A program made the position numbers and the translations under genes. Positions 1-64,000 of a DNA stretch of 64,000 nucleotides are shown piece after piece. Location: assembly GCF_002082015.1 (NCBI RefSeq), contig NZ_CP015109.1:520134-584133 (forward strand), in the 5' to 3' direction. The stretch is from Sporosarcina ureae. GTDB lineage: Bacteria > Bacillota > Bacilli > Bacillales_A > Planococcaceae. The stretch's first letter is position 1, and every line of letters starts with the position of its first letter. The notes under the pieces are model-generated. The model did not search any database and was not told the DNA's origin. It saw only the letters and a list, made by a program, of their open reading frames with translations.

Positions 1-1
1 C

Positions 2-1294
2 GCCATTGCGCTTGAAAAATCAAGTATTCATCATAAAGAGAAAAAAACTGTCCAAGAGCTGTCCCGCTCAATCGAAACACAACGCAATATCGCTAATCTC
101 GTCGTTAACGGAGAGGGAATCCAGTCTATCATAGATTATATTTACCAAACGATCGGTGAACATATTTTCCTATTCAATGAGATGGACGAACTGACCGCTT
201 CTGCCTGCCGCACGCCTATTTCAAGTGAAATGAAAGGCGAACTGCTACATTTTGCGAAACAAAACGCCCAGTCGCTCAACAGTCCGTATAACGTCTCAGA
301 TATTACGCTAGGCCTAGAAAACTATCAATTCATTGGGCTACCGTTGCAATCGAAAAGAAAGCCACTCGGCACGCTCATCATCGTCTCAAAAGACCCTATT
401 GGAGAAGCTGAAATCAACGCGCTCGAACACATCTGTACGGTCATCATGCTCGAGCTCGTCAAAGAACAGGCTGTCTGCGAAACACAGCAGCGCCTACAAG
501 GCGAATTTATGGCGAAAATTTTATCGGGCCAAACAATCGATGACACATTAATGAAGCAGGCAAAAAATCTACAGTTCGACTTGAACCGCAACTACATCGC
601 TGTCAGCGTCAGCGTCGAAAATAAAGATAACCTGCAGCGCGGAGCTATTAGCGAAAACGTCATCAACGATCTGTTTCATATGACGAATAAATGCTTCCTA
701 GGAAAGAACTCGCAAGGCGCTGCGCTCATTGACCAAAACAAGATCGCTGCTCTATTCTCCTTCCCTGCCAAACTGCAGGTAGCAAACCCAGTAGGCAGCA
801 TTAAACAACTCGCCTTGCACTTGCAGCAGGAAATCGAAAAAATATACAACGAAATCGACATCACAATCGGTATTGGCAGAATGAAGCCAAACCTCGCTGA
901 TGTACACGAATCATTCAAAGAGGCTGAAAAATGCATCACATTCATGAAAAACTACCATTTCGAAGAACGCGCACTGTCCTACACAGACCTTGGTATCCAG
1001 CGCTTCATCTTACGGAATTCTGAAGAAGAGCTGCTCGATTTCGTGCATGAAGTCATCGGCCCGCTCATCCAATACGAACAAGCTCGTAAAGGGGACTTGC
1101 TGCAAACATTACTGACCTATTTCCGTCAAAATCAAAACATCAAACGAACCGCTGTCGCCCTTCATGTCCATACAAACACGCTGAACTACCGCCTGAAACG
1201 GATTGAGGAAATTCTTTCAACCGACCTGACAGATGGCCAGCAATTGTTTAACATTCAATTGGCCGGGAATATTTACCACCATATTAAACAGTAA
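2..1294 (+). CDS. PucR/CdaR-family transcriptional regulator (5'-truncated by window edge)
   Basis: The reading frame is open from base 2, so the start lies outside the window and about 430 codons are visible. The last 60 residues carry the PucR-type C-terminal helix-turn-helix: LLQTLLTYFRQNQNIKRTA followed by HVHTNTLNYRLKRIEEI, the pattern shared by CdaR (sugar diacid), PucR and similar regulators. The middle (about residues 180-340 of the visible part) resembles the degenerate GGDEF-like domain found before that helix-turn-helix, and the N-terminal part is probably a sensor domain. The ligand cannot be told from sequence. It ends at a strong terminator and is the only plus-strand gene before rnhC at 23 kb, so its operon partners lie to the left of the window. 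Confidence 0.85.
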   Translation, partial: AIALEKSSIHHKEKKTVQELSRSIETQRNIANLVVNGEGIQSIIDYIYQTIGEHIFLFNEMDELTASACRTPISSEMKGELLHFAKQNAQSLNSPYNVSDITLGLENYQFIGLPLQSKRKPLGTLIIVSKDPIGEAEINALEHICTVIMLELVKEQAVCETQQRLQGEFMAKILSGQTIDDTLMKQAKNLQFDLNRNYIAVSVSVENKDNLQRGAISENVINDLFHMTNKCFLGKNSQGAALIDQNKIAALFSFPAKLQVANPVGSIKQLALHLQQEIEKIYNEIDITIGIGRMKPNLADVHESFKEAEKCITFMKNYHFEERALSYTDLGIQRFILRNSEEELLDFVHEVIGPLIQYEQARKGDLLQTLLTYFRQNQNIKRTAVALHVHTNTLNYRLKRIEEILSTDLTDGQQLFNIQLAGNIYHHIKQ

Positions 1295-1325
1295 CAAGGG
1301 ACCGGCTCCTTGTTACTGTTTTTTC
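1287..1325 (+). terminator. Rho-independent terminator of the PucR-type regulator
   Basis: Perfect 13-bp arms aacagtaacaagg (1287-1299) and ccttgttactgtt (1308-1320) with an 8-base loop, followed by a T-rich run. The stem overlaps the stop codon of the gene. Confidence 0.9.
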
Positions 1326-1740
1326 TCATATCATTGGAACACACATATCTCAATTCCTTCACATCATGAACTTTGTAAGCCATAACCAACTCCATGTGGA
1401 ATGATTGTGAGAAGGATGAACGGCAATCCTAGAGAGCAGCCAATGCGTTACTAAAAAATAATCGTCTGCTGGCCATTCAGCGGTGCTAACAGCGACATTC
1501 ATAATGGATACGAAGTATTCATCAATTTATGTCTCAGGGCGGGTATCGTAATAATGTTCGGAATTTTTTCGAACAAAATATCATTCGGCTTGAAATAGCT
1601 AAATAGGAATGAGAAAAAAACTGGATTGTCTCATCGCTACGGTATTCTGTTGGGCAGGATTTTGCGACAGTCTTTCTGTCAGCGCCTCCCTATCTAGCCG
1701 GACGAATTTTAAATAGTATAATGATACGTAACCATCACAG
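1326..1740. other. 415-base stretch without a recognisable gene
   Basis: No open frame with a credible ribosome-binding site was found on either strand. It contains a short hairpin tgttcg/cgaaca (1555-1560 and 1570-1575) and gacag/ctgtc around 1667, neither clearly functional. It separates the plus-strand regulator from the minus-strand tRNA. Confidence 0.5.
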
Positions 1741-1741
1741 T

Positions 1742-1788
1742 AAAAAAGCGCTGTAAACGTCAGTTCCTCAACGTTTACAGCGCTTTTT
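1742..1788. terminator. Bidirectional terminator downstream of tRNA-Arg
   Basis: Arms aaaaaagcgctgtaaacgt (1742-1760) and acgtttacagcgcttttt (1771-1788) form a long perfect stem with A and T runs on both sides. It ends the tRNA-Arg transcript on the minus strand and would also stop plus-strand transcription. Confidence 0.9.
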
Positions 1789-1816
1789 ATTTTACTTAAC
1801 TCTACAGATTTCATTA

Positions 1817-1890
<74 letters not shown>

Positions 1891-1919
1891 AAACACCTGC
1901 AACCACAGGCACAAGAACT

Positions 1920-1948
1920 ATTATATGCATAACGCAAATAAAAGTCAA
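1920..1948 (-). promoter_or_regulatory. Sigma-A promoter of tRNA-Arg
   Basis: Minus strand: -35 TTGACT (1948-1943), 17-base spacer, perfect -10 TATAAT (1925-1920), placed about 30 bases before the tRNA 5' end. Confidence 0.85.
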
Positions 1949-1963
1949 CACTATTTCAAAAAA

Positions 1964-2455
1964 CTATTTATTTAATTTAGTTCGGTCTAATAAGTCGTGG
2001 TTCATACTATAAAAACTCACAGTATAACCATCGGCGATTTCAATGACTGCGTATGATGCTTCCCGACCGCCACGTGGTTGAGTAGTACTTCCAGGATTAA
2101 CAAACAACACACCATTAATCATCTCCGCCCCATACAAATGTGAATGTCCAAATAAAGCGATGGTTGCTTGTTGCTCAGCTGCCGCGTAAGAAAGAGTGAG
2201 CATAGAGCGCTTGACGTCGTGTTCATGGCCATGGACGATGAATACCGTCTCATCGCCCACTTTCTGTACAATAGTTGCTGGCAATTGATCATCATTGTCA
2301 CAGTTACCACGAACAATATGGATTCCATTTAGCAGTGGATTCGTTGCTGATAATTCACTGTCCCCGCAATGGAAGATTGCGTCTGCTTGCAAAGATTTAA
2401 TCTGCTCCACTGTGTGCAAGTCGCCATGTGAATCACTTAAAATAAGTAGCTTCAT
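1964..2455 (-). CDS. ysnB: YfcE/MJ0936-family metallophosphoesterase
   Basis: A 163-residue protein with the calcineurin-like metallophosphoesterase motifs in order: LSDSHGD (residues 6-12), HCGDSE, RGNCDND, HGHEH and GHSH...NPGS. These are the metal ligands of the YfcE/MJ0936 family of small phosphodiesterases. The physiological substrate is unknown. Its start overlaps the end of rdgB by 4 bases, indicating translational coupling in the operon racE... rph-rdgB-ysnB, the same order as ysnA-ysnB in B. subtilis. Family assignment is firm; the symbol rests on synteny. Confidence 0.9.
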   Translation of the reverse strand: MKLLILSDSHGDLHTVEQIKSLQADAIFHCGDSELSATNPLLNGIHIVRGNCDNDDQLPATIVQKVGDETVFIVHGHEHDVKRSMLTLSYAAAEQQATIALFGHSHLYGAEMINGVLFVNPGSTTQPRGGREASYAVIEIADGYTVSFYSMNHDLLDRTKLNK

Positions 2456-3066
2456 TTTATTTCACCTATCCGTGTGATAAATTCTGGTAGTTGTTCTTTT
2501 AACTGGGCTAAGGCTGCCCCGCGATGAGAGATGGTACTTTTCTCTTCTGCAGATAACTCTGCCATCGTTTTTTCTTTACTAGGCACATAAAATATTGGAT
2601 CATAGCCGAATCCATTCGTTCCTTGTCGTTGATCAGTAATGACACCCTCGCAGCTACCGGAATAAGTAGTTGTCTCGATATTAGGACCCGCAATCGCCAG
2701 AACGCACCGAAAACGAGCTTGGCGCTTCGTTTGAGGCACTTCCACAAGGTTAGCTAGCAACTTATCGATATTCGCTTCATCGTCCGATGGCTCGCCTGCA
2801 TAGCGTGCAGAGTAAACGCCCGGTTCCCCATTCAGTGCATCTACCTCGAGCCCGCTGTCATCCGCGATCACTACTTTTCCCAGTAAGTTTGCAACAGTTT
2901 CGGCTTTTAGTACAGCATTTTCAACAAAAGTGGTTCCCGTCTCTTCTACATCAATCGATTCTTCGATATCTTGCAATGTCAGCACATTGATACCTAAAGG
3001 GCGAAAGAGAACTTCAAAATCTTTCGCCTTGCCTTTATTATTCGTTGCGATTAATACTTCATTCAT
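2452..3066 (-). CDS. rdgB: RdgB/HAM1-type XTP/dITP pyrophosphatase
   Basis: A 204-residue protein of the ITPase family that hydrolyses non-canonical purine nucleoside triphosphates (XTP, dITP, ITP) to monophosphates, keeping them out of nucleic acids. Visible motifs: N-terminal [12 protein letters not shown], the central [20 protein letters not shown], and GFGYDPIF plus SHRGAAL near the C-terminus. It overlaps rph by 4 bases and ysnB by 4 bases. The pairing of rph with this gene is conserved in Bacillales (ysnA). Confidence 0.95.
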
Positions 3067-3821
3067 TGTGCTTCGCCTACCTGTTGTCCGATCTTATCCG
3101 CCAATTCGCCCAACACTTCTTTTTGAATCGCAATCAATTGTTCGATTCCCGATTCAGCCAATGTCAATAAATCATTCATTTCTGCGCGAGAAAAAGTAGC
3201 TTCTTCGCCTGTTCCTTGTAGTTCCACGAATTGGCCTTGTCCGGTCATCACCACGTTCATATCTACGTCAGCTGAAGAATCTTCTACATAATCGAGATCC
3301 GTGATCAATTGACCGTCAGATAGTTTCCCTACACTTGTAGCAGCTAAGAAATCACGAACCGGAAATACGGGTAGCTTTTTTTCAGTTTGCAATTTATTTG
3401 CAGCAATGACCAATGCAACGAATGCACCTGTAATGGATGATGTACGCGTTCCTCCATCCGCCTGAATGACATCGCAATCGATCCAAATCGTACGCTCTCC
3501 AATCGCATCCAAATCAACGACTGCACGCAAAGCTCGTCCTATCAGACGCTGAATTTCCATCGTGCGACCGCCCACTTTACCACGAGAAGATTCTCGGATT
3601 GTCCGTTGTCCTGTAGCGCGTGGCAACATGGAATATTCAGCTGAGATCCACCCTTTTCCACTATTTCGCATAAATGGCGGTACACGCTCTTCAATCGTCG
3701 CTGTACAAATTACTTTCGTATTTCCAACTGATATCAGTACGGAACCTTCGGGGTGAATCAAATAATCTTTCTCAATTGTTACTGTTCGAATATCTTCAGT
3801 CGCTCTTCCATCGTGTCGCAT
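3063..3821 (-). CDS. rph: Ribonuclease PH
   Basis: Phosphorolytic 3'-5' exoribonuclease that trims tRNA 3' ends. Of the 252 residues, [20 protein letters not shown] opens the protein, followed by [11 protein letters not shown], the [20 protein letters not shown] segment, and [16 protein letters not shown], all typical of RNase PH. The open frame extends eight codons upstream, but GGAGG sits 7 bases before the ATG at 3821, which is therefore taken as the start. A terminator (3905-3936) separates it from racE, so rph probably has its own promoter. Confidence 0.95.
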
Positions 3822-3904
3822 GCAATATCCTCCATTTAGATACATTTATTTGGTGTGATTAGTTCATCTAATCTACATTCAATCCATCTTACCATATTCA
3901 CAGC

Positions 3905-3936
3905 AAAAAACCCGAAAACGATGTACTGTTTTCGGG
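3905..3936 (-). terminator. Terminator after racE
   Basis: Minus strand: CCCGAAAAC (3936-3928), loop, GTTTTCGGG (3919-3911), then TTTTTT (3910-3905). Confidence 0.9.
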
Positions 3937-3950
3937 TACTGCACTACTTG

Positions 3951-4739
3951 TTATAAAGTCAGATTACGGACGTCTGGCTGTGGAATAGCAAGCCAATCTT
4001 CAACGATAGCTTGAAACTTTTCAATTGAGCCTGTTGTGTAAAATATCGGCTCTTCTGCTGAAGTGGATCGTAATTGTTTTGCTGCAAGAATCCGTTCCAC
4101 ATCAATCACAGTCTCCGCCGCTGAAGAAATAACATTCTTATGATTAGAGAAATGCGCTTCAATATGTTCTTGTAATAATGGATAATGCGTACAGCCAAGA
4201 ATCACAGAATCAAATGGATAGTTACGCAAAGGCAGTAACGTCTGATCGACTATGTCTCTAGCTGCCTGTGTACGGTATTCTCCATTTTCAACAATTGGCA
4301 CAAATTCCGGACACGCAAGTGAATGAACTTTGGCTTCTGGTTTTAGACTGTGTATCGCTTGATCATACGCTTTACTTTTCACGGTGCCTTCCGTACCAAG
4401 CACAGCAATTTCGTCTGTTTCAGACGCGTTGACAGCCGCCCTGGCCCCTGGTTCAATTACACCGACAACAGGAAAATCAAATTGCTGTCGTACTTCTTCT
4501 AGCGCGATAGCAGTCGCGGTGTTACACGCAATAACGAGCATTTTTATACCCATTTGCGCTAAGCTGTTGACCATGTCCATTGTAAATTGCAACACTTCTT
4601 CCGCTGGTCGAGGACCATACGGACAACGTGCATCATCGCCAATGTAAATAATAGGTTCGTTCGGTAGGTAGTTGCGTAACTCTCTTACAACTGTCAGTCC
4701 GCCAACTCCCGAATCAATTACTCCAATAGGTGCGTTCAA
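3951..4739 (-). CDS. racE: Glutamate racemase
   Basis: Interconverts L- and D-glutamate; D-Glu is the second residue of the peptidoglycan stem peptide. The 262-residue protein shows IGVIDSGVGGLTV at the N-terminus, the first catalytic cysteine in VIACNTAT (Cys72) and the second in LGCTHYPLL (Cys183, followed by His185). It starts at TTG with GAGGG 6 bases upstream. It follows the MarR regulator by 9 bases, probably in the same transcript, and ends at a terminator. In B. subtilis gerM lies next downstream; here it is absent. Confidence 0.97.
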   Translation of the reverse strand: MNAPIGVIDSGVGGLTVVRELRNYLPNEPIIYIGDDARCPYGPRPAEEVLQFTMDMVNSLAQMGIKMLVIACNTATAIALEEVRQQFDFPVVGVIEPGARAAVNASETDEIAVLGTEGTVKSKAYDQAIHSLKPEAKVHSLACPEFVPIVENGEYRTQAARDIVDQTLLPLRNYPFDSVILGCTHYPLLQEHIEAHFSNHKNVISSAAETVIDVERILAAKQLRSTSAEEPIFYTTGSIEKFQAIVEDWLAIPQPDVRNLTL

Positions 4740-4748
4740 TGTAATCCC

Positions 4749-5198
4749 TCAATCTCTTGTCATCTGTTCATGTAGTGTGGCTAGCAATTCTGAAAACCGC
4801 TGAATTTCCTGCTCATTTGAATTCACAAAAACATCTTGCAAATACTCTTGTCTCTTCTGTATGACCTCTTCAATAATCCGTATTCCTTCAGGTAATAAAT
4901 GAACACGAACAACCCGGCGGTCCTGATCATCTCGCACACGTTTCACTAGCTGACTATTTTCCATCCGGTCTACTAAGTCAGTCGTTGTGCTAAATGCTAA
5001 GAACATTCTATTGGATAGATCTCCAATGGTCATATCACCATGTTCTAATAACCATTGAAGAGCGCTGAATTGTGGAGGTGTAATGGTAGACTTCTTTAAT
5101 ATTTTTCGACCTTGTTCCTTGATGATGGACGCAATGTATCGCAAGTCTTTTTCCATTTTTACGATATCAGTTGGTACGTTTTGTTGTTCATTCAACAA
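4749..5198 (-). CDS. ysmB: MarR-family transcriptional regulator (YsmB-like)
   Basis: A 149-residue winged helix-turn-helix protein. ITPPQFSALQWLLEHGDMTI leads into the recognition helix and the wing RDDQDRRVVRVHLL contains the DxR...R pattern of MarR proteins. It starts at TTG with GGAG 8 bases upstream. Position between gerE and racE matches B. subtilis ysmB. The ligand and targets are unknown. Confidence 0.88.
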   Translation of the reverse strand: MLNEQQNVPTDIVKMEKDLRYIASIIKEQGRKILKKSTITPPQFSALQWLLEHGDMTIGDLSNRMFLAFSTTTDLVDRMENSQLVKRVRDDQDRRVVRVHLLPEGIRIIEEVIQKRQEYLQDVFVNSNEQEIQRFSELLATLHEQMTRD

Positions 5199-5347
5199 AA
5201 AATCAGCTCCCTGAAATGAGTCCTATCTTTTCATTGTACCGTTTTCATTGATGAACGCAACAATTTTTCCTTTATTTTATACTAGAGAAGAAGTAATTGA
5301 CACCGATTGCACAAAATTGGTTTACTATCCTAAGTTGAACATCATTT

Positions 5348-5569
5348 TTAGTTCAGCCGTAATTCTCCCAATCGCAATAATTCGACGATTGCTTGTGCTC
5401 TACCTGATACACCCAGTTTTTGAATCGTATTTGAAATATGATTTCGTACGGTTTTCTCACTAATAGTCAATTGTCCAGCAATTTCTTTCGTTGTAAAATC
5501 ATCTACCAGCAAAGTGAAAATCTGTCGTTCTCGATTTGTTAATAAAGAACGGTTTTGCATTTCATCCAA
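5348..5569 (-). CDS. gerE: Spore-coat transcription regulator GerE
   Basis: A 73-residue protein that is almost only a LuxR/FixJ-type helix-turn-helix: LTNRERQIFTLLVDDFTTKE followed by IAGQLTISEKTVRNHISNTI. This size and lack of a receiver domain is typical of GerE, the late mother-cell regulator of coat genes. It starts at TTG preceded by GGAGG at 8 bases. A sigma-K-type promoter lies directly upstream (see 5600-5628), as expected for a gene made in the mother cell late in sporulation. This gene is one of the two signs that the organism forms spores. Confidence 0.95.
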   Translation of the reverse strand: MDEMQNRSLLTNRERQIFTLLVDDFTTKEIAGQLTISEKTVRNHISNTIQKLGVSGRAQAIVELLRLGELRLN

Positions 5570-5599
5570 GATGCGCCCCTCCTCTTTACGCTTTCCCCT

Positions 5600-5628
5600 T
5601 AGGATATGTAAGCGTAAGGGCGTCTGTG
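5600..5628 (-). promoter_or_regulatory. Sigma-K-type promoter of gerE
   Basis: Minus strand: CACA (5628-5625), exactly 16 bases, then CATATCCTA (5608-5600). This fits the sigma-K consensus mACm-N16-CATAnnnTA fully. It sits about 30 bases before the gerE start codon. Confidence 0.8.
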
Positions 5629-5635
5629 TAGGCTT

Positions 5636-6085
5636 TTACGAGTTTTCTAGGAACACCCTTCTCTCTTCTTCCATCCACGCTACGGGTCTTCCATCACCTT
5701 TACCCACTTGAACGATAGCACCTCTACCTGTTAAGACGATTTCATTACGTTCATTCTTAGCCATATAATGCAAATCAACTGAACTCGTACCCATACTATT
5801 GGCTTTCACATGGATTTGTAGCTTTTCGTCAAAGTACACTTGCTTTGCGAAATCGCATTGTAAATCCGCTACTATTGGAATAGTTGTGCCCTTTGGATCA
5901 ATCCACTTTTCCATAAGATTTACATGTTTCAAATACTCGATTCGAGCATATTCAAAATAGGCAAATACCTTCGTATTGTTCAGATGCCCATACATATCCG
6001 TCTCTGAAAAACGAACGGAAACATTGGCGTGAAAATGAAATCCTTCGACCCATTGCTCCAAATCCTCAATATAACTTTCTCTCAT
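5636..6085 (-). CDS. ysmA: Hotdog-fold acyl-CoA thioesterase (YsmA-like)
   Basis: A 149-residue protein of the 4-hydroxybenzoyl-CoA thioesterase/YbgC type, predicted to hydrolyse acyl-CoA. The hotdog signature VRFSETDMYGHLNNTKVFAY contains the catalytic Asp (SETDMYGHLNN). The open frame reaches six codons further upstream, but AAGGAG lies 9 bases before the ATG at 6085. It lies between sdhB and gerE as in B. subtilis. A sigma-A promoter with a palindrome over the start region (6103-6154) suggests repression by an unknown regulator. Confidence 0.85.
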   Translation of the reverse strand: MRESYIEDLEQWVEGFHFHANVSVRFSETDMYGHLNNTKVFAYFEYARIEYLKHVNLMEKWIDPKGTTIPIVADLQCDFAKQVYFDEKLQIHVKANSMGTSSVDLHYMAKNERNEIVLTGRGAIVQVGKGDGRPVAWMEEERRVFLENS

Positions 6086-6102
6086 TGATCCGCACTCCTT
6101 CA

Positions 6103-6154
6103 TAATGAATAACTATTCATTACTTTATTATATCAAAATACAAATTGACGTCAA
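6103..6154 (-). promoter_or_regulatory. Promoter and palindromic operator of ysmA
   Basis: Minus strand: -35 TTGACG (6154-6149), 16-base spacer, -10 TATAAT (6132-6127). Immediately downstream is a palindrome TAATGAATA-AC-TATTCATTA (6122-6103), at or just after the expected transcription start, a typical repressor position. Confidence 0.7.
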
Positions 6155-6311
6155 ATAACATTCATGACACTACTGTTAACGCAAAATCAATTGGCTACCA
6201 GGTGGAGATAGTAGCTCAAACAAAGAGCATTCTCTAAGGGAGCAACCTTAGACTTCTTTATCCATTCATCAACCTATTCTCCCTACTATAACTTAAAAGG
6301 CAGTAAACACT

Positions 6312-6355
6312 AAAAAAGCTGTCCAAGAAAGTCATAGACTTCCTGGACAGCTTTG
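6312..6355 (-). terminator. Terminator of the sdhCAB operon
   Basis: Near-perfect arms (plus strand aaagctgtccaagaaagtc 6315-6333 and gacttcctggacagcttt 6337-6354, one mismatch) followed on the minus strand by a run of T. It lies 10 bases after the sdhB stop. Confidence 0.9.
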
Positions 6356-6365
6356 TTTATAGAAA

Positions 6366-7151
6366 TTAATCTACTTGATGGTCACTTCCGAAGAAGTCCT
6401 TAAACATTTGGATTGTCGTTGCTCTACCAATTGCTCCAATAGAAGTCGTTAACGGAATACCTTTAGGACATGCAACTACACAGTTTTGTGCGTTACCACA
6501 CTCAGTGATTCCTCCGTCTCCCATAACAGTAGCCAAACGCTCGTCTTTGTTCATTGAACCAGTTGGATGTGCGTTGAATAGACGCACTTGTGACATTAAT
6601 GCAGGACCCATGAAATTTGTCTTGTCGTTTACGTTCGGACAAGCTTCTAGACATACACCGCAAGTCATACATTTAGATAGTTCATATGCCCATTGACGTT
6701 TACGTTCAGGCATACGAGGACCTTCACCCAGGTCATACGTACCATCGATCGGAACCCATGCTTTGATACGCTTTAACGAATCGAACATGAATTCACGGTC
6801 AACAACCAAGTCACGAACGACTGGGAATGTACGCATAGGCTCAAGTTTAATAGGTTGTGTTAACTGATCAACCAGCGCAGTACATGACTGACGAGGACGA
6901 CCGTTAATCACCATTGAACATGCGCCACAAACTTCTTCCAAACAGTTCATATCCCAGTTAATAGGAGTTGTTTTTTCACCTTTAGCATTTACTGGGTTAC
7001 GTCTGATTTCCATTAGAGCCGAAATTACGTTCATATTCGGACGGTATGGAACTTCAAATCTTTCTACATAAGGGCTTGAAGTGGCAGTATCTTGACGTTG
7101 AATGTCAAATACGACAGTTTTTGTAGCAGTTGCAGTTTGTTGTTCGCTCAC
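6366..7151 (-). CDS. sdhB: Succinate dehydrogenase iron-sulfur subunit
   Basis: Electron-transfer subunit of complex II, between the flavoprotein and the membrane quinone site. Cysteine sets in order: NCLEEVCGACSMVINGRPRQ followed by SC (2Fe-2S), CMTCGVCLEACP (4Fe-4S) and CGNAQNCVVACPKGIPL (3Fe-4S). The frame can be extended to a TTG at 7160, but that codon lies inside the Shine-Dalgarno sequence (AAAGGAG); the GTG at 7151 has proper spacing and gives 261 residues. Five bases follow the sdhA stop. Last gene of sdhCAB. Confidence 0.96.
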   Translation of the reverse strand: MSEQQTATATKTVVFDIQRQDTATSSPYVERFEVPYRPNMNVISALMEIRRNPVNAKGEKTTPINWDMNCLEEVCGACSMVINGRPRQSCTALVDQLTQPIKLEPMRTFPVVRDLVVDREFMFDSLKRIKAWVPIDGTYDLGEGPRMPERKRQWAYELSKCMTCGVCLEACPNVNDKTNFMGPALMSQVRLFNAHPTGSMNKDERLATVMGDGGITECGNAQNCVVACPKGIPLTTSIGAIGRATTIQMFKDFFGSDHQVD

Positions 7152-7156
7152 TTTTA

Positions 7157-8911
7157 TCAATCTCCTTTCTTCGCTGAGTAATCACGGATACGTGGAGGAA
7201 TAAGAGATGTGTCTACATCTTCATACGAAATAATTGGTGCAGAAACTCCGTCAAATTCCGCAATTGTTGTTTTCAAGAAGTTCTCATCGTCACGATTCGG
7301 GAATTCTGGCTTATAGTGCGCGCCACGACTTTCATCACGATTCAATGCGCCTAAAGTAATTACACGTGCTAGATAAAGCATGTTTTTCAGCTGGCGTGTA
7401 AACATAGCTCCTTGGTTTGACCATTGCTGTGTATCCGTAATATTTATATTTTCATAACGCTCAAGTAACTCAACAATTTTATCGTCTGTCTGCTTCAACT
7501 TATCATTGAAACGAACAACCGTTACGTTGTCAGTCATCCATTCGCCTAGCTCTCTGTGAAGTACGTACGCATTCTCTGTACCGTTCATCTTGAGAGTGTC
7601 TTCCCATTTCTGCTGTTCTTCTTTCACTGCTTCTTCGAAGATCGTTGCTGGTAATTCATCAGCTGTTCGCTTCAACTGTTTCATGTAATCAATTGCGTAC
7701 GGTCCTGCGACCATACCGCCATAGATTGCAGATAGTAATGAGTTCGCTCCCAAACGGTTTGCACCGTGTTGCGAGAAGTCACATTCACCTGCTGCGAATA
7801 GGCCAGGGATACTTGTTTGCTGATGATCATCTACCCATAGTCCACCCATTGAATAGTGAACAGCCGGGAAAATCTTCATTGGCAATTTACGCGGATCATC
7901 TCCTGTGAACTTTTCATAAATCTCGATGATTCCACCGAGTTTAATATCAAGTTCTTTAGGGTCCTTGTGAGATAGATCCAAGTACACCATGTTCTCTCCG
8001 TTGATACCTAGTTTTTGGTTTACGCATACGTCAAAGATTTCACGTGTTGCGATATCCCGAGGAACTAAGTTACCGTAGTCTGGATATTTCTCTTCCAAGA
8101 AATACCAAGGCTTTCCGTCTTTATATGTCCAAATACGTCCACCTTCACCACGTGCTGATTCGCTCATGAGACGAAGTTTGTCATCCCCAGGAATTGCTGT
8201 TGGGTGGATTTGAATAAATTCACCATTTGCATATTTTGCACCTTGTTGATATACGATCGATGCCGCAGAACCTGTATTGATTACAGAGTTCGTAGACTTA
8301 CCGAAAATAATACCAGGGCCACCCGTTGCCATGATGACAGCATCCGCTTTAAATGCTTGGATTTCCATTGTCTTCATGTTTTGTGCTTTAATACCGCGGC
8401 ATGTTCCCTCTTCATCTTTGATGATTCCAAGGAATTCCCAATGCTCGTATTTTTGTACTAATCCAGATACCTCATGCGAACGCACTTGTTCGTCAAGAGC
8501 ATAAAGTAACTGTTGTCCAGTTGTCGCACCTGCATACGCTGTACGGTGGTGAAGTGTACCACCGAAACGACGGAAATCCAAGAGACCTTCTGGCGTACGG
8601 TTAAACATAACGCCCATACGGTCCAACAAATGGATGATTCCAGGAGCTGCTGCCGTCATTGCTTGTACTGGTTTTTGATTCGCTAGGAAGTCTCCACCGT
8701 AAACTGTATCGTCAAAGTGAATGTCGACCGAGTCGCCTTCACCTTTCGTGTTTACAGCACCGTTAATGCCGCCTTGGGCACATACGGAGTGGGAACGTTT
8801 TACTGGTACTAGCGAGAACAAGTCAACCGGTACACCAGCTTCTGCTGATTTGATGGTAGCCATTAATCCAGCTAGTCCTCCACCGACGACAATCAATCTG
8901 CCTTTTGCCAT
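7157..8911 (-). CDS. sdhA: Succinate dehydrogenase flavoprotein subunit
   Basis: Oxidises succinate to fumarate with covalently bound FAD. The 584-residue protein starts MAKGRLIVVGGGLAGLMATI (Rossmann FAD motif). SVCAQGGING and HHRTAYAGATTGQQLLYALD follow, then FIQIHPTAIPG, the SESARGEGGRIW active-site segment with the catalytic Arg, and HGANRLGANSLL. The start chosen is the ATG with GGAG 10 bases upstream; a TTG six codons earlier overlaps that site. Middle gene of sdhCAB, with a Gram-positive B-type single membrane anchor gene. Confidence 0.97.
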   Translation of the reverse strand: MAKGRLIVVGGGLAGLMATIKSAEAGVPVDLFSLVPVKRSHSVCAQGGINGAVNTKGEGDSVDIHFDDTVYGGDFLANQKPVQAMTAAAPGIIHLLDRMGVMFNRTPEGLLDFRRFGGTLHHRTAYAGATTGQQLLYALDEQVRSHEVSGLVQKYEHWEFLGIIKDEEGTCRGIKAQNMKTMEIQAFKADAVIMATGGPGIIFGKSTNSVINTGSAASIVYQQGAKYANGEFIQIHPTAIPGDDKLRLMSESARGEGGRIWTYKDGKPWYFLEEKYPDYGNLVPRDIATREIFDVCVNQKLGINGENMVYLDLSHKDPKELDIKLGGIIEIYEKFTGDDPRKLPMKIFPAVHYSMGGLWVDDHQQTSIPGLFAAGECDFSQHGANRLGANSLLSAIYGGMVAGPYAIDYMKQLKRTADELPATIFEEAVKEEQQKWEDTLKMNGTENAYVLHRELGEWMTDNVTVVRFNDKLKQTDDKIVELLERYENINITDTQQWSNQGAMFTRQLKNMLYLARVITLGALNRDESRGAHYKPEFPNRDDENFLKTTIAEFDGVSAPIISYEDVDTSLIPPRIRDYSAKKGD

Positions 8912-8960
8912 TATTGTGTCACTCCTCAATTATACGTAATTTCATTAGTTAGTTAGTTAT

Positions 8961-9569
8961 TCACACAAAAGCTAGAAGTGCTTGAATTCCAATTACAGAA
9001 AGTACTAGGAATACAATGATTGTAATATACGATACGATTTTTTGTGATCTAGGTGATTGTGCAATTCCCCATGTAACACAGAAAGACCATAGTCCATTTG
9101 CTAAGTGGAAAGTCGCAGATAGAATACCTAGGATATAGAATACAAGCATAAGTGGGTTCGATAAGATATCGGCCATCATGTTGAAGTCTACTTCAGCTCC
9201 AAGCGCTTTTTGAATACGAGTTTCGTATACGTGCCAAGCAATGAAGATGACAAGGAATACACCCGTGAAACGCTGGAATGTGAACATCCAGTTACGAAAA
9301 GTGCTATAACTGCCCACATTGTATTTCGCTGAGAAAGCTATGTACACTCCGTAAAACGCGTGGAACATGAGTGGAATGTAAATAATAAACCATTCCAAGA
9401 ACAATACAAACGGCAAGTTCCCCATAAAATTAGATGCTGTGTTGAATGCTTCCTCACCGCGCGTTGCAAAATGGTTAATAACTAAGTGTTGGGCAACAAA
9501 TAGTCCAACTGGAATTACACCAAGCAACGAATGTAGACGGCGTAAGAAAAAATCTGTTTCTTTCGACAA
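8961..9569 (-). CDS. sdhC: Succinate dehydrogenase cytochrome b558 subunit
   Basis: Five-helix, dihaem membrane anchor of complex II in Bacillales. The 202-residue protein shows five hydrophobic segments and the conserved histidines in RRLHSLLGVIPVG, VAQHLVINHF, MFHAFYG, IAWHVYETR and TFHLANGLW that ligate haem and shape the menaquinone site. TTG start with GGAGG 9 bases upstream. First gene of sdhCAB, served by the sigma-A promoter at 9677-9705. Confidence 0.95.
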   Translation of the reverse strand: MSKETDFFLRRLHSLLGVIPVGLFVAQHLVINHFATRGEEAFNTASNFMGNLPFVLFLEWFIIYIPLMFHAFYGVYIAFSAKYNVGSYSTFRNWMFTFQRFTGVFLVIFIAWHVYETRIQKALGAEVDFNMMADILSNPLMLVFYILGILSATFHLANGLWSFCVTWGIAQSPRSQKIVSYITIIVFLVLSVIGIQALLAFV

Positions 9570-9676
9570 GTCTTTTACCCTCCCTTATTTCTGAGATTCT
9601 ACTGTCGTGATGCGGTTCTCTATCTAGTTCGCATTCGCCAGTATCTCTCTTCATGGTACAATATGATAACATGTAT

Positions 9677-9705
9677 ATTGTACTCCTCTGTATTGGACAG
9701 GTCAA
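9677..9705 (-). promoter_or_regulatory. Sigma-A promoter of sdhCAB
   Basis: Minus strand: -35 TTGACC (9705-9700), 17-base spacer, -10 TACAAT (9682-9677). About 100 bases of leader separate it from the sdhC start. Confidence 0.75.
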
Positions 9706-9719
9706 GACGCTGTGTACTT

Positions 9720-9970
9720 TTTATAGTAGATTATGATTTTTCTAAAAACGTCGAATAACACGTTGCTTTTCTTACGATCCGACACTGCTTGACATAGTTT
9801 GAAGCCCATAGAAGTAAGGATTTGAGAGATTAGCGTTTATTTCTAATACACTACTCCACTCATTTATTCATGAAATTTACGCTTTTAATTTAATTCACCA
9901 ATCATTCTCAGAATGTGTAGTGAAAATAAACGCCTAGCAATAATATGGAAGAAAAACATTATATGTCAAT
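9720..9970. other. 250-base intergenic stretch between sdh promoter and uvrC
   Basis: Part of the roughly 400-base gap between sdhC and uvrC. No credible gene. It holds an imperfect long-range inverted repeat: gcgtttattt...cactac (9833-9854) against gtagtg...aaataaacgc (9917-9933). Confidence 0.5.
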
Positions 9971-9971
9971 G

Positions 9972-10004
9972 AAAGCCCCTCGACTTTATTCAGTAAGGGG
10001 CTTT
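9972..10004 (-). terminator. Terminator overlapping the 3' end of uvrC
   Basis: Plus-strand arms aaagcccct (9972-9980) and aggggcttt (9996-10004). On the minus strand the first arm lies inside the last codons of uvrC and the second follows the stop; only a short T run follows, so efficiency is uncertain. Confidence 0.65.
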
Positions 10005-11788
10005 TCAGATGTCTCAGGTTGTTGGAAATGGGCAAGTAACTGATCGGCGACTTTCTTTGGCATCCCTGCTTCTCTCAATTGTTCAGGTGTTGCTTCACGA
10101 ATGGCCTTCACAGTTTTAAAGTGTTTCAGTAATTGCTGTTTACGTTTCGGGCCAACCCCTTCAATTCCATCCAGTGAGGAGGTCAGTGAAGATGCCCCCC
10201 GCCGCTGTCTGTGGAATGTAATAGCAAATCGATGGACCTCATCTTGAACACGTTGCAGCAAATAAAATGCCTCACTTGTCTTCTTTAACGGAACAATCTC
10301 TGGCGGATGACCATACAGCAACTGTGCTGTATTATGTTTATCATCTTTTGCCAATCCAGCTATCGGAATGGAGAGGCCTAATTCATCCTCTAGCACTTCA
10401 CGAGCAATTTCCATCTGTCCTTTTCCACCATCAATAACGATTAAATCAGGTAAAGGCAATTGATCCTTTAATACACGTGTATAGCGTCTTCTCACGACTT
10501 CACGCATTGCACCGTAGTCGTCATGTGCTGCCGCCGTCTTCGTTTTATACTTTCGGTAATCTTTGCGATTAGGTCTTCCATCTACAAATGATATCATGGC
10601 GGAAACAGGTTCCACACCATGTGTATGTGAGTTATCGAAAGCCTCAATACGAAGAGGTGTGCTAATATTCATCGCTTCCCCAAGTTCTTCACACGCACCA
10701 ATGGTACGCTCTTCTTGACGTTCAATTATTTGGAACTTCGCGTTTAGTGCAATGGACGCGTTTTTAGCAGCCAGTTTAACAAGGTCCTTTTTCTTTCCAC
10801 GTTGTGGTATGAACACATTCGTATCGAGCAATTGATCTGCCAACGCAAAATCAACGGTTTCTGGAAGTAATACTTCTTTTGGTAATAAATGTTGAGCTTC
10901 TCCATAGAAACGACCTAGATACGTCAGTAATTCTTCTTCAGGGTTTTGATAAGCCGGGAAAATGGATACATCCCGTTCGATCATTTTACCTTGTCTGACA
11001 AAGAATACTTGCACACACATCCAGCCTTTATCAACTGCATAACCAAAAATGTCACGGTCTGTAAAATCATTCGCATTCATATTCTGTTTTTCCATAACGG
11101 TTTCAATATTGGTAATTTGATCACGATATTCTTTCGCTCGTTCAAATTCTAATTCTTCTGCTGCTTCATTCATTTTTTGTTGAAGTTCCTTTTTTACTTC
11201 TTTATACCCGCCATTTAGGAATCGAGTAATGTCTGCAATCATTTCGGTATACGCTTCGGCAGGCACTTCTTTAATACAAGGCGCCAGACATTGACCGATA
11301 TGATAATACAAACACGCCCGCGCAGGAATACTTTGACATTTGCGATACGGATATAAGCGATCCAGTAATCTTTTTGTTTCATGAGCGGCTGTAGCGTTAG
11401 GGTACGGCCCGAAATATTTACCAGATTTTTTATTGACTTTGCGTGTAATGATCAACTTTGGATGACGTTCATTCGTAATTTTTAAGTAAGGATATGTTTT
11501 GTCATCTTTAAGCATAATATTGTATTTCGGATCGTATTTCTTAATCATATTTAATTCTAAAATCAATGCCTCAATTTCAGAATTGGTAACTATATATTCA
11601 AAGTCCTCTATTTCCCCGACCAAACGCTGGGTCTTGCCATCATGGGAACCCGTAAAATAGCTACGCACACGGTTTTTCAACACTTTTGCTTTCCCGACAT
11701 AAATGACAGTACCTTGACGATCCTTCATTAAATAGCAACCCGGCAAATCGGGAAGGATTGAAAGTTTATGTTCAATGATTTCATTCAT
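9986..11788 (-). CDS. uvrC: Excinuclease ABC subunit C
   Basis: Makes both incisions in nucleotide excision repair with UvrA and UvrB. Domains in order: N-terminal GIY-YIG nuclease ([20 protein letters not shown], about residues 15-95), cysteine-rich linker, UVR domain for UvrB contact (about 200-235), RNase H-like nuclease (IEAFDNSH, then VIDGGKGQ) and a C-terminal helix-hairpin-helix pair ([19 protein letters not shown]). The ATG at 11788 follows TAGGTG by 6 bases; a GTG three codons earlier is part of that site. 600 residues, full length. It follows trxA, as in B. subtilis. Confidence 0.97.
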
Positions 11789-11802
11789 TATTTTCACCTA
11801 CT

Positions 11803-11836
11803 AAAAGACCGAGCTGCTCTTGCGGCCCGGTCTTTT
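11803..11836 (-). terminator. Terminator between trxA and uvrC
   Basis: Minus strand: AAAAGACCG (11836-11828), then CGGTCTTTT (11811-11803) closing a 16-base interior that can pair further (GGCCGCAAGAGCAGCT). Confidence 0.8.
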
Positions 11837-11840
11837 ATAT

Positions 11841-12155
11841 TTATGCGTGTTTTTCTACTAGTTGTGCAAGTGCTTCTTTTGGTTGGAAACCTACTACTTT
11901 TTCAGCCACTTCTCCATCTTTAAAGAGAAGTAGTGTTGGGATTGACATGATACCGAACTGGCTAGCAGTTGCTTGGTTATCATCCACGTTTACTTTTACA
12001 ATGTTCGCTTTTCCTTCAAGTTCACCTGAAAGTTCTTCAAGTACAGGAGCGATCATTTTACATGGTCCGCACCAAGGTGCCCAAAAGTCCACTAGTACTA
12101 CGCCTTCTTTTACGTTTTCAGCAAAGTTTGAATCCGTTGCATTAATAATTGCCAT
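11841..12155 (-). CDS. trxA: Thioredoxin
   Basis: Cytosolic dithiol reductant, 104 residues, with the WCGPC active site (Cys29 and Cys32) in [10 protein letters not shown] and the cis-Pro in SIPTLLLF. Preceded by a clear AAGGAGG. It lies between etfA and uvrC, the same position as in B. subtilis, and ends at its own terminator. Confidence 0.98.
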
Positions 12156-12240
12156 TCTAATTTCCTCCTTAGTCTTTAACTATATTCGTATTATATCATG
12201 GAGGTATAGAAGGAGCTAAAATAATGCCTATCTTCATTCT

Positions 12241-13215
12241 TTAGCTGACTTTGATTTTTTTAATTTCTTCAATCATGATAGGAATAATCTCGAAGATGTC
12301 GCCTACGATACCGTAATCGGCAATTTTAAAGATGTTCGCCTCTGGATCTTTGTTGATGGCTACAATAACTTTCGAGTTGGACATACCTGCTACGTGCTGG
12401 ATCGCTCCTGAAATTCCAGCTGCAATATACAAGTCTGGAGTAACCACTTTACCTGTTTGACCAATCTGTAGTGAATAGTCACAGTAGTCCGCGTCACATG
12501 CTCCACGTGAAGCACCAACTGCGCCGCCTAGAAGATCTGCTAACTCTTTTAAAGGCTCAAATCCTTCAGGCCCTTTAACTCCACGGCCGCCCGCTACGAT
12601 AACTTTTGCTTCAGATAAATCTACGCCTTCTGTTGATTTACGTACTACGTCTTTGATAACGGAACGAAGATTTGCAATTTCTACAGTTTTCGCTGTTACG
12701 TCACCTGAGCGGCCTGCGTCATGCGCTAACGGCTCAATGTTGTTCGGACGGATTGTGATAAATTGTAAGCCTTCTTTAATTTCCACTTTTTCAAACGCTT
12801 TACCAGAATAGATCGGACGGATGAATTCTGCATCATCGCCTTCTCCTTCAATCTTCGTAACATCTGAAATCAATCCGACTCCAAGTTTACTTGCAATTTT
12901 TGGTGATAAATCTTTACCCATAGCTGTGTGCCCGAATACGACACCATCAGGAGATTCATCTTCATAGACTGCTAGGAATGCCTGTCCAAAGCCGTCTGGC
13001 GTGTAGTGCTTCAAGTGTGGGTGCTCAACCGTTACTACACGATCCGCTCCATAATGAATCATTTCTTCGCCAAGTGACTGAACTTGATCTCCTATAAGAA
13101 CAGCGACAACTTCTCCGCTATCTGATATATTTTTTGCTGCTGCAATTGTTTCAAATGATACGTTACGTAGTTCTCCATCACGTGCTTCACCTAAAACCAA
13201 CATTTTCTTTGACAT
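12241..13215 (-). CDS. etfA: Electron transfer flavoprotein, alpha subunit
   Basis: FAD-binding half of the ETF heterodimer that accepts electrons from acyl-CoA dehydrogenases. 324 residues. The C-terminal FAD domain shows VIVAGGRGVKGPEGFEPLKE, GASRGACDADY, QIGQTGKVVTPDLYIAAGIS, GAIQHVAGMSNSKVIVAIN and the final NKDPEANIFKIADYGIVGD. AGGAGG precedes the ATG. It follows etfB with a 36-base gap and belongs to the beta-oxidation operon fadR-fadB-etfB-etfA. Confidence 0.97.
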   Translation of the reverse strand: MSKKMLVLGEARDGELRNVSFETIAAAKNISDSGEVVAVLIGDQVQSLGEEMIHYGADRVVTVEHPHLKHYTPDGFGQAFLAVYEDESPDGVVFGHTAMGKDLSPKIASKLGVGLISDVTKIEGEGDDAEFIRPIYSGKAFEKVEIKEGLQFITIRPNNIEPLAHDAGRSGDVTAKTVEIANLRSVIKDVVRKSTEGVDLSEAKVIVAGGRGVKGPEGFEPLKELADLLGGAVGASRGACDADYCDYSLQIGQTGKVVTPDLYIAAGISGAIQHVAGMSNSKVIVAINKDPEANIFKIADYGIVGDIFEIIPIMIEEIKKIKVS

Positions 13216-13251
13216 AATGTAGTCCCTCCTAATTACGGTTCTCTATATGAA

Positions 13252-14025
13252 TTAAATTACTTTCGCTTCGTTACGCAATAATTTTATCAGTTCAGCCGCT
13301 TGATCTGCCGGCTCTCCTTCAAGTACACGTCCCGCTTCTTTTGCAGGTGGTAAGAAGACTTCTTTCGTTTCCGTCTTCGCTTCTACGTCATCTTCCTCTA
13401 GATCTAGATCATCGAACTCTAGATCTTCAAGAGGTTTCTTCTTAGCTTTCATAATCCCAGGCAAAGAAGGATAACGTGGTTCGTTTAGACCTTGTTGTGC
13501 TGTTACTAGAAGTGGTAGGGACGTTTCAATCGTTTCCGAGTCCCCTTCTACGTCGCGTACCACTGTTGCGTTCGTTCCGTCTATTGTTAATTCAGTAATT
13601 GTCGTGACGTAGTTAATGCCTAGTAATTCTGCTACACGAGGCCCTACTTGTCCTGACCCGCCATCAATTGCTACATTACCAGCTAGAATCAGATCAGCAT
13701 CTTTATCTTTCAAGTAATCTGCAATAACTTTCGCAGACGTATATTCATCGATATCATCAATGTCGTCTTCAATATTGATGAGTACTGCTTTGTCTGCACC
13801 CATCGCCAATGCTGTACGCAATTGTTTCTCGGAATCTTCGTCACCGATTGATAATACAGTGACTTCTCCACCATGTTCGTCACGTAGTTTAATAGCTTCT
13901 TCTACTGCGTACTCATCGTATGGGTTAATGATGAATTCTGCACCATCTTCAGCAATCGCACCGTTTGAGATTGAGATTTTTTCTTCCGTATCAAATGTTC
14001 TTTTTACTAATGCATAAATGTTCAT
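13252..14025 (-). CDS. etfB: Electron transfer flavoprotein, beta subunit
   Basis: AMP-binding half of ETF, 257 residues. MNIYALVKRTFDTEEKISI opens the protein; DLILAGNVAIDGGSGQVGPR and AELLGINYVTTITEL are the family core, and PRYPSLPGIMKAKKKPLE is the ETF-beta signature near the C-terminus. AGGAGG is 8 bases before the ATG. Located 23 bases after the enoyl-CoA hydratase gene, in the fad operon. Confidence 0.97.
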   Translation of the reverse strand: MNIYALVKRTFDTEEKISISNGAIAEDGAEFIINPYDEYAVEEAIKLRDEHGGEVTVLSIGDEDSEKQLRTALAMGADKAVLINIEDDIDDIDEYTSAKVIADYLKDKDADLILAGNVAIDGGSGQVGPRVAELLGINYVTTITELTIDGTNATVVRDVEGDSETIETSLPLLVTAQQGLNEPRYPSLPGIMKAKKKPLEDLEFDDLDLEEDDVEAKTETKEVFLPPAKEAGRVLEGEPADQAAELIKLLRNEAKVI

Positions 14026-14048
14026 TAATAGAACCTCCTATTCGATAA

Positions 14049-14822
14049 TTACTTCCCTTTAAATGTAGGTTGACGTTTTTCGATAAATGCTTGAATACCT
14101 TCTTTTGCATCTTCAGAGACGAAAACATCTCCAAATGACTTAGCTTCTTCTTCGACACCTTCATAAAACGACTGATCTTTTGAGTATGAAAGCATACGTA
14201 AAGCATGTTTCACTGCAATTGGACTCTTTTGAGAAATCTTCTTTGCAAGCTTCAATGTTTCAGCCGAGAGTTCTTCATCCGAATATGAATGGTTTGCAAG
14301 CCCCCACTGTACTGCGTCTTCGCCTGAGATTGGATCGCTAGTCAACATAATTTCTGCTGCCTTCGCTACACCAACTAGTCGTGGTAAACGTTGTGTGCCC
14401 GCAAATCCAGGAATGAGACCTAGTTGTAATTCAGGCAAGCCTAGTTTTGCACTTTTTGTAACCAAACGGATATGGCAAGCCATAGCAAGCTCTAACCCAC
14501 CGCCAAGTGCCGCTCCATGAATGGAAGCGATTACAGGTTTAGGAAAATTCTCTAAACGCTCGAAAACTTCTTGTCCTTTACTAGAAAGCTTTGAGAACGC
14601 CGCCCCTGTATCCACTGTTGTAAATTCTTTAATGTCAGCACCCGCTGAGAAGAATCGACCTTCACCGTACAGAACCACAACGCGGACATCGTCGTCATGC
14701 TCTACACTAGTTAATAGCTGATCCACTTCTTCAATCAGTTTCGAAGACAGTGCATTCGCTGGTGGATGGTCAATTTTCGCTAATGCGACATGTCCGTCTT
14801 TCTCCAAGTTAATCAATGTCAT
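14049..14822 (-). CDS. fadB: Enoyl-CoA hydratase (beta-oxidation)
   Basis: Crotonase-fold enzyme that hydrates trans-2-enoyl-CoA. 257 residues with the oxyanion-hole and active-site segments GRFFSAGADIKEF and IHGAALGGGLELAMACHIR; the LGLPELQLGLIPGFAGTQRL block carries the conserved catalytic Glu. Second gene after the TetR regulator FadR, before etfBA, the same arrangement as B. subtilis fadB (ysiB). It is a monofunctional hydratase, not the large FadB of enterobacteria. Confidence 0.93.
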   Translation of the reverse strand: MTLINLEKDGHVALAKIDHPPANALSSKLIEEVDQLLTSVEHDDDVRVVVLYGEGRFFSAGADIKEFTTVDTGAAFSKLSSKGQEVFERLENFPKPVIASIHGAALGGGLELAMACHIRLVTKSAKLGLPELQLGLIPGFAGTQRLPRLVGVAKAAEIMLTSDPISGEDAVQWGLANHSYSDEELSAETLKLAKKISQKSPIAVKHALRMLSYSKDQSFYEGVEEEAKSFGDVFVSEDAKEGIQAFIEKRQPTFKGK

Positions 14823-14848
14823 CTACGATCTCTCCTTTAATACAATGC

Positions 14849-15433
14849 TTACTGTAGTTTGTAACCATGCAATAGCATGTCACTAACTTTAGGTGCTAAT
14901 CTAACTAAATTAAATTTCTGTTCGTTCATCACCCAAGAGGTAATGGTCTCGTCCATTGTGCCAAATAACATCTGCCTTGCTAGTCTCAGGTCAAGATTGG
15001 GAGACAACTCTCCTTTCTCTACCCCTTCTTCAAGCAAAGTATCCAACAAAACCATATATTCTTTCAACACATTATTGATTTGGAATCGCAGATCTTTATT
15101 TGACTGTCTGAGTTCCAATTGTGTGACGATCGCTAAGTGAGGATCTTCTTGTAGGACGGTAAAATGGTTTTCTACAACCAATTGCAATTTTTCTGCAATG
15201 GGAAGATCTCTTTTTAATATTTCTTTAATGTTTTCTACGAATATTTCCATTTTTTCTCTGAATACAGATACGAGGATGTCTTCTTTATTTTTAAAATATA
15301 AATAAATTGTTCCATCCGCAACTCCAGCTTCTTTAGCAATTTTTGAGACTTGTGCTTGGTGGTATCCATTCTCTGCAATCACGATCACTGCAGCATCTAC
15401 AATTTGTTTATATTTAGGTTTTGTTCGCTTCAT
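14849..15433 (-). CDS. fadR: TetR-family regulator of fatty-acid degradation
   Basis: 194 residues. The N-terminal helix-turn-helix (IVDAAVIVIAENGYHQAQVS, then KIAKEAGVADGTIYLYFKNK) is followed by an all-helical ligand domain. In B. subtilis FadR (YsiA) represses beta-oxidation genes and is released by long-chain acyl-CoA. It heads the operon with fadB-etfB-etfA, and a perfect palindrome lies 22 bases upstream of its start (15456-15485), so it is very probably autoregulated. The same name in E. coli refers to an unrelated GntR protein. Confidence 0.92.
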   Translation of the reverse strand: MKRTKPKYKQIVDAAVIVIAENGYHQAQVSKIAKEAGVADGTIYLYFKNKEDILVSVFREKMEIFVENIKEILKRDLPIAEKLQLVVENHFTVLQEDPHLAIVTQLELRQSNKDLRFQINNVLKEYMVLLDTLLEEGVEKGELSPNLDLRLARQMLFGTMDETITSWVMNEQKFNLVRLAPKVSDMLLHGYKLQ

Positions 15434-15455
15434 TAATGTTTCACCACCAAAAAGA

Positions 15456-15485
15456 AAAATATGAATGATGATTCATTCATATTTT
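15456..15485. promoter_or_regulatory. FadR operator (autoregulatory palindrome)
   Basis: Perfect 13-bp arms aaaatatgaatga (15456-15468) and tcattcatatttt (15473-15485) around tgat. The core TGAATGATGATTCATTCA matches the B. subtilis FadR box TGAATGAnTAnTCATTCA except at the centre. It lies in the 90-base gap between lcfA and fadR. Confidence 0.8.
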
Positions 15486-15523
15486 CATATTAATATTCTT
15501 TTGAGTTATAGTCAAGCATTTTG

Positions 15524-17227
15524 TCACGAACTTTTTAACGAATTTTGCACTTCCGTTAGTTTCTTTCGCTCTTCCTCAACTAATGTTCTACGTAAAATTT
15601 TACCTACTGCTGTTTTGGGAAGATCTTCACGGAAATCATAATGCTTTGGAACTTTAAATGCAGCAAGCTGTTTTCTGCAATACGTATCTAATTCTTTTTC
15701 TGTTATGGAATATCCTTCTTTTAACACAATATAAGCTTTAACTGTTTCACCGCGATATGGATCTGGTACACCAGCTACGATACATTCTAGAATGGCTGGA
15801 TGTTCATATAGGACTTCTTCAATCTCACGTGGGTAGACATTGAAGCCGCTTGCGATAATCATATCCTTTTTGCGATCGACAACATAGAAGTATCCGTCCT
15901 CATCCATATACCCTAGATCCCCTGTCAAAAACCATCCATCACGGAATGATTCCTGTGTGTCGTCAGGTCTATTCCAATAACCTGTCATAACTTGAGGTCC
16001 TTTGACTGCAATCTCTCCAATTTCTCCCACTGGTAACGGTTCTGATGAGCCAGGCCCCAGCACACATCCATCCGTATCCGGCCATGGAACTCCGATAGAG
16101 CCACGCTTTTCCAACCCATCCCACACAAAGTTCGCCATAGCAACAGGAGATGTCTCTGTTAAGCCATATCCTTCTACGAGTTTGCCACCTGTTACTGCTT
16201 CAAACTTTTCTTTCACTTCAATTGGTAATGCGGCAGATCCACTGATGCAAGCTTTAATAGAAGATAGATCATATTTTTCTAAATCAGGATGATTCAACAG
16301 TCCAATATAGATTGTAGGTGCACCTGGGAATAACGTAGGTTTTTGTTTGTCAATATCTTGTAATGCAGTCTTGAAATCAAATTTAGGAATCAACACCATT
16401 TTATGACCTTTCATTACAGCGAAAATCAAAACTGTCGTCATCCCATAGACGTGGAAGAACGGTAGAATACCCATAATCGTTTCTTCGCCATCCGTCGTTT
16501 TATATAGCCAAGCACTACACATTTCAGTATTGCTGATTAAATTGGAATGTGTCAGTTCTACACCTTTCGGAGGGCCTGTCGTTCCTCCTGTATACTGCAA
16601 TAAGGCAATATCGCCTTTCTCATAAGCTATATGAATCGGATCAGGTTTTGTTGATTTCATTATTTCGGTATATAAATGATGAATGCCACGATGTTCTACT
16701 TTTACAGTCAACTTATGCTCTTTTTTCTGAATGAAAGGATAAACTAGATTTTTGGGAAATGGAAGATAATCTTTAATTCCCGTAATGATAATATTTTCAA
16801 GCGCAGTTCCATTCATTGCTTTCGTAACCCGTGGAAACAGGATATCAAGTGAAATAATAACCTTTGCACCCGAATCAGAAAGTTGATAGTGCAATTCACG
16901 TTCTGTATACAATGGATTAGTTTGGACTACTATTGCACCTGCATAGAGAATCCCAAAGTATGCGATGGCGCTTTGCGGACAGTTTGGAAGCATGATGGCT
17001 ACGCGATCACCTTTTACAACTCCTAATTTTTGCAAGTAGCTAGCAAATTTTAGAGCAGACTCGTGAAATTCTTTGAACGTGATGTCTTTCCCCATAAAAT
17101 GAATGGCTGTGTTAGTTGAATACTTTTTGCTAGACCTTGTTAGATAGTCTTGCAATGGAATATTTTCGTATTCTAAAGTAGTCGGAATTTCTTTCGGATA
17201 TGCAGCAAGCCAAGGTTTATTTGTCAT
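15524..17227 (-). CDS. lcfA: Long-chain-fatty-acid-CoA ligase
   Basis: ANL-superfamily AMP-forming ligase that activates long-chain fatty acids, the entry step of beta-oxidation. 567 residues. ATP-binding motif LLQYTGGTTGPPKGVELTH, FFHVYGMT, GYGLTETSPVA, the aspartate of GWFLTGDLGYMDEDGYFYVV, the hinge RKKDMIIASGFNVYPREIE and the C-terminal catalytic Lys in PKTAVGKILRR are all present. It precedes fadR in the transcription direction and has its own promoter with an overlapping palindrome. Confidence 0.96.
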   Translation of the reverse strand: MTNKPWLAAYPKEIPTTLEYENIPLQDYLTRSSKKYSTNTAIHFMGKDITFKEFHESALKFASYLQKLGVVKGDRVAIMLPNCPQSAIAYFGILYAGAIVVQTNPLYTERELHYQLSDSGAKVIISLDILFPRVTKAMNGTALENIIITGIKDYLPFPKNLVYPFIQKKEHKLTVKVEHRGIHHLYTEIMKSTKPDPIHIAYEKGDIALLQYTGGTTGPPKGVELTHSNLISNTEMCSAWLYKTTDGEETIMGILPFFHVYGMTTVLIFAVMKGHKMVLIPKFDFKTALQDIDKQKPTLFPGAPTIYIGLLNHPDLEKYDLSSIKACISGSAALPIEVKEKFEAVTGGKLVEGYGLTETSPVAMANFVWDGLEKRGSIGVPWPDTDGCVLGPGSSEPLPVGEIGEIAVKGPQVMTGYWNRPDDTQESFRDGWFLTGDLGYMDEDGYFYVVDRKKDMIIASGFNVYPREIEEVLYEHPAILECIVAGVPDPYRGETVKAYIVLKEGYSITEKELDTYCRKQLAAFKVPKHYDFREDLPKTAVGKILRRTLVEEERKKLTEVQNSLKSS

Positions 17228-17278
17228 CTTTACAACTCCTTTACATTCATGTAATTGTTAGAACATTCCTTATTCATT

Positions 17279-17307
17279 AGTATATCGATAAACTAATTAG
17301 TTTACAA
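17279..17307 (-). promoter_or_regulatory. lcfA promoter with overlapping palindrome
   Basis: Minus strand: -35 TTGTAA (17307-17302), 17-base spacer, -10 TATACT (17284-17279). A perfect 16-base palindrome TAAACTAATTAGTTTA (17289-17304) fills the spacer and covers most of the -35. Its sequence differs from the FadR-type box at 15456. Confidence 0.7.
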
Positions 17308-17495
17308 GATAAATATGAAAGCGCTTTATTCTTTTGCATACATACCTCTTAGTCTATGTGAGAGACAGTACTTATATTCATTTCTAAAAACAGAGAAACT
17401 GAATATAAGATATAAAAGCTTTTCCGCTACAGGGGGAACGCGAGCCCATAGGCGTCGGTCAGCTAAAGCTTCATTCCTCTCCCGCATTTTACATA

Positions 17496-17525
17496 CAAAA
17501 AACACCAAGACCGAGGTCATGGTGT
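17496..17525 (-). terminator. Terminator after the 28-codon membrane gene
   Basis: Minus strand: ACACCATGACC (17525-17515), TC, GGTCTTGGTGT (17512-17502), one T-T mismatch, then TTTTTTG. The first arm overlaps the last codons of the small gene. Confidence 0.8.
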
Positions 17526-17603
17526 GTTATTGAAGAGCCAGTACACGCCGACGAGGGCGAAAAGTACACAGACTACTAATAGTATCTTAATTAATCTTTC
17601 CAT
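17517..17603 (-). CDS. 28-residue single-span membrane protein (unrecognised)
   Basis: The frame encodes MERLIKILLVVCVLF followed by ALVGVYWLFNNTP. It has one hydrophobic helix (about residues 5-24) with a positively charged N-terminus (Arg3, Lys6), so the N-terminus is probably inside. AGGAGA lies 9 bases before the ATG, the gene follows the DUF350 gene by 13 bases, and a terminator overlaps its end. This layout (own ribosome site, tight spacing, terminator right after) supports real translation. No family was recognised. It may form a unit with the DUF350 protein; that is inference from position. Confidence 0.6.
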   Translation of the reverse strand: MERLIKILLVVCVLFALVGVYWLFNNTP

Positions 17604-17616
17604 AATATGCGATCTC

Positions 17617-18030
17617 CTATGAAATACTGGCGCCGATGACGAATGACAGACCTACCGAAATACAGAGCGAAATAAATCCTACGGAGCGGTTGTCAGCCTG
17701 GATCTCCTTGTCCACTTTAAATTTCGGTGTTAGGAATTCGAACAGCAAATAGGCGAAGACGAGAAGCACAAAACCGTATAAGCCCCAGCCCATCATCTGC
17801 GGCAGGCTATTATGCTGCTCGATAGAATAACGGAATATATTAGCGACACCAAATATCTTTCCGCCTGTTGCCATCGCCACTGACAAATTCCCTTTACGGA
17901 TCTCTTCCCAGTTTTTATATTTTGTTACGATTTCAAATAGTACCATTGAGACGATCAAGCACAGTGTAACGACACTGAAATACCCGGCCGTCTCAACTAA
18001 TGGATGACTCCAAAATCCCGTATGATTCAT
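17617..18030 (-). CDS. yshE: DUF350 membrane protein (YshE-like)
   Basis: 137 residues with four predicted membrane segments (about 17-37, 48-65, 76-99 and 117-137). The segments MATGGKIFGVANIFRYS and ADNRSVGFISLC are typical of DUF350. The function of the family is not established. It lies between mutS2 and lcfA as yshE does in B. subtilis, and a tiny membrane-protein gene follows it. Confidence 0.85.
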   Translation of the reverse strand: MNHTGFWSHPLVETAGYFSVVTLCLIVSMVLFEIVTKYKNWEEIRKGNLSVAMATGGKIFGVANIFRYSIEQHNSLPQMMGWGLYGFVLLVFAYLLFEFLTPKFKVDKEIQADNRSVGFISLCISVGLSFVIGASIS

Positions 18031-18093
18031 AACGCCACACCTTCTTTATGTTCTCTTGCTTGTCATACGGCCCAAGCAGCTGAAAGGTTTCAT

Positions 18094-20451
18094 TTATTTT
18101 AATTCTACTACAGTCACGCCACTTCCACCTTCGCCCGCTTCACCAAAGCGATAGGATTTAACGCGTGAATGTTTTTTCAAATATTGTTGAACACCTTGTC
18201 GAAGTGCACCCGTTCCTTTACCGTGAATAATGTTCACTTGATGGTAGTTAGACAGTAACGCGTCATCAATATACTTCTCGGTTCGCGCTAGGGCATCTTC
18301 ATATCGTTCACCACGTAAATCAAGCTCCATTTTAACATGCCCCGAACGCCCTCTTACTGCTGAAACTGTGGTTTGTTTCTTTTCTTTTTCAGGTTTCGTA
18401 TATTGCAATCCCGATTCCGGTAATTTCATCTTCAAAATACCAATTTGAACGACCCACTCTTTGTCTGATACTTTTTCAACAAGAGTTCCTTTTTGTCCAT
18501 AGGCAAGTACTTTCACTTCGTCTCCTTGTTGTAACGGACGAGGTCCTGCTTGAGCTTTAATGGCTTTCTTTTTCTTTTCTTCAGGTGCAGCGCCTTCCAA
18601 ACGCTTTCGAGCTTCGATTAACTCATGCTCCTTCACGCTGGCACCTGCATTCATTCGTAGAGCACGTAAGTCTGAAATAACCGCTTCGGATTCTGTTCTA
18701 GCCTGATCTACGATTTTTTTCGCTCTCTCTTTGGCCGCTTCCGTTAAGCGGTCTTTTTGCTCTTCGAATTCTTGTAATTTATCGTGCAATTCTTTCTTCA
18801 GCTTCTCAGTTTCCAAAAGTACGTCATGTGTACGTTCAGCATCTTTTTCGGATTGTACACGACTCGTTTCAAGAGAGGCAATCATGGAATCTACTTCTCC
18901 GCGATTTTCTCCTGTGAAACTCTTTGCGCGATCGATTACATGACTTTGTAAACCTAGTCGTTTGGAAATTTCAAACGCGTTACTTCGTCCTGGTACACCG
19001 ATCAGTAAACGATAAGTCGGGCTCAATGTGTCAATGTCAAATTCAACACTCGCATTGGCTACACCTGTTCGGTTAAAGCTATACGCTTTTAATTCGGGAT
19101 AGTGAGTGGTCGCCATCACACGTGCGCCAGTGCCGTGCACTTCATCCAAAATGGATATGGCAAGAGCAGCACCTTCTTGAGGATCTGTCCCTGAACCTAA
19201 TTCATCGAATAATAATAGAGAACGTTCATCGAACTTCTTCAATATATTCACAATGTTGACCATATGAGATGAAAACGTACTCAAGCTCTGTTCGATTGAT
19301 TGCTCATCACCGATATCTGCATAAATCGAATCAAAGACGGCGACTTCAGAGCCATCAAGTACTGGAATAGGTAGACCTGCTTGTGCCATCAACGTGCAAA
19401 GGCCAACTGTTTTTAGTGTAACTGTTTTACCACCTGTATTTGGACCTGTGATCACAATGGTTGTGACATCGGCGCCAAATTCAATCGTATTCGCTACCGC
19501 TTCATTAATCGGTAGGAGCGGGTGACGCGCTTTAGAAAGCCGCATATAGCCATCTGCGTTAACTGCTGGTTTTGTACATTTATTTGCAGTACCATACTTA
19601 GCTTTTGCTAAAATGACATCTACTTCTGCCAATAGCTGCACCAATGTAAATAGCTCATGGGCGATTTCTTGAATACTTGCAGATAAGGCAAGCAAAATCT
19701 TTTCGATTTCTTCCTGCTCTTTGACTTTTAGTTCACGAATTTCGTTATTCGCTTGTACGACTGCATCCGGTTCGATGAATAACGTCTGGCCAGAGGATGA
19801 CATATCGTGAATTACACCGCCATAGTGTGAACGATATTCTGCTTTAACGGGAATACAATAACGATCATTTCGCATTGTGACGATTGCATCAGACAACATT
19901 TTCGATGCATTTTTCCCTCTCGTATAACTTTCAAGACGTTCACGCACACGACTTTCTTGGATACGTAAACTTTGACGGATCGAACGTAACGCGGATGAAG
20001 CACTATCCATCACTCGACCATTGTCATCGATCGCTGCATTGACTTCATGTTCGATTGCCGTCAGAATCGGCATCGCTTCCTTACGTGCGATTAAATGAGG
20101 AATAGTAATCTCGTCTTCAGCTGTAACCGCTTCTAAAAACTGACGAAGAATTCTACTGGCCCGGATTGTGTCAGCAATTTCCACTAATTCCATTGCGCTT
20201 AACATGCCGCCAATTTGCGCTCGTTTAGCATGGGATCGAATATCATGGATTCCACCCATTGGGACATTCCCGCGGATTCGTAAAAGTGCTAATCCTTCAT
20301 CTGTTTCCTCAAGTAACCGATTGACATCTTCGAGGTTTGTTGAAGGTACTAACTGCTCTATATGTGCACGGCCCGCAATGGACGTACATTGTGCCGCTAC
20401 TTGTTGAATGATTTTATCAAATTCAAGTGTTTTTAAGACACGCTTTTCCAA
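18094..20451 (-). CDS. mutS2: MutS2 (Smr-domain DNA/ribosome-associated ATPase)
   Basis: 785 residues, the usual length of MutS2. Core MutS clamp and ATPase with Walker A GPNTGGKTVTLKT, Walker B LLFDELGSGTDPQEG and the TTHYPELK switch, a long coiled coil (about 515-630), a KOW-like segment (GDEVKVLAYGQKGTLVEKVS), and a C-terminal Smr domain with LDLRGERYEDA and IIHGKGTGALR. It lacks the mismatch-binding domain of MutS. In B. subtilis it acts on collided ribosomes; in other species suppression of recombination was proposed. It follows polX by 16 bases. Confidence 0.96.
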   Translation of the reverse strand: MEKRVLKTLEFDKIIQQVAAQCTSIAGRAHIEQLVPSTNLEDVNRLLEETDEGLALLRIRGNVPMGGIHDIRSHAKRAQIGGMLSAMELVEIADTIRASRILRQFLEAVTAEDEITIPHLIARKEAMPILTAIEHEVNAAIDDNGRVMDSASSALRSIRQSLRIQESRVRERLESYTRGKNASKMLSDAIVTMRNDRYCIPVKAEYRSHYGGVIHDMSSSGQTLFIEPDAVVQANNEIRELKVKEQEEIEKILLALSASIQEIAHELFTLVQLLAEVDVILAKAKYGTANKCTKPAVNADGYMRLSKARHPLLPINEAVANTIEFGADVTTIVITGPNTGGKTVTLKTVGLCTLMAQAGLPIPVLDGSEVAVFDSIYADIGDEQSIEQSLSTFSSHMVNIVNILKKFDERSLLLFDELGSGTDPQEGAALAISILDEVHGTGARVMATTHYPELKAYSFNRTGVANASVEFDIDTLSPTYRLLIGVPGRSNAFEISKRLGLQSHVIDRAKSFTGENRGEVDSMIASLETSRVQSEKDAERTHDVLLETEKLKKELHDKLQEFEEQKDRLTEAAKERAKKIVDQARTESEAVISDLRALRMNAGASVKEHELIEARKRLEGAAPEEKKKKAIKAQAGPRPLQQGDEVKVLAYGQKGTLVEKVSDKEWVVQIGILKMKLPESGLQYTKPEKEKKQTTVSAVRGRSGHVKMELDLRGERYEDALARTEKYIDDALLSNYHQVNIIHGKGTGALRQGVQQYLKKHSRVKSYRFGEAGEGGSGVTVVELK

Positions 20452-20467
20452 TGTCTTACACTCCCTT

Positions 20468-22174
20468 TCATCTACGGATCACTTTCTCAATAAATGTCTC
20501 AAGCGGCCATGTATTGACTACTTGTTCAGCAGCAAGCCAAGCTTTTTGTGCGTATTCTACGCCAATCGGCATAATATCAAGCTGTTCAGTCGCATGCGCA
20601 TCTGTATTGATTGCAATATTGACACCAGCTTCTATTGCTTGCATGATGTGTTCTGTGCGTAAATCCAAACGATATGGACTGGCGTTCACTTCTAGTATTT
20701 TGCCGTATTCGCTCGCCCACTTGATGAGCTGCTCGATATCCGGATTATACCCTTCACGTTGACCAATAATACGACCTGTCGGGTGGGCAATCATGTGTAC
20801 GTGCGGATTTTTACACGCGGCATGCAGACGCTCCATAATTTGCTCTTGTGGTTGATTGAAACTAGAGTGAATGGACGCAATGACAAAGTCAAGTTGCTCT
20901 AGAATCTCATCTTCAAAATCTAACTTCCCATCTGGCAGAATGTCCATCTCCGTTCCGCAGAACACCTCAATATCATCGTACTTCGCGTTCACTGCACGAA
21001 TTTCTTCTATTTGCTTCAATAAACGCTCAGGTGTTAAACCATTTGCTACTTTTAAATAATGCGAATGATCGGTGATGACCAAATGTGAATAACCTTTTGC
21101 ACGACAGGCTTCTACCATTTCTTCAATGGAATGACCGCCATCTGACCAAGTGGTATGCATATGCAAGTCGGAACGAATCAATTCAGGCGTGACAAGTGTA
21201 GAGATTTCTTCTGCTCGATCAAGCTCCGTTCCGTCCTTACGAATACTTGGAGGAATAAACGGCAAATCAAAGTGTGCAAAGAATTCCGTTTCACTAGAAA
21301 ATGTCTGCACATGTCCTGTTTCGTCTTCCACACCGTATTCACTAATTTTCTGTTTGCGATTTTTAGCCAACTGACGCATCCGTATATTATGTGCGGCTGA
21401 GCCAGTAAAGTGATGAAGTGCTGTTGCGAATTGGTCTTCCGTGACAAAACGGAAATCTGCATCGATAGGGTTTTCTGTATCAAGTGAAATCGACAGTTTA
21501 GCGTCCCCTGCTGCAATCACTTTTTCGATCGGTAAAGCAGCCAATATTTTTTCCCGGACGATTTGCGGTTCTTCAGTTACGAGAATCCAGTCTACATCTG
21601 AACTTTCTTCTTCTCGCCTGCGATAACTCCCTGCTACTTGATACTTTTGAATCTCATCGATCAACTCTAATTCAGCTTGCACGATCTCAACGACTTTAGT
21701 CACTTGCCAAATCGGTGTCTTACCGGAACGATTTGCAAGTATTTCAATTTCACGCAATAAATTTTCTTCTGTCTTTTTACCGAATCCAGGAATTTTGCTT
21801 ACCTCTTGTCGTTCGCAAGCCGCTTGAAGTGATTCAATCGAATCAATATTTAACGCTTCTCGTAGTTTGGCTATTTTCTTTCCGCCAAGTCCAGGGATAT
21901 TCAAGAGAGGAATCAATCCTTTCGGAACTTTCTCTTCAAGCTCCGTCAAGACATCTGAAGTTCCTTTCTCCATCAAATCCACAATGACCGCACCGGTCCC
22001 TTTGCCGATTCCCTTCAATGACAAGATATCATCCATCTCCGCAAGACTTCTCGTGTCCAATTCTAAAGTCGAAGCGGCTTTTCTAAATGCAGCTACCTTG
22101 AAATGATTTTCTCCAAGTAGTTCCATGTATAAGGCAATTTTTTCAAACGTACGGATTATCGTCTTTTTATTCAC
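20468..22174 (-). CDS. polX: DNA polymerase/3'-5' exonuclease PolX
   Basis: Family X repair polymerase, 568 residues. An N-terminal helix-hairpin-helix region (SLKGIGKGTGAVI and NIPGLGGKKIAKLREAL) is followed by the palm with GSYRRREEESSDVDW (metal-binding aspartates). A C-terminal PHP domain begins at SDLHMHTTWSDGGHSIEEM and contains TDHSHYLKVANG, GTEMDIL and AINTDAHAT. Matches YshC of B. subtilis, base-excision repair. Bacterial PolX proteins with this PHP domain carry the exonuclease. Confidence 0.95.
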   Translation of the reverse strand: MNKKTIIRTFEKIALYMELLGENHFKVAAFRKAASTLELDTRSLAEMDDILSLKGIGKGTGAVIVDLMEKGTSDVLTELEEKVPKGLIPLLNIPGLGGKKIAKLREALNIDSIESLQAACERQEVSKIPGFGKKTEENLLREIEILANRSGKTPIWQVTKVVEIVQAELELIDEIQKYQVAGSYRRREEESSDVDWILVTEEPQIVREKILAALPIEKVIAAGDAKLSISLDTENPIDADFRFVTEDQFATALHHFTGSAAHNIRMRQLAKNRKQKISEYGVEDETGHVQTFSSETEFFAHFDLPFIPPSIRKDGTELDRAEEISTLVTPELIRSDLHMHTTWSDGGHSIEEMVEACRAKGYSHLVITDHSHYLKVANGLTPERLLKQIEEIRAVNAKYDDIEVFCGTEMDILPDGKLDFEDEILEQLDFVIASIHSSFNQPQEQIMERLHAACKNPHVHMIAHPTGRIIGQREGYNPDIEQLIKWASEYGKILEVNASPYRLDLRTEHIMQAIEAGVNIAINTDAHATEQLDIMPIGVEYAQKAWLAAEQVVNTWPLETFIEKVIRR

Positions 22175-22197
22175 GTCAGTATCCTCCCCACTCTGTT

Positions 22198-22228
22198 AAA
22201 AAAGCTTCCACGCGTTCGGGAAGCTTTT
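22198..22228 (-). terminator. Terminator between cvpA and polX
   Basis: Plus-strand arms aaaaaagcttcc (22198-22209) and ggaagctttt (22219-22228), giving an AT-flanked hairpin with T run on the minus strand. It implies that polX-mutS2 have a separate promoter or depend on readthrough. Confidence 0.85.
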
Positions 22229-22260
22229 AGTTCATATGTACAGTACATTATTTACAAGCG

Positions 22261-22800
22261 TTAGCCTATATAAACGAACCACCAATTCTTTATTGCCGAG
22301 GAAATAATTGGCGTATGTTCGAACATCGCTTTCGCCAGCAATGAATGACCTAATGAGTTTTGGATGACTTCAACAGGAAGCATCGCAAGTAAAGATAAAA
22401 CGAAAAAGATGATGACATAGAATTCAATAAATCCTAGTCCAGCGCCAATCAGACGTGCGCCAAAACCAAGGATCGGAATATGCTTGATAAAGTCTAGCAT
22501 GGAACCTACTAATTGCAAAACTAACTTCATTCCGACAAAAATCAAAATAAATGCGATCAACCGGTAAAACGTCATATCCAAATCCAAGTTTTCGAACGTC
22601 CAGCTCAGTGAATCTGCTGCAGTCGCCCCTGGATAAGGTATCCATAGTATTAATTTTTCTGCAAATGGCTTGTAGAATTTATACGCCACGATTACCGATA
22701 CAATCAATCCTAACATATGGATGAGCTGTACGATGAATCCGCGTCTAAAGCCTGCAATCAGGCCGCCTACAAGCAGTAAAATAATGAGTAAATCTATCAT
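22261..22800 (-). CDS. CvpA-family membrane protein (YshB-like)
   Basis: 179 residues with four hydrophobic segments and the CvpA-like start MIDLLIILLLVGGLIAGFRR GF, AFILIFVGMKLVLQLVGSML and GAGLGFIEFYVIIFFVL. The family is named after an E. coli gene needed for colicin V production; its role in Bacillales is unknown. It sits 10 bases after zapA in the same order as yshA(zapA)-yshB in B. subtilis. Confidence 0.87.
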   Translation of the reverse strand: MIDLLIILLLVGGLIAGFRRGFIVQLIHMLGLIVSVIVAYKFYKPFAEKLILWIPYPGATAADSLSWTFENLDLDMTFYRLIAFILIFVGMKLVLQLVGSMLDFIKHIPILGFGARLIGAGLGFIEFYVIIFFVLSLLAMLPVEVIQNSLGHSLLAKAMFEHTPIISSAIKNWWFVYIG

Positions 22801-22810
22801 ATTTCGCCCC

Positions 22811-23071
22811 TCAACCCTTCATGTTTTTCACTTCTTCTTCTAATTCTTTTACTCTGTCTTGTAGTTTCAGAAATTCGTGGACACTATTTACCGCTGTCAG
22901 AACAGCAATCCTCTTGCTGTCGAGGTGTCGATTATGCTTACTAATTTCGCGCATTTTTTCATCAACGAGCGAGGCTACATAACGTACATGTGCAGATGGT
23001 TCCGTACCAACAACCGTATATGTTTGTCCGTAGATATCAACTGTCACTCTTGCTCTTTTTTTGTCCGCCAT
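22811..23071 (-). CDS. zapA: Cell division protein ZapA
   Basis: 86 residues. The N-terminal beta-rich part (RARVTVDIYGQTYTVVGTEP) is followed by the helical coiled coil (ISKHNRHLDSKRIAVLTAVN, then SVHEFLKLQDRVKELEEEVK) that dimerises. ZapA cross-links FtsZ filaments at the septum. It is divergent from rnhC, as in B. subtilis. Confidence 0.93.
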   Translation of the reverse strand: MADKKRARVTVDIYGQTYTVVGTEPSAHVRYVASLVDEKMREISKHNRHLDSKRIAVLTAVNSVHEFLKLQDRVKELEEEVKNMKG

Positions 23072-23247
23072 TTTTACGCCCTCCCTCTTAAAAACCCTTT
23101 TATAATCATACCATGAAAATCAATTACTTGTGAATCAATTACGCCTCATATTGACATGAGATTCGAATTTCAGACATTATTTTTTCGGTAGAAATTCTAG
23201 TTTCAGGTATACTGAGTACTAGATCATTTCGAGGAGTGGGTAAAAAA

Positions 23248-24177
23248 GTGAGTAATCAAGTCATCGTTCTATCTGAAAAAGAAATGCCGGAAGTAATTCG
23301 CTTCTATGAAACAAATAAAGTCATCCGTAATGCCCCAGGTGTCGTTTTCGCAGCCAAAACTGCTGATACATCTATCACTGCTTACCGGTCAGGTAAAGTA
23401 TTGTTTCAAGGAGCAGGCGCTGACAGAGAAGCCGCACGCTGGGGAAACATAGGAACTGTAGCAAAAGTAACACCTTCTGGAGCAAAAGGAGATACGTTAC
23501 CCGCAAACTTCGCATCGTTATCTGTACTTGGCTCAGATGAGACAGGTACTGGAGATTTCTTCGGTCCTATCACTGTAGCTGCTTGTTTTGTTAGTAGTGA
23601 GCAGATTGAATTGGTGAAAGAACTAGGAGTAAAAGATTCCAAACAACTTACAGATGCGTATATGCAGCAAATCGCTGAGGATTTGAAACAAGTTGTCACC
23701 TACTCCATGTTGACGCTTGATAACGTCAAATATAATGAAATCCAAGGTAAAGGATGGTCGCAAGGCAAAATCAAAGCTATTCTTCATAACCAAGCCCTTC
23801 AGGAAGTACTCGATCAGATGCGTCCTGTTTTACCGGAATATATTCTCATTGACCAGTTTGCGGAGCGGCGTGTTTACTATAATTACTTAAAGGATGAATC
23901 TAGTATCATTCAAGACAAAGTTCTTTTTTCAACAAAAGCTGAAAACCTTCATGTATCGGTAGCGACAGCCTCTATACTCGCGCGGGTTGCATTCCTTGAA
24001 GCAATGGATCAACTAAGTAGTCAAGCTGGTGTCACATTACCTAAAGGTGCCGGTCCTAAAGTTGATCAAGTAGCTTGTCAAGTTATCCGTAAAAAGGGAG
24101 AGCCATTTCTACACTCTATTACGAAAGTACATTTCGCCAATACACAAAAGGCATTGAAACTCGCCTATAAAAAATAA
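23248..24177 (+). CDS. rnhC: Ribonuclease HIII
   Basis: Endonuclease that cuts RNA in RNA-DNA hybrids. 309 residues from the GTG at 23248 (GAGGAG upstream at 11 bases); an earlier in-frame GTG at 23236 is inside the Shine-Dalgarno. The N-terminal TBP-like substrate-binding domain (about 1-85) is typical of HIII. The catalytic domain begins LGSDETGTGDFFGPITVAAC (Asp and Glu of the DEDE set), followed by GVKDSKQLTD, YILIDQFAE and the helix VATASILARVAFL. Convergent with pheT; they share a terminator. Confidence 0.95.
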   Translation: MSNQVIVLSEKEMPEVIRFYETNKVIRNAPGVVFAAKTADTSITAYRSGKVLFQGAGADREAARWGNIGTVAKVTPSGAKGDTLPANFASLSVLGSDETGTGDFFGPITVAACFVSSEQIELVKELGVKDSKQLTDAYMQQIAEDLKQVVTYSMLTLDNVKYNEIQGKGWSQGKIKAILHNQALQEVLDQMRPVLPEYILIDQFAERRVYYNYLKDESSIIQDKVLFSTKAENLHVSVATASILARVAFLEAMDQLSSQAGVTLPKGAGPKVDQVACQVIRKKGEPFLHSITKVHFANTQKALKLAYKK

Positions 24178-24192
24178 GAAGATGGCACTAAA

Positions 24193-24237
24193 ATAAAGCA
24201 GGCCACCCGTCAGAAAACTGACAGGTAGCCTGTTTAT
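24193..24237. terminator. Shared terminator of rnhC and pheT
   Basis: Imperfect long stem: ataaagcaggccacccgtcag (24193-24213, 21 bases by position) with ctgacaggtagcctgtttat (24218-24237), loop aaaa, A/T-rich flanks on both sides. Lies between convergent genes. Confidence 0.85.
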
Positions 24238-24240
24238 TTA

Positions 24241-26652
24241 TTAGGAGCGAAGCTGTGCGTTTGCTTGTACAGTTAACGCGTCCAATACTTTACTGTGCGC
24301 TTTGACGACATCTTCATCTGTCAACGTACGCTCAGGATCGAAGTATGTTAGAGAGAACGCAACGGATTTTGTTCCTTCTTCCACGTTCTTCCCTTCATAT
24401 AAATCAAACAACTGAACTTTCTTCAGTAATTTTCCGCCTGCTTGCTCGATAATTTTCTCCAAGTCTGCAGCAGATGTGTCTCGATCGACAACTAGAGCAA
24501 TATCACGAGAGATGGAAGGATAGCGTGGAACCGCTTCATACAACAGCTCTTCCGTCGCAGTTTGCATAATAGACTGCAAGTTCATTTCCATGACATACGT
24601 TTCTTGCAGGTCACGATGATTTTGCACAGTTGGATGTACTTGACCGATGATCCCTACTGACTGATCATCTAGCCATATTGTAGCTGTACGACCTGGATGC
24701 ATTTGCTCCACCGTCGCTTTTGTGAATTGTAGTCGTTCGAGCAAACCTAACTGCTCAAATAATCCTTCTACAATTCCTTTCATAACGAAGAAATCCACTT
24801 TTTTCGTTTCGCCTTGCCATGCATGATGAACCCATTTACCAGTCAATACGGCTGCAACATGTTCTACTTCTTTCGGTAAACCGTCTTCTTCGATACCGAG
24901 GAAAACTGATCCTGTTTCGTAAAGTGCAATTGAATCATTGCGGCGAGCTACGTTATACGTTGCAGCGTCGAGAAGGTGTGGAATGATGCTTTGTCGAAGA
25001 ATACTGCGCTCTTCACTCATCGGCATAAGCAATTTTGTTACAGGAGCTGTCTCCAATGCGAAAGCTTGCGCATCTTTTGGTGAAGCCAATGAATACGTTA
25101 AAGCTTGCGATAGACCTGCGGCTTCAAGGTATCTGCGGACAATGCGACGCTTTGTCTGATATGGAGTCAACCCACCTGGTGTACTTTCTACGATGGGCAA
25201 TGTTTTTGGGATTTCATCATAGCCGTATAGACGTGCAATTTCTTCAATCATATCTTCTTTGATTTTCAAGTCTTGACGTCGCGTCGGGATATCCATCACG
25301 AGTTGGCCATTGATTAATTCCGTCGGGATTTGCAAACGGTCCATAATGGATTTCATTTCATCCATAGCAATCTTCATACCTAGACGATTATTTACGTAGT
25401 CTGGTGAAAGAATGATTCTCTCAGGTGTTTTGTCAAGTTCGTCGAACGTAACCGACCCCTCAAGTACTTCTCCACCTGCCAGTTCAGCCATCAATTGTGC
25501 TGCTCGCTCTGCTGCTTCTGCTACGCGATTCGGATCCACACCTTTTTCAAAGCGTGTGCTAGCATCACTGCGTAATCCCACTTCTTTAGATGTTTGTCGA
25601 ACAGAACCTGGTGCAAAATAAGCTGACTCGATCACAACAGTTGAAGTACCTTCATACACTTCTGAATTAGCGCCGCCCATGACACCCGCAAGTGCAACTG
25701 GCTCTTTGCCATTCGTTATGACTAGTTGTTGTCCATTTAATGTACGTTCTACTTGATCAAGCGTCACCATTTTTTCGCCTTCACGAGCATGACGCACGAC
25801 AATCTCTTTCGTTTCGAGACGGTCATAGTCAAATGCGTGAAGAGGCTGTCCATATTCCATCAATACATAGTTCGTGATATCGACCACGTTATTATGCGGT
25901 CGGATACCCGCTGACATTAACGTGTTTTGCAACCACTGAGGTGATTCCGCCACTTTGACGTTCTTCACTACTTTTGCAACGTACATGGGATTATCTTCAG
26001 TTGCTTCTACAGTAAGCTTCAAAACGTCTTGCGCTTTTTCTGCAGACTCTGTATACGAAATTTCAGGCAGCTTAATATCTTTCGATAAAATCGCTCCTAC
26101 TTCATACGCAACACCCAACATACTCAGTGCATCCGAACGGTTTGGCGTTAAATCGAATTCTAAAATACGATCGTACAACCCAAGATGCGTCAATGCACTA
26201 TCTCCAGCACACACGTCACTTGGCAACACATAGATTCCCTCTGCATACGCTTTTGGAACCAATTTCCCTTCAATACCGAGTTCTTGCAGCGAACAGATCA
26301 TGCCGTTAGATTCTTCGCCACGAAGTTTCGCTTTCTTAATTTTCATTCCACCAGGCAAGACAGCCCCTGGTCGTGCAACAATCACATTTTGTCCTTCTGC
26401 GATATTCGGAGCTCCACAAATAATTTGCGAAATCTCTCCACCTACATCGACTTGACAAATATGTAATTTATCCGCTTCAGGGTGTTTCACACAGCTATTC
26501 ACATGTCCAATTACAATATTGTCCATACCGAATGAACGATCCATGATGCCATCTACTTCAATACCAGCACGAGTGATTTTTTCTGCCAGTTCTTCTATGG
26601 ATAGTTCATTCCAGTCTACGTAATTACTTAACCAATTTGTTGATACTAACAT
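24241..26652 (-). CDS. pheT: Phenylalanyl-tRNA synthetase, beta subunit
   Basis: 803 residues, full length. Domains in order: tRNA-binding OB fold (about 40-155, VIGHVNSCVKHPEADKLHIC), the B3/4 editing domain, B5 domain, the catalytic-like core (SDASTRFEKGVDPNRVA belongs to the B3/B4-B5 boundary) and C-terminal FDX-ACB anticodon-binding domain (PRYPSISRDIALVVDRDTSA). Works as the (alpha-beta)2 enzyme with PheS. Follows pheS by 12 bases; AAGGAGG precedes the ATG. Confidence 0.98.
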   Translation of the reverse strand: MLVSTNWLSNYVDWNELSIEELAEKITRAGIEVDGIMDRSFGMDNIVIGHVNSCVKHPEADKLHICQVDVGGEISQIICGAPNIAEGQNVIVARPGAVLPGGMKIKKAKLRGEESNGMICSLQELGIEGKLVPKAYAEGIYVLPSDVCAGDSALTHLGLYDRILEFDLTPNRSDALSMLGVAYEVGAILSKDIKLPEISYTESAEKAQDVLKLTVEATEDNPMYVAKVVKNVKVAESPQWLQNTLMSAGIRPHNNVVDITNYVLMEYGQPLHAFDYDRLETKEIVVRHAREGEKMVTLDQVERTLNGQQLVITNGKEPVALAGVMGGANSEVYEGTSTVVIESAYFAPGSVRQTSKEVGLRSDASTRFEKGVDPNRVAEAAERAAQLMAELAGGEVLEGSVTFDELDKTPERIILSPDYVNNRLGMKIAMDEMKSIMDRLQIPTELINGQLVMDIPTRRQDLKIKEDMIEEIARLYGYDEIPKTLPIVESTPGGLTPYQTKRRIVRRYLEAAGLSQALTYSLASPKDAQAFALETAPVTKLLMPMSEERSILRQSIIPHLLDAATYNVARRNDSIALYETGSVFLGIEEDGLPKEVEHVAAVLTGKWVHHAWQGETKKVDFFVMKGIVEGLFEQLGLLERLQFTKATVEQMHPGRTATIWLDDQSVGIIGQVHPTVQNHRDLQETYVMEMNLQSIMQTATEELLYEAVPRYPSISRDIALVVDRDTSAADLEKIIEQAGGKLLKKVQLFDLYEGKNVEEGTKSVAFSLTYFDPERTLTDEDVVKAHSKVLDALTVQANAQLRS

Positions 26653-26664
26653 CCATATTCCTCC

Positions 26665-27702
26665 TTATGCCTCTGACCGGTGGAATTGTGAAATAAACCG
26701 AATGTCATTTGTATAGAAATGACGAATATCTTCCACTCCGTATTTTAACATCGCAATTCTTTCCGGCCCCATGCCGAATGCAAATCCTGTAACTTCTTCT
26801 GGGTTGTAGCCAGCCATTTCCAAAACGTTTGGATGGACCATACCCGCTCCTAAAATTTCAATCCAGCCAGTTTTCTTACACACGTTACAACCTGATCCGC
26901 CACACTTAAAACAAGAAATATCCATTTCAACTGAAGGCTCAGTGAATGGGAAGAAGCTTGGACGCAAACGAATTTCACGCTCAGCACCGAATAATTTCTT
27001 CGCTAGTAAATCAAGTGTGCCTTTCAAGTCGCTCATGCGGATATTTTCGCCCACAACCAGTCCTTCGATCTGTGTGAATTGATGAGAATGCGTCGCATCA
27101 TCCGAATCTCGTCGGTATACTTTACCAGGACAAATGATTTTGATCGCAGCACCCTTTTTTGCTTCCATCGTACGTGCTTGGACAGGAGACGTATGTGTGC
27201 GCAATAAAATATCCTCTGTAATATAGAAGGAATCTTGCATATCACGAGCCGGGTGACCTTTTGGCAAATTCAGTGCTTCGAAGTTGTAATAATCTTTTTC
27301 TACTTCGGGTCCTTCAGCGATTTCATACCCCATGCTGATGAAAAAGTCTTCGATTTCCTCTACTACACGTGTTAATGGATGATGATTACCAAGTGTTATT
27401 GGACGCCCTGGTAACGTAACATCAATCGATTCATTTTCCAGTTGTTCTTGGATCGCTTGCTGTTCGAGAATCTCTTTACGTTCCTCAAGAATTGCTGTTA
27501 CACTTTCTCGGATTTCATTGACGAGCGCCCCCATCTTCGGACGTTCTTCAGCAGGTAATTTACCCATCCCCTTTAACAGGTCCGTAATCGGACCTTTTTT
27601 CCCAAGATACGCTACACGTACATCGTTTAATTCTTTGACAGTATGGGATTCATTGATTTTCAACATTACTTGTTCTTTCAGTTCATGCAACTGTTCCTTC
27701 AT
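26665..27702 (-). CDS. pheS: Phenylalanyl-tRNA synthetase, alpha subunit
   Basis: 345 residues. N-terminal coiled coil for tRNA contact (1-85) followed by the class II catalytic core: motif 2 at [20 protein letters not shown] followed by QIEGLVV, and motif 3 at [35 protein letters not shown]-like text reads [27 protein letters not shown] lies upstream of the ATG. Under control of the T-box leader directly upstream. Confidence 0.98.
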
Positions 27703-27709
27703 GTGTACT

Positions 27710-28024
27710 TGCTCCTCTCTCTATTTGGCGGCTACATCACTAAACTTCCCGAAAACAAAAAAACTCGCCCCTATAAAAGGGACGAGGTCGATTTCGCGGT
27801 ACCACCCTGATTAGTTTGCATCAAAAAAGACGATGCAAAATCACTTAAATTGGAATAACGGTCCTATGCCGGCACGCCTTTACATGTCTGGTCCAAGCGT
27901 GCAGCTCGCGGGGTGAACTTCAATGGCGCATCGTTTTCCACACTTTCAGTCGAGGTGTGAAATCCCTGATCACGTGTCTTACCATTTACTCTTCCCGGTC
28001 ATTGCTATTTTCTTTGATTCGCCT
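27710..28024 (-). promoter_or_regulatory. T-box (tRNA-Phe) leader of pheST
   Basis: The T-box antiterminator sequence TCAGGGTGGTACCGCG is at 27810-27795 (minus strand). Its UGGU pairs with the ACCA end expected of tRNA-Phe. It is followed by the terminator stem CTCGTCCCT/AGGGGCGAG (27786-27778 and 27772-27764) and TTTTTTT. About 105 bases upstream, a TTC triplet (27917-27915) in the context GAAGTTCACC is the probable specifier codon (Phe). Uncharged tRNA-Phe would favour antitermination and raise PheST synthesis. Confidence 0.93.
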
Positions 28025-28027
28025 TCT

Positions 28028-28056
28028 AGTATACCGTAAATCGTTTACGCCTTCAA
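28028..28056 (-). promoter_or_regulatory. Sigma-A promoter of the pheST T-box transcript
   Basis: Minus strand: -35 TTGAAG (28056-28051), 17-base spacer, -10 TATACT (28033-28028), just before the T-box leader. Confidence 0.8.
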
Positions 28057-28064
28057 TAGTGATG

Positions 28065-28823
28065 TCATGGCTGACGTAGTGTGTAAAGTACTATTCCAGT
28101 CGCAACTGCCACATTCAGCGATTCAGCTTGACCGTATAACGGGATTTTCACTACATGATCAGCTTGCGCCAGTAGTTCATCATCGACACCACTTCCTTCA
28201 TTTCCTACAAGTAGCGCGAATGAAGAGTGTGCTTCTAATTCGTTAAGTGAAATGGCTTGCTGTAAACCTGTGCCGACGATTGGAACATGATGGGTCTTTA
28301 ATCGATCTATCCAAACAGTCAACTCTTCACGTACGACAGGAATATGGAAATGAGAACCTTGCGCAGAGCGAACCGTTTTCGGGTTGAATGGATCTGCACA
28401 TCCCTTACCTAAAATTACTGCATCAAGACCTGCCGCGTCTGCCGTGCGTATCATCGTACCGATATTTCCTGGATCCTGTACAGCATCAATTAGCAACACT
28501 TTCTCCCATTGATGCTGATCTGCTTCATCGTATTGAGGCTGTCTGCAATACGCAAAAACACCTTGTGTTTGTTCTGTTTCAGAAATTTCCTTAGCAACTG
28601 CAGCTGTCAGTTCAATAATCGGCGCAGTCCAATGTGTCGGAATTTCGATGTCTTCACGCACAAGTAACTGAATGACTAAACTTGGCTGTTTAAGTGCTTC
28701 TTCAACAAGGTGGAATCCTTCCACAACGAACTCTTTTGTCTGATCTCGCTCTTTTCGAGTGGTAACTAATTTCTTCCAATGTTTCACTAACGCGTTCTGA
28801 GTTGATTCGATTCGTTTATTCAA
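28065..28823 (-). CDS. ysgA: TrmH/SpoU-family RNA 2'-O-methyltransferase (YsgA-like)
   Basis: About 252 residues. An N-terminal substrate-binding domain (RIESTQNALVKHWKKLVTTR) precedes a SPOUT knot with the three SpoU motifs: DAVQDPGNIGTMIRTADAAG, LLVGNEGSGVDDELL and IPLYGQAESLNVAVATGIVL. The rRNA target is not known from sequence. The longest frame reaches 28961 and would overlap sspI, so it is not credible. The ATG at 28835 sits directly on its AAAGG, while the TTG at 28823 has AAAGGA 11 bases upstream and fits the family's N-terminus; the TTG is preferred. Confidence 0.9.
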   Translation of the reverse strand: MNKRIESTQNALVKHWKKLVTTRKERDQTKEFVVEGFHLVEEALKQPSLVIQLLVREDIEIPTHWTAPIIELTAAVAKEISETEQTQGVFAYCRQPQYDEADQHQWEKVLLIDAVQDPGNIGTMIRTADAAGLDAVILGKGCADPFNPKTVRSAQGSHFHIPVVREELTVWIDRLKTHHVPIVGTGLQQAISLNELEAHSSFALLVGNEGSGVDDELLAQADHVVKIPLYGQAESLNVAVATGIVLYTLRQP

Positions 28824-28918
28824 GAGGCTGAACATCCTTTTTTTCTTTTCAGTGTACCAAACCAACGTATATTTAGCGACTGTTGTGGAAAAGATACTAC
28901 AAAAGGAGGCTGACACAA

Positions 28919-29134
28919 ATGAATTTCCAGATTCGCGACGCAATCTCAGCAAACATGACAAACAATAGCTCCACTGACGTACGAAGCGTGATCGACGATG
29001 CCATACAACGAGGAGAAGAACACCTATTACCAGGGTTAGGTGTGTTTTTCGAGCAATTATGGAAGCGTTCGGATGAAAAAGAAAAAGCGGAAATCACCAA
29101 CGAACTATCCGAAGCATTCGCACAAGCACAATAA
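28919..29134 (+). CDS. sspI: Small acid-soluble spore protein I
   Basis: 71 residues, the same size as B. subtilis SspI, with the conserved text NFQIRDAISANM and IDDAIQRGEEHLLPGLGVFF followed by EQLWKRSDEKEK. Minor SASP of the spore core. AAAGGAGG 9 bases before the ATG at 28919; the longer frame from 28883 has no ribosome site. Divergent from ysgA, single-gene transcript with its own terminator. In other species it is transcribed by forespore sigma-G; no convincing sigma-G promoter was identified here. Confidence 0.93.
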   Translation: MNFQIRDAISANMTNNSSTDVRSVIDDAIQRGEEHLLPGLGVFFEQLWKRSDEKEKAEITNELSEAFAQAQ

Positions 29135-29153
29135 AAGATCAGCAAAGAAAAGT

Positions 29154-29189
29154 TAAACCCTTCACATGGATTAAAGTGTGAAGGGTTTA
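29154..29189 (+). terminator. Terminator of sspI
   Basis: Perfect 13-bp arms taaacccttcaca (29154-29166) and tgtgaagggttta (29177-29189), followed by tctttt. Confidence 0.9.
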
Positions 29190-29273
29190 TCTTTTGAACT
29201 ATATTTTCTTATCATCGCACTTCTCAGAAAAAATGTTAGTGGAACGCAGGGAAACGGTGCACTCGCGTGTCTT

Positions 29274-30896
29274 TTACTTCTGCGTATAATGATCCTTCAA
29301 CTGATCACGCAAAGCAGCTTTCAAAAACTTCCCGACAGACGTCTTAGGAATCTCTTTGACAAACAAAATCTCATCCGGAATCCACCAACTCGCAAATTGC
29401 ACTTTGAGCGAATCCTTCAACTCCTGTACCTTTGCGTCATCCTCTGCCACATTCTCATTCAATACCACACAAGCTAGCGGACGCTCTATCCACTTTTCAT
29501 GCGGAACTGCAATCACTGCTGCCTCATAGACATCATCATGCGACATCAACGCGTTCTCCAAATCAACAGAAGAAATCCACTCACCACCACTTTTGATCAG
29601 ATCTTTCGTACGATCCGTTAACTTTAGATAGCCGTCTTCTGTCATCACTGCAATATCTCCTGTATACAACCAACCATCTTTAAACGCTTCTTCTGTACGC
29701 TCGTCTTTATAATATTCACTCGCAATCCATGGACCTCTGACAGTCAACTCACCCATCGTCTCGCCGTCCCACGGCACTTCTCCATTTTCATTGACGACAC
29801 GAATATCAAGTCCCGGCATAACCAACCCTTGCAGCGCACGAATATCGATTCTTTCATCTGTCGTCAAATTTTCCATAGAAGAAGTTAGCACCGATAAACT
29901 GACGAGTGGCGAGGTTTCCGTCATGCCGTAGCCGATAATGAATGGCACTTTGTATTTCTCCTCAAATGCCCGAATCAAGCCTTTTGGCGAAGCGGAGCCA
30001 CCACAGACAATACCACGCAACGAAGAGATGTCTCGTGGATTTTGCTCCAACTCTTTCAGGACAGCGAGCCAAATCGTTGGAACGCCCGCAGTAATTGTTA
30101 CTTTTTCACTTTCAATTAAATCGAGTAGCACTTTCGGATTAAATCCTGGTCCCGGCAAAACTTGTGTCGTTCCATAGAAAACCCCAGCGAAAGGAATCCC
30201 CCATGCGTTGACGTGAAACATCGGTACAACAGACATGGCAATATCCCGTTCACACACCCCCATAGCATCGGATAATCCAAGTGCATAACTTTGCAAAACT
30301 AATCCTCGATGCGTATACATAACGCCTTTAGGCAATCCTGTCGTAGCTGATGTGTAGCACAGGCCGGCTGGTGTATTTTCATCCAAATCTTGTGGATAGT
30401 CGTACTCATCCGATGCACTTTCTAACAGCGCTTCATAGGAATGTACATTTTCCAATGTAGTTTCAGGGATATCTTTACTGTCGCCCATGACCACAAAATG
30501 TTTTACCGTCTTCAACATCGGTGCCATTTTTTCAAGATGGGGGAAAAACTCTGCATCCACTAGCAAGATTTCGTCTTCTGCGTGATTAATAATATACACA
30601 ATATGTTCAGGCGATAATCGAATGTTGATCATATGAAGAATCGCACCCGTACAAGGCACCGCGAAATAAGCTTCTAAATGTCGGTGATGATTCCAAGCGA
30701 ACGTTCCTACTTTCGTGCCATGCTCCATTCCTAACTGTGTCAGTGCATTCGATAGTTTACGTGTTCTCTTTGCCCATTCACGATACGTAAAACGCTGTAT
30801 CCGCTGTTCTCCTGTTCTTGAAATGACCATCTTATTTGGAAAAAACCGCTCTGCCCGTGTGATAAATGTAGATAAAATCAATGGTGTTTGCATCAT
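29274..30896 (-). CDS. AMP-forming acyl-CoA ligase (AlkK-like)
   Basis: 541 residues from the ATG at 30896, which has GAGGAG 9 bases upstream; the longer frame to 30959 has no such site. ANL family: YTSATTGLPKGVMYTHRG (ATP motif, with Ala where Gly is usual), MFHVNAWG, GYGMTETSP, GWLYTGDIAVMTEDGYLKLT, DRTKDLIKSGGEWISSVDLE and the terminal PKTSVGKFLK lysine. The MFHVNAW and GPGFNPKVLLDLIE text resembles the medium/long-chain AlkK-type ligases rather than LcfA. A second fatty-acid ligase beside lcfA. Monocistronic as far as seen. Confidence 0.9.
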   Translation of the reverse strand: MMQTPLILSTFITRAERFFPNKMVISRTGEQRIQRFTYREWAKRTRKLSNALTQLGMEHGTKVGTFAWNHHRHLEAYFAVPCTGAILHMINIRLSPEHIVYIINHAEDEILLVDAEFFPHLEKMAPMLKTVKHFVVMGDSKDIPETTLENVHSYEALLESASDEYDYPQDLDENTPAGLCYTSATTGLPKGVMYTHRGLVLQSYALGLSDAMGVCERDIAMSVVPMFHVNAWGIPFAGVFYGTTQVLPGPGFNPKVLLDLIESEKVTITAGVPTIWLAVLKELEQNPRDISSLRGIVCGGSASPKGLIRAFEEKYKVPFIIGYGMTETSPLVSLSVLTSSMENLTTDERIDIRALQGLVMPGLDIRVVNENGEVPWDGETMGELTVRGPWIASEYYKDERTEEAFKDGWLYTGDIAVMTEDGYLKLTDRTKDLIKSGGEWISSVDLENALMSHDDVYEAAVIAVPHEKWIERPLACVVLNENVAEDDAKVQELKDSLKVQFASWWIPDEILFVKEIPKTSVGKFLKAALRDQLKDHYTQK

Positions 30897-31120
30897 ACCC
30901 ATCCGCTCCTCTTTCGTTAGAAGTGAAATTATCAATCCGTCGTGCATGTTCCAGAGCATGTACTATTCATTTCAATGAAATCAATGCGCAGATGGAATGA
31001 TTCTCAGGGTGTACTCTATGCGCAAACAAATAACTCTATGAATACTTACTAACGTTACTTTCTGAATATAGTATATACGTTGTCTGACTATTCTGTCTAC
31101 ACAAATTCGCAATATATTGC

Positions 31121-31576
31121 TTAACCTATTTTTTGGCGTGTCCAAAAGAATGCATCTACACCAAGAACGGTTAGTGTGCCGAATACAATGGACCAAATAG
31201 CAAGACTTAACAGCAACCAGATAGTAGTCTGTGATTTGGACGAACCTAGAGCAAGTGCTAGGAATGCTGCTAGATGGGAGCCGATCAGAACTGGACCAAG
31301 CAATGCTAGACCTGGTATGCCATAGCGTTTCCAGATTTTCTCTGCACGTGCCGTACGCTTCGATGACGTTACAGCCGTTTTCTTTTTGCTTTCCCACCAC
31401 TTTTTCAATCGATGAAAAATTAAAATTTCCAATACTATAGTTAAAGCGTTTCCTGCAAAACCAACTGCAATAGCAGTAGCCAGGGACATGCCTCGTAGAA
31501 TCCCCAAAGGAACTGCTACCAATACTTCAAATCCCGGAGTTGCACCTGCAAGAAACACAAGTAAATAGGTAATCAA
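31121..31576 (-). CDS. Small multidrug-export family membrane protein
   Basis: 151 residues with about four hydrophobic segments. The N-terminal FLAGATPGFEVLVAVPLGIL is typical of the small multidrug export family (Pfam Sm_multidrug_ex), which shares the PG/VP re-entrant pattern with other small membrane proteins. Despite the family name the substrate is not established. It stands alone between an acyl-CoA ligase and argF. Confidence 0.75.
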   Translation of the reverse strand: MITYLLVFLAGATPGFEVLVAVPLGILRGMSLATAIAVGFAGNALTIVLEILIFHRLKKWWESKKKTAVTSSKRTARAEKIWKRYGIPGLALLGPVLIGSHLAAFLALALGSSKSQTTIWLLLSLAIWSIVFGTLTVLGVDAFFWTRQKIG

Positions 31577-31636
31577 CGATTTTCCTCCCCTACTTTAGAT
31601 TCCATTTAGTATATCAAATGCTAGGATCACAGAACA

Positions 31637-31673
31637 TAAAAAAACTGCTTTCCATATAAAAAGGAAAGCAGTT
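31637..31673 (-). terminator. Terminator of argF
   Basis: Minus strand: AACTGCTTTCC (31673-31663), loop, GGAAAGCAGTT (31653-31643), then TTTTT. Confidence 0.9.
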
Positions 31674-31683
31674 AATCGATTGA

Positions 31684-32649
31684 TTATAATAGAGATGCCA
31701 AGATGGCTTTTTGTGCATGCAGACGATTTCCTGCTTGCTGGAATACATACGAGTTATTACCGTCAATTACAGAAGTCGAAACTTCTTCTTCACGGTGCGC
31801 TGGCAAACAATGTAAGAATACATAATCTTTTTTCGCGTGACTGACCAACTGATCATTGATTTGGAAGTCTTTGAATTCGACTAGACGCTTCGCTGCTTCT
31901 TCTTCCTGCCCCATACTGGTCCAGACATCCGTATAAATTGCATCTGCGTCTGTGGAGGACTCAATCGGATCGTACGTCGACGTCACGCTTCCACCATTAG
32001 ACTCAGCAATTTTCTTCGCTTTTTCAAACAAACCTGAGTGGTATTCATAGCCTTTAGGTGTCGCTACAGACACATGCATGCCCATATGCGCACCAGCAAT
32101 AACTAATGAATGCGCAACATTGTTTCCATCTCCGATATAAGAGAGTTTTAAGCCTTTCAAATCGCCTTTTACTTCTTTGATTGTAAGTAAATCTGCCATC
32201 GCTTGGCACGGGTGAAATAGATCAGTTAATCCGTTAATGATTGGTACTGAAGTATGTTCCGCCAACTCTTCCACCATTTTGTGAGATTTCGCACGGATCA
32301 TGACACCATCCAAAAACTCAGATAATACTTTTCCTGTATCGGAAACAGACTCTCCACGTCCGATCTGTAAATCCCGCGCATTCATAAATAGACCATGTCC
32401 GCCCAATTGGATCATGCCCACTTCGAATGAAATACGTGTACGAGTGGAGTTCTTCTCAAAAATCATGCCCAGTGTCTTACCCGCTAAGATGTCGGGCTTC
32501 TTACCAGCCAATGCATCTTGTTTCATGTCATATGCCAATTGCACGAGATATGCGATCTCCTCACTTGAATAATCAAGAAGAGTTAAAAAGTCGCGTCCTT
32601 TTAAGCTATCTTTGTCTATACTTGTAGTTGTTTGATTTGTCTTTACCAT
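31684..32649 (-). CDS. argF: Ornithine carbamoyltransferase
   Basis: Condenses ornithine and carbamoyl phosphate to citrulline. 321 residues from the ATG at 32649 (AGGGGA 7 bases upstream; an earlier ATG at 32667 has no site). Carbamoyl-phosphate loop FEKNSTRTRISFEVG, the LFHPCQAMADL motif and the ornithine-binding HCLPAHREEEV near the C-terminus. No other arg gene lies in the window, so this argF is unlinked from the biosynthetic operon. A sigma-A promoter with a possible arginine-repressor half site lies upstream; argF could serve biosynthesis or another route. Confidence 0.95.
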   Translation of the reverse strand: MVKTNQTTTSIDKDSLKGRDFLTLLDYSSEEIAYLVQLAYDMKQDALAGKKPDILAGKTLGMIFEKNSTRTRISFEVGMIQLGGHGLFMNARDLQIGRGESVSDTGKVLSEFLDGVMIRAKSHKMVEELAEHTSVPIINGLTDLFHPCQAMADLLTIKEVKGDLKGLKLSYIGDGNNVAHSLVIAGAHMGMHVSVATPKGYEYHSGLFEKAKKIAESNGGSVTSTYDPIESSTDADAIYTDVWTSMGQEEEAAKRLVEFKDFQINDQLVSHAKKDYVFLHCLPAHREEEVSTSVIDGNNSYVFQQAGNRLHAQKAILASLL

Positions 32650-32689
32650 TTGCTGATCCCCTACCATCCATTTGAAGTATGTATAAACT

Positions 32690-32733
32690 AGTATACATAT
32701 GTATATTTATGAAGTCAAATGAATTTTTATAAC
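32690..32733 (-). promoter_or_regulatory. argF promoter with possible ARG box
   Basis: Minus strand: -35 TTGACT (32718-32713), 17-base spacer, -10 TATACT (32695-32690). Just upstream GTTATAAAAATTCA (32733-32720) matches the ArgR/AhrC consensus TGAATwwwwATTCA perfectly in its right half and poorly in its left half. Confidence 0.65.
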
Positions 32734-32751
32734 TTTTCATATTATTGCATT

Positions 32752-32782
32752 AAAAAACAGCGATGCGTTTTAAGCATCGCTG
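32752..32782 (-). terminator. Terminator of the M42 aminopeptidase gene
   Basis: Minus strand: CAGCGATGC (32782-32774), loop, GCATCGCTG (32766-32758), TTTTTT. Confidence 0.9.
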
Positions 32783-32796
32783 AGTCATCGTATAGT

Positions 32797-33882
32797 TTAT
32801 TCAAATGTAATATTTTTCACTGTCTCTGCGTCCAAACGCTTAATAATTTCCACTAATAATTTAACGGTGTTTTCAAAGTCTTGACGATGAAGCATTGCCG
32901 CATGACTGTGAATGTAGCGTGTTGGAATACAGATCGCCAATGTAGGGATTCCTGTTCCGCTTACGTGGATTGATCCACCATCTGTTCCGCCACCGGACAT
33001 GGTCGCGAATTGATACGGAATATTGAGTTCTTCCGCTGTATCCACGACAAAATTGCGTAATCCCCTATGAGATACCATCGAAGCGTCATACAACAAGATC
33101 TGTGGACCGTCGCCCATTGTACCGACAGATTCTTTTGCTGTAACCCCCGGTGTGTCGCCTGCAATTCCTACGTCCACTGCGAATCCGATATCTGGCTGGA
33201 TTTTATTCGTCGCCGTTTTCGCTCCACGCAAACCAACTTCTTCTTGAATAGCTCCTACACTAAACAAACGGTTCGGGTGCTTTTCCTCTTTCAACTGCTT
33301 CATCACTTCAATAGCAATGGCACAGCCGATCCGATTATCCCATGCTTTCGCAAGCAAATAATTTTCATTTTTCATCACAGTAAATTCGAAATACGGTACG
33401 ATCATATCTCCTGGGAGAACGCCCCATGATAGGACTTCTTCTTTTGACTCTGCACCTACATCAATGAACATGTCTTTAATATCGACAGGTTTCTTGCGAG
33501 CTTCAGGCGGCAGAATATGTGGCGGCTTTGAACCAATCACTCCAGTAATCGTCTCGCCTGAACGTGTTACGATAGACACGCGTTGTGCCAGCATAACTTG
33601 TGACCACCAGCCACCTACTGTCTGAAAGTAAATGAAGCCTTTGTCATCGATTCGCGTCAACATAAAGCCTACTTCATCCAAATGTCCCGCGATCATGATC
33701 TTCGGTCCGTTTACATCACCATCTTTGCTAGCGATCAATGAACCTAGTCCGTCATGATCGATTTTATCTGCATAGGGCTTGATGTGCTTCGTCATAACGT
33801 CACGTGCTTCACGCTCATTGCCCGGAATTCCACGTGCATCTGTTAAATCCTTTAGCATCTCTAATGTCTCATCCGGTTTCAT
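32797..33882 (-). CDS. M42-family glutamyl/leucyl aminopeptidase
   Basis: 361 residues, binuclear metal peptidase of the M42 (tetrahedral aminopeptidase/YsdC) family. Visible ligands and motifs: [10 protein letters not shown] (first metal His and Asp), [32 protein letters not shown] (catalytic Glu pair), [12 protein letters not shown] and [20 protein letters not shown] leading into HSHAA. These enzymes form large hollow dodecamers that trim short peptides in the cytoplasm. GAGGAGG precedes the ATG. Single gene with its own terminator. Resembles B. subtilis YsdC. Confidence 0.93.
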
Positions 33883-33929
33883 AAAAAATTCTGCCTCCTC
33901 ATTCTACATACCAAAATATTGATCAAGTA

Positions 33930-34916
33930 TTACAATAATTCTTTACGAATAGCTGCAGGTGATTTAGGTGATAACAAGCCTGGTGCGATGTCATATACTG
34001 TTTTCGCTCCAGTATCGCCTTTTTGTTGCAATTTATAAGCCGCTCTTGCATATGCTACTAGGACACTTGATGTGAATTCGGGATTGCTATCCAATTTAAG
34101 TGAGAACTCAATGACTTGATCTGTGTGCTTACCCGTGTTGCCACTTCGAATAACGAAACCGCCATGGGGCATCTTGGCATGATCCAGACGAAGTTCTTCT
34201 TCTGTAATAAAGTGAACAGTCGTATCGTAATCTGCGAAGTAATCAGGCATGGTCACAATCGTTTCACGAACTTGATCTTCACTTGCTCCTTCTTCAAGAA
34301 CGACATAACATTCACGTGTATGTCTCTCTTTAGTTGAAAGCTCAGGATGCTCACCGTTACGTACGCGATTGATCGCGTCCTCAGCTGGCAATGTGTACTG
34401 AACGCCTGCCTTTACACCATCAACACGGCGCACTGCATCCGAGTGACCTTGGCTTAGCCCTTTACCCCAGAATGTATACGTTTCACCTTCAGGCAAAATA
34501 GATTCACCCATTAAGCGATTGATCGAAAATAAACCCGGATCCCATCCGACAGAAATGATGGCAGTAGTCCCAGCTTCTTTAGCTACTTCATCAACTGCTG
34601 CAAAGTATTCTGGAATTTTCGCATGTGTGTCGAAACTATCTACCGTTGTGAAGTGCTTTGCAAGGGCTGGCCCTTGTTCTGGCAAGTCATTTTTGGATCC
34701 ACCACATAAAATCAATACATCAATATCTTCTGTAAAGGATTCAATTTCGTCCAGCTTATGGACAGGTACTTGCTCTGAGAGTAGTTGTACGTCTTCCGGC
34801 TCCCTGCGCGTGAACACACCAACTAATGTCATATCTTCATTTTGACTGATAGCCGACTCTACTCCTCGCCCTAAATTACCGTATCCAGCGATTCCTACTC
34901 GAATTTCTTTCGTCAA
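33930..34916 (-). CDS. ddh: meso-Diaminopimelate D-dehydrogenase
   Basis: One-step NADPH-dependent reductive amination of tetrahydrodipicolinate to meso-DAP, or the reverse. The N-terminal Rossmann motif IRVGIAGYGNLGRGVESAI, LILCGGSKNDLPEQGP, TVDSFDTHAKIPE, ISVGWDPGLFSINRL and TFWGKGLSQGHSDAVRRVDG are typical. Two starts are possible: GTG at 34922, which lies only 4 bases after AAGGGG, and TTG at 34916, better spaced at about 9-10 bases; TTG is used here. meso-DAP is the lysine precursor and a possible wall-peptide residue, so this enzyme gives a shortcut past the acyl-blocked routes. Single gene. Confidence 0.92.
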   Translation of the reverse strand: MTKEIRVGIAGYGNLGRGVESAISQNEDMTLVGVFTRREPEDVQLLSEQVPVHKLDEIESFTEDIDVLILCGGSKNDLPEQGPALAKHFTTVDSFDTHAKIPEYFAAVDEVAKEAGTTAIISVGWDPGLFSINRLMGESILPEGETYTFWGKGLSQGHSDAVRRVDGVKAGVQYTLPAEDAINRVRNGEHPELSTKERHTRECYVVLEEGASEDQVRETIVTMPDYFADYDTTVHFITEEELRLDHAKMPHGGFVIRSGNTGKHTDQVIEFSLKLDSNPEFTSSVLVAYARAAYKLQQKGDTGAKTVYDIAPGLLSPKSPAAIRKELL

Positions 34917-35142
34917 GATCACTCATCCCCTTTTGCTTTCTTGTTTACGTTTCTCATTTTACCGCGAAGGATGATAGATTGCGAATATTTATCTTATTTC
35001 CGACAGAAGACTCCCGCTTCAAGGAATGAATTGGGCACGGCCCTATGAGTAAGCGGGAGATGTATGTCGGTTGGCGCTAGCCAAAAAGTGTACCAGTCTG
35101 CTACAATAGGAACATACATTCCCTATGATGGAGGTGCACTTC

Positions 35143-36300
35143 ATGCTGATCCACAAAGCGTTTCGGTTCCGAATCTATCCAACGAAAGAACAGCAGATGT
35201 TGATTGCCAGAACCATTGGCTGCAGCCGGTTTGTCTTTAATCACTTCTTGTACAAGTGGGAACACACCTTTAAGGAAACCGGCAAAGGGCTTTCATATGG
35301 CATCTGTTCTGCTGAATTAACGCAATTAAAAAAGCAAGAAGATACGATTTGGCTGAAAGAAGTCGATAGTATTGCTCTTCAGTCTTCCTTGAAAAATCTA
35401 GCGGACGCTTTTGCAAGGTTTTTCAACAAACAAAATGCTATACCACGCTTTAAATCGAAAAATCATCCTGTTCAATCGTACACAACCAAACAAACGAACG
35501 GTAATATCGCCATTGTCGGCCATGCGATTAAACTCCCTAAGCTCGGTTGGGTAAAGCTCACCAAAAGCCGAGAAGTAGATGGACGAATCATGAATGCGAC
35601 CATTCGACGTACTGCCACTGGAAAATATTTTGTGTCCGTCCTGGTGGAAACCGTAATATCCGAACTGCCTAAGACCAACTCTGCAGTTGGGATTGATGTC
35701 GGATTGAAGGATTTCGCTGTCTTGTCAGACGGAACGGTATACGAAAACTTAAAGTTCTTTCGCTCGATGGAGAAAAAGTTAGCGAAAGCAGAGCGGATTC
35801 TTTCAAGACGGAAGGAATCGGCTCGTAAGAGGAAGTGTCTATTGAGCGACGCGAAAAATTATCAGAAACAACGGATCGTAGTCGCACGCATCCACGAAAC
35901 GATCGCCAATAAAAGAAAAGATTACTTGCATAAACGATCAACCGAAAACATCAAAAACCACGATGTCATCGGAATCGAGGATTTGCAAGTAGTGAAACTG
36001 CTCAAAAATCCCCAATTGGCGAAAGCGTTCAGCGACGTGAGTTGGTCGCAGTTTCGTTTTATGCTGGAATATAAGGCGAAATGGTATGGCAAACACGTGG
36101 TAATCGTTGGAAAAACATTTCCGTCCAGCCAGCTTTGTTCGGGATGTGGGGCTAGAAACCAAGACGTGAAGCATCTTGCCTTGCGTGAATGGGACTGTCC
36201 GAATTGCAGATGCCATCATGACCGAGATCTGAACGCAAGTATAAACCTTAAAAACGAAGCCATCAGACTTCGAACCGCAGGGACTGCGGGGATCGCCTAA
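35143..36300 (+). CDS. tnpB: TnpB, RNA-guided endonuclease of IS200/IS605 superfamily
   Basis: 385 residues from the ATG at 35143 (GGAGGT 7 bases upstream; the frame's first ATG at 35125 has no site). N-terminal wedge AFRFRIYPTKEQQMLIARTI, then a RuvC nuclease with Asp185 in VGIDVGLKDFAV and Glu279 in IGIEDLQV. A four-cysteine zinc ribbon (C332, C335, C352, C355) and the final CHHDRDLNASINL aspartate follow. All catalytic positions are intact and there is no frameshift, so the protein is probably active. TnpB proteins use an omega RNA from the 3' end of the element. The gene could also be immobile without tnpA. Confidence 0.93.
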   Translation: MLIHKAFRFRIYPTKEQQMLIARTIGCSRFVFNHFLYKWEHTFKETGKGLSYGICSAELTQLKKQEDTIWLKEVDSIALQSSLKNLADAFARFFNKQNAIPRFKSKNHPVQSYTTKQTNGNIAIVGHAIKLPKLGWVKLTKSREVDGRIMNATIRRTATGKYFVSVLVETVISELPKTNSAVGIDVGLKDFAVLSDGTVYENLKFFRSMEKKLAKAERILSRRKESARKRKCLLSDAKNYQKQRIVVARIHETIANKRKDYLHKRSTENIKNHDVIGIEDLQVVKLLKNPQLAKAFSDVSWSQFRFMLEYKAKWYGKHVVIVGKTFPSSQLCSGCGARNQDVKHLALREWDCPNCRCHHDRDLNASINLKNEAIRLRTAGTAGIA

Positions 36301-36375
36301 TCCATAACTAGTGGTTACGCTGGTATTCTTAGGAATCTCCCTCTTCTAAACGCAGTGAAAGCGGGAGTAGTTCAA
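36150..36375 (+). ncRNA. Predicted omega RNA (reRNA) scaffold of TnpB
   Basis: In characterised TnpB elements the guide RNA scaffold overlaps the 3' end of tnpB and stops at the right end of the element, with the guide taken from flanking DNA. Here the right end finishes in gggagtagttcaa; the GTTCAA-like ending is as I recall it from ISDra2. A guide would therefore start at about 36376 (ctttgagcagttcg...). The 5' limit is a guess; no covariance search was done. Confidence 0.5.
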
Positions 36376-36456
36376 CTTTGAGCAGTTCGGTTCAATTCGA
36401 AAAGTTTCATGGTAAAATAGATAGTAGTTGAATTATTTGTAAAGTAGGGATCTTTT

Positions 36457-37623
36457 ATGCGCTTTTTTGTCTATCTAATTGTTTTCTTCTCGTTCTTTGA
36501 TTTATTTTCACAATTACCAATCATGAGTCCTTTTGCTACAGGCCTCGGTGCTTCCGCTTTCATCGTCGGATTGTCTGTTGGTATTTACTCGTTTGCGAAT
36601 ATTTTTGGAAATATCATCTCAGGTATTTTGACAGATCGCAAAGGTCCATTCTATATTCTATTATTTGGTTTATTCACGTCGGCTTTGTCTTTGTTTGCAT
36701 ATGGATTGATTTCTGGTTCAGGTTCATTAATCGGCATTCGATTTTTGCACGGCTTAACGGAAGGTTTGATTATTCCGGCTGCCTTTACGTTTCTCGCTAA
36801 CGGTTCCGAACGTTCCAAGCGTGGTAGAAATGCTGCGATCTCAGGCGCATTTGTTGGACTTGCCGCCATTTTCGGCCCCGCTTACAGCGGAATCGTTTCC
36901 GTTAAGACAAGCGTTGTGACCATTATGGCCATCAATGGCGTCTTTATGGTTCTGCTGACAATTGGCGCTGTGATATTTTTACGTTCCTTTACATACGTAA
37001 GAAAGGTGAAGACAGCGAAACAAAAAGCGGTAAAGCCGTTAGCATTTTTCCGTCATCCTGGTATCATCCGAGCATTCCTTGGCGCATTTTTCCTGATGTT
37101 TTCACAAGGCGTGTTAGCATTAGTACTTCCACTAAAAGTAGAGTACCTTCAATTTGATGCGAAAACGACTGGCATGCTGTTAAGTGTTTTCGGTCTAGTC
37201 GCTGTGTTGATTTTCGTTTTGCCGATCAACCGTATTTTCGATATCGCCCGTCCGATGGTCACATTGGCAAGCGGCTTGATTTTGATGAGTAGCAGTATGT
37301 TGTTCTTATCACAAGTTAACGATCTATTATGGATGATGTTGGCGATGGTGGTCTATGGAACTGGATTCGCCTTCTTGTTTCCTTCTATCAACTCGTTGCT
37401 TATTGATTCCACCGAACCCGAAACAAGAGGTAAGGCGTACGGATTCTTCTACGCATTCTTCTCCTTTGGCGTGGTAATAGGATCGAGTGCTATCGGTCTA
37501 TTGGACTTGGAATTCCATCATGCCTTTATGTTGGCAAGTGCCATTCTGCTGATCGCGGCTATTTTCACTTTAATCGGTCTGCGAAAAGATACTCGTCCTA
37601 CAGAGTATAATCGACCTGCTTAA
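36457..37623 (+). CDS. Major facilitator superfamily transporter
   Basis: 388 residues, twelve predicted membrane helices. The MFS motif A region between helices 2 and 3 reads GNIISGILTDRKGPFYILL, and FLHGLTEGLIIPAAFTFLAN is in helix 4. A weak AGTAGGGA precedes the ATG by 6 bases. The substrate cannot be told; it resembles drug/metabolite efflux members. It follows the TnpB element and ends at a bidirectional terminator. Confidence 0.88.
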   Translation: MRFFVYLIVFFSFFDLFSQLPIMSPFATGLGASAFIVGLSVGIYSFANIFGNIISGILTDRKGPFYILLFGLFTSALSLFAYGLISGSGSLIGIRFLHGLTEGLIIPAAFTFLANGSERSKRGRNAAISGAFVGLAAIFGPAYSGIVSVKTSVVTIMAINGVFMVLLTIGAVIFLRSFTYVRKVKTAKQKAVKPLAFFRHPGIIRAFLGAFFLMFSQGVLALVLPLKVEYLQFDAKTTGMLLSVFGLVAVLIFVLPINRIFDIARPMVTLASGLILMSSSMLFLSQVNDLLWMMLAMVVYGTGFAFLFPSINSLLIDSTEPETRGKAYGFFYAFFSFGVVIGSSAIGLLDLEFHHAFMLASAILLIAAIFTLIGLRKDTRPTEYNRPA

Positions 37624-37635
37624 TACATTTTATGC

Positions 37636-37685
37636 AAAAAGGTATGTCCATCGAGGTCACATGACTTCAACGGACATACCTTTTT
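37636..37685. terminator. Bidirectional terminator after the MFS gene
   Basis: Arms aaaaaggtatgtcc (37636-37649) and ggacataccttttt (37672-37685), perfect, with a 22-base loop. Confidence 0.88.
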
Positions 37686-37729
37686 TACGTGGTGTAAGTT
37701 CTAATTAGGAAGAACGAGGAGATTGAAGT

Positions 37730-37800
37730 TGCAGTTGGCGGGCCCTCAGGAAAGCGTCCTGTCTGAAGCGTCGCACTGTTACAACCAGCCTTTCCGTTTC
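37730..37800. repeat. Possible truncated copy of a Bacillales interspersed repeat
   Basis: The segment ggaaagcgtcctgtctgaag and its GC-rich neighbourhood resemble, from memory, the end of a repeat seen in many Bacillus genomes that ends ...ggaaagcgtccgcctggagcg. A small hairpin cagga/tcctg is included. No second copy was found in this window, so the call is tentative. Confidence 0.35.
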
Positions 37801-37877
37801 CACTCCACAAACCTAGAAATGAAAAAGAAGATGTCACAGGAAGTCGTAGCTTTACGACTTTCTGCACATCTCTTAGT

Positions 37878-39659
37878 TTACGCTTGCTGTGTGGAAAACG
37901 ACTCAATAATCTCAAGGAACACTTCCCCGTAACGTTCAAGTTTCGTCTCGCCTACCCCTTGCACAGTTAATAACTCTTCATCTGTGGCAGGCATTTTGGC
38001 TACCATATCCCGTAACGTCTTGTCCGAGAATATAACGAACGGTGGGACACCCGCTTCTTGTGCCAGTTTTAGACGCGCCGCCCGTAGTTCATTGAATAAC
38101 GGGTCATCCTTAGCGACAACAGTTGTTACCATCTCGCCTTTACGCCAAACTTTCACTTTTCCTAGCAAGACCTCTTTCCCGTCTTCACTAACAAAAATCG
38201 TCGGGTACGGCCCACTTTCAACTTGTAGATAATTCTTCGAAATTAAAAATTCAATGAAATCTGCCACATCTTTTGCATGGCGGCCTTTCATCAGTCCGTA
38301 TGTTGATAGTTCATCGAAGTTCAGTTCTTTGAGCTTCTTGTTTCTCGATCCCGTCAGTACTTGCGCAACCATCGTCTTACCAAATCGTTGCCCCATACGA
38401 ATCACACAGGAAAGCACTTTTTGCGTATCGACTGTTACATCAAACTGTTCGCGCGTGTCGGTGCAGTTACCGCAACGCCCGCAATCTTCGACATCGTCTT
38501 CACCGAAATACTTGATGATGTGTGTTTGCAGACAACCTTCTGTATGACAGTAATCTACCATCACTTGCATCTTTTTGATTTCATTCGATACACGGGAAGG
38601 ATCGGGAGACTGTTCGATGAGGAAGCGTTGGGTTAAGACGTCTTGCGAAGAAAATAACAAATAGCAATCACTGTCGAGCCCGTCACGCCCTGCCCTCCCA
38701 GCCTCTTGATAATAACTTTCCATGTTTTTCGGCATTTGATAATGGATCACGTAGCGAATATTGGATTTATCGATTCCCATACCGAACGCGTTAGTTGCCA
38801 CCATTACACGTGCATCATCCATGATGAATCGATCTTGTTGATGTTGTCGTTCGTAGTCTGGTAATCCTGCATGATATTTCGCTACTGGGATACCGTTTTT
38901 TTCAAGCAATGCATATACTTGCTCGACTGCTTTTCTAGTGGCAGCGTAGATAATTCCTGCTTCGTTTTTGTTTTTCTGTGTATACTCTTTGACGAATTGA
39001 TCACGATTTTGAGCTTTCACCACTGAAAATAATAGATTACTCCGTTCAAAACCGGTGACAACACGGCTAACAGGCGGTATATGTAACTGCTGGCATATAT
39101 CATCCTGTACTTCAGGCGTAGCTGTCGCGGTCAGTGCAAGAACAATCGGACGGTTATTCAAGTAATCAAAAATACGGTGGATATTTCGGTAACTTGGACG
39201 GAAATCATGTCCCCATTGTGAAATACAATGCGCTTCATCGATCGCAATGAGCGGAATCGTCATTTTTTGCAATTGGTTTAGAAAAGATTCGGAATCCAAT
39301 CGTTCAGGGGCAACATACAACAATTTATACTTGCCTTCGAGTGCGTGATCCATTATGCCAAAGTATTCTTCTGACGATAACGTACTATTAATATACGCTG
39401 CTGGAATACCTAACTGGTGCAATGCATCGACTTGGTCCTTCATCAAGGAAATCAGCGGTGAAATGACAAGAACAGTTCCTTCCATCGCCAATGCCGGTAC
39501 TTGATAACAGACGGACTTCCCGCCACCTGTCGGCATGACACAAAGTGAGTCATCACCTTGTAGCACTTGATCAATCACTCGCTGTTGCCCTTCTCGAAAT
39601 GCTGAATAACCAAAATACTTATCCAATATATCTAACGGATTTTGAATGATTGCCACCAC
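37878..39659 (-). CDS. recQ: ATP-dependent DNA helicase RecQ
   Basis: 593 residues. Superfamily 2 helicase motifs: FREGQQRVIDQVLQGDDSLC, the Walker A VMPTGGGKSVCYQVPAL, DEAHCISQWGHDFRPSY, ALTATAT, and motif VI HYQMPKNMESYYQEAGRAGR. Zinc-binding RecQ-Ct (CHTEGCLQTHIIKYF, CGRCGNC), winged helix, and a C-terminal HRDC domain (about 515-590). The start is one of two adjacent GTG codons after AAGGGAAG. Functions in recombination repair. 20 bases after the hemerythrin-like gene, so possibly in one transcript with it. Confidence 0.96.
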   Translation of the reverse strand: MVAIIQNPLDILDKYFGYSAFREGQQRVIDQVLQGDDSLCVMPTGGGKSVCYQVPALAMEGTVLVISPLISLMKDQVDALHQLGIPAAYINSTLSSEEYFGIMDHALEGKYKLLYVAPERLDSESFLNQLQKMTIPLIAIDEAHCISQWGHDFRPSYRNIHRIFDYLNNRPIVLALTATATPEVQDDICQQLHIPPVSRVVTGFERSNLLFSVVKAQNRDQFVKEYTQKNKNEAGIIYAATRKAVEQVYALLEKNGIPVAKYHAGLPDYERQHQQDRFIMDDARVMVATNAFGMGIDKSNIRYVIHYQMPKNMESYYQEAGRAGRDGLDSDCYLLFSSQDVLTQRFLIEQSPDPSRVSNEIKKMQVMVDYCHTEGCLQTHIIKYFGEDDVEDCGRCGNCTDTREQFDVTVDTQKVLSCVIRMGQRFGKTMVAQVLTGSRNKKLKELNFDELSTYGLMKGRHAKDVADFIEFLISKNYLQVESGPYPTIFVSEDGKEVLLGKVKVWRKGEMVTTVVAKDDPLFNELRAARLKLAQEAGVPPFVIFSDKTLRDMVAKMPATDEELLTVQGVGETKLERYGEVFLEIIESFSTQQA

Positions 39660-39679
39660 CTTCCCTTAGTTAGTAATTT

Positions 39680-40099
39680 TTATGATTGAAATAATAAGCG
39701 CTCTTCTTCTCGGCTATGTAATTCATTCACTACAATTAAGCCGTTAAATTTCTGCATAATTTCAGGCGTCACGGTTGGGTCTTCCTCACGTAACGCCTCG
39801 ATGTCTGCAACGAGTATTCGCATTAAATCATGGTCGCGTGTAAGCTGGATAATGTCTCGCTCAAGTTCCGGCTTGTCTTCCATTACTTGTTTATAAAAGC
39901 CGTCTTCTTCGGCATCCGCATGACTGATGACGCGCGTCTTCCAATAATCTAATAAATGATCGCAAGCTTGCTGAACCATTTCCGTTTCACCTTGTTCTAC
40001 ATATTCTATTAGCTCATCTGTTTTCATTATGGCTCCAGAAAGTCCACCTTCATGAATCGCTTTATGTGAATGAAGCTGTCTTAACGCGGGTCCTGACAT
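39680..40099 (-). CDS. Hemerythrin HHE-domain protein
   Basis: 139 residues, an all-helical four-helix bundle with the HHE histidine/glutamate spacing: HSHKAIHEGGLSG, CDHLLDYWKTRVISHADAEE, LTRDHDLMRI and VVNELHSREEERLLF. This set is expected to bind a di-iron (or similar) site. GTG at 40108 is another possible start, but AAGGAG lies 8 bases before the ATG at 40099. Directly upstream of recQ. Members act in oxygen or oxidative/nitrosative-stress sensing; the role here is unknown. Confidence 0.85.
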   Translation of the reverse strand: MSGPALRQLHSHKAIHEGGLSGAIMKTDELIEYVEQGETEMVQQACDHLLDYWKTRVISHADAEEDGFYKQVMEDKPELERDIIQLTRDHDLMRILVADIEALREEDPTVTPEIMQKFNGLIVVNELHSREEERLLFQS

Positions 40100-40207
40100 A
40101 CTGACCACTCCTTCTAGTTTTCTTTAAGCATAACAGAATTCGGATGTCAGTGATAGCTTCCCACAATGAAAAGAGCCCTACAGAATAAATTCTCTGTAAG
40201 ACACTTT

Positions 40208-40741
40208 TCACACTTTCGCTATACGAATACGACTAACCATAAGCCATGCAAGTACGCACATATAAATCACAATGTAAGGTGCAATCAAATACGGAACTGC
40301 AAAATAACTTAAAGTAAGTAAGACACCAGCTACTGTTATGGGCATGCCATAATACGAACCATCGAATTCTTCTACATTATAGCGGGCTAAACGGACAGCG
40401 CCTGCTAAAACATAAAAAATTACAGCGGACAAACCAATCCACATCGTATCAGTCAACGCAGCATCATAGAGTAGAATAGCAGGTGCTACACCAAATGAAA
40501 CTAAATCACTGAGCGAATCGAGTTCTTTACCAAATGCCGACTCTGCATGATAATGCCGAGCCACCATTCCGTCGAACCGATCAAATAATGCAGCGAAAAA
40601 GATAAACATCAGACTCATATGTGCATGACCTTGAAGCACAAGTAATATCGCTATAATCCCTAAACTCAAATTAAAAAGTGTGATGATATTCGCCAATTGA
40701 GATTTTAGTTTAGTATAATCAAAATATCTAAATGAAAACAA
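40208..40741 (-). CDS. pssA: CDP-diacylglycerol-serine O-phosphatidyltransferase
   Basis: Makes phosphatidylserine from CDP-DAG and serine in the membrane. 177 residues with several hydrophobic helices. The CDP-alcohol phosphotransferase signature is complete: Asp54, Asp57, Gly58, Ala61-Arg62, Gly71, Asp75 and Asp79 in DRFDGMVARHYHAESAFGKE followed by LDSLSD. TTG start with GGAGG 7 bases upstream. Divergent from psd-DedA, which act on its product. Confidence 0.95.
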   Translation of the reverse strand: MFSFRYFDYTKLKSQLANIITLFNLSLGIIAILLVLQGHAHMSLMFIFFAALFDRFDGMVARHYHAESAFGKELDSLSDLVSFGVAPAILLYDAALTDTMWIGLSAVIFYVLAGAVRLARYNVEEFDGSYYGMPITVAGVLLTLSYFAVPYLIAPYIVIYMCVLAWLMVSRIRIAKV

Positions 40742-40797
40742 GTTACGGCCTCCTCGTACACTTCTTTAGTATATGCTTTTAATGAAAGGAAGAAAAG

Positions 40798-41577
40798 ATG
40801 AAAAAACATATTTTCACATCATTTGTTGAATTAACAGGATCACCAGTCAGTTCGGCTTTGCTTAAACAACTAACTACCTCACGCATTAGCAAACCGCTAA
40901 TTAAGCCATTTGCGTCGTTCTATCATATTCAAGTAGACGAAGCAGAATACCCGATAGAACATTATAAAAGTCTTAATGACTTTTTTACTCGTTCATTACA
41001 GCCCGGCAAAAGAAAGATGGATCGCAGTCAAAAAGTCTTAATCTCACCAGTTGATGGTGTTTTGAGCGACTCAGGCAGTATCGATACACAACAACAATTT
41101 AGTGTGAAAGATAAAATATACAGTCTAACTTCACTGCTTGGGGATGCGGAAAAAGCCGCTCGTTATACGAATGGTTATTATTATTTATTCTATCTTTCTC
41201 CAAGACATTATCATCATTTCCATTATCCTATTTCGGGAACGTTAGTAAATCGTTATGCATTAGGTTCTACTTCGTATCCCGTAAATGATTTAGGAATTCG
41301 GATGCGAAGCGATGTGTTTTCTTCGAACCATAGAGTCATTTCGGAACTCTCGACGGATTTTGGACGGATAGCGATCGTCAAAGTGGGTGCTTTAAATGTA
41401 AATAGTGTTCGCATTGCAAATTCTGAAACGACTTGTGTAAAGGGGCAAGATTTTGGTCATTTTGCATTTGGGTCCACTGTTATTTTATTCATTGAACAGA
41501 ATGATGCATTTACGCCCGAAGAAATGCCTTTTACAGAAATTCAAGTGGGTGATAGGATCGGAGAGTGGCAATCGTAA
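40798..41577 (+). CDS. psd: Phosphatidylserine decarboxylase
   Basis: Converts phosphatidylserine to phosphatidylethanolamine. The 259-residue proenzyme cleaves itself at the Gly225-Ser226 bond in HFAFGSTVILF, giving a beta chain and a short alpha chain with a pyruvoyl group from Ser226. HYKSLNDFFTRSLQPGKR and YYLFYLSPRHYHHFHYP (with the conserved His pair) are family marks. It sits divergent from pssA and 17 bases upstream of a DedA gene, as expected for a PS/PE operon. Confidence 0.95.
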   Translation: MKKHIFTSFVELTGSPVSSALLKQLTTSRISKPLIKPFASFYHIQVDEAEYPIEHYKSLNDFFTRSLQPGKRKMDRSQKVLISPVDGVLSDSGSIDTQQQFSVKDKIYSLTSLLGDAEKAARYTNGYYYLFYLSPRHYHHFHYPISGTLVNRYALGSTSYPVNDLGIRMRSDVFSSNHRVISELSTDFGRIAIVKVGALNVNSVRIANSETTCVKGQDFGHFAFGSTVILFIEQNDAFTPEEMPFTEIQVGDRIGEWQS

Positions 41578-41594
41578 GTAGATGAGGTTTTCGG

Positions 41595-42083
41595 ATGGAA
41601 CATCTTCAAGAATTTATAGTGCAGTACGGCTATCTTTCTATATTTTTCTTTTTAGCTCTTGGTATTTTCGGGCTTCCTATGCCGGATGAAGTACTTGTAG
41701 CATTTGCCGGTTATTTAACTTCAGCAGGTACATTTCAGTTTGTATTCACCATTATTTTTACACTATCTGGAGTGATGGTCGGCACATTGTTTACTTATAT
41801 GATCGGCAGGAAACTTGGTAAACCATTGATTCATCGTTTTGGAAATTATTTATACCTTACGCCACATCGTATGCACAAGATTGAGCGATGGTTTATGAAT
41901 TATGGCTCTTGGACAGTGACATTCGGATACTTTGTTCCAGGTATGCGGCATTTCATTTGTTATATTTCGGGGATGAGCGGGATGAGTGTTGAACGATATG
42001 TGTTGTTTGCTATACCCGGTGTAATCGTCTCCACGACCATTTGCTTGCTAATCGGTTATTTCATTCATCTACCTTTTTTCTAA
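41595..42083 (+). CDS. petA: DedA-family membrane protein, probable PE transporter (PetA-like)
   Basis: 162 residues, a short DedA (VTT/SNARE-associated) protein with the re-entrant loop motifs LGIFGLPMPDEVLVAFAGYL and FVPGMRHFICYISGMSGM, which hold the paired proline and Arg typical of DedA. GATGAGG is 7 bases before the ATG. In B. subtilis the DedA protein encoded between pssA and psd (YbfM, PetA) is needed for outward movement of PE; the position next to psd here supports the same role. Other DedA proteins move undecaprenyl phosphate, so the substrate is inferred from context only. Confidence 0.75.
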   Translation: MEHLQEFIVQYGYLSIFFFLALGIFGLPMPDEVLVAFAGYLTSAGTFQFVFTIIFTLSGVMVGTLFTYMIGRKLGKPLIHRFGNYLYLTPHRMHKIERWFMNYGSWTVTFGYFVPGMRHFICYISGMSGMSVERYVLFAIPGVIVSTTICLLIGYFIHLPFF

Positions 42084-42136
42084 GCAATCATGAGATGAAC
42101 ACCATGAGCATAGTTGATTCTTTATATCCAGAAACA

Positions 42137-42181
42137 AAACCGACGATGTCTTTTCTGTTAAAGAAATGACATCGTCGGTTT
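42137..42181. terminator. Bidirectional terminator between the DedA gene and cydC
   Basis: Arms aaaccgacgatgtc (42137-42150) and gacatcgtcggttt (42168-42181), perfect. Confidence 0.88.
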
Positions 42182-42220
42182 CGTTTATTCGTTTATACTA
42201 GTCGCCATAATGTAATCCAT

Positions 42221-43948
42221 TTATATACCTTGATCCAATGCATACAGCTGACGATACCTCTCATTCGTAGCTACTAGTTCTGTATGTGTCCCGTTCATGA
42301 CGACTTCCCCATCATCCATGAAAAGAATACGATCCATTTTTTCCATTCCCATTAAATGATGTGTGATCCATACGACCGTTTTATCTTCTAACGAGTGATG
42401 AAGCGTTTCGACAAGGGAGTGCTCTGTTACCGGATCCAAACCGACAGTCGGCTCATCCAAAATAACAACTGGCGTTTGTTTTAATAATATTCGCGCCAAA
42501 GCAATTCGTTGACGCTCTCCGCCTGAGAATCTTTGTCCTGTTTCTTCCATTTGAGTTTTCAAGCCTTCGGGAAGTGATTGCAAATACTCATATAAACCGA
42601 CTTGTTCAGCTACCCGTTGTACGTCCTCTATAGTAGCAGACGCTTTACCCAATTTTATGTTATTCAGAACTGTTGTGGCAAAAAGATAAGGCTTTTGATT
42701 TAAGACGCTCATGATCTCATACATAGAGTCTCCATAGAGAGAGGCGGATTGTTCATTGACATGTACGTGTCCGCTTGTCGGCTGAACAGTGCCTAATAAT
42801 AACTGTATAAGAGTGGATTTTCCTGCGCCACTCTTACCAAGTACTGCAATTTTTTCACCTGGTTGAATGACAAGTGAAATATTTCGTACCGCATGTTCTT
42901 GCTCACCTTCATAACGATAACTCACATCATCGAGGACTATAGACACTTCATCTACATCATCTAGCTCCAGTGCGATTTGATTCACTGTAGTGTTTTGCTT
43001 ATGAATGTTGTCAATCCTTTGCAAAGATGCTTCATAAGCAGGTAATCGTTCGATCGCGAATGACACAGGAATCAAACCTTCCAAAATCGGCAACGTCACC
43101 AATGTAAATGCAGCAATATACGTAGGTGCCAATGAACCTGTTGCCGCTTGCTGTCCTGCCCAAACACCGACAACTAAAACTAGTAATCCAGAGAAAATTT
43201 GCAATTGCATCGTTCGAGATTGTTGCCAATACGCTAATTTTTTATCAATGGCATGGCTTGCATGACTTTCTTCTTTAAATGAAGCAAGAAATTGTTCTTT
43301 TCTCCCGCTGATGATCCAATCACGCAAACCAAAAATTCCTTCTGTCATTGTATTATATAATTGACTGTGAAGTTTTTTCGACTGCAGTTGATTTTTCTTC
43401 ATTATATAAAGGGAAAGCATGGGATAAACAAATGTCACAATCGCCAGCAACACCGCCATAATAAGCGCAAATTTCCAATCATAGACCGCCAATACAATTA
43501 CCGAAAAACTGAATAGAAATAAACCGATGACCGTAGGAAATAGCGTACGAATATACACATCTTGTAAATGTTCAATATCATCCGCTAGCGCCCCAAGTAA
43601 ATCGCCCGTTTGAAAACGGGAACGAATGAATAATGCTTGTGGCTCGAGTACGTGATATAGCTGGACGCGCATATCCGCAATAATCTTCAATACGGCATTG
43701 TGGCCGAGCAGACGCTCTACATATCGTAACGCTGCACGCGAAATACCAAATGTCCGGACTGCCACGATCGGAATATAAACGAGTAATATCGTTTCAGGCC
43801 TTTCCGATGTACGAGAAATTAAGTATCCTGATGTAAAAGTCAACATCGCAGCCGAAAGAATGGTCAATGTTCCGAGCAATATAGTCGATAAAATCGTTTT
43901 ATTGTATTTACGGGCGTAGGGAAGTATATGTTGTTGGTACAAGTTCAT
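42221..43948 (-). CDS. cydC: ABC transporter CydC (cytochrome bd assembly)
   Basis: 575 residues: six membrane helices (about 15-290) and a C-terminal ATPase with Walker A VLGKSGAGKSTLIQLLLG, signature RFSGGERQRIALARILLKQ and Walker B VVILDEPTVGL. The N-terminal SGYLISRTSERPETILLVYI and ISRAALRYVERLLGHNAVLK text is that of CydC. With CydD it exports thiols (glutathione/cysteine) needed for cytochrome bd assembly. The ATGA overlap with cydD is 4 bases. In B. subtilis nomenclature the C and D names are swapped relative to E. coli. Confidence 0.93.
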   Translation of the reverse strand: MNLYQQHILPYARKYNKTILSTILLGTLTILSAAMLTFTSGYLISRTSERPETILLVYIPIVAVRTFGISRAALRYVERLLGHNAVLKIIADMRVQLYHVLEPQALFIRSRFQTGDLLGALADDIEHLQDVYIRTLFPTVIGLFLFSFSVIVLAVYDWKFALIMAVLLAIVTFVYPMLSLYIMKKNQLQSKKLHSQLYNTMTEGIFGLRDWIISGRKEQFLASFKEESHASHAIDKKLAYWQQSRTMQLQIFSGLLVLVVGVWAGQQAATGSLAPTYIAAFTLVTLPILEGLIPVSFAIERLPAYEASLQRIDNIHKQNTTVNQIALELDDVDEVSIVLDDVSYRYEGEQEHAVRNISLVIQPGEKIAVLGKSGAGKSTLIQLLLGTVQPTSGHVHVNEQSASLYGDSMYEIMSVLNQKPYLFATTVLNNIKLGKASATIEDVQRVAEQVGLYEYLQSLPEGLKTQMEETGQRFSGGERQRIALARILLKQTPVVILDEPTVGLDPVTEHSLVETLHHSLEDKTVVWITHHLMGMEKMDRILFMDDGEVVMNGTHTELVATNERYRQLYALDQGI

Positions 43949-45666
43949 ACAGCATGCCCCCTTCCACGCGCTTCAAGTAAACGACAGTAAGCCCCGTCTT
44001 GCTGCAATAATTGTTCGTGAGAGCCCGTTTCCACCACTTTACCATTTTCTAGTACTACGATGGTATCCATTTCCTGCATCCAATGAATACGATGCGTCGC
44101 AAACACCACGAGTTTGTCTTCTAGAAGCGGTAACATCATTTGCTTTAATTCATGCTCTGTTTCAATATCCAAATGAGCAGTTGGCTCATCAAATAATAAA
44201 ATTTGACGACGTTGCAGTAACGAACGAGCGAGCGCGATCCGCTGTTCTTCTCCACCGCTCAGCACCCTTCCACCCGCTCCGATCCGTTCTTCATAACCTG
44301 CCGGGAATGTTGCGATCAACTGATCCAGACCCACGCGCTCTGCCGCATCTTGTACTTCCTGCAATGTAGCATCTGGTTCATAAAAGCGGATATTTCCCAT
44401 GACAGTATCCGGGAAAATCGTAGGATGCTGTGGAATATACGCAATTTGTTTTTGCCAATCAGCAGTAGCTAAGTGCGGCAATTCTTGTCCGTCTAGCACA
44501 CAACTTCCATCAGTCGGTAGTGTGAAACCTGATAAAACATCAATAAGTGTTGATTTTCCTGCCCCTGAATGACCAATAACGCCTACTTTTGTGAATCCAT
44601 GTAGTTCTAAGTCCAACCCTTCAAATATAGTTTGTTCATCGATTTTGACTTGAACATTTCGTAACGCCATCTTTGCCTCGTCGTTCCAAGCGGCAATCGG
44701 TGAAACAATCACTGGCTGAACGGTTGTTTCCTCTTCCAAGATATTGTGAATTTGTAAGCTTGCATCCTTGCCATCAGCTGTCGCGTGGAAGTCGTTCCCT
44801 AACTCTCTAACAGGAGAGAAAAACTCAGGCGCCAAAATCAAAATAGCAAGAGACGGTTCAAGTAGAATTTGTCCGTTGATCAATCGCAGACCGAGTTCAA
44901 CCGCCACTACCGCTACAGATAGACTTGCAAAGAAATCCAATGAAAACGAAGACAGGAACGCATAACGCAACGAACGATTCGTCGCCACACGATATTTATT
45001 ACTGACTATCGCAATGGATTGCTCATGCGCTCGGCTTCGTCCTAAATATTTCAACGTCACAATCCCCCGTAACGAATCGACAAAGTGCCGAGATAATAAA
45101 CGGTACGTATCCATTTGTTCATCAATTTTCTTCTTCGAAACCAATCCAATGAGTATTAAGAAAATGATTAGAATCGGCAACACTATAATAAGTGTCACAG
45201 CCGACATGATATCTAATGTAAAGACATATACCACAATGACAAACGGAACAATAGCCATCGCTAACGTCCGCGGTATTAGCAATTCTAGATACTTTCTGAA
45301 CTTCGGGACGCCTTCCAAACCAAGTGTCACCAAATGTCCAGACCCATATTTCCCAACTACTTGAGGACCTAGATCAAAGATTTTCTTCAGTAATTGTTGC
45401 TCGTAATCCTTTGCTGTTAAATCGGCGAAGCGATACGAAATACGCTCTTTTGCCCATTGAATTACATGACGCAAACTGTTTGCGACGACAAAAATCACAA
45501 ATGACCGAAGTGCTTCACTCCAGTCTGCACCTTGGAACAATTGTGTAATGGCTTTCGCTAAAAAAATCGCTTGAATTACAATGGCGATGGATTGAACTAC
45601 AGTAAGTAGTCCAATCAACACCATCACTTGTTTACTTCCTTTGTATTGAAGCAAATATTTATCCAT
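43945..45666 (-). CDS. cydD: ABC transporter CydD (cytochrome bd assembly)
   Basis: 573 residues. N-terminal membrane part (about 15-300) with ERISYRFADLTAKDYEQQLL, and ATPase with Walker A VIGHSGAGKSTLIDVLSG, signature VLSGGEEQRIALARSLLQ and Walker B ILLFDEPTAHLD. Partner of CydC in the heterodimer. Its ATG overlaps the cydB stop by one base (TAATG), so translation is coupled. The signature has Glu-Glu (GGEEQR) where most ABC proteins have GGxQQ/GGERQ. Confidence 0.93.
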   Translation of the reverse strand: MDKYLLQYKGSKQVMVLIGLLTVVQSIAIVIQAIFLAKAITQLFQGADWSEALRSFVIFVVANSLRHVIQWAKERISYRFADLTAKDYEQQLLKKIFDLGPQVVGKYGSGHLVTLGLEGVPKFRKYLELLIPRTLAMAIVPFVIVVYVFTLDIMSAVTLIIVLPILIIFLILIGLVSKKKIDEQMDTYRLLSRHFVDSLRGIVTLKYLGRSRAHEQSIAIVSNKYRVATNRSLRYAFLSSFSLDFFASLSVAVVAVELGLRLINGQILLEPSLAILILAPEFFSPVRELGNDFHATADGKDASLQIHNILEEETTVQPVIVSPIAAWNDEAKMALRNVQVKIDEQTIFEGLDLELHGFTKVGVIGHSGAGKSTLIDVLSGFTLPTDGSCVLDGQELPHLATADWQKQIAYIPQHPTIFPDTVMGNIRFYEPDATLQEVQDAAERVGLDQLIATFPAGYEERIGAGGRVLSGGEEQRIALARSLLQRRQILLFDEPTAHLDIETEHELKQMMLPLLEDKLVVFATHRIHWMQEMDTIVVLENGKVVETGSHEQLLQQDGAYCRLLEARGRGHAV

Positions 45667-46682
45667 TAGTATTCTAGATGCTCCTTATCACCTGTCAACC
45701 GTTTACGGAACACGTAATAACTCCAAATTGTATACGCCAAAACGATTGGCACCATAGTAAATGCTACGATTGTCATGATCTTCAATGAATAGTCTCCTGA
45801 AGCTGCCTCTGCAATCGACATATTAAATGCAGGGTCCATTGAACTGATCATCACATTCGGGAATAACGCGATGAAAATGCTTGCCATGATCATGATCAAC
45901 ACTAAACCAGTCATCGTAAAGCTCAGTCCTTCTCGCTTCGTTTTCAAGAAGAAGAACAGTAAACCGTATAAGACCAGCGCCAGACTATATAATGGGATCA
46001 GAATCGTACCATGATCTGTAAAGGCGTCTGTGTCCAAATACGTAAAGATGATAAACAAAACTAGGAATACTCCAGACAATGCATACACTTTACGTGCTGC
46101 TGCATTTGCACGCTCACGTAACTCGTCTACAGTTTTTAAGCCGATAAACAGCAAACCATGCAGATACGACAATAGGACAAATGTCACACCGCCAATAACT
46201 GTGTAGACATTGACGAAGTCCGTAAAGCTTGCATACATGTTCATATCTGCATCAATCGGTAATCCACGAATCAAACTCGTGAAAAATACGCCAAATAGGA
46301 TTGGAGGTAAGATACTCCCAATGAATACCGCCCAGTCCCACGTCTTGACCCAAGCTTTGGAATCGACTTTATTACGAAACTCGAATGCTACACCTCGAAT
46401 GATGAAGGCTAGCAACAAGACAACAAACGGTAAATAGAAACCACTAAAAGCGGTCGCATACCAGTGTGGGAATGCAGCGAACATCGCACCACCCGCTGTA
46501 ATCAACCAGACTTCATTCGCATCCCACACAGGTCCAATTGTATTCATGACAATACGTTTCTCCAAATCATTACGCGCCAAGAACTTCGTACTCATTCCAA
46601 CGCCGAAGTCAAATCCTTCTAAGAAGATAAATCCTATGAATAGGACAGCGATCAATATAAACCAAATATCACTTAATGGCAT
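45666..46682 (-). CDS. cydB: Cytochrome bd ubiquinol oxidase subunit II
   Basis: 338 residues, about eight to nine membrane helices, starting MPLSDIWFILIAVLFIGFIF LEGFDFGVGM, the family start. The longest frame would begin at 46751 inside cydA, but GGAGGT lies 7 bases before the ATG at 46682, which is the credible start; it overlaps the end of cydA by 14 bases. GPVWDANEVWLITAGGAMFA and AFAGFYLPF-like text follow. Lies in cydABDC. Low-oxygen terminal oxidase with CydA. Confidence 0.95.
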   Translation of the reverse strand: MPLSDIWFILIAVLFIGFIFLEGFDFGVGMSTKFLARNDLEKRIVMNTIGPVWDANEVWLITAGGAMFAAFPHWYATAFSGFYLPFVVLLLAFIIRGVAFEFRNKVDSKAWVKTWDWAVFIGSILPPILFGVFFTSLIRGLPIDADMNMYASFTDFVNVYTVIGGVTFVLLSYLHGLLFIGLKTVDELRERANAAARKVYALSGVFLVLFIIFTYLDTDAFTDHGTILIPLYSLALVLYGLLFFFLKTKREGLSFTMTGLVLIMIMASIFIALFPNVMISSMDPAFNMSIAEAASGDYSLKIMTIVAFTMVPIVLAYTIWSYYVFRKRLTGDKEHLEY

Positions 46683-48075
46683 GTCCTGCACCTCCAGTTT
46701 CAAATGGATCTGTTGCCGATACATCCTCTTCCGGTTGTTCTTCGGGGCCACGCTGGATGAATTTTACGAACAATACGACCATGATGATACCGAGGATCGT
46801 ATAGATGGTAGAAAAGGAAATAAGTGAAAATAGAATCTGCCCTGCTGAGACGTTTGGTGAAATCCCATCAGCTGTTTTCATCAGGCCATTTACTACCCAT
46901 GGCTGCCGTCCCATTTCAGACATAATCCAACCAAATGAATTTCCTATAAACGGTAGGAAAATCCCCACTATTAAAATTCGTAAGAACCAAACGGACTCCA
47001 TAATTTTCTTTCGGAACATGAGGAACAAACCAAGTGCGCCTAATCCAAGTAGTGTACCGCCTGTGATCACCATTATACGGAAGCTCCAAAATGTCGTTTT
47101 AACAGGCGGAAGATATTCTCCTTCCCCATGCTGGTCAATCATTTGTTGTTCTAATGCATTCATACCTTGTACTTTCCCTTTAAACTCACTGTATGTTAAA
47201 TAGCTCAACATATAAGGTATATCGATACGCTTAGTTGTCTCTCTTTTTTCCACGTCAATCTTGGCAAACAACGTCCATGCAGCCGGATCACCGCTATCTT
47301 CCCATAGCGCTTCTGCCGCAGCCATCTTCATTGGTTGTGCATGCATCAAGTATTGAGCTTGAGCGTGACCTGTAAATGCAATACCGAGACCTGACAACAT
47401 ACCAACGACTAATGAAATCTTCAAAGACTTTTTAAAGAAGTCTACTTGTCTTTTCTTGATCAAATACCACGCACTGACACCGACAACGAAGAATGCGCCC
47501 GTAGCGAAACTTCCAAAAATCGTATGCGGGAACGCAACCCATAGTTTTTCATTCGTCAGCAAGGCGACTACATCATTCATTTCCGCACGGCCATTTTGTA
47601 GTACATAGCCTGTTGGATTTTGCATGAATGAATTAGCTGCCAAAATCCAGAATGCGGACATAACCGTTCCGATTGATACTAACCAGATACAAGCTAAATG
47701 TAATTTCTTCGGAAGCTTATTCCAACCAAATATCCAAATTCCGATAAATGTAGATTCTAGGAAAAACGCTAGTAAAGCTTCAATTGCTAGTGGAGCACCA
47801 AAGATATCCCCAACAAATCTAGAGTAAGCCGACCAGTTCATTCCAAATTGAAACTCTTGTATGATTCCGGTCACTACGCCGATCGCGAAGTTAATTAGGA
47901 AAAACACACTCCAGAACTTCGTCATTTTCAAGTACACTTCATCTTTCTTCACTACATACATCGTTTGCATGATCGCTATAATCAGTGCTAAGCCGATGGA
48001 TAAAGGGACGAAAATGAAATGGAACAATGTAGTTGATGCGAATTGGATTCTCGCTAATAAGACTTCTTCCAACAT
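46669..48075 (-). CDS. cydA: Cytochrome bd ubiquinol oxidase subunit I
   Basis: 468 residues with about nine membrane helices. His19 (FHFIFVPLSIG) ligates haem d/b595 in the family; the region FAFTGHAQAQYLMHAQPMKM AAAEALW and EMGRQPWVVNGLM carry the b558 Met/His context. The Q-loop between helices 6 and 7 is short, as in Bacillales enzymes. AAAGGAG lies upstream of the ATG. First gene of cydABDC; candidate operator palindrome upstream at 48135-48148. Confidence 0.96.
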   Translation of the reverse strand: MLEEVLLARIQFASTTLFHFIFVPLSIGLALIIAIMQTMYVVKKDEVYLKMTKFWSVFFLINFAIGVVTGIIQEFQFGMNWSAYSRFVGDIFGAPLAIEALLAFFLESTFIGIWIFGWNKLPKKLHLACIWLVSIGTVMSAFWILAANSFMQNPTGYVLQNGRAEMNDVVALLTNEKLWVAFPHTIFGSFATGAFFVVGVSAWYLIKKRQVDFFKKSLKISLVVGMLSGLGIAFTGHAQAQYLMHAQPMKMAAAEALWEDSGDPAAWTLFAKIDVEKRETTKRIDIPYMLSYLTYSEFKGKVQGMNALEQQMIDQHGEGEYLPPVKTTFWSFRIMVITGGTLLGLGALGLFLMFRKKIMESVWFLRILIVGIFLPFIGNSFGWIMSEMGRQPWVVNGLMKTADGISPNVSAGQILFSLISFSTIYTILGIIMVVLFVKFIQRGPEEQPEEDVSATDPFETGGAGHAIK

Positions 48076-48134
48076 TTTTGCTGATCTCCTTTCGAACTGT
48101 GTCTCTATTACCTAGAATAACGCAGAACAAAAAT

Positions 48135-48148
48135 TAGTTCGTGAACTA
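48135..48148. promoter_or_regulatory. Candidate operator palindrome upstream of cydA
   Basis: tagttcgtgaacta, a perfect 14-base palindrome about 60 bases before the cydA start. It does not match the Rex box TTGTGAANNNNTTCACAA closely. The regulator is unknown. Confidence 0.4.
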
Positions 48149-48324
48149 TGTACGATATTCCTGTTACAAACCTGCAAACTTATGACGAAACTGTCTAAAA
48201 GTTATGGCGGCTTTGTAACAACACGTGAAAAATGACGATTTGACTGAGTTTCGATGGTTTTTCTCTTACGCTTCGTGGTTTGTAGGCTGAGATTCCTGTT
48301 GGTAGGACGGATCCTTGGTTCATT

Positions 48325-48495
48325 ATCGGGCGGATGACTATTTTGAGCGGGTAACGAGTATGATAGAGCGAGTGCTTTGTAAGTTTGAGCGTTTAGAAGA
48401 AGCTATAGAGCGGGTATGCATGAACTATGAGCACTTGACGAAAGTTATGAGCGTTTGAGCTGTTGTTATGATCATTTGCTAATTGACTAAGCACT
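48325..48495. repeat. Degenerate short tandem repeats upstream of cydA
   Basis: About seven imperfect units of 19-24 bases sharing TATgAGCgnTTga-like text, e.g. ttatgagcgtttgagc, ctatgagcacttgacg, ctatagagcgggtatgc, atgatagagcgagtgc and gtttgagcgtttag. No open frame covers them. They occupy most of the 490-base gap between the lipoprotein gene and cydA; the remainder shows nothing recognisable. Confidence 0.55.
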
Positions 48496-48568
48496 TCATC
48501 CAATATGTCAATCTTCGAATATACAAAAAAAAGACCTACTCCCCATATAAGGAAGCAAGTCGTTTTAA

Positions 48569-49063
48569 TTATAACGTATCTATTATTTTCATAACTTTAT
48601 CGTAGTCAGGATGTCCTTTGTGAAGATAGATAATGAAGTGATCTATTTTTTTCACGGCCAACTGCTCTGTCTTACTTCCGATATACACTGGAAGATTGCC
48701 TGTCTCTTTTACTATTCCAAGGCGCTCGTCAGATGGATTCAGTTTATAAAGGTGTAATGGAAGTAACGCATCCCCATTGATCGTAACTATCATGCCACTT
48801 TCCGCATTAAACATATCAATCGCAGCTTCTGCTGGTTCACCTACTGTTAAACCCGCCTGTTCCAGCCGACTTACTACGTTTTGATATAACTCTTCGTCTG
48901 TCACAGCTGCCACAACGACTTCCTCTTCTTCTGGAGCTTTAGGAGTCAGTTCAGGTGTTTGCCCTGGTGGTGCTGTCTCTTCTTCATCACTACATGCGAC
49001 TAATACTAATGATAAACTGCTCAGTACTATGGCATAAAGAAACCATTTTTTCATAGTGCTCAT
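48569..49063 (-). CDS. Predicted lipoprotein, function unknown
   Basis: 164 residues. A signal peptide MSTMKKWFLYAIVLSSLSL ends at a lipobox LVLVAC (the Cys is the acylation site), so it is anchored outside the membrane. After a Glu/Pro-rich linker (EEETAPPGQTPELTPKAPEE) a small domain of about 100 residues follows (VTDEELYQNVVSRLEQAGLT through HPDYDKVMKIIDTL). AAAGGA precedes the start; the longer frame to 49114 has no site. No family recognised. It lies divergent from catalase. Confidence 0.7.
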   Translation of the reverse strand: MSTMKKWFLYAIVLSSLSLVLVACSDEEETAPPGQTPELTPKAPEEEEVVVAAVTDEELYQNVVSRLEQAGLTVGEPAEAAIDMFNAESGMIVTINGDALLPLHLYKLNPSDERLGIVKETGNLPVYIGSKTEQLAVKKIDHFIIYLHKGHPDYDKVMKIIDTL

Positions 49064-49223
49064 ATATTGATATCCTTTCTCTGCAAAACATTTTCTACTG
49101 TTAGTATACATCATTCTACAATGATACTTAATCTAAATCGTATTTCTAGACAAATAGTTAGCGACAAATTATGATAAATATACAGTACATAATAACCTGT
49201 ACTTACTAATAATTATTGCTAGA

Positions 49224-49274
49224 TGATAATTATTATAATTAAGGCTTTATTTTTTGATTACGCTTTGGTATAAT
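49224..49274 (+). promoter_or_regulatory. Promoter of catalase with PerR box
   Basis: TGATAATTATTATAA (49224-49238) matches the PerR consensus TTATAATNATTATAA at 14 of 15 positions. A -10 TATAAT is at 49269-49274; the -35 (about 49246-49251) is weak. The box just upstream of the -35 indicates repression by PerR and induction by peroxide. Confidence 0.8.
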
Positions 49275-49317
49275 ACTATTCATAGGTTACAAACCAACAA
49301 CTGAGGAGGAATATATT

Positions 49318-50823
49318 TTGAATAAAAATGAGAACAATTCTCAAAAGAGAAAATTAACGACCGCTGCAGGTGCACCTGTAGTTGATAACCAAAACTCTAT
49401 GTCCGCTGGTCCAAGAGGTCCGCTTCTATTACAAGATGTATGGTTACTTGAAAAGTTAGCGCACTTTGATCGCGAAGTCATTCCCGAGCGTCGTATGCAC
49501 GCAAAAGGATCAGGAGCATACGGTACTTTTACTGTCACGCATGATATTACAAAGTATACGAAAGCAAAGCTATTTTCCGAGATTGGTAAACAGACAGAAA
49601 TGTTTGCACGCTTCTCCACTGTTGCAGGTGAACGTGGTGCAGCAGATGCGGAGCGCGATATCCGTGGATTTTCTTTGAAGTTCTATACGGAAGAAGGAAA
49701 CTGGGACATGGTCGGAAACAATACGCCTGTATTCTTCTTCCGCGACCCATTGCAATTCCCTGACTTGAATCACGCAGTAAAACGTGATCCTCGTACCAAC
49801 ATGCGTAGCCCGAAAAACAACTGGGATTTTTGGACTGGACTACCTGAAGCGTTACACCAAATCACTATTTTAATGAGCGACCGTGGTATTCCTCGTTCAT
49901 ACCGTGAAATGCATGGTTTCGGTAGCCATACGTTTAGCATGATCAACGAGAACAATGAACGTCACTGGGTCAAGTTCCATTTCCGTTCCCAGCAGGGGAT
50001 TGAAAATTTGACAGATGAAGAATCTGCGGCAACCATTGCAACGGATCGTGAAAGCTCCCAACGCGATTTGCTCAGTAATATCGATAATGGCAATTTCCCT
50101 AAATGGAAAATGTACATTCAAGTGATGACAGAAGAACAAGCCATGAACATGCCATACAATCCATTTGATTTAACAAAAGTTTGGTATAAAAAAGACTTCC
50201 CTTTAATTGAAGTCGGTGAATTCGAATTAAATCGCAACCCTGAAAACTACTTTGCTGAAGTAGAACAAGCTGCGTTTACACCAGCAGCTGTCGTTCCGGG
50301 TATCGGATTCTCACCTGATAAAATGTTGCAAGCCCGTCTATTCTCTTATGGCGATGCACAACGTTATCGTCTAGGTGTCAATCATCACCAGATTCCTGTT
50401 AACGCACCAAAATGTCCGTTCCACAGCTTCCACCGCGATGGTGCAATGCGTGTTGATGGTAATATGGGCTCCACTACTCACTACGAGCCAAACAGCTACG
50501 GTGAGTGGCAAGAACAACCAGACTTCAAAGAGCCGCCACTAAAAATTCATGGCGACGCAGATCACTGGGACTTCCGTGAAGATGACGATGACTACTTCAC
50601 ACAGCCTGGTAAGTTGTTCAATATTTTGAACATGGAAGAGCAACAACGTTTATTCGAAAATACTGCACGTAATATGGGTGACGCTCCAAAAGAGATCAAA
50701 ATCAAGCATATCCGTCACTGCTACTTAGCGGATCCCAAATACGGTGAAGGTGTAGCAAAAGCATTGGATATCCCAATGGCTGATGTAGATATTGAAAATA
50801 CCACAACGATTGTGGAAGAGTAA
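49318..50823 (+). CDS. katA: Monofunctional haem catalase
   Basis: Splits hydrogen peroxide to water and oxygen. 501 residues: catalytic His61 ([13 protein letters not shown]), Asn134/135 ([12 protein letters not shown]) and the haem-ligating Tyr344 ([14 protein letters not shown]), the set of small-subunit clade 3-like catalases. TTG start with GGAGG 8 bases upstream. Single gene between a PerR-box promoter and a strong terminator. Confidence 0.97.
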
Positions 50824-50833
50824 AATCCTATAC

Positions 50834-50868
50834 AAAAACCGCTTGGAGATTCACTCCAAGCGGTTTTT
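50834..50868. terminator. Bidirectional terminator of catalase and DUF368 genes
   Basis: Arms aaaaaccgcttggag (50834-50848) and ctccaagcggttttt (50854-50868), perfect. The two genes are convergent. Confidence 0.92.
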
Positions 50869-50873
50869 ACATT

Positions 50874-51689
50874 CTACGCTTTATCGCCTACACCATTTAA
50901 TATATTGGCAATCAAAAGACCAAGGACAATGGCAATCACACTCATGACAAACGGCGTACCACTTTCAGGCATGCCTGGGAAAATCACAAAAACCGATCCG
51001 ATGATTAATCCCATGATTACGGCAAACATTCCGGTATGGAAATTGGAAAGTAGGTAGCGTATTAATTTACTGCTAATTATAAATCCAAAAGCTATCCCAC
51101 ATCCTGTGGCGATAATAATCGGTATATTAAAGTCTGAAATAGCCGTAATGACTGTTGCATAAACACCTATCAATAGTAAAACAAAAGATCCACTCACTCC
51201 TGGCAACAGCATCGCCATACTACCTGCCCAACCAGATAAGAATAAAATAACGGTATTTTTAACTGTCAGATGTGTAATCGTTATGGGATCAATAGGATTT
51301 ATAAAAGCAGTAGAAGCTAGTGCGCCTGCGACTACTAACATGAAAACAATATGATGAAATTTAAAGCTCTTTCTCAATCCAGCTTGCTTAGAAACAAATG
51401 GAATGACACCTACAATTAACCCTAAAAAGAAGTATTGCGTAGGTTCATGATAATGCTTCAGTAAATACGAGATCACTTTACTAAATAGAATGATCGTTGC
51501 GCCCATTCCGATACCAAGAGGTACGAGGAATCCGATATGTTTCTTCCAATCTTTACTAAAAAATCCGCTTATTGAAATAAGCAACTGATCATAGATCCCT
51601 AATATAAATGCAATCGTTCCGCCACTTACGCCAGGAACTAGGTCACTGATGCCCATCAAAAACCCACGATATAAATTTCTCCATTCCAT
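50874..51689 (-). CDS. popT: DUF368 membrane protein (polyprenyl-phosphate translocase, PopT-like)
   Basis: 271 residues with about eight membrane helices and two copies of the family motif: ISDLVPGVSGGTIAFILGIY (helix 1) and AMLLPGVSGSFVLLLIG (helix 5), the PGVSG re-entrant loops. DUF368 proteins of this type were shown in 2022 to be involved in recycling undecaprenyl phosphate across the membrane, together with DedA proteins; the assignment here is by family and not by experiment. Convergent with catalase. Confidence 0.85.
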   Translation of the reverse strand: MEWRNLYRGFLMGISDLVPGVSGGTIAFILGIYDQLLISISGFFSKDWKKHIGFLVPLGIGMGATIILFSKVISYLLKHYHEPTQYFFLGLIVGVIPFVSKQAGLRKSFKFHHIVFMLVVAGALASTAFINPIDPITITHLTVKNTVILFLSGWAGSMAMLLPGVSGSFVLLLIGVYATVITAISDFNIPIIIATGCGIAFGFIISSKLIRYLLSNFHTGMFAVIMGLIIGSVFVIFPGMPESGTPFVMSVIAIVLGLLIANILNGVGDKA

Positions 51690-51838
51690 GCTCGTCGTTC
51701 CTCCAATGATTTCATTCGGTTTAGTATATCATGCTGTGTTTCACTAATTACAGTTCATCACTATTTTTTTATTACATGTTACAGCTATTTGAACAGTCTA
51801 TGAACAGCCGTACGTATATAGGACTGTACAAAACAAAA

Positions 51839-51872
51839 GTTGTTCCATTGTTAAACAAAACAATGGAACAAC
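51839..51872 (-). terminator. Terminator of the polysaccharide deacetylase gene
   Basis: Arms gttgttccattg (51839-51850) and caatggaacaac (51861-51872) with a 10-base loop; on the minus strand a T-rich run follows. Confidence 0.85.
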
Positions 51873-51878
51873 TTCCTA

Positions 51879-53255
51879 TTAATAATCATCCATTTCAGAT
51901 ACAGTCACGAATTTATAGCCTTGAGACTGCAAATTTTCAAGTACCGCGTCCAGTCCATCTGCTGTGGATTCATGAATATCATGCATTAAAATTATACTAC
52001 CTGCACGTGTATCTTTTGTAATATGTTCTAATAACAGCTCCGGATCATGATGCTCCCAGTCCAAAGTATCTACATTCCATAAAACTACAGGTAATTTTGT
52101 GCTTTCTCGCACTCGATCATCTACCGCACCGTATGGAGGCCTAAACACAGTTGCCGGCTGCCCAATTACCGCTTCAATAATATCCGATGTACCTTTTACT
52201 TCACTTTGAAGAAGTTCATCGGGTATACCTGTTAATGAAGGATGATTCCATGAGTGATTACCTATCTCATGACCCGCTTCGGCTACTTTCTTGGCAATGT
52301 CAGGGTAGGCATTTACCCGATTACCTAGCATAAAGAATGTAGCTTTTGCATCGTATTTCTCAAGTGTTTGCAATATCCTAACCGTATAATTTGGATCTGG
52401 ACCATCATCAAACGTTAGAGCAATGGTTTTTTCCTTTTCAGCATCATCTGTTGCTACTTGGAATTCTTTTGCTAAGAATGGATTCAATTTTCGTAGTGGG
52501 ATTTCTACTGTTGCCGGCCCAGCTTGCCTTTTGGTGAATTCACCAGTACCAAAATAAAGATTGAGTGAATCGTCTGTTAAGGCGAAGTTACGATAGTTAA
52601 CCCACATCGGCTCAGTAGGATGCCAAACACTTTCCGTAATCACATCATCTTCTAACGATGGACTATGATGTATTTCGTTTCGCACGACACTCGCCATCCG
52701 TTTGAGTTTCTCCAGATTATGATCCACAATATCTTCAATTGTTAGCTCGTTCCCTGTTTCAGGATTGATATGAAACGTTTGGATTTCCGTTTGACTATCT
52801 TGATCAGCAAAATACGTAACGGCTTGCATGACAAAAGAATAATTCCCCGATAGATGCTGTAGCGTTTCAAAAGATACATCTAACCTGGACACCCTGTTTT
52901 TCTTTTGTTGCTGAGCGGCATATGTCATTTTCAATTCATCTACATAGTCTAACACCTGCTGATTAAAGGGATCGTACTCTGTTTGCGGATAACGAATGAC
53001 AAAAGGATACTGCGAGTCATCCGTTTTCTCTGTCAACATTTTAATGCCTGGGTAAGGTGATGTCCTTGACTCTACCGACACTTCCTGTTTCGGTGCAGGG
53101 ATGACTTCATGTGTTACCTGTTTAGCAGGGCTAGCTTCTTTATTTTTCATAACATTTACAATTAATAGTAGCGTAATAGATACCAATGATATGATTGTAA
53201 TAATTAATGCTCTATCGATCCAAACTGATCGACGTTTTCTATTTGTATCTTTCAT
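51879..53255 (-). CDS. Membrane-anchored polysaccharide deacetylase (PdaC-like)
   Basis: 458 residues. One N-terminal membrane helix (about 12-33), a DUF4163/DUF3298-type extracellular domain (about 70-265) and a C-terminal NodB domain. All NodB motifs are present: LTFDDGPDP (metal and catalytic Asp), HEIGNHSWNHPSL, RPPYGAVDDRV, WNVDTLDW and ILMHDIHE. The two-domain layout matches PdaC of B. subtilis, a peptidoglycan/chitin-type N-deacetylase, so cell-wall modification is the likely role. Single gene with its own terminator. Confidence 0.9.
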   Translation of the reverse strand: MKDTNRKRRSVWIDRALIITIISLVSITLLLIVNVMKNKEASPAKQVTHEVIPAPKQEVSVESRTSPYPGIKMLTEKTDDSQYPFVIRYPQTEYDPFNQQVLDYVDELKMTYAAQQQKKNRVSRLDVSFETLQHLSGNYSFVMQAVTYFADQDSQTEIQTFHINPETGNELTIEDIVDHNLEKLKRMASVVRNEIHHSPSLEDDVITESVWHPTEPMWVNYRNFALTDDSLNLYFGTGEFTKRQAGPATVEIPLRKLNPFLAKEFQVATDDAEKEKTIALTFDDGPDPNYTVRILQTLEKYDAKATFFMLGNRVNAYPDIAKKVAEAGHEIGNHSWNHPSLTGIPDELLQSEVKGTSDIIEAVIGQPATVFRPPYGAVDDRVRESTKLPVVLWNVDTLDWEHHDPELLLEHITKDTRAGSIILMHDIHESTADGLDAVLENLQSQGYKFVTVSEMDDY

Positions 53256-53655
53256 GAAAAGACTCCTTTACTTCACACTACCTAGCATTGATTGTACATT
53301 ACATTTTACTAGCGACAGGTCCACTATACCTTCACGTTCAAAAGTATTCTGTATGCTACTTCTATTTTTCACAATCAACTATCTTTACTTACTACTGATA
53401 TGTATGAAAGTATTTCCATCTCTTAGTATACAACAAATCAGTTATGATACAAAGCCATGTGTAATCACGTTTTGCTTTAATAAAAGGCATTTAAGTGAAA
53501 TACCGTTTTGATTCCTTTTCTCGAAAATAAAATTATGCTATACTATTCAGGGCCCGTTTCTTGCAAATTCGGGTTCAAGGGACGCACGGTCCCTTTGTAC
53601 ACACCGATCTCGGCTGTTGTCTATTGCAAAGATCAAACAGAAGGCGGTAATTTAT
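53256..53655. other. 400-base intergenic region: promoter of trhO and structured leader
   Basis: No further gene seen. It contains a -10 TATACT (53539-53544), then a GC-rich leader with hairpins cccgttt/aaattcggg (53553-53573) and aagggac/gtccctt (53577-53583 and 53589-53595), and a leader of roughly 100 bases before the trhO start. The left part (53256-53500) should carry the divergent promoter of the deacetylase gene but none could be fixed. Confidence 0.55.
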
Positions 53656-54630
53656 ATGGAAAAGAAAGACTATCGAGTATTATTGTTTTATAAGTATGTA
53701 ACGATTGAGGAGCCTGAAGAGTTTGCGGCTTCACACTTGGAATTCTGTAAAGAAACCGGATTAAAAGGGCGTATTCTTGTAGGCGCTGAAGGCATCAATG
53801 GTACTTGTTCCGGAACAATTGAACAAACAGACGCGTATATGGAACATATGAAAGCTGATCCACGTTTTGCTGATGTATGGTTTAAAATTGATGAAACAGA
53901 TGGCCACGCATTCAAAAAAATGCACGTTCGCTTCCGTCCGGAGATTGTCAATCTTAGCTTACCTGAAGATGTGAATCCGTTAGAACTTACAGGTGAATAT
54001 TTAGAACCTGAAGAGTTCTTACAGCAAATGCAAGATGAAAACACCGTTGTATTAGATGCTCGTAATGATTATGAGTATGACCTAGGTCATTTCCGTGGTG
54101 CGATTCGCCCGGATATTGAAAACTTCCGTGATCTTCCAGAATGGGTAATTGAAAATAAAGAACAGCTTGAAGGCAAGAAGATTCTTGCGTATTGTACGGG
54201 TGGAATTCGTTGTGAGAAGTTCACTGGCTGGTTGAAACGCGAAGGTTTTGAAGATGTAGCGCATTTGCACGGCGGTATTGTTTCTTACGGTAAAGACCCT
54301 AAAGCAAAAGGACAGTTATGGGACGGTCAATGCTACGTGTTTGATGAGCGGATCGCAGTTCCAATCAACCAAGTAGAGCATGTCATCGTAGGACGCGATC
54401 ATTTTGATGGCACGCCTTGTGAGCGCTATGTAAACTGTGCAAATCCTGAGTGCAATGCGAAAATTCTATGTTCAGAAGAAAATGAACACTTCTATATGCG
54501 CAGTTGTTCAGACGATTGCCGTACACATCCTCGTAATCGTTATTTTGTGGAACACGATATGACAGTAGATGAATACGACGCACGAATGGCGAAAATTGAA
54601 GCTTCACGTGCAAGCGAAACAATTTCTTAA
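53656..54630 (+). CDS. trhO: tRNA uridine(34) hydroxylase TrhO (rhodanese-fold)
   Basis: Oxygen-dependent hydroxylation of U34 to 5-hydroxyuridine in tRNA anticodons. 324 residues from the ATG at 53656 (AAGGCGGT 7 bases upstream; a longer frame lacks a site). N-terminal YceA-type domain ([20 protein letters not shown]), a rhodanese domain with the active cysteine in [19 protein letters not shown], and a C-terminal Cys-rich part ([20 protein letters not shown], then [14 protein letters not shown]). Matches YbfQ of B. subtilis. Confidence 0.93.
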
Positions 54631-54636
54631 TACACG

Positions 54637-54671
54637 AACAGCCAGCCTTCTTTTATAGAGGGCTGGCTGTT
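54637..54671 (+). terminator. Terminator of trhO
   Basis: Arms aacagccagcc (54637-54647) and ggctggctgtt (54661-54671), followed by tactttatt. It also ends just before the convergent pst operon. Confidence 0.85.
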
Positions 54672-54724
54672 TACTTTATTATGTAACAAGTTGCGATACT
54701 ATTTACATTTTCCGCTTCACCCAG

Positions 54725-55501
54725 TCAACCAAATTTTCCTGCTATATAATCTTTCGTCTCAGAAAATTGCGGGTTGTTAAATATGGTGTCTGTCTGTCCA
54801 TATTCTTTTACTTCTCCATTTAGGAAGAATGCAGTGAAATCAGAGATTCTAGCGGCTTGTTGCATATTATGCGTGACGATGATAATCGTATAATGCTTCT
54901 TTAACGTTTTGATTAATTCTTCGACTTTGGCCGTAGAGATTGGATCTAAGGCTGAAGTGGGTTCATCCATTAATACTATCTCCGGCTTGGTCGCTAATGT
55001 GCGTGCAATGGTTAACCGTTGCTGTTGCCCACCTGAAAGACCTGTCGCAGATTGGTCCAATTGATCTTTCACTTCGTCCCATAGAGCAGCAGCGCGTAGA
55101 TTCTCTTCTACGATTTCATCCAGCACCTTTTTATTTCTTTCTCCATGAATACGCGGTCCATACGCAATGTTTTCATAAATCGAAAATGGAAAGACGGATG
55201 CATGTTGAAAGACCATTCCTACTTTCTTTCGCAACTCCACGGGATCAATAGATGAATCTATAATATTTTCTTTACCGATCCAAATGGCTCCTTCTGTCCT
55301 CACACCGGGAATCAAGTCATTCATGCGATTCATTGTCCGTAAAAAAGTGGATTTTCCACACCCTGACGGTCCTATAAGCGCAGTGATTTTCTTTTCTTCA
55401 AACTTCAGATTGATATTTTTTAGCGCGTGATGCGCACCATAATAAAATTGTACATCTTCCGTTTGAATGGCTGACCGTTCTATAGTTTCTACAACATGCA
55501 T
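54725..55501 (-). CDS. pstB2: Phosphate ABC transporter ATPase (second copy)
   Basis: 258 residues. Walker [21 protein letters not shown], signature [18 protein letters not shown], Walker [20 protein letters not shown] at 55501 with GGAGG 8 bases upstream; the longer frame to 55591 overlaps pstB1. Last of pstS-pstC-pstA-pstB1-pstB2. Two pstB copies also occur in the B. subtilis pst operon. Confidence 0.95.
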
Positions 55502-55514
55502 TTCGATGCCCTCC

Positions 55515-56345
55515 CTATCCAATGCGTCCATTGATGTAATGTGCCGTTTGTTCATGACGTGGAGTAGTGAAAATCTGTTCAGTGGGACCATGTTCCATCA
55601 CACGCCCCATGTAAAAATAGGCTACTTCATCCGAAATACGTGCAGCTTGTTGCATATTATGTGTGACGATCACAATCGTATAATCTTTTTTTAACTGTGA
55701 AATCAGTTCTTCGATTTTCGCCGTAGACACAGGATCCAGTGCAGAAGCAGGTTCGTCGAGTAATAAAATACTGGGTTGCATCGCAAGTGCTCTCGCGATA
55801 CATAGACGTTGTTGCTGGCCACCTGAAAGACTTAAGGCAGATGTATGTAATTGATCTTTTACTTCTTCCCAAAGAGCCGCCTTTTTCAGACTATCTTCCA
55901 CAATTCTTTGTAATTCCTTCTTATCCTTCACTCCGTCTCGCATGGGTCCCGCTGCCACATTCTTAAAAATAGATGTAGCGAATGGCACAGGTCGTTGAAA
56001 TACCATTCCAATCTGTTTGCGTATTTCATGTACATTCACTTGAGGTGAGTGCAAGTCTACCCCTTGATAAAAGATTTCTCCTTCTGTACGGCAATTGTCT
56101 ATGTCATCATTCATTCGATTAATAGAACGTAGAAAAGTAGATTTCCCACACCCTGATGGACCAATTAATGCCGTTACAGAGTGTTTGGGGAATATTAAGC
56201 TGACTTGATCCACTGCACAATGCTCACCGTAATACACCGACAAATTAGTAGTTTCCAACACGGAATGGCGTTGAAAGTCCGGACTGTCAACCAGTTTAGT
56301 TCTATCGGTTTTCATTGTGACAGGTTGTAAAGCAACTGATTGCAT
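55515..56345 (-). CDS. pstB1: Phosphate ABC transporter ATPase (first copy)
   Basis: 276 residues with Walker [21 protein letters not shown], signature [18 protein letters not shown] and Walker [17 protein letters not shown]. The N-terminus has about 35 residues of extra, poorly conserved sequence before the ABC fold. ATG at 56345 with AAAAGGAG 7 bases upstream. Only 13 bases separate it from pstA and from pstB2. Confidence 0.95.
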
Positions 56346-56358
56346 AATGATTCTCCTT

Positions 56359-57243
56359 TTAATTGGCACTCATTTTTTTAAACATCAAATGGCCAATAAT
56401 GCGTGATGCGAAATTAAAGAATAAAATCGAGATAATTAACAATGCCGCTGCTCCGTCAGAGATGGCCGCTGCGTCTGGCATGATTCCCTCTCCATTAATT
56501 TTCCAAATATGAACCGCCATCGTTTCTGCAGGTCTAAAAGGATTTAAAGGAGATGTTGGCGACAATGGATTCCAATTAGTGAAATCTATGATCGGTGTAC
56601 TCATTCCCGCTGTATAAATCAAGGCTGCCGCTTCTCCAAAGACCCTTCCTGATGCCAGTATGACGCCCGTTACAATGCCAGGCAGTGCCGCTGGAAGTAT
56701 GATGGTCGTAATGGTTTCCCACTTTGAAAATCCGAGTGCCCATCCTGCTTCGCGCTGTGATTTCGGCACATTACGAATAGATTGCTCTACGACTCGCACG
56801 AGTAAAGGTAAATTGAATACAGAAAGTGCGAAGGCACCTGACAAGATGGAAAAACCCCAACCCATATACAATACGAAAAACAGGAATCCGAATAATCCTA
56901 CTACTATGGAAGGGAGTGAAGAAAGTACTTCTATCAGTACACGAATACACCGGATGATCCAGTGATCTTTTGCATACTCTGCTAAATAAATACCCGCACC
57001 AATCGCAATCGGCACTGAAATAATCAGTGTCAAAACTAGTAAATAAAAGGAATTAAATAGTTGCGGTCCTACTCCTCCCCCCTCTTTAAAAATCTGTGGA
57101 GGAGAGGTGATGAATTGCCAGCTCAGCTGAGGAATACCTTTTACAAAGACAAGTCCAAGCAACCCCGCCAAAGTCGTAATGATGATGCCTACAATGACAT
57201 ATAATCCAGCCGTAGCGAGTCGATCTTTACTTTTCGCAGACAT
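56359..57243 (-). CDS. pstA: Phosphate ABC transporter permease PstA
   Basis: 294 residues, six membrane helices. The ABC-permease EAA loop reads [22 protein letters not shown], with LYIGVFGE-like text as [12 protein letters not shown]. Its start overlaps the pstC stop by one base (TAATG). Forms the membrane channel with PstC. Confidence 0.95.
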
Positions 57244-58172
57244 TAGCTATTTTTCCCCTTTCCAATCATGCGTACTGTGATCGTGAAAAATAGCGACATC
57301 AGTAAAAGTACAAGTGCAAGTGACCAAAGCGCATTATTTTCTACTTGCCCCATTACGGTATACCCCATGCCCATTGTTAAAATACTCGTAACGGTAGAGG
57401 CTGGTTCAAATAATGAATGTGGAATGACCGAAGCATTCCCAATGACCATTTGTACAGCTAGAGCTTCACCAAACGCCCGTGCCATTCCGAAAATAATCGC
57501 CATCATCAAGCCGGGTTTCGCCGTTTTCAGTACCACTTTACAAATCATTTGCCATCTTGTTGAACCTAGCGCTAGCGATGCTTCACGTAATGAACGTGGC
57601 ACCGACTGAATAGCATCCAACGCTAAACTTGTGACTGTCGGTAAAATCATGACAGATAACACAATCGTTCCTGCCGCAATCCCAAATCCGCTACCAGGAA
57701 ATAGATCGCGTAAAAGTGGTACTACGACAGTTAGCCCGATAAATCCATAAACAACTGAAGGAATGCCTACTAACAGTTCAATCACCGGTTGCATGATCCT
57801 CTTTCCTGTTCTCGGTGCAATCTCACTCATGAAAATCGCAGCACCAATTGCAAGCGGCGCGGATAGTAACGCAGATATACCTGTGACTGCAATTGAACCT
57901 ACTAGAAAGGGTAATGCACCAATAATTGGTTTACCCAGGGAATTTACTTCCGCTGGGTTCCAAGTCGTGCCTGTAAAGAAATCTTTGACACTTCCCTCAT
58001 TCGTGATGAAGGTGGATAAACCTTTTGAAAAGACTAGAAATAAAATGGCTGCGGTGATGGCTGCCGTCAGGGCGACTGACAGGAAAGTAAGCCATTTGCC
58101 GAATCGCTCCATGCGCATTTTATTACTCTTTCTGTACAACGGATGTTCCATCTCTTTGATCATCTTCGCCAT
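57243..58172 (-). CDS. pstC: Phosphate ABC transporter permease PstC
   Basis: About 309 residues with six membrane helices after a charged N-terminus (EMEHPLYRKSNKMRMERFGK). EAA loop: LREASLALGSTRWQMICKVV. Two adjacent ATG codons (58175, 58172) follow AAAGGAG by 5 and 8 bases; the second is used. The longer frame to 58244 overlaps pstS and is rejected. Confidence 0.94.
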   Translation of the reverse strand: MAKMIKEMEHPLYRKSNKMRMERFGKWLTFLSVALTAAITAAILFLVFSKGLSTFITNEGSVKDFFTGTTWNPAEVNSLGKPIIGALPFLVGSIAVTGISALLSAPLAIGAAIFMSEIAPRTGKRIMQPVIELLVGIPSVVYGFIGLTVVVPLLRDLFPGSGFGIAAGTIVLSVMILPTVTSLALDAIQSVPRSLREASLALGSTRWQMICKVVLKTAKPGLMMAIIFGMARAFGEALAVQMVIGNASVIPHSLFEPASTVTSILTMGMGYTVMGQVENNALWSLALVLLLMSLFFTITVRMIGKGKNS

Positions 58173-58215
58173 CATATACTCTCCTTTCGAGATTGGAGAT
58201 CTTTGCAAGTTTTTA

Positions 58216-59112
58216 TCATTTTTTCGTAACAGTTCCTTCTGCATCTCGTTCTACTTGCATACCTGTTACCGGTAAGTAACCCATTTCTGGAAGCAGAACT
58301 TCCTGCACTTCTTCCGACAACATATATTCAATCAATTCTTTCGCTAAACCTTTCGCTTCACCGTTTGTATACATGTGTTGATACGCCCAAATTTCCCATT
58401 CATTGGACTCGACACTTGTACGGTTCGGTGTTACACCGTTGACTTTTAAAGCGGTAGTCGTATGATCGAAATACGAGAAAGCTAAGTAGCTAATGGCTCC
58501 CGGTGTTTCACCAACAATCTTGCGTACCGTACCGGATGAATCCTGTTCTTGCGCATCGATTGGTTCTTTTCCTTGCAATGCAAATGTTTCAAACGTCGCA
58601 CGTGTTCCGGATCCTTTTGCACGGTTGATAACAATAATTTCTTGATCCACTCCGCCAAGCTCTTTCCAATTTTTGATTTCCCCTGTAAAGATGCCAATCA
58701 ATTCTTCAGACGTAATATCTTCTACACCTGTCTCTGGGTGACTTACTGGCCCCATTCCAACAACCGCCACTTTATGATCGACTAAGTTACTCGCGTCCAC
58801 GCCTTCTTTTTCTTCTGCGAATATATCCGAGTTTCCTATATCTACTGCACCTTCGCTAATTTTGCTTAATCCAGTACCGCTCCCTCCACCTTGGACGTTA
58901 ATGACCGATCCTGGATTTTTTTCCGAATACTGCTGTGCTGCTGCTTCTACTAAAGGTTGTAGTGCACTTGAACCTACCGCCATGATGGGTTCAGTTTCTT
59001 GCTTAGCTTTTCCTTTTTCACTATCACTTGCTTTTGTACTACTACAACCTGCGATCACCCCTATACAAAGTAAAACAAATGCCAATACGGTTATTCGATT
59101 ACGTTTCCTCAT
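58216..59112 (-). CDS. pstS: Phosphate-binding lipoprotein PstS
   Basis: 298 residues. Lipoprotein signal peptide with lipobox IAGC (Cys23). The phosphate-binding domain shows VGSSALQPLVEAAAQQYSEK, NVQGGGSGTGLSKISEGAVD and NRAKGSGTRATFETF. A GTG one codon earlier is too close to the AAGGGGG site; the ATG at 59112 fits (7 bases). First gene of the operon, controlled by the Pho box at 59203-59230. Confidence 0.95.
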   Translation of the reverse strand: MRKRNRITVLAFVLLCIGVIAGCSSTKASDSEKGKAKQETEPIMAVGSSALQPLVEAAAQQYSEKNPGSVINVQGGGSGTGLSKISEGAVDIGNSDIFAEEKEGVDASNLVDHKVAVVGMGPVSHPETGVEDITSEELIGIFTGEIKNWKELGGVDQEIIVINRAKGSGTRATFETFALQGKEPIDAQEQDSSGTVRKIVGETPGAISYLAFSYFDHTTTALKVNGVTPNRTSVESNEWEIWAYQHMYTNGEAKGLAKELIEYMLSEEVQEVLLPEMGYLPVTGMQVERDAEGTVTKK

Positions 59113-59202
59113 CACTGCGCCCCCTTGAGCTTTTCGTTTTAGTAGTAATTTTCTACTGCCTCTTTACTATAAACAATGAATATTAAAGAGTGATGGATGA
59201 AA

Positions 59203-59230
59203 CGTAAAGGTTATGTAAAGGTTCTGTTTA
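59203..59230 (-). promoter_or_regulatory. Pho box (PhoP-binding direct repeats) upstream of pstS
   Basis: On the minus strand three hexamers TAAACA, TTTACA, TTTACG (59230-59225, 59219-59214, 59208-59203) recur every 11 bases, with 5-base spacers. This fits the TT(A/C/T)A(C/T)A direct-repeat Pho box of Bacillales. It lies about 90 bases before the pstS start. Phosphate-starvation induction is expected. Confidence 0.8.
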
Positions 59231-59277
59231 AGTAGATCATTCCCCAGATCTTTGTAACCTAGAAGGAGATGCGAAAG

Positions 59278-59325
59278 GTAAAAAAAAGCTAAAGACACCA
59301 TCCGATATGGATTCGTCTTCAGCTT
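59278..59325 (-). terminator. Terminator after the PhoP-like regulator
   Basis: Minus strand: AAAGCTGAAGAC (59325-59314), loop, GTCTTTAGCTTT (59295-59284), then TTT. Confidence 0.85.
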
Positions 59326-59344
59326 TCGTATGTATCTACAGTAT

Positions 59345-60049
59345 TCAGTTTGTTACTTCTTCAAATTTATAACCAAATCCTCTGACAGTCTTAATATACA
59401 CTGGACTTTTTGTATCCGGTTCAATCTTTTCCCTTAGGTGACTGATATGAACATCTACGATACGAGAATCTCCAGTATAGTCATAATTCCAAATCGCATT
59501 CAGCAACTGCTCGCGGTGTAATACCTTACCAGAATGTCGCATTAAGTATAAAAGCAGTTCAAATTCTTTTGGTGTCAGTTCTAAAGGGCTTCCATCTAAA
59601 AAGGCTTCAATTCGATCTGGATGAACTAGTAAACTTCCATTACTAAGTTCCTCTTCCAGTTCTTTCGCCTGTACTGAATCCTGTAACTCTATTCTGCGCA
59701 AGATGGCTTTCACACGAGCAAGTACCTCTCGCGGACTAAATGGCTTTGTTAGGTAGTCATCTGCTCCCAGTTCGAGTCCAAGGACTTTGTCGAATTCATC
59801 ACCTTTCGCTGTCAACATTAAAATAGGTGTATGAATCTTTTCTTGGCGAAGCCTTCTGCATACATCCATGCCATCCATTCCTGGCAGCATAATATCAAGC
59901 AACAGTAAATCCGGTTCTTCAGATAGTGTCATAGAAATTGCTGTATTACCATCTCGGGCTATGTAAACGGTATATCCTGCCTGCTCCAAGTTGTACTGCA
60001 AAAGAGTTGCTATTGACTGTTCATCTTCCACAACCAAGACCTTTTTCAT
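59345..60049 (-). CDS. phoP: PhoP-like OmpR-family response regulator
   Basis: 234 residues. Receiver domain with Asp52 as phosphorylation site (LLLLDIMLPGMDG), the acidic pair VVEDE at 7-10, Thr80 and Lys102 (YLTKPFSPREVLARVKAILR). C-terminal OmpR winged helix (ELTPKEFELLLYLMRHSGKV, RGFGYKFE). It resembles the phosphate regulator PhoP. It precedes the pst operon, but no sensor kinase gene follows within the window, so its kinase must be encoded elsewhere. The symbol depends on context. Confidence 0.75.
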   Translation of the reverse strand: MKKVLVVEDEQSIATLLQYNLEQAGYTVYIARDGNTAISMTLSEEPDLLLLDIMLPGMDGMDVCRRLRQEKIHTPILMLTAKGDEFDKVLGLELGADDYLTKPFSPREVLARVKAILRRIELQDSVQAKELEEELSNGSLLVHPDRIEAFLDGSPLELTPKEFELLLYLMRHSGKVLHREQLLNAIWNYDYTGDSRIVDVHISHLREKIEPDTKSPVYIKTVRGFGYKFEEVTN

Positions 60050-60164
60050 TTGGTTAGCTCCTTTACTGCTAAATCATTAATTTTTCTGAAAGTCTACGTC
60101 TCTACTCTACTTTGACATAAAGGAAATGTCCACTCAAATCATTTTTTATGAATATATTAATTGA

Positions 60165-60182
60165 TGCATTCAAATGAATGCA
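60165..60182. promoter_or_regulatory. Palindrome upstream of the NADP-dependent oxidoreductase gene
   Basis: tgcattcaaatgaatgca: 8-bp perfect arms around AA. A second, shorter palindrome cttact-att-agtaag lies at 60249-60263, about 40 bases before the start codon. Both may be operators; the regulator is unknown. Confidence 0.5.
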
Positions 60183-60302
60183 AAAAACTTTTCATGTCAA
60201 TGCAATTAATTGACTTCAGTACTGCATGCTAGTACCCTTGAACTTAAGCTTACTATTAGTAAGTTGATAAATACGTATGGTGTAAAAATAGGAGGAGTTT
60301 AT

Positions 60303-61331
60303 ATGACACAAGAGATGTACAGAGAAATTCATTTAGCTAACCGACCAAAAGGCTTGCCTACTATGAAAACGTTCGATTTTGTGGAAAAGCCGATGCCTGA
60401 ACTACAAGACCATCAAGTTCTTGTTCGCACGCTATATGTATCGGTTGACCCCTACATGCGAGGAGGAATGATAGATGCAAAATCTTATATTCCCCCATTT
60501 AAACTGAATGAAGTGATTACCGGTGGAGTTGTGGGTGAGGTCACAAAATCTACTTCCGATTCATTCAAACCCGGAGATTTGGTTGTAGGGAACTTGAATT
60601 GGGCAGAGTATACGGCAGCTGCTGAGCAAGAAGTACGTAAAATTGATCCACATATCGCGCCAATTACTACACATTTAGGAATTCTCGGCATGACAGGCCT
60701 CACTGCATACTTCGGGTTACTCGATATCGGTAAACCTCAAGAAGGTGAAACAGTCGTCGTTTCCGGTGCTGCTGGGGCAGTTGGTTCAGTAGTGGGCCAA
60801 ATCGCTAAAATGAAAGGTGCCAAAGTAATCGGAATTGCAGGTTCACAAGAGAAGATCGAGTACGTAAAAAATGAACTCGGCTTTGACGAGGCAGTCAATT
60901 ATAAACTGGATAGCTTTAAAGAAGACTTAGCTACAGCTGCAGCTGACGGTGTAGATGTCTATTTCGACAATGTCGGTGGTGAAGTGACGGATGCTGTCTT
61001 TACATTACTCAATAAACACGCACGAATTGCACTATGTGGCGCTATTTCTTCTTACAATAAAGAAGAGCAAGATATAGGGCCTCGTCTTCAATCTACGATG
61101 ATCAAAACGAGCGCGTTGATGAAAGGCTTTACTGTAGGAGATTATGCAACAGACTTCGCTACTGCATCTGCTGATTTAGGTAAATGGCTATCAGAAGGCC
61201 AATTGAAGTATGAAGAAACAATTGTAGAAGGCTTCGACAATATTCCACATGCATTTCTTGGTTTATTTGATGGAACAAATTTAGGTAAGCAACTAGTCAA
61301 AGTCGCTGATTATGAAACAACAAAGCGATAA
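60303..61331 (+). CDS. NADP-dependent medium-chain oxidoreductase (CurA/YfmJ-like)
   Basis: 342 residues of the MDR/zinc-independent quinone-oxidoreductase superfamily. Substrate segment NRPKGLPTMKTFDFVEKPMP, then the Rossmann motif VVVSGAAGAVGSVVGQIAKM with the NADPH-discriminating neighbourhood IGIAGSQEKIEYV and VDVYFDNVGGEV. Family members reduce alpha,beta-unsaturated carbonyls (curcumin, alkenals, leukotriene B4). GGAGGAG precedes the ATG at 60303; the open frame further upstream has no site. Single gene with palindromes before it and a terminator after it. Confidence 0.88.
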   Translation: MTQEMYREIHLANRPKGLPTMKTFDFVEKPMPELQDHQVLVRTLYVSVDPYMRGGMIDAKSYIPPFKLNEVITGGVVGEVTKSTSDSFKPGDLVVGNLNWAEYTAAAEQEVRKIDPHIAPITTHLGILGMTGLTAYFGLLDIGKPQEGETVVVSGAAGAVGSVVGQIAKMKGAKVIGIAGSQEKIEYVKNELGFDEAVNYKLDSFKEDLATAAADGVDVYFDNVGGEVTDAVFTLLNKHARIALCGAISSYNKEEQDIGPRLQSTMIKTSALMKGFTVGDYATDFATASADLGKWLSEGQLKYEETIVEGFDNIPHAFLGLFDGTNLGKQLVKVADYETTKR

Positions 61332-61345
61332 TTGGTTTTCAATGA

Positions 61346-61383
61346 AAAAGGCTATCTCGAGATTTCTCTTGAGATAGCCTTTT
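61346..61383 (+). terminator. Terminator of the oxidoreductase gene
   Basis: Arms aaaaggctatctc (61346-61358) and gagatagcctttt (61371-61383), perfect. Confidence 0.9.
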
Positions 61384-61396
61384 ATATTACGTACAT

Positions 61397-61435
61397 AAAA
61401 CACCTTGTACAGTGAAAAACTCTCCATACAAGGTG
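61397..61435 (-). terminator. Terminator of the YumC-like gene
   Basis: Minus strand: CACCTTGTA (61435-61427), loop, TACAAGGTG (61409-61401), TTTTA. Confidence 0.7.
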
Positions 61436-61447
61436 CATAGTATTCTA

Positions 61448-62431
61448 TTAACCGAAGATGCTCGTACTGTGCAACGGCTGCACTTTAGCTTTCGGATCTA
61501 GGAACGCTTTCGCGTGGCTGATGGCAACCGGTGCTTCGCCCATACCTACCGCAATCAATTTCACTTTGCCGTCGTATGTTGTGACATCACCAGCTGCATA
61601 AATGCCTTCGATATTCGTTTCCATGCGAGAGTTGACTACAATAGAATTACGCTCCATATCTAAGCCCCAGTCTTTCAATGGGCCGAGTGAAGAAATATTG
61701 CCGTAGTTCACTACAACATGATCGAATTCAAGTTCTTTCACGCTGCCATCTTTTTCTTTCAATATCACTTTATCCAATGTGTCTCCGTCACCCTGTAATT
61801 CACTGACAGCATGCGAAGTTAAAATATTGACACTAGATTCGCGAAGTTGATTCACACTGGTTTCATGCGCAGTGAAACGCTCTCTACGGTGAACTAGTGT
61901 AACTTGACTTGCGATATCTTCAAGCATCAATGCCCAGTCCAGTGCAGAGTCTCCCCCACCACAAACACAGATGTTTTGATCTTTAAACATAGACAAGTCT
62001 TTTATACCATAGTGTAATGTTTTGCCTTCAAAAGTAGGTTCTTCTTTCAATCCGATTTTACGTGGTTGAAAAGCACCGATTCCTGCAGTCAATAAAATAG
62101 TACGTGTCAAATGCTGACCTTTATCTGTCGTTAAAACAAAGTGATCGTCCTTCTTTTCGATGGACATTGCCGCTTCCCCTAAACAAATTTCAGGTTTTGC
62201 ATAGTGCGCTTGTGTTACTAAGTTTGCCACTAAATCTTTTGCCAAAATTTTAGGGAATCCGCCAACATCATAAATATATTTATCTGGATATAGCTCGATC
62301 AATTGGCCACCAAGCTGCGGCAAACTATCGATAATTTTAACAGACATTTCACGCATACCCGCATAGAACGAAGAAAATAATCCAGTTGGACCTCCGCCGA
62401 TAATCGTAATATCCACTATTTCATGATTCAT
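61448..62431 (-). CDS. yumC: Ferredoxin-NADP+ reductase, thioredoxin-reductase type (YumC-like)
   Basis: 327 residues. FAD motif ITIIGGGPTGLFSSFYAGMR, NADPH motif ICVCGGGDSALDWALMLE and C-terminal FAD contact IYAAGDVTTYDGKVKLIAVG. The redox CxxC of thioredoxin reductases is missing, which places it with the low-molecular-weight ferredoxin/flavodoxin reductases of Bacillales (YumC). It transfers electrons from NADPH to ferredoxin. Single gene with terminator. Confidence 0.92.
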   Translation of the reverse strand: MNHEIVDITIIGGGPTGLFSSFYAGMREMSVKIIDSLPQLGGQLIELYPDKYIYDVGGFPKILAKDLVANLVTQAHYAKPEICLGEAAMSIEKKDDHFVLTTDKGQHLTRTILLTAGIGAFQPRKIGLKEEPTFEGKTLHYGIKDLSMFKDQNICVCGGGDSALDWALMLEDIASQVTLVHRRERFTAHETSVNQLRESSVNILTSHAVSELQGDGDTLDKVILKEKDGSVKELEFDHVVVNYGNISSLGPLKDWGLDMERNSIVVNSRMETNIEGIYAAGDVTTYDGKVKLIAVGMGEAPVAISHAKAFLDPKAKVQPLHSTSIFG

Positions 62432-62539
62432 TTAAAACACTCCTATATTTAATTCTTTGATGAAATGCTTTGGGTGTACCACTTGTGTTTCTCTAGTCTA
62501 TTATCCCCTATTCTAAAGAGAATAACATCTATTTTGTAT

Positions 62540-62827
62540 TCAGATCTCAGGAAAATGTTCCATGCAGTATTGCTCTGCTAACGTTTGTTCTTCTTCGTCC
62601 CATTCAACGTCAAATGGACTTTCCGTTGCCAATTCATAAAATTGGTAGGTTAACATCTTTCGCTGGCCATCCTTCGCAGAATATAACATACGTAAGCCAG
62701 TACCCTCTTCATTGAACAGTTCATCTTCTTCATCAAACTTAACTGTCAATAGGAATTCGTAGCGCTGACCATCGATAATACCTGTCGGATCGACCAGTTC
62801 TTGTACTTTATGATTGATTATTTGCAT
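62540..62827 (-). CDS. Small acidic protein of unknown function (DUF6509-like)
   Basis: 95 residues, strongly acidic in its second half (VEWDEEEQTLAEQYCMEH). KVQELVDPTGIIDGQRYEFL and FDEEDELFNEEGTGLRMLYS fit the pattern of a small Bacillales family I recall as DUF6509; I am moderately sure of that name. No function is known. It lies alone between yumC and the M3 peptidase gene. Confidence 0.7.
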   Translation of the reverse strand: MQIINHKVQELVDPTGIIDGQRYEFLLTVKFDEEDELFNEEGTGLRMLYSAKDGQRKMLTYQFYELATESPFDVEWDEEEQTLAEQYCMEHFPEI

Positions 62828-62996
62828 TCAATTTCTCCTTCTTCCCGCTCTCTTAGAGTTTACTCTCTCTATCCTACATCATTTTATAAGTTTGTGGCAA
62901 TTTATGAACGTCATTACTAATAAATTATTTGCTTTTTATTACTGGTTGCTAGAAAATGAGGGGATAGCCCAATACATACGAACTAGGAGGAGTACA

Positions 62997-64000
62997 ATGC
63001 TGACTTTTGAAGACTACGAGTATACTCGCCCGGATATCGATAAGCTAAAAATAGAATTCCAGGCTGCACTTGAACAGTTTAAGCAAGCAAACTCATTCGA
63101 AGAGCAAGCCCAAATTATTGAGCATATCAACATGTTGACGAGTGATTACAGTACAGCGGAAAACATTATGTATATCCGCTCTTCGATTGATACGAATGAT
63201 TCCTTCTATCAAGAGGAACGAGAGTATTTTGATGAAATTGGACCTCAATTCCAAGCTTTGCAAAGCGATTACTACCAAGCTGTTATCTCGACGCCTTTTC
63301 GAGCTCAATTGGAAGACAGATGGGGCCCTCAGCTATTTAAACTTGCAGAGAATGCCGTCCAATCTTATTCCGACGAAGTCTTACCACTTTTACAGCAAGA
63401 GAATAAACTTATTTCCGAGTACGCACAGCTCGTCGCCTCAGCACAAATCGAGTTCCAAGGCGAAATGCTGACTTTGGCACAACTTGGACCATTTAAGGAG
63501 TCACTCGATCGTTCTGTTAGAAGAGATGCAATGAATGCCACTGCCGATTTTTTCTCTTCGCATGAAGAGGATTTCGATAGAATTTTTGATCGTCTTGTTG
63601 CAGTACGTCATGAAATCGCTACGACACTTGGGTTTAAAAGCTTTACAGAACTGGGATACATACGTATGGACCGGATTGGCTATGATGCACCTATGATGGA
63701 AAACTTCCGTCATCAGATTCGTACGCATGTGGTGCCTCTAGCAGAGAAGATTCGAGGTATGCAAAGTCGTAGAATAGGCATTTCGCAAATGAAGTTTTAT
63801 GATGAACCATTGCATTATGCAGAGGGTAATCCCCAACCTACAGGTTCTCCTGAATGGATTTTGGAAAATGGCCAAAAAATGTATCAAGAGTTATCGCGTG
63901 AAACCGGACGTTTTTTTGATTATATGAAACGTAAAAACTTATTGGATTTGGTGGCGAAAAAAGGCAAGGAAGCAGGCGGTTATTGTACATTCATAGACAA
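62997..64000 (+). CDS. M3-family oligoendopeptidase (3'-truncated by window edge)
   Basis: About 335 codons are visible from the ATG at 62997 (AGGAGG 6 bases upstream) and the frame is open to the window end. The text (AQIIEHINMLTSDYSTAENI, PFKESLDRSVRRDAMNATAD, TLGFKSFTELGYIRMDRIGY) is that of the N-terminal part of PepF/M3 zinc oligoendopeptidases; the last visible residues (KGKEAGGYCTFI) belong just before the catalytic HExxH, which would lie outside the window. It cleaves short peptides in the cytoplasm. Confidence 0.9.
   Translation, partial: MLTFEDYEYTRPDIDKLKIEFQAALEQFKQANSFEEQAQIIEHINMLTSDYSTAENIMYIRSSIDTNDSFYQEEREYFDEIGPQFQALQSDYYQAVISTPFRAQLEDRWGPQLFKLAENAVQSYSDEVLPLLQQENKLISEYAQLVASAQIEFQGEMLTLAQLGPFKESLDRSVRRDAMNATADFFSSHEEDFDRIFDRLVAVRHEIATTLGFKSFTELGYIRMDRIGYDAPMMENFRHQIRTHVVPLAEKIRGMQSRRIGISQMKFYDEPLHYAEGNPQPTGSPEWILENGQKMYQELSRETGRFFDYMKRKNLLDLVAKKGKEAGGYCTFID

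Follow-up and report, generated by a model that had tools for sequence, protein, structure and literature searches.

A conserved single-helix membrane microprotein encoded at the mutS2 locus of Bacilli

Here, we describe a 28-codon gene on the minus strand at positions 17517–17603 of the window (the whole 64 kb stretch of DNA analyzed), which runs from ATG to TGA and encodes a protein with one hydrophobic helix. That this is a real, conserved protein appears close to certain. Together with its relatives, it constitutes a new family of conserved membrane microproteins. This family is broader and of greater age than an earlier note on this DNA assumed, and its link is to the mutS2 locus, not strictly to the adjacent DUF350 gene. 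The analysis thus adds a class-wide family of about 24–36 residues, without significant match in Pfam, NCBIfam or the PDB, at the locus of a ribosome rescue factor. The short conserved motif and the natural losses in both directions offer a handle on what the DUF350/mutS2 locus does at the membrane.

The microprotein gene, its signals and its coding character

Read from 17603 to 17517, the minus strand gives MERLIKILLVVCVLFALVGVYWLFNNTP, with the TGA stop at 17517–17519. The earlier note had described a 28-codon ORF without naming its strand; the ORF exists as described and lies on the minus strand. It follows the DUF350 gene (17617–18030, minus strand), which encodes a four-helix membrane protein of 137 aa that scores above the PF03994 cutoff (E 5.3e-34; 117.6 bits vs 26) and is presumably of the YshE/YjfL type. 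Upstream of DUF350, on the same strand, lies mutS2 (18094–20451), with MutS_V, Smr, and MSSS domains. The DUF350 stop and the microprotein ATG are separated by 13 nt, and a Shine-Dalgarno motif read from the sequence, AGGAGA (17613–17618, minus strand), overlaps the TAG stop of DUF350 and lies 9 nt before the ATG; both distances are those given in the earlier note. An SD-like motif, defined by a permissive pattern, was present within 22 nt upstream in 165 of 175 relatives.

Folding points to an intrinsic terminator at 17497–17525 (minus strand), consisting of a hairpin (17502–17525) followed by six T (17497–17502); the folding energy of the 47-nt segment 17489–17535 is -13.4 kcal/mol. As had been claimed, the ORF ends inside the first arm of this terminator, the TGA at 17517–17519 being located within the 5' arm. 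A simple terminator scan did not report the hairpin at 17502–17525, we think because a mismatch splits the stem. Downstream of the terminator, an AMP-binding gene (acyl-CoA ligase type) occupies 15524–17227 of the minus strand. Between the terminator and the lcfA-type gene, there is a G+C-rich block (17419–17488). A 25-base probe from this block has a single occurrence in the window, and a 16-base core of it was absent from the fetched loci, except for copies of the same locus.

The microprotein was matched in all 68 genomes of the genus, with E-values from 3e-14 to 6e-5. The locus could be read in 67 of these, and in each the frame follows DUF350 after 3 to 31 bases, the smallest gaps arising because an earlier possible start was taken. 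Start codons in these 67 loci are ATG (58), GTG (7), and TTG (2), and the encoded proteins are 25 to 36 residues long. In the 68th genome (G057), DUF350 and the microprotein gene are on different contigs (L099 and L100), and at the point where the two genes would be expected to join, both contig ends share the same short repeats, which looks like an insertion of repeats between the genes.

Over the 64 distinct genus sequences, pN/pS is 0.26. Among the informative pairs (n = 135, pS between 0.05 and 0.5), dN was lower than dS in every one, with a summed dN/dS of about 0.17. The two shifted frames of this DNA yield 0.62 and 1.44, and DUF350 yields 0.10. The earlier note had proposed searching for the frame in relatives and for a Ka/Ks below 1, and both were found. 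It had further suggested that a chance frame would have third-position changes no commoner than others; across the 64 sequences, the third codon position is the most variable. Seven residues are invariant among these sequences (E2, L4, K6, L8, F15, G19, and W22), all of which except W22, with its single codon, are written with two to six codons. The signal is also specific: of 2068 short start-to-stop readings (18–70 aa) of the 64 kb window, only this ORF matches the family profile (E 3.8e-15, for a 50-row profile that includes the window sequence itself), and the next has an E-value of 1.3.

Given this protein-like pattern of change and the presence in all 68 genus genomes, we consider the frame to be a coding gene whose ORF is probably translated. 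The gene is very short and overlaps a terminator in this genome, as might be expected of a chance frame or a regulatory leader in which the peptide itself is irrelevant. This reading has a negligible probability in our estimate: amino acids are conserved and synonymous change is free, and the genes downstream of the microprotein vary between families, so that it leads no fixed gene.

Distribution in Bacilli and association with mutS2 and DUF350

With a 20-row profile, 254 of the 261 genomes of the window's family were matched at E ≤ 0.01, and with a 33-row profile, 256 were matched at E ≤ 0.05; the order-level set comprises the same 261 genomes. Two of the seven genomes missed by the 20-row profile (G077 and G078) carry divergent copies, and the remaining five all belong to genus g7. 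DUF350 was found in 261 of 261. When 30 family genomes were picked to cover 18 other genera, including four misses of the 20-row profile, the frame was located behind DUF350 in 28. In G087 and G088, both of genus g7, the microprotein gene is evidently gone because DUF350 leads directly into a terminator-like hairpin.

Beyond the family, 202 of 398 genomes drawn evenly from the class matched at E ≤ 0.01 (38 of them from the window's own family), on per-genome E-values, so that a few of the weakest matches would be due to chance; the 196 genomes without a match at this threshold include some that carry divergent copies. The frame was also present behind DUF350 in all 80 named loci, a non-random sample made up of the best 80 of 542 relatives of a Metabacillus-type DUF350. 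These loci mostly bear Bacillaceae-type names (Metabacillus, Peribacillus, Neobacillus, Priestia, Cytobacillus, Rossellomorea, Anoxybacillus, and others), and the gap between DUF350 and the microprotein gene has a median of 13 nt and is at most 20 nt in 75 of the 80. Three records, titled Paenibacillus sp., Pseudomonas sp., and Sporosarcina globispora (L274, L281, and L305), encode microproteins near-identical to those of Cytobacillus records, and their names may therefore be wrong or outdated.

The microprotein gene is thus old and kept beside mutS2 in many Bacilli. Type I toxins show a patchy, mobile or multicopy distribution. A toxin of this type, or another small hydrophobic toxin, would account for the small size and the single hydrophobic helix, and one relative weakly resembles NCBIfam TsaT (E 0.0056; 17.1 bits against a cutoff of 80). 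The microprotein is distributed differently, occurring in 68 of 68 genus genomes, in 256 of 261 family genomes, and at one locus in 32 of 35 class-level loci. Most genomes contain one match, the chromosomal locus is fixed over the class, and the gene is under purifying selection. Furthermore, no antitoxin RNA family was found nearby in a search of window positions 15000–21000 against Rfam, which covers catalogued RNAs only, at E ≤ 1. We therefore regard a toxin as extremely unlikely.

The association with DUF350 was assessed in 35 class-level loci that were fetched by a microprotein match, 20 of them ranking with the strongest matches and drawn from various families, and the other 15 chosen partly to favor genomes without a strong DUF350. 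The order mutS2-DUF350-microprotein was observed in 22 of these loci. Another 10 have no DUF350 at the locus, and their microprotein gene is behind mutS2, with gaps of 17 to 196 bases, a proportion that is no estimate for the class because weak or absent DUF350 was partly the basis for choosing the loci. Accordingly, in 32 of the 35 loci, the microprotein gene is directly behind either DUF350 or mutS2. The three deviating loci are L220, where it is about 1.3 kb behind mutS2, and L217 and L218, where it is near neither gene. The latter two are from family f36, and their similar short frame (KRLSIILFVLCMLFLALGLWFM and relatives) lies far from both mutS2 and DUF350; that of L217 is behind what we take to be a methyltransferase-like gene.

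Family f9, presumably the Staphylococcaceae judging from the downstream trxA and uvrC-like genes, carries the microprotein in all 24 genomes sampled from four genera, and a fifth genus yielded one weak match in 57 genomes. At all 12 f9 loci inspected, the gene lies 24–35 bases behind mutS2, and DUF350 was not found within 1.5 kb behind mutS2. Two side observations concern family f22. Three loci (L199, L204, and L205) contain a frame with a ferredoxin-like CxxxxCxxC motif between DUF350 and the microprotein gene, and two (L205 and L210) have, by eye, a promoter-like TTGAAC-17-TATAAT before the microprotein gene, which suggests that it can be expressed alone.

Outside the window's own family, 126 genomes have both genes, 38 have the microprotein without a strong DUF350 (E < 1e-30), 40 have DUF350 only, and 155 have neither, in counts that ignore kinship. 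Among the 164 microprotein-positive genomes of this set, 18 lack any DUF350 match. Inspection of 13 of the 40 DUF350-only genomes revealed four clear divergent copies of the microprotein (L191, L192, L199, and L203) and two less clear ones (L195 and L196); in one set of 20 loci, at least 7 have DUF350 without the microprotein.

The earlier note had proposed that the microprotein and DUF350 make up a two-part membrane unit. What holds is that the two genes are co-directional and usually tightly spaced; what does not is that the pairing is obligate. In its strict form, with the microprotein as a dedicated DUF350 subunit that has no role without DUF350, the proposal draws on this tight spacing, on the 22 loci with the three genes in order, and on the co-occurrence outside the family. 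Nevertheless, the 10 loci in which the microprotein follows mutS2 without DUF350, the 18 genomes devoid of any DUF350 match, and the persistence of DUF350 alone in G087, G088 and other loci make the strict form unlikely. DUF350 and the microprotein are linked by locus, not by strict mutual need, and the steadier neighbor of the microprotein is mutS2.

The mutS2 loci of 30 microprotein-negative genomes (28 from the class sample and two from the f9 sample) served as a control. When the readings behind mutS2 were scanned with a broad profile, five genomes gave a hit at E < 0.001: three divergent copies behind DUF350 (genus g34), one copy behind mutS2, and one on the opposite strand further off. 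The other 25 had no profile match behind mutS2, where one of them lacks sequence and another has only 924 bases; hence, lying behind mutS2 does not suffice for a frame to match the profile. The gene mutS2 itself is present in all 30 and is thus common without the microprotein.

This neighborhood raises a reading centered on MutS2. In B. subtilis, ribosome collisions recruit MutS2, which splits stalled ribosomes (PMC10897456). The microprotein could then be a membrane arm that brings MutS2, or the substrates of this rescue factor for collided ribosomes, to the membrane. The persistence of mutS2 as the neighbor where DUF350 is lost (in 10 of 35 loci and in 12 of 12 in f9) and the rescue role of MutS2 at ribosome collisions (PMC10897456) would fit such an arm. 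The control shows, on the other side, that MutS2 does not need the microprotein; the cytoplasmic tail would be merely about 6 residues long; operon sharing is not contact; and the passages of PMC10897456 that describe the rescue role are silent on a role at the membrane. We accordingly hold a membrane arm to be quite improbable. The same low standing applies to its fuller version, in which the microprotein would dock the rescue of collided ribosomes at the membrane, ribosomes that stall during membrane-protein insertion would be split there, and DUF350 would be a frequent helper.

Protein anatomy and proposed role

Among 177 distinct sequences, L4 and G19 are invariant, and F15 is found in 175, L8 in 173, and K6 in 170; this set excludes the f9 and control-locus sequences, and G19 is replaced by A in three control loci of f16-g34. 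Position 8 holds L or M, position 12 a small residue (C, S, A or G), and position 22 an aromatic one (Y, W or F). Permutation gives a mean conservation moment of 3.2 at 100 degrees, and the observed value is 6.4 (p 0.03); the test is weak, since the sequences are related and almost equal values arise at 90 and 160–170 degrees. K or R occurs at positions 2–7 in all 177 sequences, and few K or R follow position 20.

The designation of the gene in the earlier note as one for a single-helix membrane protein is supported. In our proposal, the ORF is a gene of the Bacilli mutS2 locus that is translated and has been passed on vertically. Its product would be a single-pass membrane protein of 24–36 aa, with a start of the type M-E-K/R/T-L-x-K. 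By the positive-inside rule, the K/R at positions 2–7 would place the N-terminus in the cytoplasm and the C-terminus outside. The helix face composed of L4, L8, the small residue at 12, F15, G19, and the aromatic residue at 22, kept over many families, most likely packs on another transmembrane helix: on this one face, a glycine lies seven positions from a small residue and a phenylalanine falls in between, an arrangement that looks like a helix-helix contact.

The microprotein might then serve a larger membrane protein as a small accessory or regulatory subunit. Our confidence in such a helix-packing subunit is evenly divided, and the overall reading, an accessory single-pass membrane microprotein of the mutS2 locus, strikes us as an even call, with the topology, packing face and partner all predicted. 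DUF350 would be the natural candidate partner where it is present, and a direct partnership is possible, if somewhat doubtful. It would not be the sole partner, as the microprotein is kept where DUF350 is gone; at such loci, the microprotein would have another partner or act with itself.

The AlphaFold2 model of the DUF350 protein (17617–18030; mean pLDDT 89.7, pTM 0.79) is that of a confident helical membrane protein. The model consists of two similar halves, each with a helix, a short helix, and a helix, a likeness that suggests an old internal duplication. A PDB search with the DUF350 profile gave one match (E 0.091), and Foldseek with the model gave none at E ≤ 0.001 (best E 2.1). With VIA-align, the best hit was chain 9n9j_7 of a Sec61 translocon structure (Z 7.8, rmsd 3.7, 127 aligned), which we take to be TRAP gamma; this likeness was set aside and nothing was drawn from it, because helical bundles may merely have a common arrangement. 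B. subtilis carries a DUF350 gene. Elsewhere in bacteria, DUF350 is found in operons with PspA-type proteins (PMC11237479). The part of PMC4602095 that bears on YjfL contains it only as an entry in a table of predicted structures, and the apparent DUF350 mention in PMC10433244 is of DUF3509 and irrelevant.

Comparison with known families

The window protein has no Pfam or NCBIfam match above cutoff (best E 0.13 and 0.37, respectively), and no model of either database exceeded its cutoff when ten relatives were added, the best scores being about 17 bits. These sub-threshold scores include NCBIfam KPN_two_small (E 0.0033, 17.0 of 33 bits), the best of all, obtained with one relative whose query was one letter off, and, for relatives, NCBIfam SE1626 (E 0.0042). 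A PDB search with the microprotein profile gave no match at E ≤ 10. Among the matches listed, the titles and abstract openings of open-licence papers do not describe the small gene.

The NCBIfam scans of the window protein and ten relatives contained no row for Prli42, for which a model presumably exists in that database; HMMER filters can drop matches this short. By size and spread, the nearest known kind is Prli42, a very small protein of the Listeria stressosome that crosses the membrane once and keeps its N-terminus in the cytosol, as predicted for the microprotein. It is described as conserved in Firmicutes in the title of its first report, cited in PMC6614362, which also states that Prli42 binds RsbR via K4, K5, and R8. 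The window protein differs in having L4, I5, and L8, with K4, K5, and R8 missing, and in all 177 relatives, position 4 is L and position 8 is either L or M; membership in the Prli42 family was set aside.

The two neighbors resemble the microprotein in location only. DUF350 (PF03994) is encoded by its usual neighbor gene, but the microprotein matches no DUF350 model and survives without DUF350. The gene for MutS2 (B. subtilis MutSB) adjoins the microprotein gene when DUF350 is missing, but MutS2 is a cytosolic multi-domain rescue factor for stalled ribosomes and has no sequence in common with the microprotein.

AcrZ, KdpF, and CydX are small accessory subunits of membrane complexes. They share no sequence match with the microprotein, whose PDB profile search was empty, and the likeness would be one of working principle, in that a single short helix packs on a larger membrane protein.
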